The translations under genes were made by a program, and so were the position numbers. Below are positions 1 through 64,000 of a DNA stretch of 64,000 bases, in pieces. Every line of letters begins with the position of its first letter. Positions within the stretch are counted from its first letter, which is position 1. The notes beneath the pieces are model-generated. The model did not search any database, was not told the origin of the DNA, and saw nothing but the letters and a program-made list of their open reading frames with translations. The stretch is from Pseudomonas sp. DG56-2. GTDB lineage: Bacteria; Pseudomonadota; Gammaproteobacteria; Pseudomonadales; Pseudomonadaceae. Location of the stretch: the NCBI RefSeq assembly GCF_004803755.1, contig NZ_CP032311.1, forward strand, positions 5,234,001-5,298,000, read 5' to 3'.

Positions 1-749
1 GTGCAGTTGGCATGACGCTGGAACATGGCAATAAACGCCGAGGGGCTGCTGTAGCCCAGGTCATAGGCAATCTGCTGGATCGGCAGGTTCTGCTCCAGCG
101 CGTCGATCGCCCGAAGAAAGCGCAGACGCAAACGCCACTCGCCAAAGCTGATGCCCAACTCACGCAAAAATTGACGCGCCAAGGTGCGTTCACTGACATG
201 GACACTGGCGGCCCAATCGGCCAATGGCCGGTTGTCCGCAGGAGCAGCCTGCAACGCCTGGAGAATGCCATCCAGGCCGGCACTGCGAGCGAAGGGCAGA
301 AAGCAGGTTTGGGTGGGTGCCTGGCGCAGTTGATCGACCAGCACCTGAGCCAGTCGCCGATCCGCGTCATCCTCGGGAATATTGACGTCACGCCGGGCAA
401 AGTCGCCGAGGATGGCCTTGAGGATCTCGCTGATGACCAGTGTGCACGGCTGCGCCGGCAATGCCTGACACAGCGCACGATCCAGGTACACCGAGCGGTA
501 GACGATGGCCTGGGGGTTGTAGCAACTGTGTTCAGTGCCTGGTGGCACCCAGACTGCATAGTGCGGCGGCGAGACAAAACGCTGCCCGTCTATTTCCAGG
601 TGCATGATGCCGTGGGCGGTGTAATTGAGTTGCCCCCAGTCATGACGATGCGCAGGGCCATGAGTATCGGCGCCGAACTCGTCGTAGCGGAAATAGACCG
701 GTGCCGGTAAGGCGGTGAATGTAGGGATATTGACGTATTTGCGCGACAT
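1..749 (-). CDS. AraC-family transcriptional regulator, 3' end cut off by the window
   Basis: The frame is open from an ATG at 749 to the window edge (249 codons) with no stop, so the C-terminus lies outside. The N-terminal half is a cupin-type sensor region (HRHDWGQLNY near residue 35; VPPGTEH near 70). The C-terminal half has the two-helix HTH of AraC proteins: VHVSERTLARQFLRELG, followed by AYDLGYSSPSAFIAMFQRH. The layout matches the NimR-like subgroup, which often controls a divergent exporter. It is divergent from an EamA transporter, which is the likely target. The effector is unknown. Only the last residues of the second HTH are missing. Confidence 0.9.
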   Translation of the reverse strand, partial: MSRKYVNIPTFTALPAPVYFRYDEFGADTHGPAHRHDWGQLNYTAHGIMHLEIDGQRFVSPPHYAVWVPPGTEHSCYNPQAIVYRSVYLDRALCQALPAQPCTLVISEILKAILGDFARRDVNIPEDDADRRLAQVLVDQLRQAPTQTCFLPFARSAGLDGILQALQAAPADNRPLADWAASVHVSERTLARQFLRELGISFGEWRLRLRFLRAIDALEQNLPIQQIAYDLGYSSPSAFIAMFQRHANC

Positions 750-750
750 G

Positions 751-781
751 TTGTCTGGATCAATGGGCCGGTTGTCTGGAT
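751..781. promoter_or_regulatory. Direct-repeat operator of the AraC-type regulator
   Basis: The 10-mer ttgtctggat occurs exactly at 751-760 and again at 772-781. The copies are 21 bp apart, which puts two sites on the same helix face as expected for AraC-family half-sites. They lie in the 98-bp gap between regulator and exporter. Downstream, gataat at 811-816 is a good -10 without a good -35, as at an activated promoter. This would start transcription near 823, ahead of the transporter ATG at 848. Confidence 0.5.
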
Positions 782-847
782 ACAAGTATAAGCAACAGAA
801 CAGACACATGGATAATAGTGTCCTGTACCCATACGAGTTTCTGCGAC

Positions 848-1744
848 ATGAATTATGCGTTTCCGCTGTTGGCTATCCTGATCTGGGCCGGCAACACCGT
901 GATCACCAAAATGTCGGCCGGGGCCATTTTTCCCGCCGAAATCGGTTTCTATCGCTGGCTGCTGGCCGGGCTGTTGTTCACGCCCTTCCTGCTGAGGCCG
1001 ATGCTGCGCAACTGGGCGCACATCCGCCCGAACCTGGGCAAGATCTTCATTCTCGGCGTGCTGGGTATGGCGGTGTACCAGAGCCTGGCCTATTTCGCCG
1101 CCGCCGTAACCAGTGCGACCAACATGGGCATCATCCTCTCGTTGATGCCGCTGATGTCCCTGGCAATGGCCATCATCAGTCTGGGCCTGCGCTTGACCTT
1201 CGGCGCCTTGATCGGGGCGGTGGTGTCTTTTATCGGCGTGTTGGTCGTGGTGTCAGGCGGCGACCTGGGATTGCTCCTGCAACATGGCCTTAACAGCGGC
1301 GATGCGCTGATGCTGATCGCCACGCTGGCCTATGCGCTATACAGCACCTTACTGAAGAAATGGCAGCTACGGCTTGCGCCACTGCTCTTGCTGTACCTGC
1401 AGGTACTGGTGGCGATCATTGTGCTGTTCCCGCTGTTTCTGTTCTCGGAAAAGACCGGTCTGGGCACCGGCAACATAGGGTTGGTGCTGTACGCCTGCGT
1501 GCTCGCCTCGATGGTTGCACCACTGGCCTGGATGCAAGCCGTTACCCGCCTGGGGCCAAGCCGCACCACGCTGTTTTTCAACCTGCTGCCGGCAATCACG
1601 GCGGTGATCGCGGCCTTGGTATTGAATGAACAGCTAGCGCTGTATCACCTGGTCGGCGGCCTGATGACCCTGGCCGGCGTAATCCTTGCCGAACGCTGGA
1701 AAACCCCAGTGCGTCCGGTTCCCGCTACAACCCGGCAGCCTTGA
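848..1744 (+). CDS. EamA/DMT-family transporter
   Basis: A membrane protein of 298 residues with about ten hydrophobic segments, typical of the drug/metabolite transporter superfamily. It starts with an amphipathic segment containing IWAGNTVITK and has two EamA repeats; the second ends in LNEQLALYHLVGGLMTLAGV, a family hallmark. The ATG at 848 is preferred over one at 818, because the candidate promoter would start transcription near 823 and the reading from 848 begins directly with the first membrane helix. It is divergent from the AraC regulator and probably an efflux carrier under its control. The substrate is unknown. Its last 20 bp overlap the convergent lipase gene. Confidence 0.88.
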   Translation: MNYAFPLLAILIWAGNTVITKMSAGAIFPAEIGFYRWLLAGLLFTPFLLRPMLRNWAHIRPNLGKIFILGVLGMAVYQSLAYFAAAVTSATNMGIILSLMPLMSLAMAIISLGLRLTFGALIGAVVSFIGVLVVVSGGDLGLLLQHGLNSGDALMLIATLAYALYSTLLKKWQLRLAPLLLLYLQVLVAIIVLFPLFLFSEKTGLGTGNIGLVLYACVLASMVAPLAWMQAVTRLGPSRTTLFFNLLPAITAVIAALVLNEQLALYHLVGGLMTLAGVILAERWKTPVRPVPATTRQP

Positions 1745-2615
1745 GTCGCGCCGCATGCTCGGTGAACAGCCTTAGCGGATCGGCGCCCTTGCCTACCGCG
1801 CCCAATGACTGATTGACGATATCCAGGTGGTCGAGCGGGTAGTCATCGCCGATCACCTGGCCCAGGTGCGAGCTGTAGCGCCCGACCATGCCATCGCACT
1901 GTCCGGACTCGCGCACGAAGGTGCGCGCAAACAAGCGACAGAATCGGTTGCTGCCATCCAGGCGGTTCAAGCCCTTGTCAGTCAAACCGGGCTGCAACGT
2001 CCCGGACCAGGAGTAATAACGCACGCCGTTGACTTCGGCCGCCCCCTCTGCGCCCCACGTGCTGGGCAAACCCTGTGGATAAGACTGATTGAACACGGCA
2101 ACGCCAGCGCAGGTCAGGGCATGGTGCGAAGCGCGCACATCGATGGGCAACCGGGGGCCGCGCCAGCCGGTTTCGAGCCAGCCCATCAGGATCCCGAGTG
2201 CATGCAGCAAGGCCTTGAGCAAACGCCCTCGGGCGCTGTCGGCGGGGTAATGTTCCAACACATAGTCAGCCAGCTCCGAGCCGTGGTTGGGGCCGGCAAT
2301 GGAGGTCACCGAAGCCACCCATTGCGGTCGTTTGGCCGCCGCATAGCGGGCGGTAAGTGCGCCCTGACTGTGGCCGAGCAAATTGACCTTGTCGGCCCCC
2401 GTACGGCGCCGAATGTCTTCAATGATCTGCAGCAACTGCTCACCGCGCACCTCGGTGGAATTGAGCGGTGATACCTGAATAGCGAAGACCTTGGCGCCGC
2501 CCCGGCGCAGCGCTGAAACGATACCGAACCAGTAGGGGTACAGCAGCAGTCGAACAAAGCCGAGCATGCCCGGTACCAGCACCAGTGGATAACGCGTGGC
2601 GAGCCCTTGGGCCAT
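1725..2615 (-). CDS. Triacylglycerol lipase, alpha/beta hydrolase family I type
   Basis: A 296-residue alpha/beta hydrolase. An LVPGMLGF oxyanion-hole strand lies at residues 13-20 and the nucleophile elbow GHSQG at 81-85 (Ser83). Near the C-terminus, DGMVGRYSSHLG and DHLDIVNQ hold the expected catalytic Asp, calcium-binding residues and catalytic His of Pseudomonas family I lipases. It likely hydrolyses acylglycerols or related esters. Family I lipases are usually secreted with a signal peptide and a foldase; this one shows no signal peptide and no lif gene nearby, so an intracellular role, or release by another route, is possible. Its 3' end overlaps the transporter gene. Confidence 0.85.
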   Translation of the reverse strand: MAQGLATRYPLVLVPGMLGFVRLLLYPYWFGIVSALRRGGAKVFAIQVSPLNSTEVRGEQLLQIIEDIRRRTGADKVNLLGHSQGALTARYAAAKRPQWVASVTSIAGPNHGSELADYVLEHYPADSARGRLLKALLHALGILMGWLETGWRGPRLPIDVRASHHALTCAGVAVFNQSYPQGLPSTWGAEGAAEVNGVRYYSWSGTLQPGLTDKGLNRLDGSNRFCRLFARTFVRESGQCDGMVGRYSSHLGQVIGDDYPLDHLDIVNQSLGAVGKGADPLRLFTEHAARLKAAGL

Positions 2616-2680
2616 GACTGCAATCCCCGTTCCGTGGAAAGTCGCCCAACACTACAGGCACTTCAATGGCAATCGCAATC

Positions 2681-2708
2681 GAACTCCAGACGCTCGCTGT
2701 GGTTCCAA
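2681..2708 (+). promoter_or_regulatory. Candidate AlgU (sigma-22) envelope-stress promoter for osmE
   Basis: gaactc at 2681-2686 and tccaa at 2704-2708 are 17 bp apart. The consensus for AlgU/RpoE-type promoters is GAACTT, 16-17 bp, then TCnnA. Transcription would begin near 2714, about 25 nt before the osmE ATG. osmE is a known AlgU-regulon member in pseudomonads, which agrees with the placement. Confidence 0.5.
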
Positions 2709-2738
2709 CCCTGTAGACCTTCAGCAAGGAGCATGACC

Positions 2739-3092
2739 ATGTACAAACAGACCCTGGCAATCCTTCTGGCCACCACAGCCCTGACTGCGTGCGGCAGCCG
2801 TCCGGAAAATCCCGTCGACTACGTCACCTACCGTGACGCACCCCTGGTGAAACAAGTGCAGGACGGCATGACCATGCAACGGGTCATTGCCATTGGCGGC
2901 AGCCCTTCCACGGTGATCGACCTGCCTCATGGTGGCACCTGCAACAACTACATCCTCAACCATGAAGGCAAGCAACAGGCCTACTACGTGCGCTTTGATG
3001 CCACCGGGCATGTCGACGACAAGGGTTTCAAGACCTGCGAACAACGTCAGCAAGATGACGACGCCGTCGAGAAGGCCAAAGCCAAGGTATAA
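2739..3092 (+). CDS. osmE: Osmotically inducible lipoprotein OsmE
   Basis: A 117-residue lipoprotein. The hydrophobic signal peptide ends in the lipobox LTAC, and the mature part is a small SmpA/OmlA-like (BamE fold) domain. GMTMQRVIAIGGSPSTVI followed by GGTCNNYIL and a final FKTCEQR match OsmE. Two ATGs are possible (2733 and 2739). The second is chosen because aagga at 2726-2730 is 8 nt from it and only 2 nt from the first. It is an outer-membrane or periplasm-facing stress protein of uncertain biochemical role. An AlgU-type promoter precedes it and a hairpin follows it. The ferritin-like stress gene is next in the same direction. Confidence 0.9.
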   Translation: MYKQTLAILLATTALTACGSRPENPVDYVTYRDAPLVKQVQDGMTMQRVIAIGGSPSTVIDLPHGGTCNNYILNHEGKQQAYYVRFDATGHVDDKGFKTCEQRQQDDDAVEKAKAKV

Positions 3093-3101
3093 AACTCTCA
3101 A

Positions 3102-3136
3102 CGCATTGCTTGCTCTAACCTTGCGCAGGCAATGCG
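3102..3136 (+). terminator. Possible hairpin after osmE
   Basis: cgcattgc (3102-3109) pairs with gcaatgcg (3129-3136). The loop is long and no T-run follows, so it is a weak terminator or a processing hairpin. Confidence 0.35.
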
Positions 3137-3179
3137 CCTACAGAGCGTGAAGCAATCCGTTTTCAGCCTGGAGATGACA

Positions 3180-3710
3180 ATGAGCACCGTTGAACTGACC
3201 GATGTGAAAACCTTGCGCGAACGTGCGCGCCAGCATGTCGAACAAGGCGCCGTGACCGAAGGCTACAGCGCCGACCGAGAAAAAATCCTGCGCCTGCTCA
3301 ATGAGTCGCTGGCCACCGAGTGGGTCTGCGCATTGCGCTACAAACGGCACTACTACATGGCCAGCGGGATCAAGGCCAGCGTAGCCGCTGACGAGTTTCT
3401 CGAACACGCCACCCAGGAACTCGAGCATGCCGACAAGCTAGCTGAACGCATCGTGCAGTTGGGCGGCGAGCCGGACCTCAACCCCGACAACTTGAGTAAA
3501 AACTCCCATGCCCAATACGTTGCCGGCAGCAATCTCAAGGAAATGGTCCTCGAGGACCTGATTGCCGAACGGATCGCCATCGACAGCTACCGCGAAATCA
3601 TCCAGTACATTGGGGAATCCGACCCAACGACCCGACGCATCTTCGAAGACATCCTGGCGCAGGAAGAAGAACACGCCGACGACATGGCGGACCTGCTCAA
3701 AGGGCTTTGA
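3180..3710 (+). CDS. Ferritin-like/Dps-family iron storage protein
   Basis: A 176-residue all-helical protein of the ferritin-like superfamily. The four-helix di-iron pattern is visible: LLNESLATEWVCALRYKRHY (helix A), EFLEHATQELEHADKLAERI (helix B, E..H), DLIAERIAIDSYREIIQYI (helix C) and ILAQEEEHADDMADLL (helix D, E..H). These are ferroxidase-type ligands, so it probably oxidises and stores iron and protects against peroxide. It is usually annotated as a bacterioferritin or Dps-like protein in pseudomonads. The ATG at 3180 is chosen over 3174 because the ggag motif just upstream is then 6 nt away. It follows osmE, another stress gene. Confidence 0.88.
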   Translation: MSTVELTDVKTLRERARQHVEQGAVTEGYSADREKILRLLNESLATEWVCALRYKRHYYMASGIKASVAADEFLEHATQELEHADKLAERIVQLGGEPDLNPDNLSKNSHAQYVAGSNLKEMVLEDLIAERIAIDSYREIIQYIGESDPTTRRIFEDILAQEEEHADDMADLLKGL

Positions 3711-3732
3711 ACCTTACCCGCTCCCAGCAAGC

Positions 3733-3761
3733 AGGGCTTGCTCCATCGCTGAGCAAGCCCT
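3733..3761. terminator. Perfect hairpin between convergent genes
   Basis: agggcttgctc (3733-3743), a 7-nt loop and gagcaagccct (3751-3761) form an 11-bp perfect stem between the stops of the ferritin-like gene and the AsmA gene. The gcttgc/gcaagc core resembles part of the Pseudomonas REP palindromes. It probably ends transcription from both sides. Confidence 0.6.
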
Positions 3762-3789
3762 CCCCCATCGGCGACACCTCCTGGACTTT

Positions 3790-5850
3790 TTAACCCGCTT
3801 TGACCGATCGCGGTGCCTTGCCCGACTTCATTTGCTCCAGCAACGGCGTGCACTGATTGGGCACATCGCCACCCGGCGCCACCAACGCCAGCAAGCCCGC
3901 CGCCGGGCCGACCGCCAGCCCCAGCGCTACCATACCCGCGCCGCGCAAGGCCAACGGCACCGCCTGTACACCTGCGCTTGGTTTGGCAAAAGGCCCGCGC
4001 ACATACAGGGGCGAGCGCAATGAAAACAGCCGCAAGCCCTTGGACTCGGGATTGATTTTCAGATCCAGCTGTTCACTGGCAAAGTTGGCCGTTCCGTCGA
4101 TATAGATGATCGCGTTCTCAGTATCGAATACGAACAGCCGAGTGGTCGCCAAGCCGTCCTTGATCCCGAAGTCGGCTGCCGCGCAGTTGATCTTCACTTC
4201 CTTGTCACCGAACAATTGCCCCACCACATAGTTGCCAACATTAAGCCCGGCAATTTCCATCAAGCCGCGGCTGATCGCACCATCGTTGATGAGCATCTTC
4301 AGCTCACCATTTGAGGTTGCCAGCAACTTCGCCACCGAGTTGCCCCGTCCGCTCAAGTCCGCATCGCCATTGAGCTGGCCGAAGCTGGTCTTCATCGGCT
4401 CGAAAGTCGGGAACAACTGCTTGAGCTTGAAGCCTCTGGCACTGAGTTTGGCCCGCCCCTGCAAAGGAACTGCACGTCCATCGAGACGTATCTGCGCATC
4501 GAGCTTGCCGCCTGCCACACCAAAGCGCAGCGGCTCCAGGCGCAGCACGCCATCGTCAAGTACAAAGTGACTGGAGAGATCAGTGAAGGGCAAATCCTCG
4601 CTGTGAACGATCCGTTTGCCGCTGAAGGTCACGTCGGCATCCATGGTCCGCCAACGCTCGGTACGAAATTCCTCGACCGGCAGCACCTTGCCCGCAGGTT
4701 GTTTGCTGGCCCCGCCCCGCGCCTTTTGCTCAGCGTTGGAGTCTGCACCGATCAGCGGTGCAAGGTCCTTGAACAGCAATTGATTGGAAACAAGGTTGCC
4801 ACTGAGTTTGGGCCGTGGCTGTCTGGAGGCGAAGGTGAGGTCGCCGTGAATATCACTGTCACCGATCTTGCCGTTGAAGCCTTGATAGCGAAACAGCGCC
4901 CCCCCAGGCTCATGTAGTTTGGCCGTCAGATGCCCATCAGTGGAATAAGGCGGCGAATCCGGCAGGGTTACACCGGTAAGCGGATAGAGATTACCCAGGC
5001 TGGCACCCGAAAGGCGCAGACGCAGGTCCAGCCCGCCGAGGTTACGCGGATCCGTCAGGGTACCGGCAAGGGCTACCCGGGTATCGGCAATCTGTATGTC
5101 GGCCTGCAAAGGGAACGGCTGACTGGCGTCCTGCAACGCCAGCAGCCCGCCAATCTTGCCAGAGCCGGAAAGCGCCTGGCCCTTGTAACGTCCCTTGGCC
5201 TTGAGACCGAATGCATAGTCCTGGGCATTGCCAGCTTTCTGCGCCGAGGCCTTACCAACGATATCGCTGAAAGGTATGGGCTTGCCGAGCGGGTCAATCT
5301 GCACATCCAGGGTCGTTTTCAGCGTTTGGTCATCAAGGCTTACCTGGCCCTTGTCGAAACCAATGGCGCCGATATCCAGCACCCACGGCGACGGTTCGGC
5401 ATTCTCATCCTTGGGGCCGAAGTCGAAGGTCCAGTTGGCGCGCCCATCTGCCAGGCGTTTCAGGCTGGCTGTGGGTTGGTTCAAATCGATACGCGGAATC
5501 ACGATACGCTGGAACAGCAACGGCAGGGGCGACAAGCGAAACTCGACACGTTTGAGGCCAACCATTTGCGGCTCCTTGAGCCACTGCGGGTTACCCAACG
5601 TCAAGTCGTCCGCGATGAAGCGCGGCCACGGTACCCAAGCTCGCCACCCCCCCTCCTCAGGCTCGCGCTGCCAACGTACAGCGAGGTTGCCGTTAATGGC
5701 GAAGGGCCTGTGCAGTGCCTCCGAGACCTTGGCATTGAGGGTCGGCTTGATCCGGTTCCAGTCGAATGTGGCAATGACGATCACCACAAGTGCGAGGACC
5801 AGTAGCAAGCTGGCGAGGGTCCAGGTAAGGATTTTCACGGGGCGCGTCAT
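3790..5850 (-). CDS. AsmA-family envelope protein
   Basis: A 686-residue protein with one N-terminal membrane anchor (about residues 7-27) and a long periplasmic beta-rich part. FDWNRIKPTLNAKVSEALHR is the typical AsmA start. A C-terminal AsmA_2 region includes INDGAISRGLMEIAGLNVGNYV and LNGDADLSGRGNS. The family is thought to act in lipid traffic or outer-membrane biogenesis. The start at 5850 is preferred to 5880 because aggag lies 9 nt upstream and the anchor then begins immediately. A short glycine/alanine-rich hydrophobic stretch lies near the C-terminus (about residues 640-660). It is convergent with the ferritin-like gene. Confidence 0.85.
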   Translation of the reverse strand: MTRPVKILTWTLASLLLVLALVVIVIATFDWNRIKPTLNAKVSEALHRPFAINGNLAVRWQREPEEGGWRAWVPWPRFIADDLTLGNPQWLKEPQMVGLKRVEFRLSPLPLLFQRIVIPRIDLNQPTASLKRLADGRANWTFDFGPKDENAEPSPWVLDIGAIGFDKGQVSLDDQTLKTTLDVQIDPLGKPIPFSDIVGKASAQKAGNAQDYAFGLKAKGRYKGQALSGSGKIGGLLALQDASQPFPLQADIQIADTRVALAGTLTDPRNLGGLDLRLRLSGASLGNLYPLTGVTLPDSPPYSTDGHLTAKLHEPGGALFRYQGFNGKIGDSDIHGDLTFASRQPRPKLSGNLVSNQLLFKDLAPLIGADSNAEQKARGGASKQPAGKVLPVEEFRTERWRTMDADVTFSGKRIVHSEDLPFTDLSSHFVLDDGVLRLEPLRFGVAGGKLDAQIRLDGRAVPLQGRAKLSARGFKLKQLFPTFEPMKTSFGQLNGDADLSGRGNSVAKLLATSNGELKMLINDGAISRGLMEIAGLNVGNYVVGQLFGDKEVKINCAAADFGIKDGLATTRLFVFDTENAIIYIDGTANFASEQLDLKINPESKGLRLFSLRSPLYVRGPFAKPSAGVQAVPLALRGAGMVALGLAVGPAAGLLALVAPGGDVPNQCTPLLEQMKSGKAPRSVKAG

Positions 5851-6178
5851 TGCATGATTCTCCTGACGACCACCAGACAAAAGGTGGGCGTTTTGATGGC
5901 ACTTAAACTATGGGACTGATGAAAACCCCAGGGGTTTAAATTGACGACGAAAAAACAGGTTTTTCCCTCGGTCACTCATCAATGAACGCCGCAATCAATC
6001 TCGCCAGCAGCACCTGCGAACTCTCTCGATAGCCCTGTAAAGACTGTGCTAGAGCCATCGCTGCAAAACATCAATTCGGTTGATTGTTACCATTATCTTT
6101 ATGAACTTTTATCTGCCGCCCCCGGGCGTAGCATTGGCTCCGTACTCACTTTCCAGCCCCACCTAGGAGCACCGAACA
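5851..6178. other. 328-bp gene-free region upstream of the repeat protein
   Basis: Divergent intergenic region between the AsmA gene and the small repeat-protein gene. An AT-rich run at about 6077-6113 lies where a promoter of the repeat protein would be expected. ttacca, 17 bp, tatctg is only a weak sigma-70 match. No RNA gene or further ORF with a ribosome binding site was seen. Confidence 0.4.
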
Positions 6179-6547
6179 ATGAAACGCCAATTGCTGCTGA
6201 GCCTTTCCCTGTCCATCCTGGCTGCCAATGCTTTCGCCATCCCAGCCAGCGAACAAAGCCTGACCGCTGAATCACGTAGCAGTACTACGGTCATCTCGCA
6301 ACCGCTGAACACCCTGGCCGAAGGCGGTTCCGATCGTCTGTTGGAACGCAACAATCGCGTCGCCGAAGGTGGCTCGGATCGTCTCCTGGAGCGCAATAAC
6401 CGCGTCGCCGAAGGTGGCTCGGATCGTCTCCTGGAGCGCAACAACCGCGTCGCCGAAGGTGGCTCGGATCGTCTGCTGGAGCGCAACGTGCGTGTTGCTG
6501 AAGGTGGCTCTGATCGCCTGATCGAAAAAAACCAACGCGTGAGCTAA
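6179..6547 (+). CDS. Small exported protein built of five 15-residue repeats
   Basis: A 122-residue protein of unknown function. A clear Sec signal peptide ends in AANAFA, with cleavage predicted before IPASEQ (about residue 21). After a spacer of about 26 residues come five tandem copies of a 15-residue unit, AEGGSDRLLERNNRV, ending one residue before the stop. The mature protein is highly polar and charged, has no cysteine, and is probably periplasmic or secreted. The repeat has alternating acidic and basic positions but lacks the RTX nonapeptide or any other binding motif I know. Start supported by ggag about 9 nt upstream; a terminator follows. It is monocistronic. Conserved-looking at both ends but not recognised. 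Confidence 0.8.
   Translation: MKRQLLLSLSLSILAANAFAIPASEQSLTAESRSSTTVISQPLNTLAEGGSDRLLERNNRVAEGGSDRLLERNNRVAEGGSDRLLERNNRVAEGGSDRLLERNVRVAEGGSDRLIEKNQRVS
6317..6541 (+). repeat. Five in-frame 45-bp tandem repeats
   Basis: Units at 6317-6361, 6362-6406, 6407-6451, 6452-6496 and 6497-6541. Units 2 and 3 differ at a single base, which suggests a recent duplication and possible copy-number change between strains. Unit 5 is the most divergent (AEGGSDRLIEKNQRV). All length changes by whole units would keep the frame. Confidence 0.97.
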
Positions 6548-6597
6548 CGCCCATGCCAGAAAACAAGAGTTACCAGCCTTGCAACGGTTCCCCTCCC

Positions 6598-6626
6598 AGC
6601 CCGGTCAACTGACCGGGCTTTGTTTT
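6598..6626 (+). terminator. Rho-independent terminator of the repeat-protein gene
   Basis: agcccggtca (6598-6607), a 2-nt loop and tgaccgggct (6610-6619) are followed by ttgtttt. The 10-bp perfect stem lies 50 bp after the stop codon. Confidence 0.85.
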
Positions 6627-6680
6627 CCTGGCGCAGGCTATTAGAGTGCAGGGCTGTTTCACTGCCAGCCGATACTCGCC

Positions 6681-7313
6681 ATGCTGCCGCGCGCCGAACA
6701 AAAACTACAGACCCGCCAAGCCCTACTGGATGCCGCCCGCCAACTGATGGAAAGTGGCCGGGGTTTCGGCAGTATCAGCCTGCGTGAAGTGAGCAAGTGC
6801 GCGGGTATCGTGCCAACAGGCTTCTACCGCCACTTTACCGACATGGACCAGCTCGGCCTGGCCCTGGTAAACGAAGTCGGCGAAACCTTTCGCCAGACCA
6901 TCCGCCTGGTGCGCCACAATGAGATCGAACTCGGTGGTATCACCGACGCCTCGGTGCGGATCTTCCTCGATGTGGTGGCCGCTAACCGTGCACAGTTTCT
7001 ATTCCTGGCGCGCGAGCAATACGGCGGCTCACAGCCTGTGCGCCAGGCGATCGCCACGTTGCGCGACGGCATCAGCTCGGACCTGGCCACTGACCTTGCC
7101 CGCATGCCGCGCTGGCAACACCTGGATAACGACGCCCTTTCGGTCATAGCCGACCTGGTGGTGAAAACCGTGTTTGCGACCTTGCCAGAGCTGATCGACG
7201 AGCCCGCCGACGGCAGCGCACAGTCGCTGAGCGCCCAGGACAAGATCACCCAACAGTTGCGCTTCATCTTTGTCGGTGCCAAGCATTGGCAAGGGCTCGG
7301 CACGCCAATCTGA
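6681..7313 (+). CDS. TetR-family regulator, FabR/DesT-like
   Basis: A 210-residue TetR-type repressor. The N-terminal HTH region runs from TRQALLDAARQLM to SLREVSKCAGIVPTGFYRHFTDMDQLG (about residues 11-55). SLREV..AGI.PT.FYRHF.D.D.LGL is the signature of FabR of enterobacteria and DesT of P. aeruginosa, which sense acyl-CoA saturation and control unsaturated fatty acid synthesis. The ligand-binding half shows the family spacing (QFLFLAREQYGGS near residue 105). No desaturase or fab gene is adjacent, so the target is not evident from context. It is followed in the same direction by the AGE-type isomerase gene. Confidence 0.85.
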   Translation: MLPRAEQKLQTRQALLDAARQLMESGRGFGSISLREVSKCAGIVPTGFYRHFTDMDQLGLALVNEVGETFRQTIRLVRHNEIELGGITDASVRIFLDVVAANRAQFLFLAREQYGGSQPVRQAIATLRDGISSDLATDLARMPRWQHLDNDALSVIADLVVKTVFATLPELIDEPADGSAQSLSAQDKITQQLRFIFVGAKHWQGLGTPI

Positions 7314-7368
7314 TGGCCGTTTCCTGCTAACATGCGCGCAAACGCACTGATCGCGACGACACTTCTCC

Positions 7369-8478
7369 ATGCCCGACCTTCGTACTGCCCAGCCTGAACT
7401 GCCTGCCCTGTTTGAACAGGTGCAAACGCACTTTACCCAGCGCATTGTGCCGCTCTGGCAAGGTCCGGGCTGGAATGCAGAAATGGCGCTGCCTTTCGAA
7501 GCCCTCGATCCCCAGCATCAGCCCCTGCCAGTGCAGCGATACCGGGCCATGGCCTGTGCGCGCCAGCTGTACCTGTTCAGCAGCCGGATCGAACAGCCTG
7601 GTGCCCGCGAGCGTGCTGGCGCGCTGTTTCGCTCGCTGCAACGGCACTTCCACGATGCCGAGCATGGCGGCTGGTTCTACAGCATCGATGCCCAGGGTAA
7701 ACCGCTGGATCGGCGCAAAGACCTTTATACCCACGCCTTCATCATTTTTGCCTGCGCTCATTACTGGGGACAGGTTCGTGAACAATTGGTCGAGTCCACG
7801 CTCAATGCTGCCCTGAGCATCGTCGCTGAGCGTTTCGGCCGTGATGATGGGCTGTATGAAGCCAGTCTTGATGAGGACTGGTCGGATCTGCATAGCGGTC
7901 CGCTTCAGAACCCACTGATGCACCTGGCCGAAGCGTTTCTTGCCACATTGGCCGTGCGCGACGATGCGGCGGTGCAGAGCGCGTTGCAAAACCTGGCGGC
8001 TGCCATGCAAACGCACTTCGTCGATCCTGATCATGGGGTGATGTTGGAAAAGCCTCGCGGCGCTGTGGACAACTGGTTCGAGCCAGGGCACCAGTTCGAA
8101 TGGTTCTATCTACTCGAGTCTTCGCCACTATTGCGTGGTGGCGAGCTGCACGCGTCCCTCGACCGCGCATTTGCCTACGCCGAACAATACGGGGTGAAAG
8201 GTACGGCGGTCTTGTCCATGCTCGGCAGCGAGGGCCAGCTCCGCGATGCCACCCAGCGCATCTGGGCTCAAGCCGAGTACCTGCGGGCCTTGGCCCTGCG
8301 CTGTAACAGTGCCGACAAGGTGCTCACCCAGCTCCTAGCGCTACAACGCGACTTCCTGCATGCCGGTGGCTGGCACGAGTGCCGCGATGCCAATGGTGCT
8401 GTCAGCCGCAGCGATATGCCGTCGACCACGCCTTATCATCTGGCCACCTGCCTGCAGGGGCTTGAGCAGCAGATTTGA
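7369..8478 (+). CDS. AGE-family sugar epimerase/isomerase (mannose isomerase-like)
   Basis: A 369-residue protein of the N-acylglucosamine 2-epimerase family with an (alpha/alpha)6-barrel. Visible family blocks include RYRAMACARQLYLFSS (about 57-72), DLYTHAFIIFACAHYW (about 118-133, with the conserved His), NPLMHLAEAFLATLAV, and WFEPGHQFEWFYLLE (about 225-239), which carries the catalytic-site His of AGE enzymes. A later His lies in GGWHECRD. The absence of a nucleotide-binding insert points to a free-sugar aldose-ketose isomerase such as mannose/fructose rather than an ATP-activated N-acyl epimerase. Substrate is inferred only. It starts 55 bp after the TetR-type gene. Confidence 0.85.
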   Translation: MPDLRTAQPELPALFEQVQTHFTQRIVPLWQGPGWNAEMALPFEALDPQHQPLPVQRYRAMACARQLYLFSSRIEQPGARERAGALFRSLQRHFHDAEHGGWFYSIDAQGKPLDRRKDLYTHAFIIFACAHYWGQVREQLVESTLNAALSIVAERFGRDDGLYEASLDEDWSDLHSGPLQNPLMHLAEAFLATLAVRDDAAVQSALQNLAAAMQTHFVDPDHGVMLEKPRGAVDNWFEPGHQFEWFYLLESSPLLRGGELHASLDRAFAYAEQYGVKGTAVLSMLGSEGQLRDATQRIWAQAEYLRALALRCNSADKVLTQLLALQRDFLHAGGWHECRDANGAVSRSDMPSTTPYHLATCLQGLEQQI

Positions 8479-8482
8479 TGCG

Positions 8483-8504
8483 ATCGCGGGACGCGTCCCG
8501 CGAT
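8483..8504. terminator. Hairpin between convergent genes
   Basis: atcgcggga (8483-8491), loop cgcg and tcccgcgat (8496-8504) form a 9-bp perfect stem between the isomerase and dehydrogenase stop codons. It is related in sequence to the REP palindromes seen elsewhere in the window. There is no long T-run. Confidence 0.55.
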
Positions 8505-8511
8505 ACCTTCC

Positions 8512-9279
8512 TCAGGCCTTCCCCGACCTGTCGATTGCAAACCCGGCCAAAGTCTGACGCACCGGCATCAGCTCAATGCTGTTGATGTTGATGTGCGCCG
8601 GCTGATTGAGAATCCAAAAGATAGTCTCGGCAATATCCTGCGGCTGGATCGCTTCGATGCCAGCGTAAGTGGCGTCATAGCGCGCCTGGTCGCCGCCGAA
8701 ACGCACCAATGAGAATTCGCTTTCGCACATTCCCGGCTCAATGTTGCTCACGCGCACGCCCGTGCCTTGCAGGTCACAGCGCAGGCTCGAGGAAAACTGA
8801 GCGACAAAGGCCTTGGTACCGCCGTAGACATGGCTGCCAGGGTACGGATAAGTGCCCGCCACCGACCCCACGTTCAAAATGGTGGCGCCACGGCCATGCG
8901 CGATCAAACGTGGCAGCAACAAGCGGGTGCTGTACATCAAGCCCTTGATATTGGTGTCGACCATGGTGTCCCAGTCGTCCAGGTCGCACTTGGGAGCAGG
9001 TTCGGCCCCCAGCGCCAGGCCTGCGTTGTTGATCAGCCCGCGTAGTTTGGCGAACGATGGCGGCAAATTGGCAATCGCCTCCTCCATGGCCCCACGGTCC
9101 CGTACATCCAGGACCAGGCCATGCACTTCAGTCTTTTTCGCAAGCTCTTCACATAGCGCGTCCAGGCGCTCCTGACGGCGACCAGTCAACACCAGCGACC
9201 AACCTGCTTCGGCGAATCGACGGGCACAGGCTTCGCCGAAACCTGAGGTCGCGCCAGTGATGAATAGAGTGGAAGTCAT
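8512..9279 (-). CDS. Short-chain dehydrogenase/reductase, YdfG-like
   Basis: A 255-residue classical SDR enzyme. The Rossmann motif TGATSGFG is at residues 9-16, NNAG lies in LRGLINNAGLA (about 80-90), a Ser precedes the catalytic pair, and YGGTKAF (about 152-158) gives the YxxxK motif. TGRRQERL after strand 2 suggests NADP(H). The sequence resembles YdfG, an NADP-dependent 3-hydroxy acid (malonic semialdehyde/serine) dehydrogenase; this is a family-level assignment. It is transcribed away from the large gene-free region. Confidence 0.87.
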   Translation of the reverse strand: MTSTLFITGATSGFGEACARRFAEAGWSLVLTGRRQERLDALCEELAKKTEVHGLVLDVRDRGAMEEAIANLPPSFAKLRGLINNAGLALGAEPAPKCDLDDWDTMVDTNIKGLMYSTRLLLPRLIAHGRGATILNVGSVAGTYPYPGSHVYGGTKAFVAQFSSSLRCDLQGTGVRVSNIEPGMCESEFSLVRFGGDQARYDATYAGIEAIQPQDIAETIFWILNQPAHININSIELMPVRQTLAGFAIDRSGKA

Positions 9280-9948
9280 CGGTTACTCCTTGCAAAGTCA
9301 GTATCACGGAGCGGCAGAATGCCCGGCGGCAACCTTGCCAGCAAGCGCACATCTTCTGTACAAAAAACAACCAAAAACATCAACACCTTGATCTACAAGG
9401 GCTGTAGCAAGCTTTACTCACCTTATCCACAGTCTCTTGCACAAAATCCGGGGGCAACTTTTCCTCGGCATTGCTGGCCTGATGGATAACTCAAAAGTAT
9501 TTTCCTTGACCGCAACCTGTCGAATTGACCTCAGTCCATCCGCGACCGTCATGACGGCATTTTCGATGATGGCTCAAGGCCTATCAACACGCTGCTTACA
9601 GCGTTCTTTCCAATGCTTGCCCACAGACTTATCCACAGGCACGCAGAGGGGTTTTGCGCCAAAGCAGAGTACCTATAAAAGACTTGACAAAGGCTGGCAA
9701 AAATCTTTATCGAACACTTGATCAAAAAACGATCATAGCGCTGAAAGCCTTATAGATAAAGGCTTACAGCAAGGTGCTACCAAGTTACCCACAGCCGCTT
9801 CCACACCAATGGTGGACAACTCAAAACCTCGACAAAACATCCGCTTGCAGCGACTTTGTGTCGCGGCGCAAAGGAAGTACTCGTAAGGTTTTCCACAAAG
9901 CTGTGGACAAAAAAAGCCCCGCATCGCAGGGCTGTTTTTCCGATCGAA
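9280..9948. other. 669-bp gene-free region with clustered DnaA-box-like nonamers
   Basis: No credible gene. Exact ttatccaca nonamers occur at 9423-9431 and 9629-9637 (+). ttttccaca, also matching TTWTNCACA, is at 9889-9897 (+). One-mismatch copies are at 9785-9793 (ttaccacaca-type: ttacccaca) and 9902-9910 (ttgtccaca on the minus strand). Two-mismatch copies are at 9617-9625 and, on the minus strand, near 9811-9819. The middle (9661-9760) is AT-rich with a small hairpin at 9745-9765. A ttgaca at 9684-9689 lacks a good -10. It may be a DnaA-binding or titration region, or it may encode an unrecognised small RNA. Confidence 0.55.
9909..9933 (-). terminator. Terminator of the liv operon
   Basis: Read on the minus strand, agccc and ggggct-type arms (9915-9933, inner gc/gc pairs) are followed by a run of seven Ts (9915 down to 9909). 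It lies 16 bp after the livF stop. The plus strand also has gttttt after the stem, so it could act both ways. Confidence 0.75.
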
Positions 9949-10665
9949 TCAATGCCCGCCGAGATAGGCGTTTCGTACTTCCTCGTTGACCAGCAGTTCT
10001 TGCCCGGTGCCGGTAAGGCGGATCTGTCCGTTGACCATCACGTAGGCACGATCAGACAGCTTCAGGGCGTGGTTGGCGTTTTGCTCGACCAGGAAGATGG
10101 TCATGCCGGTCTTGGCCAGTTCTCTGAGCGTGGCGAAGATCTGTTTGACCACGATCGGCGCCAGGCCCAGCGACGGCTCATCGAGCAGCAATAACTTAGG
10201 CCGACTCATCAACGCCCGGGCGATGGCCAACATCTGCTGCTCACCACCCGACATGGTCATGGCCCGCTGATTGCGCCGCTCCTTGAGCCGCGGGAACAAC
10301 TCGAACATGCGTTGCATGTCTTCACTGGCATGTTTATCGCCGATAGGAATGGTGCCCATCATCAGGTTTTCTTCTACCGACATGTCCGGGAACACCCGGC
10401 GCCCTTCAGGCGACTGGGCGATGCCGTTCGAGGCAATGTAGTGCGAAGACTTGTGGGTGATGTCAGTACCGCGATAGACAATCTGCCCGCCAGCCGCCCG
10501 CGGTTGGCCGAAGATTGACATCAGCAGGGTCGACTTGCCGGCACCGTTGGAGCCGATCAGGCTCACGGTTTCGCCTTCGTCGATGTGCATCGAGACTTTT
10601 TTCAGGGCCTGGATCGGACCATAGAACACATCCAGGTCCTTGAGTTCGAGAATGGGGGCAGTCAT
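9949..10665 (-). CDS. livF: Branched-chain amino acid ABC transporter ATP-binding protein LivF
   Basis: A 238-residue ABC ATPase. Walker A is GSNGAGKST (about residues 38-46), the ABC signature is MSGGEQQMLAIARAL (about 137-151), and Walker B is LLLLDEPSLGL (about 157-167). The short form without extra domain fits LivF/BraG. It pairs with LivG to power uptake of leucine, isoleucine and valine through the LivHM channel at the inner membrane. Its start overlaps the livG stop by 4 nt (atga), so translation is coupled. It is the last gene of the operon. Confidence 0.95.
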   Translation of the reverse strand: MTAPILELKDLDVFYGPIQALKKVSMHIDEGETVSLIGSNGAGKSTLLMSIFGQPRAAGGQIVYRGTDITHKSSHYIASNGIAQSPEGRRVFPDMSVEENLMMGTIPIGDKHASEDMQRMFELFPRLKERRNQRAMTMSGGEQQMLAIARALMSRPKLLLLDEPSLGLAPIVVKQIFATLRELAKTGMTIFLVEQNANHALKLSDRAYVMVNGQIRLTGTGQELLVNEEVRNAYLGGH

Positions 10666-11537
10666 ACCAGCTCCTCTTCGTCGGCACCCAGGTAGGCGGC
10701 GATTACCGTCGGGTTGTTGCGAATATCCTGTGGCGCGCCTTCGGCGATCACGTTGCCGTGGTCAAGTACCACGATGTGATCAGAGATGCTCATAACCATG
10801 CCCATGTCATGCTCGATGAGCACGACAGTCAGATCGTGCTCGTCGCGCAGCACTCGAATCATTCTGCTCAGGGCTTCGGTTTCCTGCGGGTTCAGGCCCG
10901 CTGCCGGTTCGTCCAGGCAGATGATCTGAGGCCGTGTGCACATGGCACGGGCGATTTCCAGTCGGCGCTGCTGGCCGTAGGACAGCTCACCGGCCAAGCG
11001 GTTGGCGCAGTCCACCAGGTCGACCACTTCCAACCAGTAGAAGGCGTGATCGAGGGCATCGCTTTCGGCTTTTCGGTAGCCCTTGGTATTGAGCACACCG
11101 GCCAGCAGACTGCGGTTTACCCACATGTGCTGGGCCACCAGCAGGTTCTCCACCACCGACATTTCCTTGAACAGGCGAATGTTCTGGAAAGTCCGCGCCA
11201 GCCCCGCCCGGTTGACCAGGTGAGTACCGCCAAACATTTTGTAGTGCAGCCGGTTGATGAAGCGTTTGGGCGAAACGAAATCACTCAACTGAAAGCGTTC
11301 GCCAAGCAGTTGGATAACGTTGGTACGCGTGCCGCGCATGTTCAGTTCGATCTTGCCGCCGCTGGCCTTGTAGAAACCGGTCAGGCAGTTGAACACCGTG
11401 GTTTTTCCCGCACCGTTCGGGCCGATCAAGGCGAAGATGGAGTTGCGCTTGACCTTGAGACTGACATCGCTGAGCGCCTTGATACCACCAAAGTGCATCA
11501 TCAGGTTGTCGACCGAAAGAATCACGTCGTCGCTCAT
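10662..11537 (-). CDS. livG: Branched-chain amino acid ABC transporter ATP-binding protein LivG
   Basis: A 291-residue ABC ATPase with Walker A GPNGAGKTT (about 38-46), signature LSYGQQRRLEIARAM (about 180-194) and Walker B ICLDEPAAGLN (about 201-211). An insertion of about 50 residues after Walker A (containing LLGERFQLSDF) is usual for Pseudomonas LivG/BraF. It forms the second nucleotide-binding subunit with LivF. It overlaps livM and livF by 4 nt at each end. Confidence 0.95.
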   Translation of the reverse strand: MSDDVILSVDNLMMHFGGIKALSDVSLKVKRNSIFALIGPNGAGKTTVFNCLTGFYKASGGKIELNMRGTRTNVIQLLGERFQLSDFVSPKRFINRLHYKMFGGTHLVNRAGLARTFQNIRLFKEMSVVENLLVAQHMWVNRSLLAGVLNTKGYRKAESDALDHAFYWLEVVDLVDCANRLAGELSYGQQRRLEIARAMCTRPQIICLDEPAAGLNPQETEALSRMIRVLRDEHDLTVVLIEHDMGMVMSISDHIVVLDHGNVIAEGAPQDIRNNPTVIAAYLGADEEELV

Positions 11538-12817
11538 GGCGCTACTCCTTTACGCGGAACTACACCGGTGCGGCTGATACGAATCAGGCCACGCGGTCTC
11601 CAGATCATCATCAACACCATGAGCACCCCGAATAGCAGCACTCGGTATTCGGAGAAGCTACGCAGCAGTTCCGGGGCAACAGTCAGAACGAAGGCAGCGA
11701 TCACCACACCGACCGTGGAGCCCATGCCACCCAGTACCACGATGGCCAGGATCAACGCCGACTCGAAGAAGGTGAACGAAGACGGGTTTACAAAGCCCTG
11801 GTAGCTGGCGAAGAACACTCCGGCCAAGCCGGCGGTAGAGGCACCGAGGGTGAACGCAGAAAGTTTTACCAATACATGGTTCAGGCCCATTGAGCGGCAG
11901 GCAATTTCGTCTTCACGCAAGGCTTCCCAGGCGCGCCCCACCGGCATACGGGTCAACCGGTGCTTGATGTACAACACCGCCATCACCACCAGGAACAGCA
12001 CGATGTAGATGAACAGGAATTTCACGTTGGGGTTGTAGTCGATGCCAAAGAACTCATGGAACGGGATCCCGCCGTCCTTGGCTCGACGTCCAAACTCGAT
12101 GCCCAGAAACGTTGGCGAAGGCACCGGCATGCCATTGGGGCCGCCGGTGAACGACAGCCAGTTGTTGAGCACCAGGCGAATGATTTCACCAAAGCCCAGG
12201 GTCACAATGGCCAGGTAGTCACCGTGCATCCTCAGCACCGGGAAACCCAATATGCACCCAGCCAGCGCCGCTGCAATCGCTGCCAGTGGCAATACGGTCC
12301 AGAAGCCCAGGCCAAGGTACTGATAGCCCAGCGCCAGGCCATAGGCACCGATGGCGTAGAACGCCACGTAACCCAGGTCGAGCAGCCCAGCCAGCCCGAC
12401 CACAATGTTCAGGCCCAGCCCAAGCAGCACGTAGATCAGGCCAAGGATGACGACCGTGAGCAGGTACTTGTTGGCAAAGAAGGGGAAGACAATGGCGATC
12501 ACCACCAGCGCCGGAATAATCCAGCGCAGGCGTGATTTGTAGTCCGGCGCCAACACGTGCACGCCCGAACCGCTGCCTTCGAAACCTTGCAGGATCGACT
12601 GGCCTTTAGGAGTTTGCAGAAACAGGCTGAGCAGGAAACGCCCGGCCATCACGCCGGCAACCAGCCAGGCGACACGGGTGGGCTCCATGTTGAAGCTGTA
12701 GCCGTCGAGCACGACGCCGACGATGGGTCCGAAGACAATCAGGGAAATCAGCCCGGCGAGAATCGCGTCGATCAGGCTACGCTTGATATCGAATGAGTTG
12801 GTTTTGGCAGCAGACAT
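11534..12817 (-). CDS. livM: Branched-chain amino acid ABC transporter permease LivM
   Basis: A 427-residue inner-membrane permease. The first 110 residues are the extra N-terminal domain found in proteobacterial LivM (DUF3382 type). A permease core follows with GLGLNIVVGLAGLLDLGYVAFYAIGAY-like blocks and the cytoplasmic coupling loop GRAWEALREDEIACRSMGLN (about residues 295-315), which contacts the ATPases. The C-terminal helix contains VVLGGMGSTVGVV. It forms the channel with LivH. It overlaps livG by 4 nt and starts 2 nt after the livH stop. Confidence 0.95.
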   Translation of the reverse strand: MSAAKTNSFDIKRSLIDAILAGLISLIVFGPIVGVVLDGYSFNMEPTRVAWLVAGVMAGRFLLSLFLQTPKGQSILQGFEGSGSGVHVLAPDYKSRLRWIIPALVVIAIVFPFFANKYLLTVVILGLIYVLLGLGLNIVVGLAGLLDLGYVAFYAIGAYGLALGYQYLGLGFWTVLPLAAIAAALAGCILGFPVLRMHGDYLAIVTLGFGEIIRLVLNNWLSFTGGPNGMPVPSPTFLGIEFGRRAKDGGIPFHEFFGIDYNPNVKFLFIYIVLFLVVMAVLYIKHRLTRMPVGRAWEALREDEIACRSMGLNHVLVKLSAFTLGASTAGLAGVFFASYQGFVNPSSFTFFESALILAIVVLGGMGSTVGVVIAAFVLTVAPELLRSFSEYRVLLFGVLMVLMMIWRPRGLIRISRTGVVPRKGVAP

Positions 12818-12819
12818 AC

Positions 12820-13734
12820 TTACACCTTCGCCACGAGAGGGCGACCCAGCAGGCCTTGGGGACGGAAGATCAGAATCAGCACCAGGAGGGAGAAACTGAA
12901 CACGTCTTTGTAGTCGGAGTTGATCATCCCGGAGAACAGCGACTCGGAAATACCAAGGATGATCCCGCCGAGCATGGCCCCCGGCAGTGAGCCAATCCCA
13001 CCCAACACCGCAGCGGTGAAAGCCTTGATGCCGATGATGAAGCCGGCATAGAAGTCGAAGGTGCCGTAGTTCATGGTGATCAGTACGCCCGCCAGCGCAG
13101 CCATTACGGCACCGATGACGAACACATAGGAAATCACCCGGTCAGTGTTGATGCCCAAGATCGAAGCCATCTTGCGATCCTGCTGGGTAGCACGGCACAT
13201 GCGCCCCAACTTGGTGAACTTGATGATGTAGGTAAGCGCGGCCATACCGACAAAAGCGGCGATCAGAATGAATATCTTGGTGTAGGTCAGTTGCACGAAG
13301 CCGGTGCCCACTTCCAGGCGCCAGGCGCCTTCGAGCAGGGTCGGTACGCCTTGCTGGCGTGCGCCCTGGCTGATCTGTGCGTAGTTTTGCAGGATGAGCG
13401 AAATACCGATGGCACTGATCAAGGGTGCCAGGCGGGTGGAGTTTCGCAGGGGCTTGTAGGCGATGCGTTCAATGGTCCAGCCATAGACGCCTGTTACCAC
13501 AATGGTGAAGATCAGCGTCCCGAGCATCAGCAGCGGGAAGGATTCGATACCGAAGTAAGCCAGCAATGCCAGACTGATCGCCGCCAGGTAGGCGGAAATC
13601 ATATAAACCTCGCCGTGCGCGAAGTTGATCATGCCGATAATGCCATAGACCATTGTGTAGCCGATGGCGATCAGACCATAGACAGACCCCAGGGTCAGCC
13701 CATTGATCAGTTGCTGCAGGAAAATACCATCCAT
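12820..13734 (-). CDS. livH: Branched-chain amino acid ABC transporter permease LivH
   Basis: A 304-residue permease with about eight membrane segments. LINGLTLGSVYGLIAIGYTM opens the protein, IGMINFAHGEVYMISAY is the classic LivH motif (about residues 33-49), and GRMCRATQQDRKMASILGIN (about 180-199) is the EAA-like loop for ATPase contact. AAVLGGIGSLPGAMLGG lies near the C-terminus. It forms the transmembrane channel with LivM. It is separated from livK by 158 bp containing a strong hairpin. Confidence 0.95.
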   Translation of the reverse strand: MDGIFLQQLINGLTLGSVYGLIAIGYTMVYGIIGMINFAHGEVYMISAYLAAISLALLAYFGIESFPLLMLGTLIFTIVVTGVYGWTIERIAYKPLRNSTRLAPLISAIGISLILQNYAQISQGARQQGVPTLLEGAWRLEVGTGFVQLTYTKIFILIAAFVGMAALTYIIKFTKLGRMCRATQQDRKMASILGINTDRVISYVFVIGAVMAALAGVLITMNYGTFDFYAGFIIGIKAFTAAVLGGIGSLPGAMLGGIILGISESLFSGMINSDYKDVFSFSLLVLILIFRPQGLLGRPLVAKV

Positions 13735-13858
13735 AACGCAATCTCACGTATTTGAGATTGCACAGCGCCGACTACGGTGAGGCCCGGATCAAGCGGCCCT
13801 CGCAGCGCAGGGTTGTGCAGATCTACGAGAAAAGACAGGTACTGCGCAAACCGGGTAG

Positions 13859-13882
13859 CGACCCGGGCAGGCGCCCGGGTCG
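13859..13882 (-). terminator. Intercistronic hairpin after livK
   Basis: cgacccgggc (13859-13868), a 4-nt loop and gcccgggtcg (13873-13882) form a 10-bp GC-rich stem 10 bp after the livK stop. No T-run follows in the direction of transcription, so it is more likely a partial terminator or mRNA-stabilising hairpin. It would raise binding protein over membrane subunits. Confidence 0.7.
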
Positions 13883-13892
13883 AATACCGTTG

Positions 13893-15029
13893 TTATTTTT
13901 GTTTTTCCAGTTGGTGGTACTTGCCTTGGGCATCCCACTGGTAGACCACGTAGTCAGAAACAGTCAGGTCACCTTTGGAGTCCCATTTTTTCTCGCCCAT
14001 CACGGTTTTCACCGGGTTGGCCTTGAGCCATTTGGCGGCGTCTTCGCCCTTGTTCGACTTGGCGCCGTTGAAGGCAGCGGCCAGCGCCTGGACCGAGGCG
14101 TAGGCATACAGGGTGTAGCCTTCAGGTTCGGTGCCAGCCTTGCGGAACTCCTCCACTACCGCCTTGCTGTCTGGCAGCAGACGTGGGTCGGCGCCAAAGG
14201 TCATGTACACGCCATCGACGTATTGCGCGCCGCCGGCGGTGGTGACCAGTTCATCGGTGACAATTCCGTCGTCGGACATGAACTTGACGTCCTTGAGGCC
14301 TTGCTCACGAAGCTGGCGAACCAGTGGGCCGGCTTCCGGGTGCAGGCCGCCGAAGTACACAACGTCGGCACCCGCGGCACGGATCTTGGTCACCACGGCA
14401 CTGAAGTCTTTCTCGCCCCGCGTCAGGCCTTCATACAGCACCGGGGTCACGCCACGCTTGGCCAACTGAGCCTTGGTGGCATCAGCCAGACCCTGGCCAT
14501 AGGTATCCTTGTCGTGCAGCACCACGACCTTCTTGCCCTTGAGCACATCAACGATGTAATCACCGGCGACGATGCCCTGCTGGTCGTCACGCCCGCACAT
14601 ACGGAACATGGCGCTCAGGCCGCGCTCGGTAACCTGTGGGTTGGTCGAGCCTGGGGTGATTGCGATGACCCCGGCTTCGTCGTACACCTCGGAAGCAGGA
14701 ATGGTGTTGGACGAGCAGAAGTGCCCGACCACGCCCGCCACCTTGTCCTGATCCACCAGGCGGTTGGCCACCGCAACAGCCTGCTTCGGCTCACAGGCGT
14801 CATCGCCTTTGACCAGAACGATCTTCTCGCCGTTAACCCCTCCCGCGGCATTGACGGCATCGGCCGCTGCCTGGGCACCTTTCATGTACTGCTCACCAAA
14901 CGCTGCGTTGGCACCGGTCATCGGGCCTGCTACGCCGATCTTGATGTCGGCCTGAACATACGAAGAAACACCCAGCGCCGTAGCTACGGCGAGGGCCAAA
15001 AAGCCTTTCTTGTAAAACGTCTGCGACAT
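13893..15029 (-). CDS. livK: Branched-chain amino acid-binding periplasmic protein LivK/BraC
   Basis: A 378-residue periplasmic binding protein. The signal peptide (about 27 residues, ending VQA) is followed by DIKIGVAGPMTGANAAFGEQ, the standard start of Leu/Ile/Val-binding proteins. YVDGVYMTFGADPRLLPDS and the C-terminal DLTVSDYVVYQWDAQGKYHQ also match LivK/BraC. It captures branched-chain amino acids and delivers them to LivHM. The start at 15029 is well supported: aaggag lies 9 nt upstream and the signal peptide begins there. It is first in the operon. A sigma-54 promoter lies about 60 bp upstream and an NtrC-like site about 275 bp upstream. Confidence 0.96.
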   Translation of the reverse strand: MSQTFYKKGFLALAVATALGVSSYVQADIKIGVAGPMTGANAAFGEQYMKGAQAAADAVNAAGGVNGEKIVLVKGDDACEPKQAVAVANRLVDQDKVAGVVGHFCSSNTIPASEVYDEAGVIAITPGSTNPQVTERGLSAMFRMCGRDDQQGIVAGDYIVDVLKGKKVVVLHDKDTYGQGLADATKAQLAKRGVTPVLYEGLTRGEKDFSAVVTKIRAAGADVVYFGGLHPEAGPLVRQLREQGLKDVKFMSDDGIVTDELVTTAGGAQYVDGVYMTFGADPRLLPDSKAVVEEFRKAGTEPEGYTLYAYASVQALAAAFNGAKSNKGEDAAKWLKANPVKTVMGEKKWDSKGDLTVSDYVVYQWDAQGKYHQLEKQK

Positions 15030-15087
15030 GAGGTGGTGCTCCTTGGAGTTTTTTTGGTTGGCACTACAACGTTCAGCAATTGCTCTG

Positions 15088-15103
15088 AGCAAGGGCCGTG
15101 CCA
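15088..15103 (-). promoter_or_regulatory. Sigma-54 (RpoN) promoter of livK
   Basis: Read on the minus strand the sequence is tggcacggcccttgct: TGGCAC, 5 bp, TTGCT. This equals the -24/-12 consensus TGGCAC-N5-TTGCW at every defined position, including the invariant GG and GC. Transcription would begin near 15078, giving a leader of about 50 nt before the livK ATG. It implies control by nitrogen supply or another enhancer-binding protein. Confidence 0.85.
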
Positions 15104-15301
15104 TTGGTTTTTTATTCTGGAAAAACTCGTGAAGAAGTTGTCGGGGCTTGAACCGCGTCCTTTTTTTATTGGCCGTGCAACCGTCTGCTTCACGCAAAGC
15201 GCCACCGCCTGCAAACAGAAAGAGCAACCGCCTAGTGCCATCATTGCAACCCCGGCAAGTGTTTACGTGCAACCAGCCTGTAACAGGATGCGTAACCGAA
15301 C

Positions 15302-15318
15302 TGCACATCCTTGGTGCG
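15302..15318. promoter_or_regulatory. NtrC-like enhancer site upstream of livK
   Basis: tgcaca, 5 bp, ggtgcg at 15302-15318 fits the NtrC dyad TGCACC-N5-GGTGCA at 10 of 12 positions. It lies about 230 bp upstream of the predicted sigma-54 start, within the range of bacterial enhancers. A looser dyad (gcacca at 15334-15339, tggtgt at 15352-15357) lies next to it. Confidence 0.55.
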
Positions 15319-15498
15319 CGACTGCTACAGCGGGCACCATTACAGGCTAGCTGGTGTGCTGTAAAAGCGCTGCCACAGTTGCCTGCTACCGATGTACCCC
15401 TGGCGTACCCGCCCGCCGACAGAAAAAGGCTGGCACAATGACAAGGTCTGCGTGTCGTTGCTGACAAATGATGGCGCGCGCCCCTTACGGAGCCCCTT

Positions 15499-16701
15499 AT
15501 GAGCGAGAGCGCCTTCGCCGATCGCATTGTGCAGAACCTGCTCGACACTGACTTCTACAAACTGAGCATGATGCAGGCGGTGCTGCACAACTATCCCAAC
15601 GTCGAGGTGGAGTGGGAGTTTCGCTGCCGCAACGGCGAAGACCTGCGCCCTTATCTGGCGCAGATCCGTGAGCAGATCGACCAGTTGTGCGAGCTGAGCC
15701 TGGCCAATGGTCAACTGGGATTTCTTGAGCAGATCAACTTCATCAAGCCGGACTTCCTGCGTTTCCTTGGCCTGTTTCGCTTCAATTTGCGTTATCTGCA
15801 CCTGGGCATCGAGAACGACCAGTTGTACCTGCGCATCCGCGGCCCCTGGCTGCATGTAATCCTCTTCGAAGTGCCCTTGCTGGCGATCATCAGTGAAGTG
15901 CGCAACCGTCAGCGTCACCCGTTGGTCAAGCTGAGCGAAGCGCGCGACCAGCTGTACCGCAAATTCGACTGGCTCAGGGCCCATGCCAGCAGCGATGAAC
16001 TGGCCGAGTTGCAGGTAGCCGACTTCGGCACCCGCCGACGCTTCTCCTACAAGGTTCAGGAAGAAGTGGTAAGGGTGCTGAAGGAAGACTTCCCTGCGCG
16101 TTTCGTTGGCACCAGTAACGTTCACCTGGCACGAAAACTGGATATCAAGCCCCTGGGGACCATGGCCCATGAATGGATCATGGCCCATCAGCAACTGGGG
16201 CCTCGACTGATCGACAGCCAGATCGCCGCCCTCGACTGCTGGGTGCGTGAGTACCGCGGCCTGCTTGGCATCGCCCTGACCGACTGCATCACCATGGATG
16301 CTTTTTTGGGCGACTTCGATCTGTTCTTCGCCAAGCTGTTCGACGGTCTGCGCCATGACTCGGGCGACCCGGTGCTTTGGGCGGAAAAGGCCATCGCTCA
16401 CTACCGCAAGCTGGGTATCGACCCGATGACCAAGACCCTGGTGTTTTCCGATGGCCTGAACCTGACCAAGTCACTGGAAATCTTCCGTGCCCTGCGCGGT
16501 CGGATCAATGTCAGCTTTGGCATTGGTACCAACCTGACCTGTGACATTCCAGGGGTGGCGCCGATGAGCATCGTGCTTAAAATGACCGACTGCAACGGCC
16601 AGCCTGTCGCCAAGATTTCCGACGAGGCAGCCAAGACCCAATGCCGCGACGAAAATTTCGTCGCTTACCTGCGCCATGTCTTCAAAGTGCCCAAGGAGTA
16701 A
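15499..16701 (+). CDS. pncB: Nicotinate phosphoribosyltransferase
   Basis: A 400-residue enzyme that makes nicotinate mononucleotide from nicotinate and PRPP with ATP hydrolysis (Preiss-Handler NAD salvage, cytosol). Family blocks are [15 protein letters not shown] (about 14-28), [11 protein letters not shown] (about 177-187), [25 protein letters not shown] (about 199-223) and the PRPP-site GLRHDSGDP (about 284-292). ggag lies 8 nt before the ATG. It is followed after 3 nt by nadE, the last step of the same pathway, as is usual in pseudomonads. It is divergent from livK. Confidence 0.96.
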
Positions 16702-16704
16702 TTC

Positions 16705-17532
16705 ATGCAAGCCGTCCAGCGAGAGATCGCGCAAGCGCTCAAGGTCCAGCCGCCATTCGCCGACCGCGCCGCGCTCGATGCCGAAGTGGCCCGGCGCGTG
16801 GCATTCATCAAGCAATGCTTGAACAACGCACGGATGAAGACCCTGGTCCTGGGCATCAGTGGTGGTGTCGACTCGCTGACTGCAGCACTGTTGGCGCAAC
16901 GGGCCATCAATGAGCTGCGCAGCGAAACCGGCGACCCGGCCTATTGCTTCATCGCTGTGCGGCTGCCCTACCACGTGCAGCAGGATGAACACGACGCCCA
17001 GGCTTGCCTGGATGTGATCAAGCCGGACGAGCTGCACACGGTGAACATCGCCCCAGCGGTACAGGCGCTGGCCAAAGAGGTGCAGGCGCTGGAAAACGGC
17101 AAGCCGGCGATGGTCGACTTCGTGGTTGGCAACACCAAGGCACGCATGCGTATGGTCGCTCAGTACACCATCGCCGGCGCTCGCCAGGGCCTGGTGATCG
17201 GCACCGACCATGCCGCCGAAGCGGTGATGGGTTTCTTTACCAAGTTTGGCGATGGATCCTGCGACCTGGCCCCGTTGAGCGGCCTGGTAAAAAACCAGGT
17301 ACGGGCAATCGCCCGCAGCTTTGGCGCTCCGGAGTCACTGGTAGAGAAAGTGCCCACTGCTGATTTGGAAGACCTGGCCCCGGGTAAACCGGACGAAGCT
17401 TCTCATGGTGTTACCTATGAGCAGATTGATGCGTTTCTGCACGGAGAACCCGTGAGCGAAGAAGCCTTCGAGATTATCAAGGGCACCTACGAGAAGACCC
17501 AGCACAAGCGCGAAATGCCATTCGCGCCTTGA
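16705..17532 (+). CDS. nadE: Ammonia-dependent NAD(+) synthetase
   Basis: A 275-residue N-type ATP pyrophosphatase that amidates nicotinate adenine dinucleotide to NAD. The PP-loop SGGVDS is at residues 52-57. [10 protein letters not shown], then [19 protein letters not shown] (about 170-188) and [20 protein letters not shown] (about 212-231) are NadE signatures. There is no N-terminal glutaminase domain, so it uses free ammonia. It forms an operon with pncB (3-nt gap). The following 79 bp hold an inverted REP element. Confidence 0.96.
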
Positions 17533-17541
17533 TGAAAGCAT

Positions 17542-17594
17542 CGCGGGGCAAGCACGCTCCTACAGTTTGTCTGTAGGAGCATGATTGCCCAGCG
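17542..17594. repeat. Inverted REP palindrome
   Basis: cgcggggcaagcacgctcctacag (24 nt, 17542-17565) pairs imperfectly with 17571-17594 across a 5-nt loop. This is a Pseudomonas-type REP element between the convergent nadE and azu genes, and may also end transcription. Confidence 0.75.
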
Positions 17595-17611
17595 ATTTCA
17601 AAGGTAACGCG

Positions 17612-18058
17612 TTACTTCAGAGTAACGGTGCCTTTCATCATCGAGATGTGGCCTGGGAACGAGCAGAAGAAGCCGTACTTCTCACCCGCTGCCAGTTTCG
17701 ACACGTCGAAAGTAACCGAGTCTTTCTCGCCCGCACCAATGACTTTGGTGTGAGCGATAACACGTGCATCACCGTCTTTCAGGTATTGCTTGTCGATACC
17801 AGCCGACAGGCCATCGGTAGCAATTGGCTGCATGTCAGCTTCTTTGCTGATCACCAGGTTGTGGCCCATGACGTTCTTCGGCAGCGAGCCGGAGTGAGTC
17901 AGTTCAACGGTGAAAGTCTTGCAGCTTTTGTCGATGGCGATGTCTTTGGTGTTGAAGGACATCTGGTCGGTGGAGTCGACGGTAACCTTACACTCAGCGG
18001 CAAACACCTGAGTGCTGGCCAGAGTCAGCAAAGATACAGCTACAACTTTGGCAAACAT
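17612..18058 (-). CDS. azu: Azurin, periplasmic blue copper protein
   Basis: A 148-residue precursor. The 20-residue signal peptide ends in VFA; the mature protein starts AECKVTVDS and has 128 residues, exactly the azurin length. Type 1 copper ligands are all present in mature numbering: His46 (GHN), Cys112, His117 and Met121 (CSFPGHISM). The Cys3-Cys26 disulphide is also present. Leu48 replaces the buried tryptophan of P. aeruginosa azurin. It carries single electrons in the periplasm, e.g. in denitrification or stress redox chemistry. The start at 18058 has aaggag 9 nt upstream. A consensus-like Anr site lies 64-77 bp upstream. Confidence 0.97.
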
Positions 18059-18121
18059 CGTGAATCTCCTTGGCAGGGTTTTGATCAGTTTGCAGACTGC
18101 CTGAATCACTTCATCCCTTCC

Positions 18122-18135
18122 CTGATATGAATCAA
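18122..18135 (-). promoter_or_regulatory. Anr/FNR box upstream of azurin
   Basis: The minus-strand sequence ttgat-tcat-atcag matches the Anr/FNR dyad TTGAT-N4-ATCAA at 9 of 10 positions. If centred at -41.5, transcription starts near 18087, about 29 nt before the ATG. azu of P. aeruginosa is known to be Anr-dependent. No convincing -10 was identified. Confidence 0.65.
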
Positions 18136-18253
18136 GAGGCCGGAGAAGCGCCGGACAGTAGATTTGTTCTATGGATTGTATACAGCCAATCAAAGTGCAC
18201 ATCATGCGCCATTCCGGGACGATGAAACAACCTCTCATTCAGGAGTAGAAGCC

Positions 18254-18343
18254 ATGTCCCTCAACAGCTTGATGAACAGCTTGCTCGCCGCTTATGCCTG
18301 CGGTGCCAGTGGCGCCACTTGCGAGTTCTGTCGTTCCGAATAA
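18254..18343 (+). CDS. Possible 29-residue cysteine-containing peptide
   Basis: An ATG with aggag 8 nt upstream opens a 29-codon frame: a hydrophobic first half ([17 protein letters not shown]) and a C-terminal part with TCEFCRSE, so three cysteines including a CxxC. It lies 65 bp ahead of the LOG-family gene in the same direction. It may be a real small protein, possibly membrane-associated or metal/redox-active, or a leader peptide affecting the next gene. Not recognised. Support is only the ribosome binding site, the position and the composition. Confidence 0.45.
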
Positions 18344-18408
18344 GATCCGCCCTTGGAAGCGGCGGGTATGCGCCTTACTCTCTGTGTGCTTGTTATCGGA
18401 GAGATGAA

Positions 18409-18996
18409 ATGCCTGTACGTTCCATTTGCGTATTCTGTGGCGCCAGCACCGGCGTCAACCCTGCCTACCGCGATGCAGCCATCGCCCTTGGCCAGACCAT
18501 CGCCCAGCGTGGCCTCACCCTGGTTTACGGCGGCGGTGCCGTCGGCCTGATGGGGATCGTGGCTGACGCGGCCATGGCCGCTGGCGGTGAAGTTATCGGG
18601 ATAATCCCGCAGGCTCTGAAAAGCGCCGAGATCGGCCATACCGGGTTGACCCGCCTGGAAGTCGTCGACGGTATGCATGCGCGCAAGGCACGCATGGCTG
18701 AACTGAGCGACGCATTCGTCGCCCTGCCCGGCGGCCTGGGCACCCTGGAAGAGTTGTTTGAAGTCTGGACCTGGGGCCAACTGGGTTACCACGCCAAGCC
18801 CCTGGGGCTGCTCGATGTCAACGGTTTCTACAGCAAACTTGGCAGCTTCCTCGACCATGTGGTGGAAGAAGGCTTTGTGCGCCCACAACATCGGGCCATG
18901 CTGCAACTTGCCGACGCCCCTGGCGAACTACTCGACGCCATGGAAAACTTCCAGGCGCCGGTCGCCCCTAAATGGGTAGACAAAAAGCCTGACTAA
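18409..18996 (+). CDS. LOG-family protein (cytokinin nucleotide phosphoribohydrolase-like)
   Basis: A 195-residue Rossmann-type protein. It starts SICVFCGAS, has [11 protein letters not shown] (about 39-49), HARKARM (about 90-96) and the family-defining PGGLGTLEE at 107-115. LOG proteins hydrolyse nucleoside 5'-monophosphates to base and ribose 5-phosphate; they were formerly annotated as lysine decarboxylases. Physiological substrate here is not known. The ATG at 18409 follows ggagag closely. Its stop overlaps the convergent transglutaminase gene by 4 nt. Confidence 0.92.
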
Positions 18997-19895
18997 GCCT
19001 GGGCGCCTTCCAATGGCATCACCGTAACCTGCACCTGCGGATCATGCGTGCCGCCGCCGAGAATCACGCCACGCAGCGGTGACACATCAAAGAAGTCCCG
19101 GCCCCAGGCCAAGGTGATGTGCTCCAGCGCAGGCAGCAGGTTGTTGGTTGGGTCAAAGTCGACCCAGCCCTGGATTGGACAAAATACCGAGACCCACGCG
19201 TGCGAGGCGTCAGCCCCCACCAGGCGCGGTTGCCCAGGCGGCGGTCGAGTCAGCAGATAGCCACTGACATAGCGCGCCGCCAGCCCCCTTGAACGCAGGC
19301 AGGCAAGCATCAGGTGAGCAAAGTCCTGGCAAACGCCCCGCCTGCGCTCAAGCACTTGCTCCAACGGCGTAGCGACCTGGGTCGCGCCGGCCTCGAAGGT
19401 GAACTCGCTGAAGATTTTTTCCATTAATGCCTGGGAGCCCGCGAGCAAAGGTCGGCCTGGGGCAAAGCACGATGCGCTGAAAGCAACGAAACGCTGCTTC
19501 AGACGCACGTAGGGCGATTCAAAACGGTAGCGACAAGCCTGCAGATGCTCGCTCGACAGCGGCTTGCTGGTATAGCTCAGTGCATCACGAACCTGCTCCC
19601 ACGCCGGTGAAACACTCAATTGTGGAGCGCTTCGCGGCAACACCTCGACATGCAAGCGCGCGACCACACGCAACTGCTCATGCTGGCGTTCAAAGGCCAG
19701 GCGCGTAAGCGGATTTCCGAACACATCCCATTCGTCCCGTCGCTGGGTCGGCTCGGGGCTGATCTGGAGCACCTGCTCCGTACAACGCTGCCAGGCACAA
19801 GGCCGTGGCCATAGGTGAGCCAACTGCTGGGCAAGGGACACCGGACTGTCATAGCGATAATGGGTGTCGTGAACAACATGATAACGCGCACTCAT
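18993..19895 (-). CDS. Transglutaminase-like cysteine peptidase-fold protein
   Basis: A 300-residue protein with the bacterial N-terminal beta region ([20 protein letters not shown]) and a transglutaminase core. The triad is complete: Cys189 in [11 protein letters not shown], His232 in SHAWV and Asp248 in WVDFDPTNN. Such proteins may act as peptidases or amide-forming enzymes; the true substrate is unknown. It is cotranscribed with, and its ATG overlaps by 1 nt, the ATP-grasp/alpha-E gene upstream. This partnership recurs in bacteria and has been proposed to make or process a peptide-like product. Confidence 0.9.
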
Positions 19896-22381
19896 CAGAC
19901 CGACACCGTTTGCTGACTGACATCGTCGACATGAGCGAAGTGGCGCAGGGCCAAGCGCTCGGAAATACCGCTGCTGGCTGCAGCGACCGATTGCAACAGG
20001 TCGGCCAATCCAGTCAACACCGCATGAACACTCGCGCTGCCAAACAACGAGGTCTCGAGGTTGCGCAAGTCGAACTGTTTGAGCTGCTGAGCCAGCAACG
20101 CCAGGCCCGGATCAACGGGGCTGGCGAACGCTTCGCACAAGCGTCGGTAGGTACGCACCAGTAGGTTGAGCTGGAACATCACGGCGTGCGGGTTCTGTTC
20201 ATCCAGCAGCAAAAGGTCGAGCACTGGAATCAGTTGTGCGACCGCCAAATAACGTGAGCGATAGGTAATGCTGCTGTTTCCCAATTCCAGCAGCCACTCA
20301 AGCCCAGCCTGATCGTATACCGCCGGCCCGCGCAGGAAAGCTGCCAGGCTGCTGCACAGTGACTGCAGGCGTTCGATGCGCCGACCAATCATCAAAAAGC
20401 GCCAGCCTTCGTCGCGGGTCATGTCATCCAGGGCAAAGCCCGACAGCGCCGCCATCGACATGACCAGGCGGTTGAGAAAATCCACCTGTTCCCCAAGGCC
20501 CGCCGTGTCATCGCCAAGGCTCTGCGCCTCGCGTTGCAACTCCACCAACGCCTGCCAGTTTTCCCGCGAAAGTTTGCCGCGCACCTGTGACGCTGCCCAG
20601 TGCAAGCGCTGCAGGTTATTACTGAGGCTGAAGGCCCAGTCCTGGCCGGCCAAAGCGGCGCGCAAACGCTCGAGCAGCCTGCCCTCGGGCGGCAGCAACG
20701 AACGTTCACCCGCCAGCGTCACCGCGGCCTGCAGGGCCAGGGGATCGTCGCCATCGAGATACCGGGTAAGGATGATCCGCAGCAAACGCGCACTGGCATC
20801 GCAGCGCTCGCAATACCGTCCGAACCAGAACAGGTTTTCTACTACGCGTGACGGCAGGTACGGGTCTTGCCGCACCAGCTCAGCCACGCCAAGCGTCTGC
20901 GCGCTCCGCCACGGCTCATCGACAGGTGCCGTGTCCCCCAACACCCAGATATCTTTGCTGGCGCCTCCACGCTGCATCGACACCACTTCAGCGTCTGCCA
21001 GCGCGGCCACTCGGGTAAGGCCGCCCGGCAAGACCCGGTATCCCTCAGCCGTTGACACTGCATAGACCCGCATACCAATGGCCCGTGACCGCAATTGACC
21101 TTGGTCCTGCTGCCATACCGGCGCTTGTGACAATTGCGCCAGTTGCTGAGCTACATAGGCATAAGGGCGCGCCTGAATCCGCTGGCGAAGCGCCTGACGC
21201 TCGGCCTCGTTCAGCCCACGACCCAATACTGGATTGAAGCGCTGTGAAGGAAAGGCAGGTTTTACCAACAACTGCGGGAGCTGCTCCAGTGCTTGCGCCA
21301 TCACCGCAGGTTCGCCGCACCACCACGTGGCTATCGATGGCAAGCTGAGTTCCTCGGCAAACAGATGTTGGTTGATGGCTGGTAAAAAGCCCAGCAAACC
21401 AGGCGATTCCAACACCCCGGAACCCAGTGCGTTGGCTACCAGAACACGACCCTGACGCACCGCATCGAGCAATCCGGGAACGCCGAGTGCCGAGTCAGTA
21501 CGCAGCTCCAGCGGATCGCAAAAATCGTCGTCCAGACGACGCATGATTGCATGAACCCGGCGTAATCCGCTGAGCGTCTTGAGAAAGACCGTGGCGTTGC
21601 GCACGGTCAAGTCTGCACCCTCTACCAGCGGGTAGCCCAATTGGCGGGCAAGGTACAAATGCTCAAAATAGCTTTCGTTGAAACGGCCCGGCGTTAGCAA
21701 GACGACCAGTGGCACCTCCTTCTCGCTGGGTGCCAGGCGCACCAGCGTGTGCTGCAATGCAGCGAAAAAGCCTGCCAGATGCTGAACCCGCAGGTCGCGA
21801 TACAACTCAGGCAGCGCGCGGGAAACGATGGTCCGATTTTCCAGTGCATAACCCGCGCCGGATGGTGCTTGGGTACGGTCAGCCGTGACCCACCATCGAC
21901 CATCCGGTGCCCTCGCCAGATCCACCGCGTAGACATGCAGAAAGGTCCCACCGGGCGGGCTGATTCCTTGGCAGGGCCAGAGGAAATTGTTGTGCCCATA
22001 GATCAGCTCGCTTGGCAGCAACCCGTTGCGGATCAGCTGTTGCTGACCATAAACGTCGGCCAGAACCGCATTGAGCAGACGTGCGCGCTGGACGATGCCC
22101 GAGGCCAACGCCTGCCACTCGGAGGCAGGAATCAGGTGCGGCAACAAATCCAGTTCCCAAGGACGGTCGGCGCCTTGGGGATCGGCATAAATACTGTGAG
22201 TGACGCCGTTTTCGCGGAGTTGGCGAGTCAGTGACGCTTGTCGCTGGGTCAACTGTGCCGGGCCGCTACGCTGCAGGTAATCACACACTGGCTGCCAGTG
22301 ACCACGGACTTTGCCTTGGTCATCGAGCATTTCGTGGTAAGCACCCGGGATTGGCCGGTAGGCATCAAACAAGTCAGGCAT
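19895..22381 (-). CDS. Circularly permuted ATP-grasp / alpha-E fusion protein
   Basis: An 828-residue protein. Residues about 60-460 form the circularly permuted ATP-grasp ligase (formerly DUF404/DUF407): ENGVTHSIYADPQGADRPWELDLLPHLI, then LIYGHNNFLWPCQG, then VVLLTPGRFNESYFEHLYLARQLGYPLVEG. From about 505 on lies the helical alpha-E domain (formerly DUF403), beginning SRVVENLFWFGRYCERCDASARLL. In many bacteria these are separate genes; here they are fused. ATP-grasp enzymes form amide bonds through acyl phosphates, so with the coupled transglutaminase it probably builds or remodels an amide-linked product, unknown so far. The ATG at 22381 matches the usual family start; an upstream TTG (22402) lacks a ribosome binding site. 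Confidence 0.9.
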   Translation of the reverse strand: MPDLFDAYRPIPGAYHEMLDDQGKVRGHWQPVCDYLQRSGPAQLTQRQASLTRQLRENGVTHSIYADPQGADRPWELDLLPHLIPASEWQALASGIVQRARLLNAVLADVYGQQQLIRNGLLPSELIYGHNNFLWPCQGISPPGGTFLHVYAVDLARAPDGRWWVTADRTQAPSGAGYALENRTIVSRALPELYRDLRVQHLAGFFAALQHTLVRLAPSEKEVPLVVLLTPGRFNESYFEHLYLARQLGYPLVEGADLTVRNATVFLKTLSGLRRVHAIMRRLDDDFCDPLELRTDSALGVPGLLDAVRQGRVLVANALGSGVLESPGLLGFLPAINQHLFAEELSLPSIATWWCGEPAVMAQALEQLPQLLVKPAFPSQRFNPVLGRGLNEAERQALRQRIQARPYAYVAQQLAQLSQAPVWQQDQGQLRSRAIGMRVYAVSTAEGYRVLPGGLTRVAALADAEVVSMQRGGASKDIWVLGDTAPVDEPWRSAQTLGVAELVRQDPYLPSRVVENLFWFGRYCERCDASARLLRIILTRYLDGDDPLALQAAVTLAGERSLLPPEGRLLERLRAALAGQDWAFSLSNNLQRLHWAASQVRGKLSRENWQALVELQREAQSLGDDTAGLGEQVDFLNRLVMSMAALSGFALDDMTRDEGWRFLMIGRRIERLQSLCSSLAAFLRGPAVYDQAGLEWLLELGNSSITYRSRYLAVAQLIPVLDLLLLDEQNPHAVMFQLNLLVRTYRRLCEAFASPVDPGLALLAQQLKQFDLRNLETSLFGSASVHAVLTGLADLLQSVAAASSGISERLALRHFAHVDDVSQQTVSV

Positions 22382-22606
22382 GGCGTCGATCGAGGTCTGC
22401 AAGTCGATTCAGAGAGCGGAACCGCGCAAGACATGTGCCATATGGCCAAGTCAGTGAATTCCGGCCTGCAACTCATTCAGGTGCACCAAAAGCGCACCGC
22501 AGAGAGGCTGCCGTGCAAGCGTTGCACAGATTCGAGGCTTTTCCAGAAAAAACTGCAGGGGAGCGGCGTGATCCGGCCCCCTTTTTTTCAGGGTGCGCTG
22601 GCCTCA

Positions 22607-22627
22607 TCGCGGGGCAAGCCCGCTCCC
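22607..22627. repeat. REP element
   Basis: tcgcggggcaagcccgctccc at this position is the single-copy form of the Pseudomonas REP palindrome (gcggg/cccgc stem), located 20 bp after the ygiQ stop. The other 240 bp between the two leftward genes show no gene. Confidence 0.7.
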
Positions 22628-22646
22628 ATTGCCAGGGAATTGCTAA

Positions 22647-24950
22647 CTAGCGTGGCACGGCCGGTTGGCGGGCAGGTTTCTTACCGCCTTTACCGCCTTT
22701 GGCTGCTTCTTTACGCTCTTTGGCAGCCTGCTGGTTGCGGGCAAATGCCGCTGCCTTGGCTTGCTCGCGCTTGTCCCACGGATTGGAGCCGTCGCTTGCG
22801 CGAGGCGGCAAGCCCGTGTGCTGGGTCAGGATCTTCTGATCCTTGGCCACTTTGTGGCTACCCGCTGGCGTGGAGTTCTTGCGTCGAGCACTCTGGTAGC
22901 TGTCAGTCGACGGCTGGTGCAGCGGAATCAGCTGATGCTTGCCAGAACCAATCAAGTCGGCACGCCCCATGCGCTCCAGTGCCTCACGCAGCATCGGCCA
23001 GCCTTTCGGGTCGTGGTAACGCAGGAACGCCTTGTGCAGGCGACGCTGCTGCTCACTCTTGACGATGGTTACCGGGTCACTCTTGTACGTAACCTTGCGC
23101 AGCGGGTTCTTGCCGGAGTGGTACATGGCAGTGGCCGAGGCCATCGGCGACGGGTAGAACGCCTGCACCTGATCAGCACGGAAGCCATTACCCTTGAGCC
23201 ACAAGGCAAGGTTAATCATGTCTTCGTCGGTGGTACCCGGATGCGCGGCGATGAAGTACGGGATCAGGTACTGTTCTTTACCTGCTTCTTTGGAGTACTT
23301 CTCGAACATGCGCTTGAAGCGGTCGTAGCTGCCAATACCCGGCTTCATCATCTGATTCAGCGGGCCTTCCTCAGTGTGCTCCGGGGCAATTTTCAGGTAG
23401 CCGCCAACGTGGTGGGTCACCAGTTCCTTGACGTACTCCGGCGATTCCACCGCCAGGTCGTAACGCAGGCCGGAAGCGATGAGGATCTTTTTCACCCCAG
23501 GCAGTTCACGTGCGCTGCGATACAGCTTGATCAGGGCCGAGTGGTCGGTGTTCAGGTTCGGGCAGATACCCGGGAACACGCACGACGGCTTGCGGCACGC
23601 CGATTCGATCTCGGGGCTCTTGCAGGCAATACGGTACATGTTCGCGGTAGGGCCACCGAGGTCGGAAATGACACCGGTAAAACCTGGAACCTTGTCGCGA
23701 ATTTCTTCGATTTCACGAATGATCGAATCGTGGGATCGGTTCTGGATGATGCGTCCTTCGTGTTCGGTGATCGAGCAGAAGGTGCAGCCGCCGAAGCAGC
23801 CGCGCATGATGTTCACCGAGAAACGGATCATGTCGTAAGCCGGGATCTTCTCCTTGCCGTACGCCGGGTGCGGGATGCGCGCATAGGGCATGCCGAACAC
23901 GTAGTCCATCTCTTCGGTGGTCATCGGAATGGGCGGCGGGTTGAACCATACGTCAACCTCCCCGTGCTTCTGTACCAGCGCGCGGGCGTTGCCCGGGTTG
24001 GTCTCCAGGTGCAACACCCGGTTGGCGTGAGCATAGAGCACGGCGTCAGCACGGACTTTCTCGAACGATGGCAGGCGAATGACCGTTTTGTCACGGGTCA
24101 TGCGCGGGCTGTCCAGAATCTGTACGACCCTGGCTTCGTTGGGATCTTCGTCCGGGCCTTTTTCCTGCTCGATGGCGCAGGCCTGGGTGTCCTGGGTGTT
24201 CACGTACGGGTTGATGATCTTGTCGATCTTACCCGGACGGTCGATACGCGTGGAGTCGACTTCGAACCAGCCTTGCGGCGTGTCGCGTCGAATGAAAGCC
24301 GTGCCACGAATATCAGTGATGTCTTCGATCTTCTGGCCAAAAGACAGGCGCTGGGCGACTTCCACGATGGCGCGCTCGGCGTTGCCGTACAGCAGGATAT
24401 CGGCACAGGCGTCGATCAGGATCGAATGACGAACCTTGTCCTGCCAGTAGTCGTAGTGCGCGATACGGCGCAGGGAAGCTTCGATACCACCCAGCACGAT
24501 AGGTACATGCTTGTAGGCTTCCTTGCAGCGCTGGCTGTAGACCAGGCTCGCGCGGTCCGGACGCTTGCCGGCCAGGCCGCCTGGCGTGTAGGCGTCGTCG
24601 GAGCGAATCTTTTTATCGGCGGTGTAGCGGTTGATCATCGAGTCCATGTTGCCGGCCGCGACACCGAAAAACAGGTTCGGCTCACCAAGCTTCATGAAGT
24701 CGTCTTTGGACTGCCAGTTCGGCTGGGCAATGATGCCCACGCGAAAGCCTTGGGCTTCAAGCAGGCGGCCAATGATCGCCATGCCGAACGACGGATGATC
24801 GACGTAGGCATCACCGGTCACGATGATGATGTCGCAGGAATCCCAGCCGAGCTGATCCATCTCCTCCCTGCTCATTGGCAGGAACGGTGCTGGTCCGAAG
24901 CATTCGGCCCAGTACTTGGGATAGTCGAAAAGTGGTTTGGCTGCTTGCAT
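22647..24950 (-). CDS. YgiQ-family radical SAM protein
   Basis: A 767-residue protein. The N-terminal region ([22 protein letters not shown]) is the UPF0313/YgiQ domain. Near residue 385, [18 protein letters not shown] carries the CxxxCxxC motif for the [4Fe-4S] cluster of radical SAM enzymes. [16 protein letters not shown] and [14 protein letters not shown] follow, both YgiQ hallmarks. The last about 70 residues are lysine/alanine-rich and low-complexity. The reaction is not established for this family. The full length fits. The 100 bp upstream separate it from dnaB, with a hairpin between. Confidence 0.92.
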
Positions 24951-25012
24951 GTCAGTGACCGGTGGCTAATCGATGAAAAATCGCGGGCGCGGAATATAGC
25001 ACAAATTTTGAC

Positions 25013-25039
25013 CAATTCCGACGTTAAAGGTCGGAATTG
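25013..25039 (-). terminator. Hairpin after dnaB
   Basis: caattccgac (25013-25022), a 7-nt loop and gtcggaattg (25030-25039) give a perfect 10-bp stem 12 bp after the dnaB stop. There is only a weak T-rich tail (ggtcaaaattt). Confidence 0.55.
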
Positions 25040-25050
25040 CTCGAATTGCC

Positions 25051-26448
25051 TTACTCGTCGTCGTCGAAGTTGTAACTACCCGGCGCCAGGTTCTCAAAGC
25101 GCGTGTACTTGCCGATGAAGGCCAGGCGAATAAAGCCGATCGGCCCGTTCCGCTGCTTGCCGATGATGATTTCGGCGATGCCTTTATGCTCGGTTTCCGG
25201 GTGATAGACCTCATCACGGTATACGAACATGATGACGTCGGCGTCCTGCTCGATCGCACCCGATTCACGCAAGTCGGAGTTCACCGGGCGCTTGTTGGGC
25301 CGCTGTTCAAGGGAACGGTTGAGCTGCGACAGGGCCACGACCGGGCAATTGAATTCCTTGGCCAGGGCCTTGAGCGAGCGCGAGATCTCGGAAATCTCGT
25401 TGGTACGGTTGTCACCGCTGGAGCCTGGAATCTGCATCAATTGCAGGTAGTCGATCATGATCAGACCCACTTCACCATGTTCACGCACCAAGCGGCGGGT
25501 ACGCGCACGCATCTCCGAAGGGCTGATGCCAGCGGTATCGTCAATGAACAGCTTACGGTCGTTTAGCAGATTGACCGCCGAGGTCAGGCGTGGCCAGTCA
25601 TCGTCTTCCAACTGACCGGAACGCACCTTGGTCTGGTCGATGCGGCCCAACGACGACAGCATACGCATGATCAGCGATTCGCCTGGCATCTCCAGGGAGT
25701 AGACCAATACCGCCTTGTCGCTACGCAACACGGCGTTTTCGACCAGGTTCATGGCAAAGGTGGTCTTACCCATGGATGGACGACCCGCAACGATGATCAA
25801 GTCGGCTGGCTGCAAGCCGCTGGTCTTCTCGTCGAGGTCGGTATAGCCGGTGGACAGGCCGGTGATTGCGCTGTCGGTATTGAACAACGTATCGATTCGA
25901 TCGATGGCCTTGGTCAGCAGTTCGTTGACGCCGACCGGTCCTCCGGTCTTGGGCCGTGCTTCAGCGATCTGGAAGATCTGCCGCTCGGCTTCGTCGAGAA
26001 TCTCTTCGGCATTGCGACCCTGAGGGTTGAATGCACTGTCGGCGATCTCATTGCTGATACTGATCAGCTGACGCAGCGTTGCCCGTTCACGGATGATCGC
26101 CGCATAAGCCTTGATGTTGGCGACCGACGGGGTGTTCTTCGCCAGCTCGCCCAGATAACCCAGGCCACCGACCTGCGAACTCAAACCTTCCTTGTCCAGT
26201 TGCTCGTGCAGTGTCACCACATCGAAGGGGGCGTTCTGGTCGGCGAGCTTGTGAATGGCGCGGAAGATCAGGCGGTGGTCATGCCGGTAGAAATCGCCAT
26301 CGGAAACTTGATCAAGCACTCGTTCCCAGGCGTTGTTGTCCAGCATCAGGCCACCGAGCACGGCCTGTTCGGCCTCGATGGAGTGCGGAGGCACCTTCAG
26401 GGCAGAGGTTTGCAGATCATATTGCTCGGGGGCGGTAATCTCGTTCAT
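25051..26448 (-). CDS. dnaB: Replicative DNA helicase DnaB
   Basis: A 465-residue RecA-fold hexameric helicase that unwinds DNA at the replication fork and loads primase. The N-terminal domain is seen in PHSIEAEQAVLGGLMLDNNAWERV (about 20-43), the linker around residue 170, and Walker A GRPSMGKTTFAMN (about 213-225). Further RecA blocks are LIMIDYLQLM (Walker B, about 318-327) and the C-terminal EVYHPETEHKGIAEIIIGKQRNGP. ATG 26448 is used; a GTG two codons upstream is possible and neither has a strong ribosome binding site. It sits downstream of rplI behind a terminator. Confidence 0.96.
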   Translation of the reverse strand: MNEITAPEQYDLQTSALKVPPHSIEAEQAVLGGLMLDNNAWERVLDQVSDGDFYRHDHRLIFRAIHKLADQNAPFDVVTLHEQLDKEGLSSQVGGLGYLGELAKNTPSVANIKAYAAIIRERATLRQLISISNEIADSAFNPQGRNAEEILDEAERQIFQIAEARPKTGGPVGVNELLTKAIDRIDTLFNTDSAITGLSTGYTDLDEKTSGLQPADLIIVAGRPSMGKTTFAMNLVENAVLRSDKAVLVYSLEMPGESLIMRMLSSLGRIDQTKVRSGQLEDDDWPRLTSAVNLLNDRKLFIDDTAGISPSEMRARTRRLVREHGEVGLIMIDYLQLMQIPGSSGDNRTNEISEISRSLKALAKEFNCPVVALSQLNRSLEQRPNKRPVNSDLRESGAIEQDADVIMFVYRDEVYHPETEHKGIAEIIIGKQRNGPIGFIRLAFIGKYTRFENLAPGSYNFDDDE

Positions 26449-26483
26449 GGCCACGCAGGAATCAGGGTGATGAAAAAGACAAA

Positions 26484-26513
26484 GGGCACGACCTGCAAAG
26501 CAGGATCGTGCCC
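26484..26513 (-). terminator. Terminator after rplI
   Basis: On the minus strand gggcacgatcctgc and gcaggtcgtgccc arms (26484-26513, 3-nt loop, one bulge) are followed by tttgtcttttt. It separates the ribosomal operon from dnaB. Confidence 0.85.
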
Positions 26514-26558
26514 GATGTTAACCGGCTGACACTCAAGGTGCTAGCCGATTGGGACAGC

Positions 26559-27005
26559 TTAGGCTGCGACAACAACCACGCGAACGGTGGCTTCAACGTC
26601 GCTGTGCAGGTGCACGGCAACGTCGTATTCGCCGACGTTACGGATGGTGCCGTTCGGCAGACGAACTTCAGCTTTGGCCACTTCAACGCCGGAGGCGGTC
26701 AGGGCGTCAGCGATGTCGTGGGTGCCGATCGAACCGAACAGCTTGCCTTCGTCACCGGCGGTGGCAGTGATGGTCACTTCCAGCTCGGCCAGTTGGGCAG
26801 CACGGGTTTCAGCCGAAGCTTTTTTGTCTGCAGCCAGTTTTTCCAGCTCGGCACGACGCTCTTCGAACGCAGCCAGGTTGGCGGCGGTCGCAGCGGTAGC
26901 CTTGCCGAATGGCAGCAGGAAGTTACGACCGTAACCGGCCTTAACATTTACCTTGTCGCCCAGGTTGCCCAGGTTGGCGACTTTTTCCAGCAGGATCAGT
27001 TCCAT
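26559..27005 (-). CDS. rplI: 50S ribosomal protein bL9
   Basis: A 148-residue protein. [36 protein letters not shown] is the classic L9 N-terminal 23S rRNA-binding domain (the signature G.LGD.V.VK.GY.RN.L.P), followed by a long connecting helix (about residues 41-75) and a C-terminal domain with [16 protein letters not shown]. It belongs to the large subunit. It is the last gene of the rpsF-rpsR-DUF2232-rplI operon and ends in a terminator. Confidence 0.98.
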
Positions 27006-27026
27006 TTGGTATAAACCTCTTAACTT

Positions 27027-27926
27027 TTAACCTTCACCGTTCGCGGAATCGTTGTCAGCACCTTTAGGGGGTGCCTTGCGACCGCGAAAATCAATCAGGC
27101 TGTCGACAATGGCCAAAACCACGAGCAACGGATAAGTCAGCTGCATAAACAGCAGGAGTGTCACGTACATCCCGACCAACCAGAACTTACCCAGTCGACC
27201 TTGCGCCACCAGCCCATGCATCAGGGCAAGCCCTGCGAACATCAGCGGTACGCTGCACAGCGGCGTCAACATCGCCAGTTCAGAACCGAAATTCGGCCCC
27301 ACCAGCATGAGCACCACCAATACCAGCGTTGGCACCAGAGGAAGCCTGACCGCTTGAAACTCGCGACCAAAACCTCCCGGGTTATACAACACTGCCTGCC
27401 AGTAACGACCCAACATCAGGGCCAGCACACTGACGGCTTGCATCAATGCCGCTATCAGGCCAATGAGCACAGGTGCGATCAGGCTACCCAGGCGGGCCCG
27501 CTCTTCTACCGACAATTGTTGGTAGAGACCGTCGAGCATCTGCGGCAGGGCTTTTTCAAGCACGCCAGCCAGCGCTTCGATCGGTTCGCGGAACACCGAA
27601 CCCAGAACAACCCCATACACCAGGCCCATCGCGATGCTGAACAACAGCACCCGGTTCCAGGACTGTCCGGCGCGCAACAGCGCAGCCAGACCCAGCGTAC
27701 CCAGCAACACCATCAAGGTGCGCGGCTCGCCGAAGAACCACCACACCAATGCCGGCAATAATGCCCAGGCGAGGACTGCGGAGGCGTCCTTGAAACCGCG
27801 CCGCAGGAACACCAGGCTCCCAGCGGCGGCACTCAACCAGAACAACAGCGGCAACGCCGCACAACCCACCACCACCAGGGTGGCTTGCACGCGACCGCGC
27901 ATGATGAAATCAGCTAAGGCACGCAT
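27027..27926 (-). CDS. DUF2232-type polytopic membrane protein
   Basis: A 299-residue inner-membrane protein with about eight hydrophobic segments. It matches the YybS/DUF2232 proteins typically found between rpsR and rplI in pseudomonads. Conserved-looking parts include PVLIGLIAALMQAVSVLALMLGRYWQAVLYNPGGFGREFQ (about 150-190). The C-terminal tail is polar (GRKAPPKGADNDSANGEG). The function is unknown; the location within a ribosomal operon is probably about co-expression. Confidence 0.85.
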   Translation of the reverse strand: MRALADFIMRGRVQATLVVVGCAALPLLFWLSAAAGSLVFLRRGFKDASAVLAWALLPALVWWFFGEPRTLMVLLGTLGLAALLRAGQSWNRVLLFSIAMGLVYGVVLGSVFREPIEALAGVLEKALPQMLDGLYQQLSVEERARLGSLIAPVLIGLIAALMQAVSVLALMLGRYWQAVLYNPGGFGREFQAVRLPLVPTLVLVVLMLVGPNFGSELAMLTPLCSVPLMFAGLALMHGLVAQGRLGKFWLVGMYVTLLLFMQLTYPLLVVLAIVDSLIDFRGRKAPPKGADNDSANGEG

Positions 27927-27962
27927 GCATTCTATCCTTTGCTACCTGTCGACGACCCGGTC

Positions 27963-28193
27963 TCAGCGGCCGTGGCTGTCGGTGTAGGGCAGCAGGGCCA
28001 GGAAGCGGGCGCGCTTGATAGCGGTAGCCAGCTGACGCTGATAACGAGCTTTGGTACCGGTGATACGGCTTGGAACGATCTTGCCGGTTTCGGATACGTA
28101 AGCTTTCAGGGTGTTGAGATCTTTGTAATCGATCTCTTTCACGTCTTCAGCAGTGAAGCGGCAGAATTTACGACGACGGAAGAAACGTGCCAT
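27963..28193 (-). CDS. rpsR: 30S ribosomal protein bS18
   Basis: A 76-residue, basic small-subunit protein. [11 protein letters not shown] and [27 protein letters not shown] are S18 signatures. It binds S6 on the platform of the 30S subunit. It lies 28 bp after rpsF in the same operon. Confidence 0.98.
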
Positions 28194-28221
28194 GTAATAG
28201 GCTCCTCAAAAGGTCCGTGGA

Positions 28222-28647
28222 TTACTCGTCAGCGTTATCGCTGTTGTCGCTGTCATTGCTGTCATCGCCATCGGCGCTGTCAGAATGCTCAGGACGGTCG
28301 CGACGCTCACGGCGCTCACTGCGGTTTTCTTCAGCCTTGAGCATCTCGGATTGGCCGGTGACGGCTTCGTCGCGACGGATGACCAGGTTACGGATCACGG
28401 CATCGTTGTAGCGGAAGTTGTCTTCCAGCTCGGCCAGGGCCTTGCCAGTGCACTCAACGTTCAGCATCACGTAGTGAGCCTTGTGAACATTGTTGATTGC
28501 GTAGGCCAGTTGACGACGGCCCCAATCTTCCAGACGGTGGATCTTGCCGCCGTCTTCTTCGATCAGCTTGGTGTAACGCTCAACCATGCCGCCGACTTGC
28601 TCGCTCTGGTCAGGGTGGACCAGAAAGATGATTTCGTAATGACGCAT
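28222..28647 (-). CDS. rpsF: 30S ribosomal protein bS6
   Basis: A 141-residue protein with the S6 ferredoxin-like core ([17 protein letters not shown] at the start and [14 protein letters not shown], about residues 50-63). The C-terminal tail of about 40 residues is rich in Glu, Arg, Asp and Ser ([23 protein letters not shown]), with an unusually long acidic end ([14 protein letters not shown]). E. coli S6 receives added C-terminal glutamates through RimK; whether this tail is modified cannot be seen. taaggagc precedes the ATG closely. It is first in the operon. Confidence 0.97.
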
Positions 28648-28668
28648 GAATGCTCCTTACGGGTTGTA

Positions 28669-28691
28669 GTCTGCCACCAGGGTGGTCAGAC
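28669..28691 (-). promoter_or_regulatory. Hairpin in the rpsF leader, candidate S6:S18 regulatory element
   Basis: gtctg and ccacc (28669-28678) pair with ggtgg and cagac (28681-28691), leaving one bulged base. It sits about 20 nt before the rpsF start in a leader of about 110 nt. Bacterial rpsF leaders often carry an S6:S18-binding hairpin for feedback control. I could not confirm the conserved bulged CCG of that motif. Confidence 0.4.
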
Positions 28692-28765
28692 AAGGAGTGA
28701 ATGACACTGTATGTCTTGCCTTGGCTGAAGGCGCGTGAACGCCTGCCGACATGGCAAGGGGCGCA

Positions 28766-28794
28766 ATTGTAGAGAAGCACCGAAGGACAAGCAA
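28766..28794 (-). promoter_or_regulatory. Sigma-70 promoter of the rpsF-rpsR operon
   Basis: On the minus strand ttgctt (-35, 28794-28789) and tacaat (-10, 28771-28766) are separated by 17 bp, followed by a GC-rich discriminator (tgcgcccc). Start near 28759. The pattern fits a strong, growth-rate-controlled promoter. Confidence 0.7.
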
Positions 28795-28890
28795 GGTCAT
28801 TGGTGAAGATTTGAACAGTTGCAAGCCACAAGATCAGTGCACTTCCCAGGGAAACACCACACCTTGCGGCTTGCAGCCTGAAGCTGGTTA

Positions 28891-29637
28891 TTACTTCTTG
28901 GCGTTACGCTGACGAACGGCTTCGAACAGGCACACGCCCGTCGCCACCGACACGTTCAGGCTGCTGACGCTGCCGGCCATTGGCAGCTTGACCAGGAAGT
29001 CGCAGTGCTCGCGGGTCAGACGACGCATGCCCTTGCCTTCGGCCCCCATGATCAGAATGGTCGGCCCGGTCAGGTCCTGCTGGTACAACTCCTGCTCGGC
29101 CTCACCGGCCGTACCGACGACCCACAGGCCACGCTGCTGGAGCTTCTCCAGTGTGCGCGCCAGGTTGGTCACGGCCACCAGCGGGATTACCTCGGCGGCG
29201 CCGCAGGCCACTTTACGCACAGCCGGCGTCAAGGTTGCCGACTTGTCCTTGGGCACAACGACCGCCAGGGCACCGGCTGCATCTGCTGTACGCAGGCAAG
29301 CACCGAGGTTGTGCGGATCGGTGACGCCGTCGAGCACCAGGATCAACGGAGCGCCCTCAGTGCGGTCGAGCAGCTCTTCGAGCATTGCCTCACCCCACAC
29401 CTGGCTCGGGCTGACCTCAGCGACGACACCCTGGTGCACGCCTTCGACCCAGGCGTCCATCTCACGGCGCTCGGCCTGGCCGACCGCAACGCGGTTCTGC
29501 CCGGCAAGGTCGACAATAACCTGGACACGCGGATCGCTACGGCCTTCCGACAGCCAGATCTGCTTGACCCGCTTGGGGTGATGACGCAAAAGGGCTTCTA
29601 CGGCGTGAACGCCGTAGATTTTTTCCAACTGACTCAT
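28891..29637 (-). CDS. rlmB: 23S rRNA (guanosine(2251)-2'-O)-methyltransferase RlmB
   Basis: A 248-residue SpoU-family enzyme that methylates G2251 in the peptidyl-transferase P loop of 23S rRNA with S-adenosylmethionine. The N-terminal substrate-binding domain begins IYGVHAVEALLRHHP. SPOUT motifs are LDGVTDPHNLGACLRTADAAG (motif 1, about 100-120), ILIMGAEGKGMRRLT (motif 2, about 195-209) and LPMAGSVSSLNVSVATGVCLFE (motif 3, about 218-239). Its ATG overlaps the rnr stop by 4 nt, so the two RNA-metabolism genes are coupled. Confidence 0.96.
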   Translation of the reverse strand: MSQLEKIYGVHAVEALLRHHPKRVKQIWLSEGRSDPRVQVIVDLAGQNRVAVGQAERREMDAWVEGVHQGVVAEVSPSQVWGEAMLEELLDRTEGAPLILVLDGVTDPHNLGACLRTADAAGALAVVVPKDKSATLTPAVRKVACGAAEVIPLVAVTNLARTLEKLQQRGLWVVGTAGEAEQELYQQDLTGPTILIMGAEGKGMRRLTREHCDFLVKLPMAGSVSSLNVSVATGVCLFEAVRQRNAKK

Positions 29638-32225
29638 GACTTGGCCTTGGGTTTACGTGATCCAGAGCTCGCTTTTGGCGGCCCTTTACGATGCTTGCTC
29701 GGCTTTTCCGACGACTTGCCGGCCTTGGAGGACGACTTGCCACTGGAGCTTTTGGCACCGGACATCAGCGCCTTTTTCATTTCCCGGCTTTTACGCACCT
29801 CGGCGTTTTTCGCCGCCGCATGCGAAGGGAAATAAGCTTCGGCAGTTTCGTTCTTCTTGCTCCGACGCGCAGGCTCGGCCTTCGGCATCTCAGCCTTGTC
29901 GAGCACTGGGACTGGCTTGCCGTCCTGCGGGCGCACACCTTCGGAGCGCTGCTTGCGACCAATCGGCGCTTTCAGGGTGTTCTCGGCCATCTCGAAGTCG
30001 ATCTTGCGCTGTTCGAGATCGACACGCATGACCCGCACTTCGACCGTGTCACCCAGGCGGAAGCTGCGACCGGTGCGCTCACCGGCCAAGCGGTGGTGCA
30101 CAGGATCAAAGTGGTAGTAGTCGCCCGGCAAGGCGCTGACATGCACCATGCCTTCGACGTAGATGTCGGTCAGCTCGACGAACAGACCAAAACCGGTCAC
30201 GGCAGTGATCACCCCCGGGAAGCTTTCGCCGACGCGGTCTTTCATGTACTCGCACTTGAGCCAGTTGACTACGTCGCGGGTGGCCTCGTCGGCGCGCCGT
30301 TCGCTCATCGAGCACTGCTCGCCAAGCTGCTCCAGGGTCGGCTCGTCATACGGATAGATGCGCGCCTTGGGAATGCTCGGGGCGCCGGCACGCTTGACGT
30401 GCGGTGTATCCTGGCGCGAACGGATCACACTGCGAATAGCGCGGTGGGTCAACAAGTCCGGATAACGGCGGATCGGCGAGGTGAAGTGGGTGTATGCCTC
30501 GTAATTCAGGCCGAAGTGGCCGTTGTTGTCAGCGCTGTACACCGCCTGGCTCAAGGAGCGCAGCATCACGGTCTGGATCAGGTGGAAATCCGGGCGATCG
30601 GAAATCTGGGCCAGCAGGGCCTGGTAGTCCTTGGGCGACGGACCATCCTTGCCTTTGTGCAACGACAACCCCAGCTCACCAAGGAAAGCGCGCAGTTTTT
30701 CCAGGCGCTCCGGTGGCGGACCATCGTGAACTCGGTACAGCGCCGGGATTTCATGCTTCTTGAGGAACTCGGCAGTGGCAACGTTGGCTGCCAGCATGCA
30801 CTCCTCGATCAGCTTGTGGGCATCATTGCGCACCGTCGGCCGAATTTCGGCGATCTTGCGCTCGGAACCGAAGATGATCCGGGTTTCCTGGGTTTCGAAG
30901 TCAATAGCGCCACGGGTGTGACGGGCCGCCAACAGAACTTTGTACAGGGCATACAGTTGTTTGAGGTCCGGGACCACTTCACTGTACTGCTCGCGCAGTG
31001 CCTTGCCCTCACGGGTACGCGCATGTTCGAGCATGCTGCTGACCTTGTTGTAGGTCAGGCGTGCGTGGGAGTGGATCACCGCCTCGTAGAACTGGTAATC
31101 AACCATTTGCCCGGACTTGTTGATGGTCATTTCACAGACCATCGCTAACCGGTCGACGTGCGGATTCAGCGAGCACAGACCGTTGGAGAGCTCCTCCGGC
31201 AGCATCGGAATCACGCGCTCAGGGAAGTACACTGAGTTGCCGCGGACCTGGGCTTCGTTATCCAGGGCCGAGCCCAGACGCACATAGCTGGAGACGTCGG
31301 CGATCGCCACGTACAGGCGCCAGCCACCGGAGAACAGGCGCAACTTGCCCAGGCTCTCGCAGTAGACCGCATCGTCAAAGTCGCGAGCATCTTCACCGTC
31401 GATGGTGACGAACGGCAGATGACGCAGGTCGATGCGATGCTCTTTGTCTTTTTCTTCGACTTCCGGCTTGAGCTTGCGCGCTTCCTTGATCACCGCCTCT
31501 GGCCAAACGTGCGGAATATCGTAGCTGCGCAGAGCAACGTCGATTTCCATGCCGGGCGCCATATAGTTACCGATCACTTCGGTAACATCGCCTTGAGGCT
31601 GGAAGCGCGGCGTCGGCCAATGGGTGATCTTCACTTCGACGAACTGACCGATCTTCGCACCACCGTTACGTCCCGGAGTAATCAGCACTTCCTGCTGAAC
31701 CTTGGGGTTGTCCGGAGTAACGAAGCCGATACCGCCTTCTTCGAAATAACGACCGACGATGCTTTCGTGAGCACGGGAGATCACTTCGACCACTACGCCT
31801 TCACGGCGTCCTCGGCGGTCCACGCCGGAAACCCGGGCCAGGGCGCGGTCACCATCGAACACCAGGCGCATTTGCGCAGGGCTGAGGAACAGATCGTCGC
31901 TGCCATCATCCGGAATCAGGAAACCGAAGCCATCACGGTGGCCGGAAATGCGTCCGAGGATCAGGTCCAGCTTATCTACCGGGGCATAGGTGCCACGCCG
32001 GGTATAGATCAACTGACCGTCACGCTCCATTGCTCGCAGACGGCGGCGCAGGGCTTCGATCTGGTCTTCGGTGGTCAGGCCGAACTCTTCGACCAACTGC
32101 TCACGGGCAGCCGGCGAGCCACGCTCGTCCAGGCGCTGCAGGATCAGCTCACGGCTAGGAATAGGGTTTTCGTATTTTTCCGCTTCACGAGCGGCCTCGG
32201 GATCGAGGGACTGCCAATCGGCCAT
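29634..32225 (-). CDS. rnr: Ribonuclease R
   Basis: An 863-residue 3'-5' exoribonuclease of the RNase II/RNB family that degrades structured RNA. Domain order: N-terminal winged helix (about 20-90), cold-shock domains (ISGHRDGFGFLIPDD, about 94-108), RNB catalytic core starting about 265 (DARDFDDAVYCE with the metal-binding Asp residues, and LNPHVDRLAMVCEM), S1 domain (about 640-725, GFGLFVELTDIYVEGMVHVS), and a basic Lys/Ser tail over the last 60 residues. It is full length. Its promoter region is the 160-bp gap before the tRNA promoter. Confidence 0.96.
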   Translation of the reverse strand: MADWQSLDPEAAREAEKYENPIPSRELILQRLDERGSPAAREQLVEEFGLTTEDQIEALRRRLRAMERDGQLIYTRRGTYAPVDKLDLILGRISGHRDGFGFLIPDDGSDDLFLSPAQMRLVFDGDRALARVSGVDRRGRREGVVVEVISRAHESIVGRYFEEGGIGFVTPDNPKVQQEVLITPGRNGGAKIGQFVEVKITHWPTPRFQPQGDVTEVIGNYMAPGMEIDVALRSYDIPHVWPEAVIKEARKLKPEVEEKDKEHRIDLRHLPFVTIDGEDARDFDDAVYCESLGKLRLFSGGWRLYVAIADVSSYVRLGSALDNEAQVRGNSVYFPERVIPMLPEELSNGLCSLNPHVDRLAMVCEMTINKSGQMVDYQFYEAVIHSHARLTYNKVSSMLEHARTREGKALREQYSEVVPDLKQLYALYKVLLAARHTRGAIDFETQETRIIFGSERKIAEIRPTVRNDAHKLIEECMLAANVATAEFLKKHEIPALYRVHDGPPPERLEKLRAFLGELGLSLHKGKDGPSPKDYQALLAQISDRPDFHLIQTVMLRSLSQAVYSADNNGHFGLNYEAYTHFTSPIRRYPDLLTHRAIRSVIRSRQDTPHVKRAGAPSIPKARIYPYDEPTLEQLGEQCSMSERRADEATRDVVNWLKCEYMKDRVGESFPGVITAVTGFGLFVELTDIYVEGMVHVSALPGDYYHFDPVHHRLAGERTGRSFRLGDTVEVRVMRVDLEQRKIDFEMAENTLKAPIGRKQRSEGVRPQDGKPVPVLDKAEMPKAEPARRSKKNETAEAYFPSHAAAKNAEVRKSREMKKALMSGAKSSSGKSSSKAGKSSEKPSKHRKGPPKASSGSRKPKAKS

Positions 32226-32385
32226 TAGGAGAGGTTCACCTTGTCTATATAAGGGTTAGTTTGGCATAGGCGTATTGAAACCGGAAATTTCAGGCTTGGA
32301 CAGCCCTCACAGAGCCCCTGGATACTGCCAAAACCATCATAAGGAACAACAACTTGAATTTTTGTAGATTTTTTCTGAACGGGGC

Positions 32386-32414
32386 TTTACAGCTCTCAGG
32401 GGCATCCGTATAGT
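32386..32414 (+). promoter_or_regulatory. Sigma-70 promoter of the tRNA-Leu pair
   Basis: tttaca (32386-32391), 17 bp, tatagt (32409-32414), followed by the GC-rich discriminator gcgcacc typical of stable-RNA promoters under stringent control. The start near 32421 leaves a 5' leader of about 70 nt before the first tRNA. Confidence 0.8.
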
Positions 32415-32491
32415 GCGCACCACAGCGACGGCCACCGTCGTTATAGTTGAGATGCTAGCTGATGTGAAGCATCATGCGACCTCAGCGAAAT

Positions 32492-32578
32492 GCCCAGATG
32501 GTGAAATTGGTAGACACGCCAGCTTCAGGTGCTGGTGACCTTACGGTCGTGGAAGTTCGAGTCTTCTTCTGGGCACCA
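32492..32578 (+). tRNA. tRNA-Leu (CAG), first copy
   Basis: 87 nt with encoded CCA. The acceptor gcccaga pairs with tctgggc; the anticodon stem ccagc/gctgg frames the loop ttcaggt with anticodon CAG, reading CUG. The long variable arm (tgaccttacggtcgt) is the class II leucine form. The T-loop is gttcgagtc. Confidence 0.97.
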
Positions 32579-32665
32579 ATTTCAAATCTTAGAACTGCAC
32601 AGCGCTTCTGAGATTTACAGCAACAAGCTACACTGTTTTTGTTACAAGCTACACCGCTTCATTTT

Positions 32666-32752
32666 GCCCAGATGGTGAAATTGGTAGACACGCCAGCTTC
32701 AGGTGCTGGTGACCTTACGGTCGTGGAAGTTCGAGTCTTCTTCTGGGCACCA
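32666..32752 (+). tRNA. tRNA-Leu (CAG), second copy
   Basis: Identical over all 87 nt to the copy at 32492-32578, with only short shared flanks. The 87-bp spacer shows no promoter, so both are probably processed from one transcript that ends at the following terminator. Supplies the codon CUG, which is very frequent in this genome. Confidence 0.97.
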
Positions 32753-32762
32753 ATTCAGATCA

Positions 32763-32784
32763 AACCCGCGAAAGCGGGTTTTTT
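32763..32784 (+). terminator. Terminator of the tRNA-Leu operon
   Basis: aacccgc (32763-32769), a gaaa tetraloop and gcgggtt (32774-32780) followed by tttt. Confidence 0.9.
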
Positions 32785-32872
32785 CGTTTCTACCCCTGCC
32801 ATTCCTTCCTTGCGCCCCGAAACGACCGATAGCCTGCTCATGAAATTCCCCTCATAGGGCCATTTGAGAAGC

Positions 32873-32891
32873 GATATCGATTATCATTGTT
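32873..32891. promoter_or_regulatory. Fur box upstream of the iron-binding protein gene
   Basis: gatatcgattatcattgtt matches the 19-bp Fur consensus (GATAATGATAATCATTATC) at 14 positions. It lies 36 bp before the start codon, where a bound Fur repressor would block transcription when iron is plentiful. Confidence 0.65.
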
Positions 32892-32926
32892 TCCAGATAT
32901 GTAGCCGCAAGCGAGGAAGTACCCGC

Positions 32927-33940
32927 ATGACGTTCCGCAATTCCCCCCTATTGCGCGGCCTGGCCGTTTCTGTTTTTGCCCTGTTGTTAGGCACCCCTGT
33001 CGCCATGGCTGCCGACCCCGTGTCGCTGACTCTGTACAACGGCCAGCACAAGGAAATCGGTGACGCTATCGCCAAGGCCTACGAGGCCAAGACCGGTATC
33101 CACATCAACATCCGCAAAGGCAGCAGCAACCAGCTGGCCAGCCAGATCATCGAAGAAGGTGATCGCTCACCCGCCGATGTTATCTACACCGAAGAATCAC
33201 CGCCCCTGAACAACCTGGGCGAGCTGGGCCTGCTGGCCAAGATCGACGACTCGACCCTGCAGATGCTTCCCAAGGAATTCGTCGCCGCCAATGGCACCTG
33301 GATGGGTGTGACTGCACGCACCCGGGTAGTGGCGTTCAATCCAAAGGTAATCGACGAAAAAGAATTGCCACCTTCTGTGATGGACTTCGCCAACCCTGAA
33401 TGGGACGGCAAGATTGGCTTCGTTCCGACCAGCGGTGCCTTCCAGGAACAAGCCGTCGCCATCCTCAAGCTGCACGGTCGCGATGCAGCCGAAGAATGGC
33501 TGACTGGCCTCAAGGCCTTTGGCAAGACTTACACCAACAATATGGTTGCTCTCAAAGCCGTGGAAAATGGCGAAGTCGCCGCGGTACTGGTGAACAACTA
33601 CTACTGGTACGCCCTGAAAAAGGAACGCGGCCAGCTGGATTCGAAGCTGTATTACCTTGCCGATGGCGACGTCGGCGGCTTGATGACCATTTCCGGCGCT
33701 GCTGCCGTCAAAGCCAGCAAACACCCGAAGGAAGCCCAGGCGCTATTGGCCTGGATGGCCAGCGAAGAAGGCCAACGAGTCATCACCCAGACCACCGCCG
33801 AATATCCCTTGCACAAAGGCATGGTCTCGGATCAGGGTCTGAAGCCGTTCGAGGATCTGCGTCCGCCGAAAATCACCCCGGCCGACCTGGGCAATGCAGA
33901 AGAAGCCCTGGAACTTGAACGCGAAGTTGGCCTGCTCTGA
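32927..33940 (+). CDS. Ferric-iron ABC transporter substrate-binding protein (FbpA/FutA type)
   Basis: A 337-residue periplasmic binding protein of the iron(III) family. A signal peptide of about 28 residues ends in AMA. SLTLYNGQHKEIGDAIAKAYEAKTGI opens the mature protein, and VLVNNYYWYAL (about residues 220-230) contains the tyrosine pair that binds Fe(III) in FbpA proteins. The start at 32927 is chosen for gagga upstream and the signal peptide. It is controlled by a Fur box and translationally coupled to the permease (1-nt overlap). It probably delivers ferric iron across the inner membrane. Confidence 0.93.
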   Translation: MTFRNSPLLRGLAVSVFALLLGTPVAMAADPVSLTLYNGQHKEIGDAIAKAYEAKTGIHINIRKGSSNQLASQIIEEGDRSPADVIYTEESPPLNNLGELGLLAKIDDSTLQMLPKEFVAANGTWMGVTARTRVVAFNPKVIDEKELPPSVMDFANPEWDGKIGFVPTSGAFQEQAVAILKLHGRDAAEEWLTGLKAFGKTYTNNMVALKAVENGEVAAVLVNNYYWYALKKERGQLDSKLYYLADGDVGGLMTISGAAAVKASKHPKEAQALLAWMASEEGQRVITQTTAEYPLHKGMVSDQGLKPFEDLRPPKITPADLGNAEEALELEREVGLL

Positions 33941-35508
33941 TGACCGTAGCCGTACCCATGCCGGCAGCGGCAAGCCGTTACATCCCTCGGCGCAAGCGAC
34001 CTTCGATCTGGGTTGTGGTGCCGGTCCTGCTGTTGGTCGGCCTGAGTCTGCTGCCCTTGTTGTACGTAGGCCTAAAGGCCTGGGAAGCAGGCTGGCGAGA
34101 AGCTTTGCACCTGCTTTGGCGCCCCTTTGTCTGGGGTCTGATGCGCAATACGCTGATGTTGATGGCCGGCGTCACCCTGGTCTGCATGATACTCGGGGTG
34201 TCACTCGCCTGGCTGCTGGAACGAAGCGACCTGCCAGGCAGACGACTGTGGGGCGTAATCTTGTGCCTGCCGTTCGCGGTACCCGCTTTCGTCAGCGGCT
34301 TTACCTGGGTGTCCTTGAGCCCACGCTTCGAAGGCCTGGGCGGGGCAATCCTGGTAATGAGCCTATCCAAATACCCGCTGGTATTCCTGCCCGTTGCTGC
34401 GACGCTGCGCAATCTCGATACTTCGTTGGAGGAGTCGGCACGAACACTTGGGCAAAACCGCTGGGGCGTGTTTTTCAAGATCACCCTACCGCTGCTGTGG
34501 CCCTCGATTCTGGGTGGCAGCCTGCTGATCGCCCTGCATATGCTGGTGGAGTTCGGCGCCCTGTCGATCCTCGGCCTACAGACGTTCACCACGGCGATCT
34601 ACCAGCAATTCGAGCTGGAATTCAGCAATGCCAACGCAGCGATGCTCTCAGCAGTGTTGTTGTTCATGTGCCTGTTGCTGCTGTGGTTCGAACTTCGCGT
34701 GCGTGGAAAGGCGCGCCATGTCCGCATTGGTCAAGGCGTAGCACGTCGCGGCGCACCTGTTCGCCTTCGCGTCTGGATGCCGGCAGGTCAGCTGTACTGC
34801 CTGATCCTGGCTTTGCTCGGCAGTGGCATTCCGCTGGGCATGCTTGGCTACTGGCTGAGCGTCGGCTCCTCCGCCGCCTTCCCGGTTGCCGATATCAGCC
34901 GCGCGCTGGCGTCATCGCTGTCGCTGTCGTTGGGAGGCGCCGGCCTGAGCCTGCTCCTGGCATTGCCGATAAGCTTTCTGGTGGTGCGATACAAGGGCCG
35001 CCTGGCAATCTGGGCCGAGCGCCTGCCGTACTTGCTGCACGCCCTGCCCGGCCTGGTAATAGCCCTGACCCTGGTGTACTTCGCCCTGCACTACGTGCCG
35101 GTGCTGTACCAGACCACCGGACTGTTGCTGCTGGCTTACGCCCTGCTGTTCTTGCCCCTGGCTCAGGCGCCGGTGCGCACGGCCCTGAACAAGGCAGCTC
35201 CACAACTGGAAGAAGCGGCGCGCACCCTGGGCGCGAGCCAATTCAGCGCGTTCTGCCGGGTTACTTTGCCAATTATCTTCCCGGCGCTCGCCGCCGCATT
35301 TGCCCTGGTGTTTCTCGATGCCATGAAAGAACTGACGGCGACGCTACTGCTTAGCCCCACAGGCATGACCACCTTGGCGACCGAAGTGTGGGCACATACC
35401 GCCAACGTCGAATTCGCAGCAGCGGCTCCTTATGCAGCACTGCTGATTCTGGTGTCGGGGCTGCCGGTGTATCTGCTGACGACGCGGATGTATCTGAACC
35501 GCGCTTGA
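33940..35508 (+). CDS. Ferric-iron ABC transporter permease (FbpB type)
   Basis: A 522-residue permease made of two fused six-helix halves, as usual for FbpB/FutB. Each half has an EAA loop: EESARTLGQNRWGVFFKITLPLLWPSI (about 165-190) and EEAARTLGASQFSAFCRVTLPIIFPAL (about 424-450). The C-terminal half includes FLDAMKELTATLLLSPTGMTTLATEVW. It pairs with the binding protein directly upstream. No ATPase gene (fbpC) follows, so an ATPase encoded elsewhere must be shared. Confidence 0.93.
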   Translation: MTVAVPMPAAASRYIPRRKRPSIWVVVPVLLLVGLSLLPLLYVGLKAWEAGWREALHLLWRPFVWGLMRNTLMLMAGVTLVCMILGVSLAWLLERSDLPGRRLWGVILCLPFAVPAFVSGFTWVSLSPRFEGLGGAILVMSLSKYPLVFLPVAATLRNLDTSLEESARTLGQNRWGVFFKITLPLLWPSILGGSLLIALHMLVEFGALSILGLQTFTTAIYQQFELEFSNANAAMLSAVLLFMCLLLLWFELRVRGKARHVRIGQGVARRGAPVRLRVWMPAGQLYCLILALLGSGIPLGMLGYWLSVGSSAAFPVADISRALASSLSLSLGGAGLSLLLALPISFLVVRYKGRLAIWAERLPYLLHALPGLVIALTLVYFALHYVPVLYQTTGLLLLAYALLFLPLAQAPVRTALNKAAPQLEEAARTLGASQFSAFCRVTLPIIFPALAAAFALVFLDAMKELTATLLLSPTGMTTLATEVWAHTANVEFAAAAPYAALLILVSGLPVYLLTTRMYLNRA

Positions 35509-35523
35509 GGCTATGGAACGCTA

Positions 35524-35586
35524 CGCGGGGCAAGCCCGCTCCTACCAGGGGTGCGTACAACCCTGCAGGAGCGAGCGTGCCCCGCG
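35524..35586. repeat. Inverted pair of REP elements
   Basis: cgcggggcaagcccgctcct (35524-35543) faces the inverted copy ending ccccgcg at 35586, with a nested caggg/ccctg stem in between. This BIME-like double REP lies between the convergent permease and chemoreceptor genes. Confidence 0.8.
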
Positions 35587-35592
35587 ATCGTT

Positions 35593-37527
35593 TCAGGCCC
35601 GGAACTGGCCCAGGCTGGCTTTGAGCTGAGCCGCCAGGTCATCGAGCACTTTGCTGCTGGCAGTGGTTTGCATCACTACCTCTGCTGCCCGCTCGGCCTG
35701 GGCATGAATGGTCTGCACCCGCCCACGTACCGCCTGAGCACCGTGTGCCTGCTGTTCAGCCGCTCGGGTGGCCAGGCCAATTGCTGCATGCACCTGCTCG
35801 ACCGAGGCCTGCACCGATTGCTGCAGGCGCGCGCTGTCACGCAACACCAGCAAGCCCTCGCTGGCCTGGCGTCCCGCCTGGCTGATCGCTGCAACAGCTT
35901 CCTTGGCACCTTGCTGCAGTGCACCGATGTGAGCCTGAATGTCACCCGTCGAGCTCTGTGTCTTGCTCGCCAGCGCCCTGACCTCATCGGCAACCACGGC
36001 AAAACCACGACCCGTTTCTCCCGCCCGTGCCGCCTCGATAGCAGCGTTGAGCGCCAACAAGTTGGTCTGCTCGGCAATGCCGTGAATGACTGTGAGCACC
36101 ACTTCAATCTGCTCACTTTGTTGAGCCAATCGCTCAATGACTTCTGAACCGGTTTGCACCTGCCCCGCCAACGCTTCGATCAGCTTGGCAACCTGCGTCG
36201 AGGTACGGCTGTTTTCATCCGTAGCCTGGCGAATATCCACCACTTGCTGCAAGGCAGACTGCATGGCGTGGCTTTCCGCCTGGGCTTCATCAGCCATAGT
36301 CGACAGATCGCGCAAGCTAGCCGCCACGGCATCACGCTGTAGCTCGGCAGCAGCATCGGCACCGGCATTGCGCTGGGCCATGACACCTATTTCAACGCCT
36401 GTGCGCTGAGCCACCTCGCCTGCCTCCCGCACGATCGGCTGCAGCTTGTCGACGAACTGGTTGACCGCAGCCGCCATGTCGCCAATCTCGTCGCGACTGT
36501 CGATGCTCACGCGCTTGGTCAAGTCGCCCTCCCCGGCGGCCAAGTCGTTCAGGGCTGCGATAAGCAGGCGCAGCTTGTTGACCACCCGCCGCCCCAACAC
36601 CACCGCCACCACCAGCAGCACACCAAGCCCAACCAGGGCCAGGCCCAGACCGATATTCCAGCGCAAGGTTGCCGCCGCGTCCTGGACGCTTTGCGAGGTA
36701 TTGGCCTGCATGGCTGCGGCACTTGCCTGGGCAGCTTCCAGGCGTGCGCGCAAGGCTTTATTACTGTCCGCGGCAGCACCTACCAGGCTATCGCCCACCA
36801 ACTGGTCACCGCTGGCAATCAGCGCTGAGAAGCGCTTATCGAGGGCAACCAGCTCGGCGTCCACTGCTGCGGTGGAAACCCCCATCAATACCTTGCCGAT
36901 CTCCACGCCATTGGGATTGATCGACGCCTCGACGAAATACACCGACGGATCATTGCGCGCAGCATCCAGGACCTTGTCCAGCGCTCGTTCACCCTGACCC
37001 TTTTCCAATAATGCCTGGTTGATCGGGTTCTGCCGGTTCAAATAGCGAGTCAGGTGCTGACCCTGAACATCGTCATAGACCACGAACAACACATTGGGAT
37101 TGCGCTGAGCGCGCCGGGAAAACTCGGACAAGGTGGGCACGTCGTTATCCCACATTGCCCTTGGCGCAACCGAGGCCAGTAGCTCGGCCATGTCGTTGGC
37201 GGAGTCCTTGAGGTTTTTCTCCAAGGTCGCCCGTAACTGCGCCTGCTCACCCTGCAGGCGCGTCGACAAACCCGCAGTCAGTCGCTGACGCGTGCTCGCG
37301 GAGAGGCTATCGAGCCCGGAGCTGACCTCCTGCCCTGCCTGCTCAAGCTCGGCAGACAACTTTTGGCTATCAACGCCCAATCGTTTGCCCAGATCCGCCT
37401 CCAGCGCAGTGACCGTGCTCCGGGTCAGCGCGACCGCAACCAGCACCTGCACCAAAAGAGCGATACCGAGGGCAACAAAGACAGGCCGCAACAGGCGACT
37501 TCGTAACAGTGAGAGAACGGCAGACAC
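35593..37527 (-). CDS. Methyl-accepting chemotaxis protein
   Basis: A transmembrane chemoreceptor of about 644 residues: TM1 (about 9-31), a periplasmic helical sensor part (about 32-290) in which [17 protein letters not shown] and [23 protein letters not shown] suggest a double-Cache-like fold, TM2, and a HAMP domain ([26 protein letters not shown]). The cytoplasmic signalling hairpin has the conserved tip [37 protein letters not shown]. The GTG at 37527 is chosen: agaggg lies 7 nt upstream, and the longer readings run back into the purA terminator. The ligand is unknown. No chemotaxis genes adjoin it. Confidence 0.9.
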
Positions 37528-37621
37528 GTAAGAACCCTCTACTACTGGGGCCATTAAAATGATGGCAACCCTGAAGCGATTCTTACAGCAAAGGTTGTGC
37601 CGAACAGCGGACAGAAACGAC

Positions 37622-37645
37622 AAAGGCCCCTAAAAAGGGGCCTTT
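37622..37645 (-). terminator. Terminator after purA
   Basis: aaaggcccc (37622-37630), loop taaaaa and ggggcctttt-type arm (37637-37645): a perfect 9-bp stem 20 bp after the purA stop, with T-rich flanks on both strands. Confidence 0.85.
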
Positions 37646-37665
37646 GTTTTTACACCAGACGTTTA

Positions 37666-39012
<1,347 letters not shown>

Positions 39013-40200
39013 TCAAATGGCTAACGGCAGTACCTGCCAAAGCCCGTTTTGCTGAATCAATTGCCGATCGCAATCCGCCTCGACGGCGGCAGTCAAAGGC
39101 TGCCCAGGCAAGGCCTGAACCACCCGCTGACCTTCACTGCGCAATTGGCAGACCAACTGCCAGAGTGCTGCATCGCTGCTGTCGGGCATCCAGATCCCGC
39201 CAGAAGGCAACACAACCTCGGCCCGCCCCAGTGTGACCAGGGTCTTCAAATCCGTGGAGAAACCGGTGGCAGGGCGAGCCCGGCCAAAGTCTGCTCCGAT
39301 GTCGTCATAACGACCGCCCTGGGCGATCGACTGACCGACCCCCGGGACAAAAGCGGCAAACACCACACCTGTGTGGTAGTGGTAGCCACGCAACTCACCC
39401 AGGTCGAAATACAGCGGCAAATCTGGATAACGCGCAGCCAGGCGCTCGGCGATGGCCAACAAGTCATCGAGGGCAGCCAGAACCGCTGCAGGTGCACGTC
39501 CAAGGCGTACACGTGCCTCGGTAAGCACCTCGCGACCACCACACAACTCGGTGAGCGAGCGCAGCATGTTGGCGAGGTCCGCAGGCAGGTTGGCGGTAAG
39601 CGCGACAACTTCATCGACAGCCTTGCGCTGCAGGGCATCGAACAACTGCTGCTCTACCGCACCGGACAAACCGGCGGCGCGAGCCAAGCCACGATAGATA
39701 CCCACGTGACCGAGGTCCATGTGCACATCGGCAACGTCGGCCAGTTGCAACATGGCCAACATCAGGCTGATGACTTCAACGTCGCTGACCGGACTTGCAT
39801 CACCATAAAGCTCGGCGCCGAGCTGGATCGGGCTACGCGAGTTGGACAGCGCCCGTGGCTGGGCATGCAGCACGCTGCCGGCATAGCATAGACGGCTCGG
39901 TCCTTCACGACGCAAGGTGTGCGCATCGATACGCGCAACCTGTGGTGTGATGTCGGCACGAAAGCCCATCTGCCGACCCGACTGCGGGTCGATAACCTTG
40001 AATGTCCGCAGATCCAGGTCCTGGCCGGCACCGGTGAGCAGCGATTCCAGGTACTCGATATGCGGGGTCACGACGAACTCGTAACCCCAGCTCTGGAACA
40101 GATCCAACACCTGGCGACGCGCGATTTCAATACGCGTCGCCTCAGGTGGCAGTACTTCTTCGATGCCATCTGGCAGCAGCCAGCGGTCTACCGTTGCCAT
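39013..40200 (-). CDS. hisZ: ATP phosphoribosyltransferase regulatory subunit HisZ
   Basis: A 395-residue paralogue of histidyl-tRNA synthetase that lacks the anticodon-binding domain and activates short-form HisG in the first step of histidine synthesis. [20 protein letters not shown] (about 5-24), [19 protein letters not shown] (about 88-106) and [18 protein letters not shown] and [21 protein letters not shown] (about 310-330) blocks are visible. The ATG at 40200 is used; the reading further upstream lacks similarity. hisG is outside the window. Pairs with purA in one operon. Confidence 0.95.
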
Positions 40201-40385
40201 TACGCCATTTCCCCTTTGGTCCGGGCGGCCTGCCCGCGGGCTAGCCTTGAGTGAAGCAGGTGTCGCCAAACAATGACGCGCAGCACTGATTCCAGCGCAA
40301 CCGCCGTGTCGACACCCTCAAATACCTTGGGTTGCGCTGTAGACCGGAGATGCCTTGCGGCCGTTCGATCTTGCAGACGCAAAAA

Positions 40386-40470
40386 AGCCGGGAATTTCCC
40401 GGCTGCCGCATCATACACCCGTTTTCTCACAGGAACACCCCGCCAGGCGTTTTAGCCGCCCGGCGGGGTG
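40386..40470 (-). terminator. Two tandem hairpins after hflC
   Basis: caccccgcc (40436-40444) pairs with ggcggggtg (40462-40470), 5 bp after the hflC stop. Further on, agccgggaa/ttcccggct (40386-40404) is followed on the minus strand by six Ts and is a clear rho-independent terminator. The remaining 275-bp gap to hisZ shows no convincing gene. Confidence 0.8.
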
Positions 40471-40475
40471 AAAAC

Positions 40476-41345
40476 TTACGGCTTGGCTTTGTCCATGAAG
40501 CGGAAGAACTCGTTGCTCGGATCGAGCACCAGTACATCGCTCTTGTTGGCAAAGCTTTCGCGGTAGGCCTTGAGACTACGATAGAAAGCGTAGAAGTCCT
40601 GGTCCTGACCATAAGCCTTGGCGTAAATCGCCGCCGCCTGGGCATCACCATCACCACGGGCCTCTTCCGATTCCCGATAGGCTTCAGCCAGCAGTACACG
40701 GCGCTGACGGTCAGCGTCGGCACGAATACCTTCGGCCAACTCGTTACCCTTGGCGCGGTGTTCGCGGGCTTCACGCTCACGCTCGGTGCTCATACGCTCG
40801 AACACACTGCGGTTTACTTCTTTAGGCAGGTCGATGGCCTTGACGCGAACGTCGACCACTTCAATGCCCAGCTCCTTGCTGGCCATGCGGTTCAGCGAAG
40901 CAGTGATGTCAGCCATCAATGCGTCACGCTCACCGGAAACCACTTCGTGCAGGGTGCGCTTACCGAACTGGTCACGCAGGCCGCTTTCCAGACGGCGCGA
41001 CAGACGCTCGTCGGCGATCTGCTTGAGGCCAGAGGTCGCCGTGTAGAAACGCTCGGCATCCTTGACTCGCCACTTGGCGTAGGCATCAACCATCACCGCT
41101 TTCTTTTCCAGGGTCAGGAAGCGCTGGGTTGGGGCATCCAGCGTCATCAGGCGGGCGTCGAACTTGCGCACCTGGTTGACGTAAGGCACCTTCACATGCA
41201 GGCCCGGCTGGACATCTGCCTGAACCACTCGACCAAATTGCAGCAGTACCGCACGCTCGGTCTGGGACACGATGTAGAAGCTGTTCCAGGCCACGATTGC
41301 CAGCACCACGCCAACGATCAGGGCGATCAGCGATTTATTGCTCAT
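40476..41345 (-). CDS. hflC: Membrane protease modulator HflC
   Basis: A 289-residue SPFH/prohibitin-family protein with an N-terminal membrane anchor (about residues 5-25). TERAVLLQFGRVVQADVQPGLHVKVPYVNQVRKFDAR is the HflC SPFH start; ELGIEVVDVRVKAIDLPKEVNRSVFERMSTEREREAREHRAKG (about 160-200) is the conserved helical part. With HflK it forms a large periplasmic-face cage around the FtsH protease and restrains its activity. Its ATG overlaps the hflK stop by 1 nt. Confidence 0.96.
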   Translation of the reverse strand: MSNKSLIALIVGVVLAIVAWNSFYIVSQTERAVLLQFGRVVQADVQPGLHVKVPYVNQVRKFDARLMTLDAPTQRFLTLEKKAVMVDAYAKWRVKDAERFYTATSGLKQIADERLSRRLESGLRDQFGKRTLHEVVSGERDALMADITASLNRMASKELGIEVVDVRVKAIDLPKEVNRSVFERMSTEREREAREHRAKGNELAEGIRADADRQRRVLLAEAYRESEEARGDGDAQAAAIYAKAYGQDQDFYAFYRSLKAYRESFANKSDVLVLDPSNEFFRFMDKAKP

Positions 41346-42511
41346 CAGCGACTCTCCCTAGAACGCAACTGTGTTTGCTGCTGTTGCAGCTCCGCCGCCG
41401 CGCGATTGGCCGCGTCGTTTACCGAAGCCGGGACGCTGACTGGAGCACTGCTGGTACGGCTGCCTTCAACCATCTTGTCCAACGGCAGGTAGAGCAGATT
41501 GCTCTGGCCATCCTTGCCGGAAACCAGGACCTTGCTGGTGTTGCTGTAGACTTCCTGCATGGTGTCCAGGTACAGGCGCTGACGGGTTACCTCAGGAGCC
41601 TTGCGGTACTCGGCGACCAGTTTGGTAAAGCGATCGGCCTCACCCTTGGCACGCGAAACGACTTCGTCACGATAACCGTTGGCGTCCTCGATGATCCGCT
41701 GGGCCTGACCACGCGCTTCCGGCACAACGCCGTTGGCATAGGATTCAGCCTGGTTGCGGGCACGCTGCTCGTCTTCACGGGCACGAATCACGTCGTCGAA
41801 GGCTTCCTGCACTTCACGCGGGGCTGCCGCGCTCTGCACGTTCACCTGGGTGACAGTGATACCGGTGCGGTAGGTATCGAGGAAACGTTGCAGACGCTCC
41901 TTGATGTCTACAGCCATTTGCTCACGACCTTCGGTCAGCACCTTGTCCATTGCGGTGGAACCCACCACATGGCGCAGGGCACTGTCGGTCGCGTGCTGCA
42001 GGCTGACTTCAGGCTGATCGACGTTCAGCACGAAATCCTGCAGGTTGGTGATCTTGTACTGCACGGTCAGCGGCACTTCGACGATGTTCTCGTCTTCAGT
42101 GAGCATCTGCCCCTGCTTGGTATAGGCACGCTCACGCGTGACGTTTTCCATGTACTTGCGATCGATCGGCGGGAAGTAGATGTTCAGGCCCGGCCCTACG
42201 GTTTCGTAGTATTTGCCGAAGCGCAGCACGACTGCTTGCTCCTGTTCGTCGACCACATACACGGCGCTGTACAGCCAGATAGCCGCCAGCACAGCCAGCC
42301 CGATGCCGAGCAGGCCGAAGCCACCGCCCTTGCCGATGCCGCTGTCTCCACCGCGTTTCTTGCCACTGCCGAACATCCCATTGAGGCTGTCCTGCAGTTT
42401 GCGGAAGGCCTCGTCGAGATCCGGCGGTCCTTTTTTGTCGCCGCCGCCACCGCGGCGCCCGCCCCAAGGATCCTGATTGTTCGAGTTGCCACCCGGCTCA
42501 TTCCAAGCCAT
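41345..42511 (-). CDS. hflK: Membrane protease modulator HflK
   Basis: A 388-residue SPFH protein. A Gly/Lys/Arg-rich cytoplasmic N-terminus (MAWNEPGGNSNNQDPWGG, then GGGGDKKGPPDLDE) precedes the anchor (about 60-82); the SPFH domain begins VVDEQEQAVVLRFGKYYETVGPGLN. RTGITVTQVNVQSAAAPREVQEAFDDVIRAREDEQR is the HflK signature. The ATG at 42511 follows ggag by 6 nt. It partners HflC in regulating FtsH. The 96 bp after hflX hold a GC-rich hairpin. Confidence 0.96.
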   Translation of the reverse strand: MAWNEPGGNSNNQDPWGGRRGGGGDKKGPPDLDEAFRKLQDSLNGMFGSGKKRGGDSGIGKGGGFGLLGIGLAVLAAIWLYSAVYVVDEQEQAVVLRFGKYYETVGPGLNIYFPPIDRKYMENVTRERAYTKQGQMLTEDENIVEVPLTVQYKITNLQDFVLNVDQPEVSLQHATDSALRHVVGSTAMDKVLTEGREQMAVDIKERLQRFLDTYRTGITVTQVNVQSAAAPREVQEAFDDVIRAREDEQRARNQAESYANGVVPEARGQAQRIIEDANGYRDEVVSRAKGEADRFTKLVAEYRKAPEVTRQRLYLDTMQEVYSNTSKVLVSGKDGQSNLLYLPLDKMVEGSRTSSAPVSVPASVNDAANRAAAELQQQQTQLRSRESR

Positions 42512-42585
42512 AGCGCTCTCCATCTGATAAAGCAAAGACGCACCCACGGCGCGCCGTCCAATGCTACAGAATGCCTGTCACGGCT

Positions 42586-42605
42586 GCCCGGCCGCGTCGC
42601 CGGGC
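42586..42605. terminator. Hairpin between hflX and hflK
   Basis: gcccggc (42586-42592) and gccgggc (42599-42605) form a 7-bp stem 2 bp after the hflX stop. The T-run (ttttatt) is only on the plus-strand side, so on the transcribed strand it is at most an attenuator within the hfq-hflX-hflKC run. Confidence 0.4.
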
Positions 42606-42607
42606 TT

Positions 42608-43909
42608 TTATTGCAAAGTGTGTTGCTCAATAAAGTCTGCCGGCTCCAGGCCTTCACGGCTGATCAGGCGATTGAACTCGACCCGAGACACCCTTACGGC
42701 CAGAAGACTGCTGCCTTCATCGTCATGCTCTTCGCCCTGCACCGCACCCAACTCAAAGAACTTCGCGCGCAACCGCGCAAAACGCTGTTCCAGGCGCAAG
42801 GTTCCGATAAACAGGTCATCCCCCAGCAACTCGGCGACTGCCTGCCCCACCAGTTCCAGGCCGCGTCCATCCTGCGCAGAAACCCAGACTCGCTGCGGCT
42901 TGCCATCGGCATCGCGCTGAATCTGCGGCTCGACGCCCTCAAGCAGGTCGAGTTTGTTATAGACCTCGAGGATCGGCAAGCCTTCTGCACCAATCTCCCC
43001 CAGAACCGCCATGACCTGCTCGATCTGTTCCATGCGATCAGGTTCATGAGCGTCAATCACGTGCAGCAGCAGATCAGAGTTGCTCGACTCTTCGAGCGTA
43101 GCCCGAAAAGCCTCGACCAGCTTGTGCGGCAGGTGCCTGATAAAGCCCACTGTATCGGCCAGCACGATCGGACCTACGTCATCGAGCTCAAGGCGACGCA
43201 ACGTGGGGTCGAGGGTGGCGAACAACTGGTCGGCGGCATAGACCTCGGATTGAGTCAGGGCGTTGAACAGGGTCGATTTGCCGGCGTTGGTATAACCAAC
43301 CAGCGAGACTGACGGGATATCCGCCCGCTTGCGTCCCCGGCGAGCCTGCTCGCGCTGGCTGCGCACCTTCTCTAGACGCCCTTTGATCTGACGCAGGCGC
43401 ACCCGCAACAGACGACGGTCGGTTTCCAGCTGGGTTTCGCCTGGACCACGCAGACCGATACCACCTTTTTGCCGCTCAAGGTGCGTCCAGCCGCGAACCA
43501 GCCGCGTGCTCATGTGTTCAAGCTGGGCCAATTCGACCTGGAGCTTACCTTCATGGGTACGCGCCCGCTGGGCAAAGATGTCGAGAATCAGACTGGTGCG
43601 ATCAAGCACGCGACACTCGAAAGCGCGTTCGAGGTTACGTTCCTGACTGGGAGTGAGGGTGTGATTGAAAATCACCAAATCTACCTGCTCGGCTTTGACC
43701 AGGTCGCGCAACTCGTCGACCTTGCCGCTGCCAATCAGGTATTTGGCGGTGGGCTGATGTCGCGCCACATTGGCGAACGCGACTATATCGGCCCCAGCCG
43801 ACAACGCCAGTTCCCGAAACTCCTGCGGGTCTTCGCGCGCCTCAGGGTTCTGACCTTCCAAGTGAACGAGGACCGCTCGTTCACCACCACCGTGGCGCTC
43901 AAAGAACAA
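42608..43909 (-). CDS. hflX: Ribosome-associated GTPase HflX
   Basis: A 433-residue GTPase that splits stalled or stressed ribosomes. The N-terminal HflX domain (about 10-190) has LRDLVKAEQVDLVIFNHTLTPSQERNLERA and GGIGLRGPGETQLETDRR. G1 is LVGYTNAGKSTLFN (about 204-217), G3 DTVGFIRHLP (about 251-260), G4 NKLD (about 315). The start is a TTG at 43909 with aggag 6 nt upstream; no nearby ATG fits. It starts 12 nt after the hfq stop, the usual miaA-hfq-hflX order. Confidence 0.96.
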   Translation of the reverse strand: MFFERHGGGERAVLVHLEGQNPEAREDPQEFRELALSAGADIVAFANVARHQPTAKYLIGSGKVDELRDLVKAEQVDLVIFNHTLTPSQERNLERAFECRVLDRTSLILDIFAQRARTHEGKLQVELAQLEHMSTRLVRGWTHLERQKGGIGLRGPGETQLETDRRLLRVRLRQIKGRLEKVRSQREQARRGRKRADIPSVSLVGYTNAGKSTLFNALTQSEVYAADQLFATLDPTLRRLELDDVGPIVLADTVGFIRHLPHKLVEAFRATLEESSNSDLLLHVIDAHEPDRMEQIEQVMAVLGEIGAEGLPILEVYNKLDLLEGVEPQIQRDADGKPQRVWVSAQDGRGLELVGQAVAELLGDDLFIGTLRLEQRFARLRAKFFELGAVQGEEHDDEGSSLLAVRVSRVEFNRLISREGLEPADFIEQHTLQ

Positions 43910-43921
43910 AGCAGACTCCTA

Positions 43922-44182
43922 TCAGGCGTTACCTGGCTCAGAGTCGCCATGCTCGGATTCGGTTGCGCTTGGCAAACGAATCGGACGCACAGGAACTACT
44001 GTCGAGATAGCGTGTTTGTAAACCATCTGGCTGACGGTGTTTTTCAGCAGGATCACGAATTGGTCGAAGGATTCAATTGTGCCTTGCAGCTTGATGCCGT
44101 TAACCAAATAGATCGAAACCCCAACTTTTTCTTTTCTCAAAGTATTCAAGTAAGGGTCTTGTAGCGAATGCCCTTTTGACAT
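43922..44182 (-). CDS. hfq: RNA chaperone Hfq
   Basis: An 86-residue Sm-like protein that helps small RNAs pair with mRNAs. [43 protein letters not shown] is the Sm1 region and [10 protein letters not shown] the Sm2 motif. The C-terminal tail is short ([17 protein letters not shown]), as in pseudomonads. The ATG at 44182 begins MSKGHS, the standard start. It lies 97 bp downstream of miaA and could also have its own promoter there. Confidence 0.98.
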
Positions 44183-44279
44183 ATGCCGCACTCCTGTAAG
44201 GATCAATAGTAAAAAAATCAAAGAAAAACTGATGGCTCAAGCCGCCCCACCCCCAAGGATAGACGGCAATTGCAAGGAC

Positions 44280-45251
44280 TCAGCTCAATATGGAGACCGA
44301 CCCCAGGTATTTCAAGGTACGAGGCAGATTGTCGCAAGCCAGGCTGTCCAACCAATGCAGGTCAGCCCAACTACGCAACCAGGTGAACTGCCGCTTCGCC
44401 AATTGGCGAGTAGCAATTACGCCGCGCTCCTGCATTTCAACTGATGTTAACTTGCCATCAAGATGATCCCAGACCTGGCGATAACCAACCGCCCGTATAG
44501 ACGGTAGCCCCGCATGCAAGTCACTTCTGGCTCGCAGCAATCGGACCTCGTCAACGAAGCCCTGTTCCAGCATCTGCCCGAATCGTAGCGCAATTCGTTC
44601 GTGCAACACGTGACGATCGGCAGGCGCAATAGCCAGACTGGCGACAGTATAGGGCAAATGACCCGCCGCCGAAGGGCCTGCGGCGCTACTTTCCGCGGAT
44701 TGACGTTGACGATGTTGTGTCATTGTCATGCCGCTGACCCGATAAACCTCGAGCGCACGAATCAGGCGCTGGGGATCGTTGGGGTGAATTCGCGCCGCCG
44801 ATTCCGGATCAACCGCCGCCAACTGCTGATGCAGCCCTTGCAATCCAAGGCGCACGGCCTCTTCTTCAAGTTCAGCGCGGACCTGCTGGTCGGCGGCGGG
44901 CATATCAGCCAACCCTTCCAGCAAGGCTTTGTAGTAGAGCATGGTGCCGCCGACCAACAGCGGTATTTTGCCGCGCGCAGTGATGTCGGCCATGGCCTCC
45001 AGCGCGTCACGGCGAAAATCGGCAGCCGAATAGCTTTCAGCCGGATCAAGAATGTCGATCAGTCGATGGGGGTGCGCCGCCAACACTTCCCGGGAAGGTT
45101 TGGCAGTACCAATATCCATGCCTCGATAAACCAGTGCCGAGTCGACGCTGATCAGCTCGCAGGGCAGCACTTTGGTAAGTTCGATGGCCAGGTCGGTCTT
45201 GCCCGCCGCGGTCGGGCCCATGAGGAATATCGCGGGAGGTTTGCTACTCAT
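44280..45251 (-). CDS. miaA: tRNA dimethylallyltransferase
   Basis: A 323-residue enzyme that isopentenylates A37 of tRNAs reading UNN codons. The P-loop GPTAAGKT (about 12-19), [21 protein letters not shown] (about 34-54), [16 protein letters not shown] (about 99-114) and the C-terminal [13 protein letters not shown] motif are all present. The start at 45251 is 1 nt beyond the mutL stop, so it is coupled to mutL. hfq follows. Confidence 0.97.
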
Positions 45252-45252
45252 T

Positions 45253-47160
45253 TTATCGACCGCGCAGGAACAGTTTGTCCAGATCGTCCAGGCCCATTTG
45301 GGTCCAGGTCGGTCGGCCATGGTTGCACTGGCCGCTGCGCTCGGTATTTTCCATATCGCGCAGCAGTCCGTTCATTTCTGCCACGGCCAAGCGCCGGTTG
45401 GCGCGAATGGCGCCGTGGCAGGCCATTGTCCCAAGCAATTCGTTCAGGTGCGCCTGGATACGGTCGCTGGTACCGTACTCCATCAGATCGGCCAGAACAT
45501 CCTGGACCAGACGGTTGGCCTCAGCCTGCTTGAGCAGGGCTGGAATCTGGCGGATGGCAAGGGTTTCCGGGCCCAGGCGCTGCAACTCGAAGCCCAGGCG
45601 CCGGAACCACTCGGCGTGCTCTTCTGCGCAATCGGCCTCACGCTGGCTTAGCGCCAGCGATTCCGGTACCAACAGCGGCTGGCCACTCAGCCCTTCGCTG
45701 GCCATGGCCACCTTGAGACGTTCGTACATGATGCGCTCATGGGCGGCGTGCATGTCTACCAGCACCAGACCCACGGCGTTCTCGGCAAGAATATAAATAC
45801 CCTTGAGCTGCGCCAGGGCATAGCCCAATGGCGGCACATCACCCTGGCTTTCCGGCAGCGCGGTCGGGACTGCCTCGCCCAGTGGTGAAAAGAACTCACG
45901 ATAGACACTCTGCGCCTCGGCAGCCGGCACAGCCTGGCCCGGACGCGGTGTGTACTGGTATTGGTAACCGCCACCAGCGCCGCTGCCATTGCCGGCACCA
46001 AGGTTACGCATACCCGGCTCGGACGCTGGTTGCTCGAGCAGATTCGCGGCAAGGCGCATCTCACCCTGAGGGCCGAACTCGCCCGCCTGGACGCCACTGG
46101 GGCGAACAATCTCGGTCGTCGCAGCAGGGGCGGCCAACTGATCTTCGGGTCGCACGTCGGCCAGAGCGCGGTGCAGGGTGCCATAAAGGAAGTCATGGAC
46201 CATGCGCCCATCACGGAAGCGTACTTCATGCTTGGTCGGGTGGACGTTGACGTCGACACCGGTGGGGTCGACTTCCAGGAACAGCACGAAAGTCGGGTGA
46301 CGGCCATTGAACAAAACATCGCGATAGGCCTGGCGTACCGCGTGCGCAACCAGTTTATCGCGCACGGCGCGGCCGTTGACGAAGAAATATTGCAAGTCGG
46401 CCTGACTGCGCGAGAAAGTCGGCAATCCGACCCAACCCCACAAGTGCAAACCGTTACGCTCGATTTCGATCGGCAAGGCCTGTTCGAGAAAGCCCGGGCC
46501 GCAGATCGCCGCCACACGCCGGGCACGGGCGGTATCGTCGAGGGCTTCATGCAGGCTGAGAATGGATTTGCCATTATGACGCAGGTGGAAAGCCACGTCG
46601 AAACGCGCCAACGCCAGACGCCGGATCACCTCCTGCAGATGATCGAACTCGGTCTTCTCGGTTTTCAGGAACTTGCGTCGAGCCGGGGTATTGAAGAACA
46701 GGTCACGCACTTCTACCGAGGTACCCACCGGGTGTGCAGCTGGCTGCACCCGCGGGGCCATGTCGCGGCCTTCGGTTTCCACTTGCCAGGCCTGGTCAGC
46801 GTTCCGGGTGCGCGAAGTCAGGGTCAGGCGTGCGACCGAACTGATCGAGGCCAACGCTTCACCACGAAAGCCCAGGCTCATGACCCGCTCCAGGTCTTCG
46901 AGATCGCGGATCTTGCTGGTGGCGTGACGCGCCAACGCCAGTGGCAGGTCATCGGCCGCAATGCCGCGACCGTCGTCACGCACCCGCAACAGCTTGACCC
47001 CGCCCTGTTCGACCTCCACGTCAATGCGTCGGGCGCCGGAGTCCAGGCTGTTTTCCAGTAATTCCTTGATCACCGACGCCGGCCGTTCGACAACCTCACC
47101 GGCGGCGATCTGGTTGGCCAGCCGCGGGCTGAGCAGCTCGATCCGTGCACTCTCGGTCAT
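45253..47160 (-). CDS. mutL: DNA mismatch repair protein MutL
   Basis: A 635-residue GHKL ATPase. The N-terminal ATP site shows [26 protein letters not shown] (about 17-42), DDGRGI and [13 protein letters not shown] (about 95-107). The C-terminal dimerisation domain carries [12 protein letters not shown] (about 450-461), the endonuclease metal-binding motif D[QM]HAxxExxxxE found in MutL proteins from organisms without MutH. It coordinates mismatch recognition and strand incision. It overlaps amiB by 4 nt and precedes miaA. Confidence 0.97.
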
Positions 47161-48581
47161 TGCTGGGACGCCAGGGCAGTAGTCGGAATATTCAGACTCT
47201 GGCCTACCTTCAGCTCATCGGTCTTGAGGTTGTTGGCCGAGCGCAGGCTGGCAACATTGACCTGATAACGAACCGCGATCATCGCCAACGTCTCACCCGG
47301 GCGCACGCTATGTTCACGTGGGCCCTGGGCGATCTTGCCGCTGTCACGCAAGAAGGCAATGTAAGTGCCTGGCGGCGGATTCTGCTGGAAGAACTGTCGA
47401 ACACCGCTGTGAATCGAACGTGCCAGCGATTGCTGATGGCTCGCAGTGGCCAGCTTTGCCGCCTCGTTGGCGTTGGAGATGAAGCCGGTTTCCACCAGGA
47501 TCGACGGGATATCAGGCGACTTGAGCACCATAAAGCCCGCTTGCTCTACCCGACGCTTGTGCAGCGGGGTTATCCGCCCCATGTTGCCCAGCACTTTCTG
47601 GCCAACGTTGAGGCTCGAGCTGAGCGATGCTGTCATCGACAGATCGAGCAGTACGCCAGCAAGCATGCGGTCCTTGTCATCGAGGCTGACGTTACCAGCC
47701 CCCCCAATCAGGTCGGAACGGTTTTCACTGTCCGCCAGCCAGCGCGCAGTTTCAGATGTGGCACCGCGATCGGACAGGGCAAATACCGAAGCGCCAAAGG
47801 CGGCCTTGGATGGTGCAGCGTCAGCGTGAATCGAGATAAACAGGTCGGCACCTTTCTTGCGCGCGATCTCGGTACGTTTGCGCAGCGGAATGAAGTAGTC
47901 GCCAGTACGCGTCAGCTCAGCACGGAAACCTTTCTCGCGGTTGATCTGGCGCTGCAACTCTTTGGCAATCGACAGCACGATATCTTTTTCATGCTGGCCC
48001 CTGGAGCCAGAAGCCCCCGGGTCTTCACCACCATGACCAGCATCGATGGCAATAACGATGTCACGCTTGCCACTGGGCACTGGGGTCAACTTTATTGCCG
48101 GCTGCGCAGGCGTCACGGGTACCGCCGGCGTGGTTGCAACCGGAGGCGTTGGCGGCGGCGAAACCGCGTCGGCAGCCTGGTCGTAGAGGTCCACTACCAA
48201 ACGATTGCCATACTGGGCGTTGGGCGCCAGGGTAAAGCTCTTGGGGGTGACCGACTTGCGCAGATCGATGACTACACGCAGGTCGGTAGGTGTGCGCTGG
48301 GCGGAGCGCACACTGGTGATCGGGGTATTGGCGGTCGATGCCGTCAACGGCGCAGCCAACGTCGCGCCATTAATGTCGATGACCAGACGATCGGGGGCGG
48401 TCAGAGTAAATACACTGTGCTGAACGGGACCCGAAAGGTCGAATACCAGCCGTGTGTTATCCGGCGCACGCCATAGACGCATACTTTTGACTTGCGTGGC
48501 GGCCAGAGCCTCAACGGTTACCGCCGTAAGCAGCAATCCTACGACTGCAACCAGTGCGCGAATGCGCATACCTATCCCCAT
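47157..48581 (-). CDS. amiB: N-acetylmuramoyl-L-alanine amidase AmiB
   Basis: A 474-residue periplasmic cell-separation amidase. A signal peptide is followed by an AMIN domain (about 30-135; [15 protein letters not shown]), a Pro-rich linker, and the zinc amidase_3 domain (about 175-400) with [19 protein letters not shown], a Glu in LVETGFISN and [10 protein letters not shown]-terminal LysM repeat ([19 protein letters not shown] to GQSLNIP) binds peptidoglycan. It cleaves the stem peptide from MurNAc at the septum. Two ATGs are possible (48581 and 48569); the second has ggggat 5 nt upstream. It lies between tsaE and mutL. Confidence 0.95.
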
Positions 48582-48584
48582 TTT

Positions 48585-49055
48585 CTATTTGAATTCCAAG
48601 GCCAGAGCGGCACACCAGGCTTCGCCACGTGCCCCCTGTGGCGACAGGTCAAGCGAACGACCGTTCGCTTGGGGGCTTATGGTAATGGTCAGGTCGGGCT
48701 TTGGCAAAACACCTGCCCCTTTTTGGGGCCATTCAAACAGGCACAACGCATCATCTTCGAAATAATCACGAATCCCGAGGAACTCCAGCTCTTCTGGATC
48801 GACAAGGCGATAGAGGTCGAAGTGAAAAGCGCGGACGTCGCCAATTTCATAAGGTTCAACCACGGTGAAGGTAGGGCTTTTAACTGCGCCCTGATGCCCC
48901 AGGCCACGAATGATGCCTCGCGACAGGGTGGTTTTACCCGCGCCCAGGTCCCCTTCAAGAAAAATTACGCCGTGACCTTTGGTCACCTCGGCAATACGCC
49001 CACCGAATCGGACCATAGCCTCTTCGTCGGCCAAAAACAGGGTTACACCTGACAC
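48585..49055 (-). CDS. tsaE: tRNA threonylcarbamoyladenosine biosynthesis ATPase TsaE
   Basis: A 156-residue P-loop protein. FLEGDLGAGKTTLSRGIIRGLGHQGAVKSPTFTVVEPYE (about 32-70) contains Walker A and the TsaE signature; HFDLYRL (about 78-84) is also conserved. It works with TsaB and TsaD to install t6A37 on ANN-decoding tRNAs. Its start overlaps the nnrD 3' end by 13 nt and amiB follows closely, the conserved nnrD-tsaE-amiB-mutL-miaA-hfq order. Confidence 0.97.
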   Translation of the reverse strand: MSGVTLFLADEEAMVRFGGRIAEVTKGHGVIFLEGDLGAGKTTLSRGIIRGLGHQGAVKSPTFTVVEPYEIGDVRAFHFDLYRLVDPEELEFLGIRDYFEDDALCLFEWPQKGAGVLPKPDLTITISPQANGRSLDLSPQGARGEAWCAALALEFK

Positions 49056-49903
49056 GCTGAATGCTCCTCCAATAAATGACGAATTGCCGGAACCAGATCA
49101 CTGGCCGCCAGCCCACGGCCTTGCGCACCCAATCGCTCGCCGGCACAGGCATGTAGCCAGACACCCAGACAAGCGGCATCCCAACTGGACATGCCTTGAG
49201 CCAAAAGCGCGCCAAGTACACCGCTTAGCACATCGCCCAGCCCCGCTCCGGCCATCGCCGGATGCCCGCGTTCGCACAGGGCAAGCTGACCTGCAGGGTC
49301 GGCTACCAGGGTGCCTGCGCCCTTGAGCACACATACGACCGCATATTTGCGCGCCAGTTTGCGCGCCGCACCTGGGCGATCTGCCTGCACGGCCTCGGTG
49401 GAAATCCCCAGGAGACGCGCCGCTTCTCCGGGATGCGGAGTGATGATCGAGCCCGACGCCAACGCCAGTGGCGCTCTGGCAAGCAAGTTCAAGGCATCGG
49501 CGTCCCACACCTGTGGGCTGTCGGCACTGTTCACCGCCGATAGTAAACTACGCCCCCAGGCAGCCTGACCGAGCCCAGGCCCGACCACCAATACCGAAGC
49601 GCGCTCAATTATTCCCATCAACTGATTGGCCGAACGCACCCCCATGCACATCACTTCGGGGAGCCGCGCCAGCGCTGCCGGCACCTGTTCGCTGCGCGTC
49701 GCCAGGGAAACCAGCCCGGCACCACAGCGCAATGCAGCCTCGGCGCTGAGCAGCACAGCCCCTCCGGTACCGCGATCACCACCAACGACCAGCACATGGC
49801 CGAAGTCACCTTTTTGCGCCGCAAGCTGGCGTGGTGCCAGTGGTGCAAGAACAACACTGGTGAGGATAAACGGCTGGTTTGCAGGATGTTTGGTCTGAGG
49901 CAT
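49043..49903 (-). CDS. nnrD: ADP-dependent NAD(P)H-hydrate dehydratase
   Basis: A 286-residue ribokinase-fold protein of the YjeF C-terminal type. It repairs hydrated NAD(P)H. GHVLVVGGDRGTGGAVLLSAEAALRCGAGLVSLAT (about 35-69) and GHPAMAGAGLGDVLSGVLGALLAQG (about 215-239) are the family motifs; ITPHPGEAARLLG (about 160-172) lines the active site. Unlike E. coli YjeF, no epimerase domain is fused, and no separate epimerase gene is present in the window. It is divergent from queG with 63 bp between. Confidence 0.94.
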   Translation of the reverse strand: MPQTKHPANQPFILTSVVLAPLAPRQLAAQKGDFGHVLVVGGDRGTGGAVLLSAEAALRCGAGLVSLATRSEQVPAALARLPEVMCMGVRSANQLMGIIERASVLVVGPGLGQAAWGRSLLSAVNSADSPQVWDADALNLLARAPLALASGSIITPHPGEAARLLGISTEAVQADRPGAARKLARKYAVVCVLKGAGTLVADPAGQLALCERGHPAMAGAGLGDVLSGVLGALLAQGMSSWDAACLGVWLHACAGERLGAQGRGLAASDLVPAIRHLLEEHSACQV

Positions 49904-49966
49904 GGGTCAAAGGCTCCGATGTCTGGCAGAATTATACGCACCTGAGTCTGCCTTGCCTTATTTCCC

Positions 49967-51046
49967 ATGTCTTCTGTCATCCCCGATCTTCCAGCGTTGG
50001 CCCAATCAATCAAGGATTGGGGCAAAGAACTCGGCTTTGCCCATGTTGGCATCGCCGGGGTGGATCTGGCTGAGCATGAACAACACCTGGAACGCTGGCT
50101 GCAAGCGGGCTATCACGGGGAAATGGACTACATGGGTGCTCACGGCAGCAAGCGCTCCCACCCCGACCAGTTGGTCCCCGGCACCCTGCGCGTGGTGTCA
50201 CTGCGCATGGACTATCTGCCCGGTGACACGCGCATGGCCCAGCAACTGGCCAATCCCGAAAAAGCCTACATCTCTCGCTATGCGCTGGGTCGCGACTACC
50301 ACAAGCTGATCCGCAAGCGTGTCCAGCACCTGGCCGAGCGTATCCAGAAAGAAATCGGCCCGTTCGGCTTTCGTGCCTTCGTCGACAGCGCTCCCGTGCT
50401 GGAGAAAGCCATTGCCGAACAAGCGGGCCTGGGCTGGATCGGCAAGAATACTCTGCTGCTCAACCGCAAGGCGGGTAGCTACTTCTTTCTAAGCGAACTG
50501 TTTGTCGATCTGCCGCTGCCGGTAGATCCCCCGCAAGCCAGCGAACACTGCGGGCGCTGCAGTGCGTGCCTGGACATCTGTCCCACCAATGCCTTTGTCG
50601 GCCCCTACGTACTCGACGCCAGACGCTGTATCTCGTACCTGACCATCGAGCTGAAAAACGCCATCCCCGAAGAGCTGCGCGCGCTGATAGGCAACCGCGT
50701 GTTCGGTTGCGACGACTGCCAGATTGTCTGCCCATGGAACCGCTTTGCCCGCCCCACCGGCGAAACCGACTTCAAGCCCCGGCATAACCTCGACAGCGCC
50801 GACCTGGCCGAACTGTTCATGTGGGACGAGAAAACCTTCCTCGACAGTACCGAAGGCTCGCCACTGCGCCGCGCCGGATATGAGCGTTGGCTACGCAACC
50901 TGGCCGTAGGCCTTGGTAACGCCCCGTCGACCATCCAAGTGCTGGAAGCGCTGAAGGCACGCCAGCACTACCCTTCGGAACTGGTACGCGAACACGTCAA
51001 GTGGGCCCTGGATCAACACACTAAAAAAGCCGCCGCCAACACCTGA
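49967..51046 (+). CDS. queG: Epoxyqueuosine reductase QueG
   Basis: A 359-residue cobalamin- and [4Fe-4S]-dependent enzyme for the last step of queuosine synthesis in tRNA. The N-terminal part has LGFAHVGIAGVDLAEHEQHLERWLQAGYHGEMDYM and FVDSAPVLEKAIAEQAGLGWIGKNTLLLN (about 128-156). Two ferredoxin-type clusters are given by CGRCSACLDICPTNAF (about 190-205) and CDDCQIVCPWN (about 247-257). The C-terminus is a HEAT-like helical region. The start at 49967 lies 63 bp from the divergent nnrD gene. Confidence 0.96.
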   Translation: MSSVIPDLPALAQSIKDWGKELGFAHVGIAGVDLAEHEQHLERWLQAGYHGEMDYMGAHGSKRSHPDQLVPGTLRVVSLRMDYLPGDTRMAQQLANPEKAYISRYALGRDYHKLIRKRVQHLAERIQKEIGPFGFRAFVDSAPVLEKAIAEQAGLGWIGKNTLLLNRKAGSYFFLSELFVDLPLPVDPPQASEHCGRCSACLDICPTNAFVGPYVLDARRCISYLTIELKNAIPEELRALIGNRVFGCDDCQIVCPWNRFARPTGETDFKPRHNLDSADLAELFMWDEKTFLDSTEGSPLRRAGYERWLRNLAVGLGNAPSTIQVLEALKARQHYPSELVREHVKWALDQHTKKAAANT

Positions 51047-51058
51047 AGCTTATGACTT

Positions 51059-51670
51059 TCAGTGCTCATCGTTGTAGTGAAACTTGGGCATTTCCCAGTG
51101 AAAGCGGATCGCCAACAGGCGCAGCAACAGACCGCCGAACAAGGTCAGCAGGATGGCTTGTTCCCCTGGCATGTTGAAATGCACGCACCCCAGGTAAAAC
51201 CAGGCCGCGGCGAACGAAACACTCGCATACAGTTCGCGCCGAAAGATCAGCGGAATATCGTTACAGAAAATGTCTCGAAGGATCCCGCCGAACACACCGG
51301 TGATCACGCCGCTGATCGATGCCACCAGCATGCCCTGCCCCATCTCCAGTGCCGTCATGCAACCAATCAGGGTGAAGGCGACCAGGCCCAAGGCATCGAG
51401 CACCAAAAACAAAGAACGCAAATGGCGCATCAGCGGCGCGATGAAGATAGTCATCAGTGCAGCGAAGCTGGTCAGCACCAGGTATTCCGGATGCTTGACC
51501 CAGGTCAGCGGGTAATGCCCCAGCAGCACATCGCGCACCGAGCCACCACCCAGCGCGGTAACGCAGGCGATCAGCACCACACCAAACCAGTCCATCCCGC
51601 GGCGCCCGGCCGACAGCGCGCCGGTCATCGCTTCAGCGGTGATTGCAATGAGGTAGAGCATCAACAACAT
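51059..51670 (-). CDS. TRIC-like (YadS/UPF0126) inner-membrane channel protein
   Basis: A 203-residue protein with about seven hydrophobic segments in two inverted halves. The duplicated glycine motif GGGSVRDVLLG (about 41-51) and GGILRDIF (about 128-135) marks prokaryotic trimeric intracellular cation channel homologues. Some family members have been linked to glycine or cation transport; substrate here is unknown. It is convergent with queG, with 12 bp between stops. Confidence 0.88.
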   Translation of the reverse strand: MLLMLYLIAITAEAMTGALSAGRRGMDWFGVVLIACVTALGGGSVRDVLLGHYPLTWVKHPEYLVLTSFAALMTIFIAPLMRHLRSLFLVLDALGLVAFTLIGCMTALEMGQGMLVASISGVITGVFGGILRDIFCNDIPLIFRRELYASVSFAAAWFYLGCVHFNMPGEQAILLTLFGGLLLRLLAIRFHWEMPKFHYNDEH

Positions 51671-51732
51671 GGCGCAGATCCGTGCAATGGGGCGCGCAGT
51701 CTAACCAGTTGCTTCAGGCACCAACAGGGGGC

Positions 51733-51763
51733 GCCGCACGGATTGTCTGTACAACCGTGCGGC
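51733..51763 (-). terminator. Hairpin after orn
   Basis: gccgcacgg (51733-51741) pairs with ccgtgcggc (51755-51763), with an inner ttgt/acaa extension. It begins 7 bp after the orn stop. No T-run follows. Confidence 0.55.
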
Positions 51764-51770
51764 AACGCGA

Positions 51771-52313
51771 TCAGAACTTGATGAAATGCTCGCGGTAGTG
51801 ACGAAGTTCGTTGATCGATTCACGAATGTCGTCCAGCGCCAGGTGGGTACCCCCTTTCTTGAAGCTGTCGCGCACTTCAGGGGCCCAGCGTGCAGCCAGC
51901 TCCTTGAGCGTGGACACGTCGAGATTGCGGTAATGGAAGTAATTCTCCAGGCCACGCATGTGACGGTAGAGGAAGCGGCGATCCTGACAGATGCTGTTGC
52001 CGCAGATCGGCGACTTGCCTTTTGGCACCCACTGCTCAAGGAAGGCGATGGTTTGAGCCTCGGCCTCGGCCATACTGACCTTGCTGTCCTTGACTCGCTG
52101 AGTCAGACCGGAGCCGCCGTGAGTACGAGTGTTCCACTCGTCCATGCGCGCCAGCACCTCGTCACTGTGGTGAATGGCAATCACCGGACCTTCGGCCAAC
52201 GTGTTGAGTTCGCTGTCGGTTACGATGGTGGCCATTTCAATAATGACATCGTGGTCTGGATCCAGACCGGTCATTTCCAGGTCGATCCAGATCAGGTTCT
52301 GTGGGTTCTGCAT
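51771..52313 (-). CDS. orn: Oligoribonuclease
   Basis: A 180-residue DEDDh exonuclease that degrades 2-5-nt RNAs, including the pGpG left from c-di-GMP breakdown. Motif I is [20 protein letters not shown] (about 9-28), motif II includes [11 protein letters not shown] (about 106-116) and motif [14 protein letters not shown] (about 157-167), with the catalytic His. It is full length. It is divergent from rsgA across 91 bp, a conserved pairing in gammaproteobacteria. Confidence 0.97.
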
Positions 52314-52404
52314 GATTCTGCTCCTCGGTAGGTGCGCAGTTTAGCCTAGTGGAGCGTGCTAAACTCCACGCCGTTTAATAATGCTTGCCGAACACGGAAC
52401 CTTC

Positions 52405-53436
52405 ATGGCCAAACGCCAGCTCAATCGCCGCCAGAACTGGCGGATCGAAAAAATCCAGGGTGAACGCGCTGCCCGCGCCGCCAAACGCGAACAACTGACC
52501 CTGCAGGAGCTCGAAGGCGGCGACCTGGGTCCGGAACAGCTCGGTCTGGTGATTGCTCACTTTGGCGTGCAGGTCGAGGTCGAAGCACAAGACGGCGAAG
52601 ATGCAGGCCAGGTGTTTCGCTGCCACTTGCGCGCCAACCTGCCAGCACTGGTTACTGGTGATCGGGTTGTCTGGCGGGCCGGAAACCAAGGCATCGGCGT
52701 AATCGTTGCGCAAATGCCACGCAACACCGAGCTGTGCCGCCCTGACAGCCGTGGCCAGCTCAAGCCTGTGGCAGCCAACGTCGACCTGATCGTGATTGTC
52801 TTCGCCCCTGCGCCGGAGCCGCACGCCAATTTGATCGACCGCTATCTGGTCGCCGCCGAGCATGCTGGCATTCACCCCCTGCTGTTGCTGAACAAGGCCG
52901 ACCTGATCGACGCGCAGAACGCTCCAGCGCTTAACGCCTTGTTGGCGGTGTACCGGCAACTGGGCTACCCGCTCCTGGAAGTGTCGGCCCATCATGGCGA
53001 CGGAATGCAGCAATTGCAGGCTCGCCTGGATGGTCATATCAGCGTCTTCGTGGGGCAGTCCGGGGTTGGTAAGTCTTCGCTGGTCAACAGCTTGCTGCCT
53101 GACGTGCAAACCCGGGTTGGCGACCTGTCAGAGTGGTCCGGGCAAGGCACGCACACCACCACCACCGCGCGGCTATACCACTTCCCGGGAGGTGGCGAGC
53201 TGATCGACTCCCCGGGTATTCGCGAGTTTGGTCTGGGGCACGTAAGCCGCGCCGATGTCGAAGCCGGCTTCATCGAGTTCAACGACCTGCTCGGCACCTG
53301 CCGTTTTCGCGACTGCAAACATGATCGCGAACCGGGCTGCGCGTTGCTCAAAGCCCTGGAAGATGGCCGCGTGCAGCAGCAGCGGATGAACAGCTACCGC
53401 TCGATCATCGCCAGCTTGCCGCAAGATAGCTATTGA
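52405..53436 (+). CDS. rsgA: Small-ribosomal-subunit biogenesis GTPase RsgA
   Basis: A 343-residue circularly permuted GTPase that checks late 30S maturation. Order is permuted as expected: OB-fold first (about 60-110), G4 NKADL (about 168), G1 [14 protein letters not shown] (about 213-226), G3 DSPGIRE (about 262), then the zinc-binding Cys/His cluster [14 protein letters not shown] (about 292-305). The basic N-terminus starts [18 protein letters not shown], the standard RsgA start, so ATG 52405 is used rather than 52381. A hairpin follows the stop. Confidence 0.96.
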
Positions 53437-53443
53437 GTGAACC

Positions 53444-53468
53444 GGTGAGGCTCGCAAGGAGCCTCACC
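53444..53468 (+). terminator. Hairpin after rsgA
   Basis: ggtgaggctc (53444-53453), a 5-nt loop and gagcctcacc (53459-53468) form a perfect 10-bp stem 7 bp after the stop. No T-run. The next 168 bp up to 53636 contain no recognised gene. Confidence 0.6.
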
Positions 53469-53636
53469 GCATTCCATGTAGGACTCACCTGCAGGAAAAT
53501 TTACCAAACAATGTAGGGCCATTCTTTATCGCTGGTCATACCTTGCCGCGACAAACTCTTTCATTGATTGTCGGCTTTCAGGTTCGCTTTCACCGGGTGA
53601 CCCAACTCCATGCTTTGAGCTTGAGAGGAAACGACA

Positions 53637-53699
53637 ATGATAAATCCAACCTTGACCAGCAACACCTTCACCCCCTGTGTACCAGGAGGACAGAACTGA
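53637..53699 (+). CDS. Possible 20-codon ORF coupled to the TIR-like gene
   Basis: An ATG at 53637 with gagagga 6-8 nt upstream opens 20 codons (MINPTLTSNTFTPCVPGGQN). Its TGA overlaps the ATG of the TIR-like gene by 1 nt (tgatg). This arrangement suggests a translated leader that couples or gates translation of the next gene. The strong aggagg of the TIR-like gene lies inside it. It could be chance; the peptide itself shows no known motif. Confidence 0.4.
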   Translation: MINPTLTSNTFTPCVPGGQN

Positions 53700-54181
53700 T
53701 GCCTGTGGTTATCAGCTATCGCCACCAGGAGCGCCTTGATGCCTTCATTATCAATGAACGCCTGAAGCTTGAAGGCATTGCCACCCAACTGGACCTCTAC
53801 GACGGCGAAACCGGTATGACTGCCGATGACGTCAGCGGTCAGGTCTGCAGCAACATCAGTGGCTGTACTCACCTGATCAGCGTCCTCTCCCCGGAAACCA
53901 TCGACTGTTGGTGGGTACCCTTCCAATTAGGCGCCGCCACCCTCGGCAATCGTCGCATCGCCCTGTACCAATGCGCACACTGCGCGCTGCCTGGATTTCT
54001 GGAGAAGTGGCCCATCATGAGCCTGCGCGAACACATCGATCTGTTCGTGCTCGCCTACCACGACGAACAGACATTCCGCCGCTCTATTTGTAGTGAAGGT
54101 GCTCACGCCGACGCCACCAATCGACTGAATGCCGGCTTCTTCCACGCTGACCTCAAGGCCAAGATCCGCCGTGGCTTTTGA
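53699..54181 (+). CDS. Stand-alone TIR-like domain protein
   Basis: A 160-residue protein. Residues 3-120 follow the TIR layout: first strand VVISYRHQERLDAFIINERLKLEGIATQLDLYD (box 1-like ISYRH), then CTHLISVLSPETIDCWWVPFQLGAATLGNRRIALYQ, then ALPGFLEKWPIMSLREHIDLFV. In the bacterial TIR-like proteins I know with this WWVP[WF]E[IL]G block, the Glu is the NAD-hydrolysing residue; here it is Gln76. So NADase activity may be lost or altered. The C-terminal 40 residues are polar and basic (KAKIRRGF). aggagg lies 9 nt before the ATG. It is alone between rsgA and motB, convergent with motB, and appears an accessory gene. Family assignment is by eye. Confidence 0.65.
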   Translation: MPVVISYRHQERLDAFIINERLKLEGIATQLDLYDGETGMTADDVSGQVCSNISGCTHLISVLSPETIDCWWVPFQLGAATLGNRRIALYQCAHCALPGFLEKWPIMSLREHIDLFVLAYHDEQTFRRSICSEGAHADATNRLNAGFFHADLKAKIRRGF

Positions 54182-54198
54182 CTTTCGCCAGAAAGCAC

Positions 54199-54230
54199 AA
54201 CGCCCGTGAACATTGCTGTTGACGGGCGTT
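54199..54230. terminator. Bidirectional hairpin between the TIR-like gene and motB
   Basis: aacgcccgt (54199-54207) pairs with acgggcgtt (54222-54230), placed 17 bp after each stop codon. Confidence 0.65.
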
Positions 54231-54247
54231 GCAGGCAAAGGCTGGGA

Positions 54248-55267
54248 TTACTCCTTGCTCTCGTCCATCTTCAATACGCCATCCTCGAAGATGTTCAGCT
54301 TCTGACGCAGTTCACGTGGCTGCATGGGCTCGTCAACAGGCGCGGGGGCTGGCGAGGCCGGATTGGGTGCCGGGGCGTCGGCACCTGGCGCGGCCCCTTC
54401 TGGTGCACCGGGCTGCGGCTGCTCGCCCTCGATGGTGCGCTGGGCCTTTTTGGTCAGCACGATAATATCGATACGCCGATTGACCGGATTGAGCGGATTG
54501 GCCCGATCAAACAACGAAGACGAAGCATAACCAACCACGCGGGCAACCTGGGTATCCGGGTAGCCACCCGCAACCAGAGCACGACGCGCTGCGTTGGCAC
54601 GGTTGGCCGACAGCTCCCAGTTGCCGAAGTCTCCGGTGCCAGCGTACGGCTTGGCGTCGGTATGGCCACTGATACTGATCTTGTTCGGTACAGCCTTGAT
54701 GGTATCGGCCATCGCCAGAAGGATGTCTTCGAAATACGGCTGCAAGCGGGCACTACCGAGGTCGAACATTGGTCTGTTTTCAGCGTCCATGATCTGGATA
54801 CGCAGGCCATCCTGGGTAATCTCGAACAGAATCTGGTCCTTGAACTTCTGCAGTTCCGGGTTCTCGTCGACCTTGTTCTGCAACTCCTGCAAAAGCAGTT
54901 CGAGGCGCTCACGCTCAACCTGCTCGGCCATACTTTCGACCTTGTCCTGATCCAGTTGAATGCTGGTGTCCGGCGTCGGTTCGGATTTGACTTCAGGGTT
55001 GATGGTCTTTTCCGGGGCAAGCTCGGGCGAACCGCCCAGGTCAATAATGTAGGGCGTACCGCTTTCCGAAAAACCGATGGGGTCCTTGAAGTACCCGGCA
55101 ATGGCGATTTTCTGTTCCGGTGTGGCAGTGGACATCAACCAAAGCACCAGGAAGAGCGCCATCATCGCCGTAGCAAAGTCGGCGAAGGCGATCTTCCAGG
55201 CACCACCGTGGTGGCCGTCGCCAAAGCGCTTTACGCGCTTGACGATAATGGGCTGATTATTCTCCAT
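54248..55267 (-). CDS. motB: Flagellar motor protein MotB
   Basis: A 339-residue stator protein. A single membrane helix starts WKIAFADFATAMMALFLVLWLM (about 24-45) with the proton-binding Asp30. Residues about 150-275 form the OmpA-like peptidoglycan-binding domain (ISISGHTDAKPYAGTGDFGNWELSANRANAARRALV). The C-terminal tail is Pro/Ala-rich (about 285-320). With MotA it makes the proton channel that drives the flagellum. It starts 3 bp after the motA stop. Confidence 0.96.
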   Translation of the reverse strand: MENNQPIIVKRVKRFGDGHHGGAWKIAFADFATAMMALFLVLWLMSTATPEQKIAIAGYFKDPIGFSESGTPYIIDLGGSPELAPEKTINPEVKSEPTPDTSIQLDQDKVESMAEQVERERLELLLQELQNKVDENPELQKFKDQILFEITQDGLRIQIMDAENRPMFDLGSARLQPYFEDILLAMADTIKAVPNKISISGHTDAKPYAGTGDFGNWELSANRANAARRALVAGGYPDTQVARVVGYASSSLFDRANPLNPVNRRIDIIVLTKKAQRTIEGEQPQPGAPEGAAPGADAPAPNPASPAPAPVDEPMQPRELRQKLNIFEDGVLKMDESKE

Positions 55268-55270
55268 GAC

Positions 55271-56122
55271 TTAGCGTCCGCGAACCGCTTGTTCCAGCTC
55301 GGCGAAACTTGGACGGTGGGCCGGGAACAGCACCTTGCGCCCGAATTCCACTGCCAGAGACGGCGGCATGCCGGAAGCCGAAGCCACCAGCGAAGCCTTG
55401 ATCGCTTCATAGACGTTGAGTTCTTCGCGGGCGTCCTGGCGCAGCGCGGTGGCCAGCGGGCCGAAGAAACCGTAGGCCGCGAGAATACCGAAGAAGGTAC
55501 CTACCAACGCCGCACCCACGTGCAGGCCGATGGCCTGCTGGTCGCCATCGCCCAACGAGGCCATGGTCACCACGATACCCAATACTGCAGCCACGATACC
55601 GAAGCCTGGCATGCCATCGGCGATACCGGTCACGGCATGGGACGGGTGCTCGAGCTCTTCCTTCATGCTCAACAGCTCCATGTCGAACAGGCCTTCGAGC
55701 TCATGGGGAGCCATGTTGCCGGTGGACATGATGCGCAGATAGTCACAGATGAAGGCAGTCATACGTTCATCGCCCAGCACCGCCGGGTATTTGGCAAAGA
55801 TCGGGCTGGAGGCGGCATCTTCGATATCGGCCTCGATCGCCATCATGCCTTCGCGGCGGCTTTTGTTGAGGATCTCGTAGACCAACCCGAGCACCTCGAC
55901 ATAAAACGTGTGGGTAAAGCGTGTGCCGAACATTTTCAGCGACTTTTTGATTACATGCATGGTCATGTAACCGGGGTTCGCCTGCAAGAACGCACCAAAG
56001 GCTGCGCCACCGATGATCAAGACCTCGAAAGGCTGAATCAGTGCCGCAATTTTGCCGTGAGACAGAACATATCCGCCGAGCACACTCGCGAATACGACGA
56101 TGATGCCGATAATTTTAGCCAT
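55271..56122 (-). CDS. motA: Flagellar motor protein MotA
   Basis: A 283-residue stator protein with four membrane helices. KIIGIIVVFASVLGGYVLSHGKI is the first; GIADGMPGFGIVAAVLGIVVTMASLG (about 168-193) includes the conserved Pro of helix 3; the cytoplasmic loop has RREGMMAIEADIED and DERMTAFICDYLRIM with the charged residues that contact FliG. The N-terminal length fits the proton-type MotA of pseudomonads. Behind a sigma-28 promoter 66-92 bp upstream. Operon with motB. Confidence 0.96.
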   Translation of the reverse strand: MAKIIGIIVVFASVLGGYVLSHGKIAALIQPFEVLIIGGAAFGAFLQANPGYMTMHVIKKSLKMFGTRFTHTFYVEVLGLVYEILNKSRREGMMAIEADIEDAASSPIFAKYPAVLGDERMTAFICDYLRIMSTGNMAPHELEGLFDMELLSMKEELEHPSHAVTGIADGMPGFGIVAAVLGIVVTMASLGDGDQQAIGLHVGAALVGTFFGILAAYGFFGPLATALRQDAREELNVYEAIKASLVASASGMPPSLAVEFGRKVLFPAHRPSFAELEQAVRGR

Positions 56123-56187
56123 AGATTGAAAGCACTTACTGTCGTGGTCGGGGTCGTGAACGGAAGTTAAAAAAACTCTTCTTCTAC

Positions 56188-56214
56188 TTATCGGCAGATC
56201 TGCGCCAGACTATA
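56188..56214 (-). promoter_or_regulatory. Sigma-28 (FliA) promoter of motAB
   Basis: On the minus strand tatagtct (-35), 11 bp, gccgataa (-10). The -10 is identical to the FliA consensus GCCGATAA and the -35 fits TAAAGTTT at 6 of 8 positions with exact spacing. Start near 56180, about 58 nt before the motA ATG. Confidence 0.75.
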
Positions 56215-56252
56215 GTCAGTCAAGGCGAAAAGCCAGTTCGGCCCCTTCCAGC

Positions 56253-57788
56253 ATGCCTATTGAAACCAACGTGCCAGATCAAACACCGAAAACACTCGCT
56301 GCCTGGGTCAAGCTACTAGATAGCGTTCGATTGCCCATTCCCATCACCAGCTATGAGCGGGTCAACGCCGCAATTGCCGATAGCCGTCGCTCTCTGCGCG
56401 ATATCGCCGAATTGATGCAGGACAGCCCAGCCTTGGTGCTTGGGGTCATGCGCGAGGCCAATCATCACACCAACACAAGCATCGGCGAGCCTGCCGAGAG
56501 CTTGGAAATCGCCTTGAATCGCCTGGGCCTGGCGCGCACAGCAGAGCTGCTCGAGCGCCTGCCAGTCCTTGCTGAGTGCGAGATCGCACCGACCTTGCGT
56601 CAGTTACAGATGGTCAGCCAGCACGCCAGCCAGCAGGCCAACGGCCTGTTTGCCAGCCGCCTGGCCCGACTCTGGCAGGAAATTCACTGGGGCAGCCTGT
56701 TGTTTCTTTCGCCCTTATGGCCATTGGCACTGACCTTCCCCAAGCTTCTCGAAGACTGGGAGCTGCGCGTCGTGCACAAGGGTGAATCGGCACAACAGGT
56801 CGAAATGGAGTTGTTTGGGGTGCGCGTGTTGAGCCTGTGCAAGGCGCTGGCCGAACACTGGCGACTTCCAGACTGGGTCACCCGCGGCTATCAACTGCTG
56901 CAGGAGGAGCGCCGCTTGCTGGCGCAGGCCCTGCACATTGCCCGCGACCAAAACAGCCTGCGCCAGCAGCGACGCCTGGACGAACGGCCGAACTTGCGAC
57001 GTTGGTTCAACCAGCCTGCCAACACTGTACTGCTGGCCAATGGCTTGGCGTTGGCTGCACAAGTGGGTTGGACCAACCCTCATGTCCGACGCTGGCAACT
57101 GCTCACCAGTCTGTATTTGCAAACATCACTGGACGAGGTACAACAACTGGTGCACCAACAGGCAGCCACCAGTGCCCGTCACCATGCCTGTCATGACCTG
57201 TTCCACCCGGCCGAGGCCTTGCTCTGGCCCTGGAATCAGCGCCGCCTGCACCCCGGCCAGATCGCTCCGCCGCCACCTTCGACCCAGGCCTTGGGCACTT
57301 GGCGCAAACTCTGCGCCGAGTTATTGAGCGAGCCTAGCCCGTTCAGCAATGCCATACACCTGACCACCGTGGCCCGTGATGCCTTGGTAGCCTGTGGCAT
57401 GCAACGGGTGATGCTGTTGATGACCGACAAGACCGCTACCCAGTTACGCGTCCATCAAACAGCCGGAATTCCGGCAGAAGCCACCAGCCTGGTTGTGTCG
57501 ATCGAACAGAGCAAGTTGCTTCAGCGCCTCATGAGCTCATCAGCTCAGTTACGCCTGACGCCGGAGAATAGTGTTCAATTTTCCGCCCTGTTACCGCCAC
57601 ACCTGCGTACGTGTTTCCGCAGCGAACACGTGTTGCTGCGCTCGCTGTCGAGCAATGGCCGGGTAGTAATGGTGCTGATTGCCGACCAAGGTGGAAAACC
57701 GATGGCCGATGTCAGCGTGCAAGCCTTTGGCAAAACCGCGCAATGTATCGAGCGAGCCCTGACTGCCTTCAGCAACCGCAGCGCCTGA
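56253..57788 (+). CDS. HDOD-domain protein
   Basis: A 511-residue soluble protein. The N-terminal half (about 20-230) is an HDOD domain: AAWVKLLDSVRLPIPITSYERVNAAIADSRRSLRDIAELMQDSPALVLGVMREANH, then the GLARTAELLERLP segment. The His-Asp pair of true HD phosphohydrolases is not evident, as usual for HDOD. The C-terminal part (about 350-500) looks like a GAF-type fold. HDOD proteins are signalling scaffolds, often tied to c-di-GMP or motility; here it is divergent from motA. Target is unknown. Confidence 0.8.
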   Translation: MPIETNVPDQTPKTLAAWVKLLDSVRLPIPITSYERVNAAIADSRRSLRDIAELMQDSPALVLGVMREANHHTNTSIGEPAESLEIALNRLGLARTAELLERLPVLAECEIAPTLRQLQMVSQHASQQANGLFASRLARLWQEIHWGSLLFLSPLWPLALTFPKLLEDWELRVVHKGESAQQVEMELFGVRVLSLCKALAEHWRLPDWVTRGYQLLQEERRLLAQALHIARDQNSLRQQRRLDERPNLRRWFNQPANTVLLANGLALAAQVGWTNPHVRRWQLLTSLYLQTSLDEVQQLVHQQAATSARHHACHDLFHPAEALLWPWNQRRLHPGQIAPPPPSTQALGTWRKLCAELLSEPSPFSNAIHLTTVARDALVACGMQRVMLLMTDKTATQLRVHQTAGIPAEATSLVVSIEQSKLLQRLMSSSAQLRLTPENSVQFSALLPPHLRTCFRSEHVLLRSLSSNGRVVMVLIADQGGKPMADVSVQAFGKTAQCIERALTAFSNRSA

Positions 57789-57834
57789 CCCATGCGCTAC
57801 AATCGCCCCCTCTGATCCGCCCTGGAGACTCTGG

Positions 57835-58644
57835 ATGACTGACTTTTCTGGCTTGCCCCTGGTAATCGAGCCGGCTGACCTGCAAGCCCGGCTTGATGTA
57901 CCAGAGTTGATCCTGGTAGATCTGACCAGCATCAACCGCTATAACAGCGGGCATATTCCGGGCGCTCGCTTTGTCGACCCAAAGCGTACCCAACTGGGCC
58001 AGCCCCCTGCACCGGGCCTGCTGCCAGCCAAAGCCGATCTGGAAAAGCTGTTCGCCGAACTCGGCCACAACGACAATGCGATCTATGTGGTATATGACGA
58101 CGAAGGCGGTGGCTGGGCTGGACGCTTTATCTGGCTGCTCGATGTCATCGGCCACAAGCGTTACCACTACCTCAACGGCGGCGCTCAAGCGTGGCCGGCG
58201 AGCACCCTGAGCACTGAAGTACCGAGCCATGCTGGCGCTACCGTCAGCCTGACGCTGCACGAAGAGCCCACGGCCACCCGTGAATACCTGCAAAGCCGCA
58301 TCGGTGCTGCCGACCTGGCGATCTGGGATGCACGCAGCGCCGCCGAATACCGTGGCGAGAAAGTGTTGGCAGCCAAAGGCGGACACATTCCCGGCGCAGT
58401 CAACTTCGAGTGGACTGCCGGCATGGACATGAACGATGCCTTGCGCATCCGCAAGGACATGCCCGAAATCCTCGAGCAACTGGGTATCAGTAAAGACAAG
58501 GAAGTGGTCACCCACTGCCAGACTCATCACCGCTCCGGCTTTACCTACCTGGTAGCCAAGCATCTGGGCTACCCTCGGGTCAAAGCCTATGCCGGATCCT
58601 GGGGCGAATGGGGCAACCACCCCGACACCCCTGTAGAAGTTTAA
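57835..58644 (+). CDS. Rhodanese (thiosulfate sulfurtransferase), RhdA type
   Basis: A 269-residue two-domain rhodanese. The N-terminal inactive domain begins LVIEPADLQARLDVPELILVDLTSINRYNSGHIPGARFVDP. The C-terminal domain carries the active loop HCQTHHRS (Cys at about residue 229), the same CQTHHR loop as A. vinelandii RhdA. It transfers sulfane sulfur from thiosulfate to cyanide or other acceptors. It is followed by psd 9 bp downstream, so probably cotranscribed. Confidence 0.93.
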   Translation: MTDFSGLPLVIEPADLQARLDVPELILVDLTSINRYNSGHIPGARFVDPKRTQLGQPPAPGLLPAKADLEKLFAELGHNDNAIYVVYDDEGGGWAGRFIWLLDVIGHKRYHYLNGGAQAWPASTLSTEVPSHAGATVSLTLHEEPTATREYLQSRIGAADLAIWDARSAAEYRGEKVLAAKGGHIPGAVNFEWTAGMDMNDALRIRKDMPEILEQLGISKDKEVVTHCQTHHRSGFTYLVAKHLGYPRVKAYAGSWGEWGNHPDTPVEV

Positions 58645-58653
58645 GGAAACCTA

Positions 58654-59517
58654 ATGAAATCCCGCTTGTTCATCATCAGTCAGTACCTGTTGCCCCATCA
58701 CCTGCTGTCGCGCCTGGCTGGCTGCATTGCCGAATGCCGCGTGCGCTGGTTCAAGAACGCCTTCACCAGCTGGTTCGCCAAACGCTACCAGGTCGATATG
58801 TCCCAGGCCCTGGTCGAAGACCTCAGCGCCTACGAGCACTTCAACGCCTTCTTCACCCGAGCGTTGAAACCTGGCGCACGTCCGCTCGATGAAACCCCGG
58901 GGGCAATCCTCTGCCCTGCCGACGGCGCAGTCAGCCAGCTCGGGCCTATCGAGCACGGTCGCATCTTCCAGGCCAAAGGCCACAGTTTCAGCGCGCTCGA
59001 GCTGCTCGGCGGTGATCCAGCCAACGCGGCACCGTTCATGGGCGGTGAGTTCGCCACTATCTACCTGTCGCCAAAGGACTATCACCGTGTGCATATGCCG
59101 CTGGCTGGTACCCTGCGCGAAATGATCTATGTGCCGGGTCGCCTGTTCTCGGTCAACCAGACCACTGCTGAAAACGTTCCGGAGCTGTTTGCCCGCAACG
59201 AACGCGTCGTGTGCCTGTTCGATACCGAACGCGGCCCCATGGCTGTCGTGCTGGTCGGAGCAATGATCGTGGCTTCGATTGAAACTGTCTGGGCCGGCCT
59301 GGTGACGCCACCCAAGCGTGAGCTCAAGACCTTCCGGTACGACGAAGCCAGCCGCGCTCCGATTCATTTGGAAAAAGGCGCGGAACTGGGCCGCTTCAAG
59401 CTAGGCTCGACTGCTGTGGTCCTGTTCGGTCCAGAGCAGGTCAAGTGGACCGAAGAAGTTGGCGCAGGCTCCAGTGTGAGCATGGGTCAACGCTTGGCAC
59501 TACCTACCCAGGCCTGA
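58654..59517 (+). CDS. psd: Phosphatidylserine decarboxylase proenzyme
   Basis: A 287-residue membrane-associated enzyme that makes phosphatidylethanolamine. It begins [37 protein letters not shown] (about 87-98), [16 protein letters not shown] (about 140-155) and the self-cleavage motif LGST near residues 250-253 are present. Cleavage before the Ser creates the pyruvoyl cofactor. Full length. A strong terminator lies 5 bp after the stop, shared with serB. Confidence 0.97.
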
Positions 59518-59522
59518 AACTG

Positions 59523-59550
59523 AAAAAGCCCGCAGCGATGCGGGCTTTTT
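59523..59550. terminator. Bidirectional terminator psd/serB
   Basis: aaaaagcccgca, loop gcga, tgcgggcttttt: a perfect stem with A- and T-runs on both sides, between the convergent psd and serB genes. The core equals that of the terminator at 62481-62520. Confidence 0.93.
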
Positions 59551-59562
59551 CATTGTGCGAAC

Positions 59563-60777
59563 TCAGCCGCGACCATCGCGATCACGAAAGCCGAGCAGGT
59601 ACAACACACCATCCAGACCCAAGGTCGAAATCGCCTGCTTGGCCGACTGTTTGACTAGCGGCTTGGCCCGGAAGGCAACACCCAAGCCGGCAATCGCCAG
59701 CATCGGTAGGTCATTGGCACCATCACCCACGGCAATGGTCTGCTCCATTTGCAGGCCTTCCTTGAGCGCCAGCTCGCCGAGCAGGTCCGCCTTGCGCTGG
59801 GCATCGACGATCGGCTCGACAGCAACACCGGTTACCTTGCCGTCAACGACTTCCAGCTCGTTGGCAAAGACATAGTCGATACCCAGCTTGGCCTGCAGTT
59901 GCTTGGCGAAATACGTGAAGCCACCCGACAGAATCGCCGTCTTGTAGCCCAGACGCTTGAGCTCGGCGAACAGGGTTTCGGCGCCTTCGGTCAAGCGCAG
60001 CGATGCACCGATCTCGTCAAGCACGCCCACATCCAGGCCCTTGAGCAAGGCCAGACGCTCCTTGAAGCTGGCACGAAAATCCAGCTCTCCGCGCATGGCT
60101 CGCTCGGTAATTTCCGATACTTGCTCACCTACACCGGCCGCCTTGGCCAACTCGTCAATCACTTCCGCTTCAATCAGCGTCGAGTCCATGTCGAACACCG
60201 CCAGGCGGCGATTACGACGGAACAGCGAATCCTGCTGGAAGGCGATATCGACATTGAGTTCCTGGGCCACGCTGAGGAACTCGGCACGCATCGCCTGCGG
60301 ATCGGCCGGCTCACCGCGTACGGAGAACTCGATGCAACCCTTGCCCTGCTCGACCGGCGTATCCAATGCCACGCGACCGGAAAGTCGATCGATGTGATCA
60401 ATGTTCAGCCCATACTTGGCCGTGATCGAGCTGACTCGCTGCAATTGCTCAGCCGTAACCTTGCGGGTAAGCAAGGTCACGATATGGCGAGCCTTGCCCT
60501 GCCCTTCGACCCAGCTCTGGTAATCGGCTTCGGAAACCGGAGTGAATCGCACCTGTTGATCGAGTTCGTAGCCCGCAAACAGAATATTCTTCAGCACCGA
60601 GGAAGCCTTCTCGGTGTCCGGAATTTCCACCAGGATGCCAAAGGACAGGGTGTCATGGATCACCGCCTGACCGATGTCGAGGATGTTCACACCACCCTGG
60701 GCCAGAACGCCGGTGATGGCCGCAGTAAGACCCGGACGGTCCTCCCCAGTGATGTTAATCAGAACGATTTCGCGCAA
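59563..60777 (-). CDS. serB: Phosphoserine phosphatase SerB with two ACT-like domains
   Basis: A 404-residue HAD phosphatase for the last step of serine synthesis. Two N-terminal ACT-type domains (LINITGEDRPGLTAAITGVLAQ, about 5-26; a second about 90-165) are followed by the HAD core: DMDSTLIEAEVIDELAK (about 193-209, nucleophile Asp), ILSGGFTYFAKQL (about 280-292) and GDGANDLPMLAIAG (about 346-359). A TTG at 60777 is taken as start because ggag lies 6 nt upstream and the family begins MREIVLINITG; the GTG at 60792 has no ribosome binding site. Confidence 0.94.
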   Translation of the reverse strand: MREIVLINITGEDRPGLTAAITGVLAQGGVNILDIGQAVIHDTLSFGILVEIPDTEKASSVLKNILFAGYELDQQVRFTPVSEADYQSWVEGQGKARHIVTLLTRKVTAEQLQRVSSITAKYGLNIDHIDRLSGRVALDTPVEQGKGCIEFSVRGEPADPQAMRAEFLSVAQELNVDIAFQQDSLFRRNRRLAVFDMDSTLIEAEVIDELAKAAGVGEQVSEITERAMRGELDFRASFKERLALLKGLDVGVLDEIGASLRLTEGAETLFAELKRLGYKTAILSGGFTYFAKQLQAKLGIDYVFANELEVVDGKVTGVAVEPIVDAQRKADLLGELALKEGLQMEQTIAVGDGANDLPMLAIAGLGVAFRAKPLVKQSAKQAISTLGLDGVLYLLGFRDRDGRG

Positions 60778-60911
60778 AACGGGCTCCGACACATGGAAAA
60801 AAGCACATTCTACCGATTTTCGCTGACCATCGGGCGCAGCCGATGCTTTGCCGGCCCCTGAGCGCTCGCTATACTGCGCAGCAACTTCTCCGACATAAAG
60901 AGCCGCGCTCT

Positions 60912-62411
60912 GTGAACCGGCCTACGCCCGTTAAAACCGACAACTTCTTCCTGCTGATTTTTCATGCCCTGCGCCAACGTCGTGTGCCGCTTGCGCTGCG
61001 GATCGCCTGCCACAACGTGCTGCTGGTAGCACTGGCACTGGTGATCTACGCCTGCGTGATGGGTTTGCAGTTCAAGCAGGCCATGCATGACCAGGCCGAT
61101 GCCCTAGGGCAGAGCCTGACCACGCAAACCGCAACCTCGGCGACCGAGCTGCTGGTGTCCAACGACATCCTCAGCCTCAATGTGCTGCTGGGGAACCTGG
61201 TGAAGAACCCACTGGTTGCCCATGCAGCAATCTACAGCGTTGATAACCGCATCCTCGCCGAAGCGGGCCAACGTCCGAAGAACAGTCTGCTGGGTGAGGC
61301 CGAAGGGCTCTACCAGACCAAGATCACCTTCCAGGACGTGACCGCCGGGCAACTGCGCATCAGCCTGGACATGGACCAGTTCCAGCAACCGCTGACGATC
61401 AGCCTGCAAAGCATGGGCATTCTTGCCGGTATCCTCCTGGCCTTGGCGCTGGCCATGAGCCTGCGCCTTGGACGCTTCATCTCCACGCCGCTGCTGCAAC
61501 TGCGCGTCTGGCTGCGGGACATCAATGAGTTCACCCCGGCCACCGAGCGCCAGGATGAGATTGGCGATCTGGCTCGCCAACTGCACAGCCGACTTGCGCC
61601 GCCGCCGCGCGAAGTGGAGCCTGAGCCTGAAGAGCTGGATGAAGACGAGGACGAACCCGAATTCGAAGTTCGCAACTTGCGCGATCCAAGCTTTGACGAG
61701 GCGCCGGCGGTGGGCAAAGTCAGCAAACCTGTCACTGCCGACCATGACGAAGATGATGAAGCATTTGCCGACCTGATCGATGATCAGGAGCACAGTGCCC
61801 CACGCCCTGCCCCGCAAGCGGTCAGTCGTGAGCCACAGGCCAGTGCGGTACTGGCGGTACAATTGGGCTCCCAGGAGCAACTGCGTCGTTTGCCACGCGC
61901 ACGCCTGACCGAACTGCTGGAGCGCTATCGCGATTGCCTGGACCAGGCTGCCTCACTGTATGAAAGCGAAGTGCACACCCTGAACGACGGCAGCACCCTG
62001 ATGCTGTTTCACAGCCAGGACAGCGGCGAAGACTACCTCACCAACGCTATTTGCTGTGGTGAACTGCTGCGCGCCTTGGGCCATGCCCTGCAGATCGAGG
62101 TGGCCGACAGCGGCATTACTCTGCAACTGCAGTTGGGCCTGGCCCTCGGTGAGGACCTGCACGGCCTGAGCCAAATCGACCTGCTGCTGACCGAGAAAGC
62201 CCAGGATGCCCTGGCGCTGTCGCAACACAGCCGCAACCTGCTGTTGGTCGAGCGTAAGATCAGCGAAGACACCCTGATCCGCCAGCGTGCACGTATTCGT
62301 CCGATTGCCAGCCCTGAAGGGGCGTCCTGTGTCGAGCGCTTGATGGAGCCCTACCCGTCGATGCTGGAGCGTCAACTGGCTCGGATGCACGAGCGTCGGG
62401 TCAAGAGCTGA
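60912..62411 (+). CDS. AhpA/YtjB-like membrane protein with HAMP-type region
   Basis: A 499-residue protein. Two membrane segments (about 31-50 and about 165-185) flank a periplasmic part, then a HAMP-like LRLGRFISTPLLQLRVWLRDINEFTPATERQDEIGDLARQLHSRL. Next is a very acidic, proline-rich linker (about 230-300; VEPEPEELDEDEDEPEFE) and a soluble C-terminal domain with LLERYRDCLDQAASLYE and a LTEKAQDALALSQHSRNLLLVERKI segment, resembling a nucleotidyl-cyclase-like fold without its catalytic motif. Function unknown. GTG 60912 is the best start; its ribosome binding site is weak. Divergent from serB. Confidence 0.75.
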   Translation: MNRPTPVKTDNFFLLIFHALRQRRVPLALRIACHNVLLVALALVIYACVMGLQFKQAMHDQADALGQSLTTQTATSATELLVSNDILSLNVLLGNLVKNPLVAHAAIYSVDNRILAEAGQRPKNSLLGEAEGLYQTKITFQDVTAGQLRISLDMDQFQQPLTISLQSMGILAGILLALALAMSLRLGRFISTPLLQLRVWLRDINEFTPATERQDEIGDLARQLHSRLAPPPREVEPEPEELDEDEDEPEFEVRNLRDPSFDEAPAVGKVSKPVTADHDEDDEAFADLIDDQEHSAPRPAPQAVSREPQASAVLAVQLGSQEQLRRLPRARLTELLERYRDCLDQAASLYESEVHTLNDGSTLMLFHSQDSGEDYLTNAICCGELLRALGHALQIEVADSGITLQLQLGLALGEDLHGLSQIDLLLTEKAQDALALSQHSRNLLLVERKISEDTLIRQRARIRPIASPEGASCVERLMEPYPSMLERQLARMHERRVKS

Positions 62412-62480
62412 TTTGCCGGAGCAGTTTGCTGTGAGTGGGTAGTGATTTGCGCCAGCACTGACTACCCCTGCCAAACCACA

Positions 62481-62520
62481 GGCACAAAAAAGCCCGCAGC
62501 GATGCGGGCTTTTTTGTGCC
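62481..62520. terminator. Bidirectional terminator
   Basis: A 40-bp perfect palindrome: an 18-bp stem with agcccgca core, loop gcga, and A/T runs of six. It lies between the convergent AhpA-like and lipoprotein genes. Confidence 0.95.
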
Positions 62521-62527
62521 TGACTGG

Positions 62528-63235
62528 TTAGAAGCGGAACACTTCCAAATCAGTACGAATAGGTGTCGCCAATGGAATCTTCGACTTTTCTGGCTCTTTA
62601 CGCACTTGCACCGGCGCAGCTTTCTTCGGTGCTTCTTCAACGATAGGCGGTTGATTGGCCAAAGGTTTGAGGGCGATGCTCAATTGCTCGGCAAGCTTTT
62701 GCAGCAACTGCCCCTGGGCTTGAACCTGGGCGGCGGTGCTGCCCTGATGCTGTTGCTCGAGGTGCACGATGCGGTTGTCGCGAACCTGACCACGACGATC
62801 GAGCAAACGCCATTGAGCGTCGAGGACCGCAGGCTGGTTGGCGCCGGAGTCCAGGCGAGTGATCGACAGCAAGACCTGCACATCAGGTGTGAAACCGCTA
62901 TTGCCAGGAGCCAGCACCACGCGCTGGCTATCCAGGCGCCAGGCGAGCTGACGTACCAGCAATTGATCGATATCGGCCGACAAGCTGCCAGCCCAACGGC
63001 CTTCAGTGGCTGCAGTCAGGCTGCCGTCGGACTGGCGTTGCAGCAACGTTTCACGCTGCAGGTAGTCGGCCACCGACACCGGGCCGAGCACAACAGCCAT
63101 ACCCGCGCTTTGCGCAGGTTGGCCAGGTTCACCGCTGTCGAGCTGATACAGGGAAACGGGTTGGTGCATGCTGCAACCAGCCAGACCGAGTACGCCGCAA
63201 AGTAAAACCAACGGAAGACGCAGAAATTTCATCAT
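62528..63235 (-). CDS. PqiC-like (DUF330/ABC-type auxiliary) outer-membrane lipoprotein
   Basis: A 235-residue lipoprotein with a signal peptide ending in the lipobox LAGC. The mature part follows the PqiC/YmbA pattern: SLYQLDSGE..., VVLGPVSVADYLQRETLLQRQSDGSLTAATEGRWAGSLSADIDQLLVRQLAWRL (about 55-105), and a C-terminal Lys/Pro-rich tail (about 195-235). Family members sit in the outer membrane as partners of MCE-type lipid transport systems; no pqiAB gene is in the window, though such genes may lie further on. Two adjacent ATGs (63235, 63232) are possible. Confidence 0.85.
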   Translation of the reverse strand: MMKFLRLPLVLLCGVLGLAGCSMHQPVSLYQLDSGEPGQPAQSAGMAVVLGPVSVADYLQRETLLQRQSDGSLTAATEGRWAGSLSADIDQLLVRQLAWRLDSQRVVLAPGNSGFTPDVQVLLSITRLDSGANQPAVLDAQWRLLDRRGQVRDNRIVHLEQQHQGSTAAQVQAQGQLLQKLAEQLSIALKPLANQPPIVEEAPKKAAPVQVRKEPEKSKIPLATPIRTDLEVFRF

Positions 63236-63381
63236 CCCATCCAGGCGGCCGCCACAAGGCACACCGCAATGATACTCATGTAGATTCAGTCGGATACACA
63301 GCCACGCTGGTATCGCAAGGGGCCTATCATCCGCGAAATAGCGGTTCGACTCCAGTGTTTAAAACCCGAACGGGCGCGAAA

Positions 63382-63410
63382 AAGCCGATTCGGGGGCCCT
63401 AGCTCGGCTT
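63382..63410 (-). terminator. Hairpin overlapping the parC stop
   Basis: aagccga (63382-63388) pairs with tcggctt (63404-63410); the right arm includes part of the parC stop codon and T residues follow on the minus strand (ttttt cgcg). Confidence 0.5.
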
Positions 63411-64000
63411 ATCCGAGGTTTTCGACCAACAGTGCATCGACCCGCTGGAAGCCACGCGGGAGTTTATTCCCTCGACGGCCGCGTTCCCCTTTGTAATGTT
63501 CGAGGTCATCGGCCTTCAGAGATAGCGTACGCTTACCTGCCTGCAACACAAGGGTGGCGCCATCGGCAATGACCGCAAGGTCGGTGACGTATTCTTCGCG
63601 ACTGGCGACCCGATCCCCAGGAATACCGATGATCTTGTTGCCTTTGCCTTTACCCAACTGCGGCAAGTCACTGACTTTAAAGATCAAAAGCCGACCTTCG
63701 GTTGTCACCGCCGCCAGCCAGTTGTGCTCACGATCAGCCACGGGCCGGGGCGCGATGACCTTGGCGCCGTTCGGCAGGCTCAGCAAAGCCTTTCCAGCCT
63801 TGTTTTTGGCCTGCAGGTCTTCGCCCTTGACCACAAAGCCATAGCCAGCATCGGAAGCGATTACATACAACGCATCGTCCTCAGGCAACAGCACGCACTC
63901 GAAGCCTGCGCCCGGTGGTGGCGTAAGGCGCCCGGTCAGTGGCTCGCCCTGGCCGCGGGCCGATGGCAAGGTATGCGCGGCAACCGAATAGCTGCGCCCG
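63409..64000 (-). CDS. parC: DNA topoisomerase IV subunit A, 3' part only
   Basis: The frame is open to the window edge; the C-terminal about 197 codons are present. The visible part is the five/six-bladed ParC C-terminal beta-propeller: GRLTPPPGAGFECVLLPEDDALYVIASDAGYGFVVKGEDL, KGNKIIGIPGDRVAS and ending with GFQRVDALLVENLG, typical for Pseudomonas ParC. It binds DNA and steers decatenation. The ATPase partner parE and the active-site tyrosine domain lie outside. The 173 bp between the PqiC-like gene and this one contain only the hairpin described at 63382-63410. Confidence 0.93.
   Translation of the reverse strand, partial: GRSYSVAAHTLPSARGQGEPLTGRLTPPPGAGFECVLLPEDDALYVIASDAGYGFVVKGEDLQAKNKAGKALLSLPNGAKVIAPRPVADREHNWLAAVTTEGRLLIFKVSDLPQLGKGKGNKIIGIPGDRVASREEYVTDLAVIADGATLVLQAGKRTLSLKADDLEHYKGERGRRGNKLPRGFQRVDALLVENLG

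Follow-up and report, generated by a model that had tools for sequence, protein, structure and literature searches.

The original account of type IV Thoeris was reportedly given by Rousset et al. in 2025. As described in two articles (PMC12847820, PMC13373217), the TIR protein of this system produces N7-cADPR as a signal that switches on a caspase-like protease. In the Thoeris system of Staphylococcus aureus, another report (PMC11312562) describes ThsB1 as binding the phage major head protein and its catalytic Glu as dispensable for immunity. We analyzed a 64,000-nucleotide stretch of the genome of Pseudomonas sp. DG56-2 (contig NZ_CP032311.1, positions 5,234,001 to 5,298,000), here called the window, which carries a TIR gene between rsgA and motB (Table 1). 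Homologous loci in other Pseudomonas genomes resemble type IV Thoeris: a Peptidase_C14 (caspase-family) gene lies beside a Glu-bearing orthologue of the window gene, and a full ThsB_TIR gene precedes the caspase gene in 39 of the 48 Glu loci. The window locus differs in lacking both the caspase gene and the ThsB_TIR gene and in having the catalytic Glu replaced. We consider it likely that the window TIR gene descends from the third member of a former type IV Thoeris-like operon and that it now encodes a Glu-less, non-enzymatic protein under selection. Searches of open-access papers brought up no description of a lone TIR without Glu at the rsgA-motB site.

Table 1 Features of the TIR locus and its flanks in the window.
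Feature	Position	Strand	Description
rsgA	52381..53436	+	Left flank, core gene; found in 397 of 398 genomes
Hairpin 3' of rsgA	53443..53469		11-bp stem, no T run
Upstream element GCAGG-N17-GTAGG-N4-TTCT	53491..53525	+	Of a kind common to complete operons
Leader ORF	53637..53699	+	20 codons, own Shine-Dalgarno (GAGAGGAAACG), stop overlaps TIR start (TGATG)
TIR gene	53699..54181	+	160 aa, TIR fold; orthologue of the third gene of the ThsB_TIR-caspase-TIR operon
Hairpin between the converging TIR and motB genes	54198..54231		15-nt arms, 93% complementary
motB	54248..55267	-	Right flank

The initial annotation had recognized a TIR-like layout in the encoded protein and a Gln in place of the catalytic Glu, and both observations held. 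The protein has a predicted TIR (flavodoxin-like) fold (AF2 pLDDT 92) and structural matches to TIR proteins. Alignment to the structures 8btn and 8fz9 places Gln76 (codon 53924-53926) where TIR NADases have their third-helix catalytic Glu. The protein is like Thoeris ThsB in its fold, and it aligns with the W-x-P-x-E-x-G block of the structure 8btn, which is titled BcThsB. It differs in that the catalytic Glu is Gln, which is the substitution (E85Q) that gives a dead ThsB in the laboratory. Judged from its sequence, the window TIR is very likely no longer able to cleave NAD. Its Pfam TIR_2 score was 25.4 bits, under the gathering cut-off of 28, and that of a Glu-type orthologue (L080) was 45.3 bits. 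Searches with the window TIR protein gave no match in NCBIfam, in PHROGs (E 0.01) or among 50,697 phage records.

We surveyed 398 Pseudomonas genomes, sampled evenly from a larger group and including the window genome, and found TIR homologues at 83 loci in 81 genomes. The gene is thus patchy and not universal in the genus. It had been described as an accessory insertion; the locus is better described as the remnant of an operon. The loci were typed on fetched stretches with 1.5 to 5 kb per side, with caspase labels assigned by hand to each. Glu76 was present in 48 of the 83 loci, and all 48 had a caspase-family gene nearby. The other 35 had Leu (18), Gln (8), Ser (4), Gly (3) or Ala (2) at this position, and none of them, the window locus included, had a caspase gene in the rsgA-motB interval. 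Two non-Glu genomes (G007 and G294) had distant caspase-domain matches (28-29% identity) outside the interval. The caspase gene of the Glu loci was located directly upstream of the TIR gene, except in L118, where it was downstream. In L109, the caspase copy matched Peptidase_C14 with 61.8 bits and the ThsB_TIR scored 51.2 bits against a cut-off of 21.2. Four loci (L092, L099, L100, and L111) were without a ThsB_TIR gene and still had Glu76; the caspase was split over two frames in L082 and L114, yet both keep Glu76, and the copy of L089 was interrupted by a contig end.

In 80 of the 83 loci, among them all 35 without Glu, the fetched stretch contained rsgA or motB. The window TIR gene is an orthologue of the third operon gene, occupies the same site and shares the flanks and the upstream region, and an origin of its locus from the three-gene operon is well supported by these comparisons. 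The suspected link to immunity was borne out in that the same locus elsewhere is a TIR-caspase-TIR operon. The complete Pseudomonas and plasmid loci fit the type IV Thoeris layout, as assigned by gene content only. In 20 out of 20 relatives without any of the three genes in the interval, rsgA and motB were adjacent, 55-282 bp apart; these genomes rank high by rsgA, and G258, G389, and G138, of similar rank, were left out. Weak or broken matches elsewhere in the genome were seen in G405, G108, and G096.

Other arrangements were found at this site as well. Four genomes (G121, G422, G322, and G050; L130-L133) have a stand-alone, Glu-intact ThsB_TIR between rsgA and motB, which is the reciprocal remnant of the operon. 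All 51 readable locus rows of the ThsB_TIR have kept its own Glu; five loci are counted twice among them, and a 52nd row, a fragment, is left out. A general loss of Glu by single TIR genes was rejected on this count, which includes the stand-alone copies. A Glu-bearing ThsB_TIR lies beside a Glu-less TIR in L117 and L032. In L032 (P. fontis, 4001-5057), the TIR has Gly76, the ThsB_TIR is downstream instead of upstream and there is no caspase, so that the gene order is changed. An open, full-length caspase-like gene stands alone between rsgA and motB in G239 (L129, 6001-6960), with no TIR match beside it; G411 has only a caspase fragment in the interval, and G303 has a caspase gene elsewhere in the genome without a window-type TIR. 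In G042 (L115), ORFs judged by eye to encode a LysR-like regulator and an aminotransferase lie between rsgA and the Ser76 TIR, which indicates that the interval also accepts other genes.

We constructed a tree of 94 distinct TIR sequences with column 76 included. On this tree, the Glu label must change three times and so must the caspase label, with no row on which the two disagree. The sequences without Glu form three groups: a large clade with an Ala pair at its base (called putida-group from record names), a Ser pair (G042 and G284), and G432, which is sister to a Glu-type row. The association of Glu with caspase agrees in three out of three independent contrasts, which are too few for significance (sign test, p 0.25). 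Counts on the tree do not distinguish gain from loss. A relative was found on each of 16 plasmid records, six of which were opened. The plasmid TIR protein had Glu in all six, which favors Glu as the older state. Because Glu is present in the known NADases and in these plasmid relatives, we infer that the change was a loss and not a gain. Two TIR genes adjoin a caspase-family gene on the Klebsiella, Rhizobium, and Bradyrhizobium plasmids; on the Bosea plasmid, the caspase-family gene is larger and comes after the TIR genes. For the P. aeruginosa plasmid, an incomplete gene table lists two TIR genes separated by an unlisted gap. On the Agrobacterium plasmid, the nearest caspase-family gene is >2 kb off on the other strand; the TIR there keeps Glu and has a serine peptidase gene and a CHAT-domain gene upstream.

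Orphan loci and complete operons also share a block 3' of rsgA, GYAGG-N15..18-GTAGG-N4-TTCT followed by CCTTG. Among the non-Glu intervals, 34 of 45 had a relaxed form of it, and among the Glu intervals 25 of 38, where simple base shuffles gave expectations of 0.09 and 0.06, respectively; the pattern was derived from the same sequences, so its count is descriptive and not a test. Of the 20 loci without the operon, one had the relaxed block, on the opposite strand. The exact pattern of the window occurs once in the genome, only at the element in Table 1, and a search for a regulon of this element gave no other site with that pattern. No terminator-like site and no sigma-70 promoter were found in scans of 53400-54300, and an Rfam search of 52300-55300 gave no match.

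A tiny ORF with its own ribosome-binding site and ending on the TIR start had been noted, and its Shine-Dalgarno and stop overlap were confirmed. Of the 41 distinct putida-group sequences, 14 had an ORF of 17-20 codons with a Shine-Dalgarno and the same overlap, and two more (L021 and L022, both P. alkylphenolica) had it fused in frame to the TIR. In the L021 fusion (4001-4480), the TIR's own ATG has become ATA, so the start codon of the leader is likely the one used there. Among the 48 Glu-type rows, 44 likewise have a stop codon that overlaps the start of the TIR, so this geometry probably predates the loss. The ORF is conserved in place and variable in peptide sequence. It is probably a translational leader that couples its translation to that of the TIR, as suggested by its recurring position and one natural fusion. 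A functional leader peptide is unlikely, since position, start and stop overlap recur but the sequence varies; its Gly-Gly falls in the Shine-Dalgarno.

We searched the window genome for partners of the TIR. No caspase gene was found by protein search or with PF00656, and none for ThsB_TIR with PF08937, profiles that each matched 1 of 14 controls; PF18185, the profile for ThsA (SIR2-SLOG) of type I Thoeris, had 0 matches in the genome and likewise 0 of 14 in the control. The genome's one other TIR_2 match (L065, 1453-2460; G000:C1:3717573) is a different, 335-aa protein with an N-terminal TIR domain. Action of the window TIR with distant partners, which had been suggested, is unproven. A TIR subunit that binds the phage and can do without its Glu has a precedent in ThsB1 of S. 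aureus (PMC11312562). ThsB1 differs in that its Glu is still present and that it works together with ThsB2 and ThsA, and no such partners were found in the window genome.

The gene without Glu bears the marks of purifying selection. No internal stop was found in the 83 TIR matches, those of the 35 non-Glu loci included. The dN/dS (NG86) of the twelve nearest non-Glu pairs was 0.04-0.16. Pooled over disjoint near pairs, it was 0.168 in the non-Glu clade (19 pairs) and 0.120 in the Glu clade (20 pairs), and the median of all pairs with dS 0.1-1.2 was 0.249 (391 pairs) versus 0.152 (623 pairs). The depths of the two clades differ, so the contrast between regions matters here rather than these totals. 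With region limits chosen after inspection of the alignment, dN/dS in the non-Glu versus the Glu clade was 0.109 versus 0.203 for residues 1-28, 0.225 versus 0.045 for residues 29-83 (the BB loop and the second and third helices, on the NAD-pocket side), 0.178 versus 0.070 for residues 84-106, and 0.130 versus 0.166 for residues 107-160. Columns fixed (>=95%) in one clade only were counted on 44 Glu and 41 non-Glu rows, with L011, L012, L112-L114, and L116-L119 excluded. With the same region limits, 36 columns within residues 29-83 were fixed only in the Glu clade and 3 only in the non-Glu clade, versus 18 and 17 outside this region (Fisher p 1.4e-4). In the C-terminal helices, 13 positions were fixed only in the non-Glu clade and 5 only in the Glu clade. 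Distances of the TIR followed those of rsgA in the 41 non-Glu rows (Mantel r 0.834) and in the 35 Glu rows (r 0.594), with 0 of 999 permutations as high in either clade, which indicates that inheritance is mainly vertical. Retention of the Glu-less TIR by selection is well supported by these patterns, and the pocket side seems to have been released from selection, with the constraint on the first helix and the C-terminal helices kept or somewhat tightened.

The history that we favor starts from a type IV Thoeris-like operon of ThsB_TIR, caspase and TIR genes, which would once have stood between rsgA and motB. In the window lineage, the ThsB_TIR and caspase genes would have been lost so that the TIR alone remained, and this TIR would have lost its catalytic Glu and become non-enzymatic while still being selected. 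Since the Glu and the partners are gone and yet selection preserves the protein, it is probably a non-enzymatic binding protein. Protein binding through the first and C-terminal helices is our best guess, and candidate partners would be the protein itself, a phage trigger or other phage protein, or another TIR, such as an active incoming one. Several observations count against the operon-loss reading: the higher all-pair median dN/dS of the non-Glu clade, the Glu kept beside a split caspase in L082 and L114, the caspases without a window-type TIR in G239 and G303, and the Agrobacterium Glu TIR far from a caspase.

The same median, together with the missing partners and the relaxed pocket side, would also fit a functionless relic that slowly decays after loss of its effector, and the closely spaced rsgA and motB of the 20 relatives indicate that the gene is dispensable over longer times. 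We regard a relic as unlikely, as it is at odds with the low dN/dS of the nearest and pooled non-Glu pairs, the absence of stops and the positions newly fixed in the C-terminal helices. Those helices and the first helix, which pair TIRs in plants (the AE interface), are where constraint sits, as would be expected of a brake for self-protection that pairs with the active TIR subunits of an incoming type IV Thoeris and blocks them. In three of the six plasmid stretches opened, TIR and caspase genes are neighbors, on plasmids that are mobilizable or conjugative, and a Glu-bearing ThsB_TIR still lies beside two non-Glu loci; we give this brake some credence but hold it to be improbable. The initial annotation had also offered an NAD- or signal-binding protein. 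Dead TIR mutants can still bind NAD, the TIR fold is kept, and NAD-bound SARM1 E642A was among the structure matches. The claim is nevertheless not supported, because the pocket side, residues 29-83, is where constraint is most relaxed, which makes a sponge or sensor that holds NAD or a cADPR isomer uncleaved very unlikely. An enzyme that uses another acidic residue as its catalyst is scarcely credible: such residues are present in the protein, but residue 76 has drifted (Gln, Leu, Ser, Gly, or Ala), the non-Glu clade varies at pocket-side positions that the Glu clade holds constant, and E85Q kills ThsB.

The loci at the rsgA-motB interval form a natural series, with the complete TIR-caspase immune operon at one end and an orphan TIR without Glu at the other. 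It suggests that loss of the effector goes with loss of the catalytic residue while the protein stays selected, and bacterial TIRs may thus have a function without NAD cleavage. The annotation of the window gene as a TIR defense enzyme may mislead as to its mechanism. As a tentative generalization, which could well prove wrong, TIRs of caspase-type Thoeris may repeatedly become non-enzymatic after loss of the caspase and be kept for protein binding on helices off the NAD pocket. They would then either restrain active TIR systems that enter the cell or bind phage components and so protect without an effector.
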